5,615 nucleotides of DNA, from NCBI GenBank assembly GCA_018715825.1, contig DVKU01000170.1, forward strand, positions 1 to 5,615. Direction: 5' to 3'. Source of the DNA: Candidatus Avacholeplasma faecigallinarum (GTDB lineage: Bacteria; Bacillota_I; Bacilli_A; Acholeplasmatales; Anaeroplasmataceae). The position numbers and the translations under genes are program-made. This document shows, piece after piece, positions 1-5,615 of the stretch; the first letter of the stretch is position 1, and each line of letters opens with the position of its first letter. The notes under the pieces were generated by a model, which saw only the letters and a program-made list of their open reading frames with translations, did not search any database and had not been told where the DNA came from.

Positions 1-33
1 TAGCCTGGTTTATCTTAAATGACAAGACTTAAG
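1..33 (+). promoter_or_regulatory. 3' end of a probable yybP-ykoY manganese riboswitch aptamer (truncated by window start)
   Basis: Bases 21-30 (GACAAGACTT) resemble the conserved 3' end of yybP-ykoY aptamers, which as I recall it reads close to GCAAGACCTTT and forms the 3' strand of closing helix P1. A small preceding hairpin (9-12 with 16-19) could be the last aptamer stem. The 5' part of the aptamer, with its GGGGAGTAG-like metal-binding loop, would lie outside the window, so the call cannot be closed here. Support comes mainly from context: the next gene is mntP, a classic target of this Mn2+-sensing RNA, and an expression platform with mutually exclusive hairpins follows. The alternative is that this is just the tail of an upstream gene's untranslated region. 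Confidence 0.42.
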
Positions 34-61
34 TATAGCACTAAGCTATACTTTTTGTCTT
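24..61 (+). promoter_or_regulatory. Hairpin in the mntP leader (anti-antiterminator, or an upstream gene's terminator)
   Basis: An upper stem of eight perfect pairs (AAGTATAG 31-38 with CTATACTT 46-53) encloses a 7-base loop. Below a small internal loop, a lower stem pairs AAGAC 24-28 with GTCTT 57-61. The lower stem consumes the same bases proposed as the 3' strand of the aptamer closing helix, as expected if ligand binding disrupts this hairpin. The T-run after the upper stem is short and broken by G, so it is a weaker terminator than the next hairpin. It could still be a simple terminator of an upstream gene. Confidence 0.6.
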
Positions 62-77
62 TTGTGGTATGCTTAGT
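40..77 (+). promoter_or_regulatory. Candidate antiterminator pairing upstream of mntP
   Basis: ACTAAGC (40-46) plus ATACT (48-52) pair with GGTAT (66-70) plus GCTTAGT (71-77). This gives 12 pairs, 11 Watson-Crick and one G-U, with T47 bulged and a 13-base loop. The helix uses the 3' arm of the preceding hairpin and the 5' arm of the following terminator, so it excludes both. That geometry is typical of a transcription-attenuation switch. The pairing is visible in the sequence; its regulatory role is inferred. Confidence 0.5.
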
Positions 78-93
78 TGCATATCTTTTTTTT
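66..93 (+). terminator. Intrinsic terminator/attenuator just upstream of mntP
   Basis: GGTATGC (66-72) pairs with GCATATC (79-85), seven pairs with one G-U, around a six-base loop (TTAGTT). Eight consecutive T (86-93) follow immediately. The structure ends only about 20 bases before the mntP start, which is what one expects of a conditional terminator inside the leader rather than the end of an upstream gene. Its 5' arm can alternatively pair with bases 40-52. Confidence 0.65.
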
Positions 94-101
94 ATTATGA
101 T

Positions 102-106
102 GGAGG
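102..106 (+). promoter_or_regulatory. Ribosome-binding site of mntP
   Basis: A GGAGG core lies six bases before the ATG at 113. It is the strongest Shine-Dalgarno in the window and fixes the mntP start. It lies beyond the leader terminator's T-run, so control would act on transcription rather than by hiding this site. Confidence 0.8.
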
Positions 107-112
107 ATAAGC

Positions 113-679
113 ATGATTTGGATTATTCAAAGTATTTTTTTAGGTGTTTCGCTTGCTATGGATGCTTGCTGCGTTAGTATGAGTAATGGACTTGTCGAGC
201 CTAAGATGACCAAAAGAAAAATGATTTTTATCGTATTAATGTTTGGTATTTTTCAGGGAGTTATGCCATTAATTGGCTATTTATTTGGCTCACTATTTGA
301 AAAATGGATTGATAATTTGGTTCCAATAATTGGCTTTTTAATTTTAGCCTTTATTGGTGGGAAAATGATTTATGAATCATTTCATAATGATGAGGAGGAA
401 GCTAAATCATTATCGATTAAAACTATTATCATTCAAGCCATTGCTACATCTATAGATGCTCTTACAGTAGGGATAATTTACGTTGGAAGTTCATATTTAG
501 AGGCATATGTAACTTTTGCCCTTGTTGCTGTTATAACAAGCCTTTTGTGCGTTGTAGCTGTTATGATTGGGAAAAAATTTGGTACTAAATTTTCTAATAA
601 GGCAACCATATTTGGAGGCTTAATCCTAATTGGAATCGGTCTTAAGTTATTAATAGAATACATAGTAAGCTTTTTTTAA
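113..679 (+). CDS. mntP: Manganese efflux pump MntP
   Basis: An inner-membrane exporter that expels excess Mn2+ from the cytoplasm. At 188 residues it has the usual family length. It shows the internal duplication typical of the MntP (DUF204) family: the first repeat has LAMDACCVSMSNG (residues 14-26, Asp17) and the second has ATSIDALTVG (111-120, Asp115). These paired membrane aspartates are the residues expected to handle the metal. Six hydrophobic segments are visible, near residues 4-24, 36-58, 67-88, 103-126, 131-153 and 165-186, with an acidic loop (HNDEEE, 91-96) between the halves. The motifs QGVMPLIGYLFG (48-59) and IGGKMIYES (81-89) are also family-like. Two cysteines follow Asp17, where many homologues have Phe-Ala. 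The start is set by a strong GGAGG. The gene appears monocistronic, with a leader switch upstream and its own terminator downstream. Family assignment is secure; transport is inferred from homology. Confidence 0.93.
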   Translation: MIWIIQSIFLGVSLAMDACCVSMSNGLVEPKMTKRKMIFIVLMFGIFQGVMPLIGYLFGSLFEKWIDNLVPIIGFLILAFIGGKMIYESFHNDEEEAKSLSIKTIIIQAIATSIDALTVGIIYVGSSYLEAYVTFALVAVITSLLCVVAVMIGKKFGTKFSNKATIFGGLILIGIGLKLLIEYIVSFF

Positions 680-703
680 ATACATCTAATGGTGTATTTT
701 TTT
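678..703 (+). terminator. Intrinsic terminator of mntP
   Basis: AAATACATC (678-686) pairs with GGTGTATTT (691-699), nine pairs including one T-G, around a TAAT tetraloop. The T-run (697-703) overlaps the end of the stem. The stem begins inside the mntP stop codon, so the gene ends almost at its terminator. This separates mntP transcription from murD. Confidence 0.8.
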
Positions 704-732
704 ATTTATTTGCATATATTTAGATGGTGATT

Positions 733-1962
733 ATGGTGAAAATATTATTGCTTGGCAAGGGTGTTGCAAATAATGGCTGTAAAAGATTGCTAGAGGATTC
801 AAGTATAGATTTTGATTATTTTGATAAAAATGAAATTACCGAGGGAGAATATGATTATATTGTCAAGGCTCCAGGCATACCTTTATATGATTCATGCTTT
901 AAAAATATTCATGGTAAGGTTATTTCTGATATTGAATTAGCTTACGTACTTAGAAGAGTATATATGATTGGGGTAACAGGTTCAAATGGTAAGACAACAG
1001 TTTGTACAATGTTATATCAAATTTTAAAGCATAAATATAGAGTTGTCCTTTGTGGCAATATAGGCTATAGCATTTGTGATGCAGTTGTAGATAATAAAGA
1101 TGCAGAAATATTTATAGTAGAGATGTCAAGCTTTCAGCTTGAGGCTATTAATGCTTTGGATTGTAATATAAGTGTTTTACTAAATATTGATATGTGTCAC
1201 CTTGATCATCATCTAAATATGCGAAATTACGTAGATGCAAAATTAAATCTAGCTTTAAAACAAAGTTTTAATCGTTATACAATTTATAATACAGATAATG
1301 TTTATTTAAGCGGCTTACATAAAATGATTTTATCTACACCTATAGGCTTTTCCTATAATAGTACGATAAATAGGATTTATGTATTAAATGATTATATTTA
1401 TTTTAAAAATAAAAGAATTTTTAAATTAAAAAAGGAAGATTTAAAATGTAGGCATAAGGTAGAAAATTATTTAGCTGTTTTATCTGTTATTTCGATTATG
1501 AATTTTAGTATAAAAAAGGCCTGTAAAATATTAAAGGATTTTAAAGATGTAGAATATAGACTTAATAAAATCGACAAATATGTATATAATGATGCTAAAA
1601 GTACAAATTGTGCATCAACAAATGCGGCTATAAGCTCTTTAGATAAAATACATTTAATTTGTGGCGGTTACGATAGATTTATGGATATAAAAATTGATGA
1701 TGATAATCTTAAAAAATTAATATGTGTTTATGCCTATGGTCAAACAAAAGATAAAATAAAAAACTATTTTCAAAATAAAAATATAAGATGTCTTGTGTTT
1801 AATACCTTAGAGGATGCCCTAAGAAGTGCCTATATAAAAAGAATAGACAATGAAATAATTTTGTATTCACCTATGTTTGCCTCATATGATCAATATCATA
1901 GTTATAATGAAAGAGGTAAGGAATTTAATGAATTATATTTTCAACTAAAAAATCGTCTATAA
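733..1962 (+). CDS. murD: UDP-N-acetylmuramoyl-L-alanine--D-glutamate ligase (MurD), short and divergent
   Basis: A cytoplasmic ATP-dependent ligase that adds D-glutamate to UDP-MurNAc-L-Ala in peptidoglycan precursor synthesis. Residues below count from the ATG at 733 (409 aa; typical MurD is about 450). The N-terminal nucleotide-sugar domain includes VKAPGIP (44-50). The ATP P-loop is GVTGSNGKTT (80-89), followed by GNIG (108-111), EMSSFQLE (130-137), HLDHH (156-160) and the presumed carbamylated Lys170 in YVDAKLNL. The C-terminal domain has YRLNKI (Arg276), NDAKSTN (Asp287), ICGGYDRFMD (309-318) and a SPMFASYD...ERGKEF motif near 379-398. One residue is unusual: the normal HNxxN motif reads HKVEN, with Lys242 where Mur ligases carry an invariant Asn. 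Start choice is uncertain: ATG 724 has no ribosome-binding site. GGTGAT at 726-731 sits one base before ATG 733 and four before GTG 736, so GTG 736 may be the real start. It lies alone, without mraY, ftsW or murG beside it. Confidence 0.85.
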   Translation: MVKILLLGKGVANNGCKRLLEDSSIDFDYFDKNEITEGEYDYIVKAPGIPLYDSCFKNIHGKVISDIELAYVLRRVYMIGVTGSNGKTTVCTMLYQILKHKYRVVLCGNIGYSICDAVVDNKDAEIFIVEMSSFQLEAINALDCNISVLLNIDMCHLDHHLNMRNYVDAKLNLALKQSFNRYTIYNTDNVYLSGLHKMILSTPIGFSYNSTINRIYVLNDYIYFKNKRIFKLKKEDLKCRHKVENYLAVLSVISIMNFSIKKACKILKDFKDVEYRLNKIDKYVYNDAKSTNCASTNAAISSLDKIHLICGGYDRFMDIKIDDDNLKKLICVYAYGQTKDKIKNYFQNKNIRCLVFNTLEDALRSAYIKRIDNEIILYSPMFASYDQYHSYNERGKEFNELYFQLKNRL

Positions 1963-1977
1963 AATCTTTTAATATTG

Positions 1978-1986
1978 TGATAAAAT
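1978..1986 (+). promoter_or_regulatory. Probable extended -10 promoter for mnmA-recD2
   Basis: TGATAAAAT is an extended -10 element (TGN followed by TAAAAT) in the short gap after murD. The -35 region is weak (TATAAA at 1958-1963, 17-base spacer), which extended -10 promoters tolerate. Transcription would start near 1993, leaving a leader of about 20 bases before the mnmA start. No terminator is visible between murD and mnmA, so read-through from murD is also possible. Confidence 0.45.
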
Positions 1987-2015
1987 AGTTGTGAATATGT
2001 TAGGTGGTGCTTTTT

Positions 2016-3143
2016 ATGAAGGTAATTTTAGGATTATCAGGTGGTGTAGATAGTAGTGTTGCATTAAAGCTTTTAAAGGATGAAGGCTATGATGTAGAGG
2101 CTATGTTTATGCGTAATTGGGATTCGGCAACTAATAATGATATTTTAGGTAATCCAGATATTGATGATGATGTTTGTCCTCAAGAAAAGGATTATCAGGA
2201 TGCCAAAAGAGTGGCTGATCAGTTGCAAGTAAAATTAAATAGAGTAGATTTTATTGAGGAATATTGGAATACAGTTTTTCAATATTTTCTTAATGAATAT
2301 AAAAAGGGTAGAACTCCTAATCCTGATATTATGTGCAACAAATATATTAAATTTAATGCCTTCTTAAAATATGCATCAACCTTAGGTGCAGATTATATTG
2401 CCATGGGGCATTATGCTCGTGTTAAGCATGAAAAAGATAAGAGTTACTTGCTAAGAGGTGTCGATTCTAATAAGGATCAAACCTATTTTTTGTGTATGAT
2501 TAGTCAAGAACAATTAAGAAAATCATTATTTCCAATTGGCCATTTAACTAAGCCAATGGTAAGACAAATAGCCAAAGAAAGTAATTTATATACGGCTGAA
2601 AAGAAGGATTCCACTGGAATTTGTTTTATAGGTGAAAGAAATTTTAAGGAATTTTTGAAAAACTACTTACCTGCTAAACCTGGTAATATGGTTACTCTTG
2701 ATCATAAAGTAATCGGTAAGCATGATGGCTTAATGTATTATACTATAGGTCAGCGTAAGGGTTTAGGTATTGGTGGGTCTAATGAATTTGGAAATGATGC
2801 GTGGTTTGTTTGTGGCAAAAATATAAAAACTAATGAATTAATAGTTGGCCAAGGCCATGATAGTAAGTACTTAATTTCTAATCATTGCATAGCTAGTGAG
2901 TGTAATTGGATTACTGATAAGCCTATTGAAGGAAAAAATTATTTAGCCAAATTTAGATATCGCCAAAACGATAATGAAGTAACCTTAAAATTTTTAGATG
3001 ATAATAAAATTGAAGTATTTTATCCAAGTGGTGTTAGAGCTGTAACACCTGGCCAAGCTGTCGTTATTTATGATGGTGAGATTTGCTTAGGTGGTGCCAT
3101 TATTGACGAGGTGTATTTCGATAATGAAAGAAGAATGTATTAA
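2016..3143 (+). CDS. mnmA: tRNA-specific 2-thiouridylase MnmA
   Basis: A cytoplasmic enzyme that uses ATP and a persulfide sulfur to make 2-thiouridine at wobble position 34 of tRNAs for Lys, Glu and Gln. The product from ATG 2016 is 375 residues, a normal length. The PP-loop SGGVDSS is at residues 8-14. The two catalytic cysteines are Cys107 in NPDIMCNKYIKF and Cys203 in STGICFIGERNF. Other family motifs are GHYAR (131-135), SNKDQTYFL (151-159), YTIGQRKGLGIGG (242-254) and, in the C-terminal beta-barrel, RYRQ (314-317) and PGQAVVIYDGE (345-355). ATG 2016 is preferred over an in-frame GTG at 2004: it gives the canonical MKVILGLSGGVDSS opening, and the GTG overlaps the AGGTGGTG ribosome-binding site (2002-2009). 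It is followed at once by recD2 with a one-base overlap. The mnmA-recD2 pairing is familiar from Bacillus-type genomes (trmU, yrrB, yrrC). Confidence 0.96.
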   Translation: MKVILGLSGGVDSSVALKLLKDEGYDVEAMFMRNWDSATNNDILGNPDIDDDVCPQEKDYQDAKRVADQLQVKLNRVDFIEEYWNTVFQYFLNEYKKGRTPNPDIMCNKYIKFNAFLKYASTLGADYIAMGHYARVKHEKDKSYLLRGVDSNKDQTYFLCMISQEQLRKSLFPIGHLTKPMVRQIAKESNLYTAEKKDSTGICFIGERNFKEFLKNYLPAKPGNMVTLDHKVIGKHDGLMYYTIGQRKGLGIGGSNEFGNDAWFVCGKNIKTNELIVGQGHDSKYLISNHCIASECNWITDKPIEGKNYLAKFRYRQNDNEVTLKFLDDNKIEVFYPSGVRAVTPGQAVVIYDGEICLGGAIIDEVYFDNERRMY

Positions 3144-5413
3144 TGGCTAAAGAGACAATTACTGGTTATATTTCAAATTATATTTATACAAGTAATGATT
3201 CATTGTATAAGGTTTGTAAGTTAGTAACTGAGGATAATGATGAGGTTATAATTGTTGGCAATTTTCCAAGACTTGAGGATGGATTAAATTATGAATTTGT
3301 CGGTGAATTTAAAACTCATCCTAAATATGGCTTTCAATTTGTAGTAAATTCCTATGCTAAAAGTAAAAATTTTACCAAAGAGGGGCTAATCCATTATTTA
3401 TCTAGTGAAAAATTTTACGGTATTGGTCCTAAATTGGCTTCAAATATTGTTGAAGAGCTTGGTAATGATTGTATAGATATTATTTTAAAGGATAAGGATA
3501 GCTTAGATAAGGTATATGGCATAACTAAGACCAAAAAAGAAATTGTTTATAATACCTTAAAAGAAAACTACAAAACAGAACAAGTTTTTATTAGATTATA
3601 TGGCATTGGCTTATCATCGAAAATGGTATATCGTCTTTATGAAAAATATGAGGATAGAGCCTATAATGTCATAGAGGAAAATCCCTATTGCTTAATTGAT
3701 GATATTGACGGTTTTGGATTTAAAAAGACTGATTCCTTAGCTTTATCAATGGGTGTTAAGCCCAATGATATTAGAAGAATTATGGCGGCTATTACCTATA
3801 CATTAAATTATGTTTGTTACCAACAGGGCTTTACTTTTTTAACTAAGACTCAACTATTTAATTCGGTTATGAACCTACTACAAGAAGCTTCTATTTTAGA
3901 TAATGATTTAAACAAAGCCTTAGCTGAATTAATAAAAGAAAATAAGTTAATAATAGAACAAGAGCGTATATTTCCCAAAGCTTTGTATCAAGCTGAAGTA
4001 AAATGTGCCAATAAGATAGATATGCTATATAAGGGCACTGCCAAGCTTTTTAAAGAGGATAGTATTAAAAAAATAATTGAAGAAATAGAAACGAATTTAA
4101 ATATTAGATATACAGATTTACAAAGAGATGCAATTATAAAAGCATTATCTAATAAGCTTTCTATTATAACTGGTGGACCAGGTACTGGTAAGTCAACAAT
4201 ATTAAATGGAATTTTATATGCCTATGCTAAGCTAAATGATAAGTCAATAACCGATGATGATATTAGACAAAAGGTGCTACTTGTTGCTCCAACAGGAAGA
4301 GCTGCCAAAAGGATGACAGAAACTACCAATTTTAAGGCATCGACAATTCATAAGGCCCTAGGATACAATTATGATGGTGGCTTTAATTATAATGAAAATT
4401 GTCTATTAAATTGCAGTTTAGCAATAGTTGATGAAGCTTATATGCTCGATATAGAATTAGCCTCAAGCTTTTTTAAAGCTCTACCTAATAGTTGTTGTGT
4501 AATTTTAGTTGGTGATAGTAATCAGCTTCCTAGTGTTGGACCAGGTAATGTTTTACATGATCTAATGCAAACTGATGTTTTTAAGGTCACTAAATTAACC
4601 CAAATAATGCGTCAAGCTAATGATTCAGATATTATAAAATTATCGCATATGGTATTGAATGAAAAAATAGCCTATAATATATTTTCAAATCGAAAAGAGG
4701 TATTTTTTTATAATTATGATACAAAGGATGCCTTAGATGGTATTCATAAAATCTTAGATAATTTTATCTCATCAGGCGGTGATTTAATTTATGATATTCA
4801 AATTCTCATTCCAATGTATGCTGGTGTAGCTGGTATAGATGCTGTTAACGAATCAATTCAAGCTCGTTACAATAAAAATGATAAATTCATTAAAAGGGAT
4901 AATTTATTATTTAAGGTAGGAGATAAGGTTCTTCAGCTAAAAAATGATCAAGAGCTAGATATTATGAATGGTGATATTGGTAAAATTCTTGACATTACAA
5001 AAATAGATAATAAGGATGCTTTATTAATTGATTTTGACGGTCGAGTTGTTACCTATTACACAAACAACTTAGATAATTTAAAACTAGCCTATGCAATATC
5101 TATTCATAAGTCTCAGGGTAGTGAATTCAATAACGTAATTATGCCTATTTTACCAAGCTATCAGATAATGCTAAAGAAGAAAATAATATATACAGGTATT
5201 ACTAGGGCTAAAAAGAAGTTAATTTTGTTAGGCAAAATAGAATCATTAAATCAAGCTATAACCCAACTAGATTATGAAAGACAAACAACTTTGTTTCAAA
5301 AGATTTCTAATTTTTCGAATCAAAATAACAAAATTTATGATCCTAATATACCATTTGAATATTTAGGTGAATATGATATGGATGGTATTACGCCCTATAC
5401 ATTTATGAAATAG
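3143..5413 (+). CDS. recD2: ATP-dependent DNA helicase RecD2 (SF1B, RecD-like)
   Basis: A 5'-3' DNA helicase of the RecD2/YrrC type, which works without RecBC in repair and replication-fork maintenance. At 756 residues it has typical length. It has an N-terminal OB-like domain (about 1-75), tandem helix-hairpin-helix regions (about 90-200, including FYGIGPKLASNI and DGFGFKKTDSLA), then the helicase core. Core motifs are Q motif LQRDAI (326-331), Walker A GGPGTGKS (344-351), Ia APTGRAAKR (382-390), Walker B VDEAYM (429-434), III VGDSNQLPSVGPGN (456-469), IV LTQIMRQA (485-492), NGDIG (609-613), V AISIHKSQGSEF (651-662) and VI YTGITRAKK (683-691, arginine finger Arg688). The C-terminal end, IPFEYLGEYDMDGITPY (736-752), is also typical of the family. 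Walker B has Tyr433 where Ser is usual. Its ATG overlaps the mnmA stop as TAATG with only a weak purine-rich site (3126-3135), suggesting translational coupling. It contains no tryptophan. Confidence 0.95.
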   Translation: MAKETITGYISNYIYTSNDSLYKVCKLVTEDNDEVIIVGNFPRLEDGLNYEFVGEFKTHPKYGFQFVVNSYAKSKNFTKEGLIHYLSSEKFYGIGPKLASNIVEELGNDCIDIILKDKDSLDKVYGITKTKKEIVYNTLKENYKTEQVFIRLYGIGLSSKMVYRLYEKYEDRAYNVIEENPYCLIDDIDGFGFKKTDSLALSMGVKPNDIRRIMAAITYTLNYVCYQQGFTFLTKTQLFNSVMNLLQEASILDNDLNKALAELIKENKLIIEQERIFPKALYQAEVKCANKIDMLYKGTAKLFKEDSIKKIIEEIETNLNIRYTDLQRDAIIKALSNKLSIITGGPGTGKSTILNGILYAYAKLNDKSITDDDIRQKVLLVAPTGRAAKRMTETTNFKASTIHKALGYNYDGGFNYNENCLLNCSLAIVDEAYMLDIELASSFFKALPNSCCVILVGDSNQLPSVGPGNVLHDLMQTDVFKVTKLTQIMRQANDSDIIKLSHMVLNEKIAYNIFSNRKEVFFYNYDTKDALDGIHKILDNFISSGGDLIYDIQILIPMYAGVAGIDAVNESIQARYNKNDKFIKRDNLLFKVGDKVLQLKNDQELDIMNGDIGKILDITKIDNKDALLIDFDGRVVTYYTNNLDNLKLAYAISIHKSQGSEFNNVIMPILPSYQIMLKKKIIYTGITRAKKKLILLGKIESLNQAITQLDYERQTTLFQKISNFSNQNNKIYDPNIPFEYLGEYDMDGITPYTFMK

Positions 5414-5433
5414 TTAATTTTTTCCATTATAAT
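5405..5433 (+). promoter_or_regulatory. Candidate promoter for the small downstream gene
   Basis: A perfect TATAAT -10 box (5428-5433) lies 17 bases after ATGAAA (5405-5410), which matches four of six bases of the -35 consensus and lies in the last codons of recD2. Transcription would start near 5440, about 30 bases before the small gene. In such AT-rich DNA a chance TATAAT is quite possible. No clear terminator is seen after recD2, so co-transcription with it is an alternative. Confidence 0.4.
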
Positions 5434-5460
5434 TTTTTTATAAATACTTAAAATAATAAT

Positions 5461-5466
5461 GGTGAT
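5461..5466 (+). promoter_or_regulatory. Ribosome-binding site of the 37-residue ORF
   Basis: GGTGAT, complementary to the GATCACC part of the usual 16S rRNA 3' end, lies four bases before ATG 5471. It is the main evidence that this short frame is translated. The same motif at the same spacing precedes GTG 736 in murD. Confidence 0.55.
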
Positions 5467-5470
5467 AGAA

Positions 5471-5584
5471 ATGAAAAAAATTGGTTTATTTATGGCTGGA
5501 ATGGCCATGGGCTTAATGATGTATAGCTATAAGGATAAAAGCCCAAAAATGAAGCAGTTTTTAAAAAAAATTAATATCGAATAG
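5471..5584 (+). CDS. Small single-helix membrane protein, 37 aa, function unknown
   Basis: I do not recognise this gene with certainty. It encodes 37 residues: a short basic start (MKK), one hydrophobic segment (about residues 4-18, IGLFMAGMAMGLMMY) and a lysine-rich tail (KDKSPKMKQFLKKINIE, 21-37). The charge layout suggests a single membrane pass with the basic tail in the cytoplasm. The helix has a GxxxG pattern (Gly10, Gly14), often involved in helix packing, and the protein has seven methionines. Translation is supported by a well-placed GGTGAT site and an upstream TATAAT box. A possible terminator starts just after the stop. In layout, and in position after recD2, it recalls the tiny YrzQ-type (DUF3918) proteins that I remember from the recD2-alaS interval of Bacillus; this is a weak inference from memory. 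Confidence 0.6.
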   Translation: MKKIGLFMAGMAMGLMMYSYKDKSPKMKQFLKKINIE

Positions 5585-5585
5585 C

Positions 5586-5615
5586 AAAAAAGCCTAGTCA
5601 TAGTTATAGTGACCA
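5586..5615 (+). terminator. Possible terminator, truncated by window end
   Basis: After a run of A, GTCA (5597-5600) pairs with TGAC (5610-5613) around a nine-base loop. Then A5596 and C5614 mismatch, and T5595 pairs with A5615, the last base. If the next bases were GGCT followed by T, AGCC (5591-5594) would extend the stem into a strong terminator, possibly working in both directions because of the upstream A-run. The deciding bases lie outside the window. Confidence 0.3.

Follow-up and report, generated by a model that had tools for sequence, protein, structure and literature searches.

The leader of mntP in Candidatus Avacholeplasma faecigallinarum carries two hairpins in tandem, T1 and T2, and this raises the question of how a single upstream sensor could govern both of them and thereby a putative manganese efflux pump. 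The window (5,615 nucleotides) is an entire contig (C152) of a 1.28 Mb assembly that is 79% complete; therefore, the greater part of the sensor is missing and nothing 5' of base 1 is readable. The preliminary description had spoken of a complete switch in front of mntP, which overstated the content of the window because the sensor lies mostly off the contig. Considered together with its relatives, the leader is probably the 3' part of a manganese riboswitch. Its expression platform is predicted from folding calculations to operate as a strand relay. The features of the leader are listed in Table 1.

Table 1. Coordinates of the mntP gene and of its leader parts in the window.
Feature	Position	Strand	Basis
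Aptamer 3' end, yybP-ykoY-like (putatively Mn2+)	1-37	+	Match to covariance model R1; the 5' 60 of 97 model positions are off the contig
P1 3' strand CUUAAG, common to the aptamer closing helix and T1	28-33	+	Letters identical in four relatives; blocking flips the calculated fold
Hairpin T1, predicted anti-antiterminator, loop 40-44	24-61	+	-14.6 kcal/mol, z -6.1
AT 5' side (T1 loop and 3' arm, U47 bulged)	40-52	+	12 pairs with 66-77
AT 3' side (T2 5' arm and loop)	66-77	+	Pairing with 40-52; swap and permutation tests
Intrinsic terminator T2, stem 66-72/79-85, eight-U tract 86-93	66-93	+	Terminator scan and folding
Shine-Dalgarno-like GGAGG of mntP	102-106	+	Sequence
mntP, putative manganese efflux pump, 188 aa	113-679	+	PF02659 (Mntp), 136.5 bits

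The sensor and its relatives

Four relatives of the genus (L004, L005, L006, and L023) harbored the same leader before a gene of the mntP family, and in these the whole aptamer was present, in the order CUUAAGGGAGUAG, then AUCAACAU(A/G)CUGG, then CCUGGUUUAUCUUAAUU(G/A)ACAAGACUUAAG. The conserved GGGAGUAG-type loop of the 5' side occurred in all four and is off the contig in the window; a search of the window's own assembly with up to three mismatches did not find this 5' part of the aptamer elsewhere. The CAACAUACU-type internal loop in P3 is likewise off the contig in the window, and L004 aligned there to positions 48-84 of the Rfam model RF00080, to which the CAACAU(A/G)CU motif was also aligned. 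The middle part of L004 scored 18.5 bits against this model (E 0.0017 in a 181-base search), with a cut-off of 45 bits, and a larger search of 12 loci gave no report at E 1. The Rfam scan with RF00080 gave no match in the window and none in its own genome, and among 55 genomes of the family 6 had a match. The cut-off was passed in only two of the five control genomes with a match, and the gathering score is a detection threshold and not a defining trait.

A covariance model, R1, was built from 11 aptamers of the genus and of records named Lachnospiraceae or Clostridia. Bases 1-37 of the window matched model positions 61-97 (32.6 bits, E 8.7e-6), the match being cut on the 5' side, and of P1 and P3 only the 3' strands lie in the window. 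In the alignment of the 11 aptamers, 96.7% of the cells in the four proposed helices were paired and 9 of 19 pairs were changed on both sides. None of 500 shuffles reached the pairing or the covariation score and 13 reached the number of both-sided pairs, while the number of further pair types was reached by 494; sliding the columns by 1 to 3 left at most 52% of the helix cells paired. The 5' strand of P1 in the four relatives reads CUUAAG, and P1 covaries there.

The R1 match places the 3' strand of the closing helix P1 at 28-33 (CUUAAG). The preliminary description had located this strand in the lower stem of T1 at 24-28, whereas it touches only base 28 of the lower stem, together with bases 31-33 of the upper stem. 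The leader in the window is likely to be a divergent Mn2+ riboswitch. By analogy with Lactococcus lactis, and given the type of aptamer and of gene, Mn2+ would be the ligand and its effect would be activating; likewise, P1 presumably forms in the window genome and T2 presumably terminates transcription in the cell. Furthermore, none of the 55 family genomes exceeded the RF00080 cut-off, while R1 matched many of these genomes, and RF00080 may underestimate the number of Mn2+ riboswitches in the family of the window.

Two hairpins and a rival helix

None of 200 shuffles folded as well as T1, as the segment 62-93 that includes T2 (-8.7 kcal/mol, z -4.3), or as both together (24-93; -23.4 kcal/mol, z -5.7). 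T2 was also picked up by a terminator scan of the window. The proposed coexistence of the first hairpin with the terminator is borne out by the fold of 24-93. The rival helix AT joins 40-46 and 48-52 with 66-77 in exactly 12 pairs, the number claimed in the preliminary description, and an extension by 38-39/79-80 is possible (-11.2 to -14.3 kcal/mol). Because AT takes the loop and 3' arm of T1 as well as the 5' arm and loop of T2, it excludes both hairpins. By folding, the leader contains three mutually exclusive helices in series, which is the arrangement of an anti-antiterminator/antiterminator/terminator attenuator. The U tract after T1 contained only four U in eight positions at its best placement.

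Similar T1 and T2 stems alone give some cross-pairing, so that the loops are the test of AT. Native AT comprised 14 pairs in the window, 15 in L004, 15 in L005, 14 in L006, and 15 in L023, although the paired loops differed (ACUAA/UUAGU, AUAGG/UUUAU, AUUGG/UUAAU, GAUA/UAUU, and UUAG/CUAA, respectively). When the five T1 sides were combined with the five T2 sides in all 120 permutations, the native matching had the lowest total (-75.2 kcal/mol; next -71.5, mean -54.4). In swaps of the T1 loop only, the window and L057, which is a copy of the L004 locus, each paired better with their own loop than with any of the 43 loops taken from other leaders; L058, L059, and L056 (copies of L006, L005, and L023) ranked at 0.01, 0.05, and 0.12, L037, L041, and L213 at 0.00, and L205 at 0.01. 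The median rank over all 63 testable leaders was 0.27, with 21 at 0.1 or lower and 26 showing no preference (0.5 or higher), and in some of the latter (e.g., L069) the loop takes no part in AT. The window and its four relatives thus show compensatory change of the antiterminator, in arms and loops alike; such changes had been named in the preliminary description as a check, and its view that the interlocking arms exceed chance was upheld by the permutation and loop tests.

Switching was calculated from partition functions for lengths 77, 85, and 93, with bases 1-23 held unpaired for the aptamer and 28-33 either free or blocked. With 28-33 free, T1 and T2 held together, and the probability of T2, P(T2), was 0.997 at length 85 and 0.999 at length 93. 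With 28-33 blocked, P(AT) was 0.998 at length 77, where the 3' arm of T2 is not yet made, 0.93 at length 85, and 0.75 at length 93; the best single fold at length 93 was a T1 remnant with T2 (-14.4 kcal/mol, compared to -14.3 for AT). Blocking 24-33 gave a P(AT) of 0.98 at length 85 and 0.90 at length 93. A closing strand at 24-28 was ruled out, since blocking these bases alone left T1 and T2 in place (P(AT) 0.04 at length 85). Among 36 six-base blocks placed in turn, only those starting at 27, 28, and 30-34 raised P(AT) above 0.5. The earlier idea of an OFF state with both hairpins and an ON state with AT, exchanged by strand competition, is therefore supported by calculation for the strand 28-33 and fails for the strand originally named.

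Similar calculations were made for the relatives. With 24-33 blocked and T2 complete, AT was the best fold in the window, L057, L058, and L059, while L056 formed AT as long as the T2 loop was out and returned to a T1 remnant with T2 once T2 was complete. Once T2 was complete, P(T2) under the strand block amounted to 0.02 in the window, 0.00 in L057, 0.00 in L058, 0.58 in L059, and 0.72 in L056, so that L059 and L056 would require a kinetic switch. In L057, L058, and L059, the 5' arm of T1 can also pair with the 3' arm of T2 outside AT to give a single long hairpin up to the U tract (-19.4 to -19.7 kcal/mol); this hairpin is shortened by blocking the P1 strand.

The predicted relay would consist of strands that compete in series, namely 28-33, then 40-52, then 66-77, and then the T2 3' arm at 79-85. 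Without Mn2+, P1 would be open and 28-33 would be kept in T1, which would hold 40-52; T2 would then form before the eight U and halt RNA polymerase at about base 93. In the presence of Mn2+, docking of the aptamer would keep 28-33 within P1 and leave T1 with approximately 6 pairs, so that 40-52 would capture 66-77 once transcribed, T2 would not form, and mntP would be read. T1 would thus serve as an anti-antiterminator in the window leader, and the equivalent hairpin in single-hairpin relatives is apparently the terminator itself.

Occurrence of the tandem platform

R1 matches were identified in 48 of 160 genomes of the order, in 59 of 392 genomes of the phylum sample, and in 151 of 299 genomes from the family to which G509 belongs, G509 having been reached through a Lachnospiraceae record. 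The 236 leaders examined are not all of these matches, as 7 weak ones of the phylum sample were left out and the best-scoring 88 places were used from the G509-family set with its 151 matching genomes. In 72 of the 236, T1 and a downstream T2 with a U tract were separated by at most 45 bases. This set comprises the 76 leaders with a T2 call minus 7 (T1 weaker than -6 kcal/mol in L036 and L211; a gap of more than 45 bases in L075, L140, L141, L144, and L236), which gives 69, plus L057, L058, and L059, for which a shorter T1 limit was applied; some T2 calls, e.g., in L097 and L280, may fall within coding sequence. AT reached -8 kcal/mol or better in 66 of the 72 tandem leaders, -10 in 65, and -12 in 56.

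In the 69 leaders, the own AT averaged -13.5 kcal/mol, compared to -9.4 kcal/mol for swapped T2 sides, and it was more than two standard deviations better than shuffled T2 sides in 55. Swaps of whole sides gave a median rank of 0.11 among unlike swaps, with the own AT the very best in 4, and these rank tests overstate independence because the leaders are related. At the stage of a half-made T2, and with a blocked P1 strand, the T2 5' arm was paired upstream with a probability above 0.5 in 67 of 72 leaders and in 559 of 864 chimeras; this measure counts any pairing of that arm from the T1 loop onward, spacer included, and was 0.83 in L058 even with the strand free. A strict two-state criterion with a half-made T2 gave no separation, as it picked 23 of 72 own leaders and 234 of 864 chimeras, and a strict equilibrium flip separated the two groups weakly (15 of 72 compared to 67 of 864). 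T1 was followed by at least six U in eight positions in 120 of 158 other T1-bearing leaders, but in only 21 of the 72 tandem leaders, a contrast that fits a change in the role of T1 from terminator to anti-antiterminator. Taken together, the predicted relay is well supported in the window clade and in some other leaders, but not for every tandem leader.

The preliminary description held that relatives in which mntP follows only one hairpin, with no compensatory changes, would speak against the switch. Eight genus loci with an aptamer had a single terminator-like hairpin by eye (L008, L009, L010, L013, L014, L019, L022, and L027), and none of their fetched copies fell in the tandem set; yet the two-hairpin relatives show compensation. 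The relay would therefore be one of two platforms in the genus and not the rule. Single-hairpin mntP leaders were also matched by SSRC10 (RF02617), a streptococcal "sRNA", below its cut-off of 56 bits (L008:1290-1395, 32.0 bits; L014:1364-1476, 27.4 bits; L027:1353-1458, 27.2 bits). SSRC10 of Streptococcus pyogenes is described as adjoining a putative calcium transporter gene and ending in an intrinsic terminator (PMC3675131), and it may correspond to a Mn2+ riboswitch leader cut short by termination. A further match, which is odd for the lineage, was that of STnc490 (RF01405) on the minus strand at L008:30-130 (45.1 bits; cut-off 56).

The window's own genome contained a second aptamer (L137; C201:4324-4426, minus strand) before a gene for a P-type cation ATPase (PF00122 and PF00690). 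Its platform differs in sequence and has the same order of arms as the window. Blocking its P1 strand at full T2 length changed the minimum fold from the hairpin with T2 to AT, and P(T2) fell from 0.63 to 0.19. R1-type aptamers with tandem hairpins were also found before ABC-transporter ATPases (PF00005) at L201:702-1397 and L213:669-1373, and by a crude motif count 6 ABC-ATPase genes followed the 72 tandem leaders and 1 followed the remaining 164. Another tandem-hairpin leader (L233:958-1701) preceded an MgtE-like protein with MgtE_N and CBS domains, which is unexpected for a signal of Mn2+ export only.

Other readings, known systems, and significance

T2 could alternatively be a duplicate-like back-up terminator, with Mn2+ acting on T1 only and the cross-pairing of T1 and T2 a functionless by-product of their similar stems. 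The stems are alike enough for this (GUAUAGC and GUAUGC), even swapped T2 sides retain the average pairing given above, chimeras often pass the switch criteria, and the c-di-GMP riboswitch Bc1 behaves in such a way, as its ligand is described as unfolding T1 and not T2 (PMC11218506). However, duplication predicts loops that are alike, whereas those of the window clade are complementary and change together, and the tract after the window T1, with its four U in eight positions, is weak for termination by T1 itself; a mere back-up role is thus unlikely. It is highly improbable that both hairpins are constitutive and form a fixed attenuator that lowers mntP expression beside a degenerate relic of an aptamer. 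The incomplete aptamer of the window and its lack of an Rfam match would agree with a relic, but four relatives with the same leader keep the whole aptamer, with helices backed by both-sided changes, and the strand that closes the aptamer lies at precisely the position whose blocking switches the fold.

The relay might also be real and answer to another ion or a different signal, or work in the opposite direction. R1-type aptamers do precede genes for P-type ATPases, Na/Ca exchangers, ABC ATPases, and an MgtE-like protein, although the GGGAGUAG and CAACAU(A/G)CU motifs stand before a putative Mn2+ exporter. As for direction, sequestration of the P1 strand would lead to antitermination, as is described for L. 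lactis (PMC11087558). Such a change of ligand or sign appears quite improbable, and a relay that is switched on by Mn2+ remains the preferred reading.

Serial strand competition (1:2, 2:3, and 3:4) is also the principle of the trp operon attenuator of enteric bacteria, which, unlike the predicted relay, is driven by the position of the ribosome and not by an aptamer. In the yybP-ykoY riboswitch of L. lactis, the switch helix P1.1 is described as contributing its 3' strand as the 5' arm of the terminator hairpin that follows, and Mn2+ stabilizes the switch helix and brings about antitermination (PMC11087558). The window leader appears to keep this strand sharing as its first step; however, the L. 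lactis leader is described with one terminator, whereas T1 of the window would not be the final terminator and would control T2 via a separate antiterminator. Bc1 of Bacillus thuringiensis resembles the window in having one aptamer and two tandem intrinsic terminators, but there T2 stays and masks the response, and the available part of the report names no relay (PMC11218506). The rplJL leader of Bacillus subtilis shares the serial arrangement of anti-antiterminator, antiterminator, and terminator; its regulator, in contrast, is the ribosomal protein complex L10(L12)4, whose binding promotes termination, and it is described without a metal aptamer in the text available (PMC4538822).

No description of a Mn2+ relay platform was found in the open-access PMC literature, and the expression platform of the window is likely a new variant on a divergent Mn2+ riboswitch. 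With moderate confidence, it may be assigned to a recurrent, undescribed class of Mn2+ expression platform, a domino relay, in which an ancestral terminator has turned into an anti-antiterminator and one aptamer strand disarms both hairpins via an AT that joins both loops, and which recurs with different sequences in Lachnospiraceae and before the P-type cation ATPase of the same genome. Two terminators behind one aptamer can fail when the second masks the first, as is described for Bc1 (PMC11218506); a relay, if true, would be a natural solution in which one ligand event disarms both hairpins, and a domino relay would allow Mn2+ to be sensed later and more tightly than by a switch with a single terminator. 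It further suggests that a terminator can change its role without a change in the sensor, and it offers a design for tight ON switches. Furthermore, R1 adds putative Mn2+ riboswitches that are missed by the Rfam cut-off in the small-genome relatives of this bacterium.
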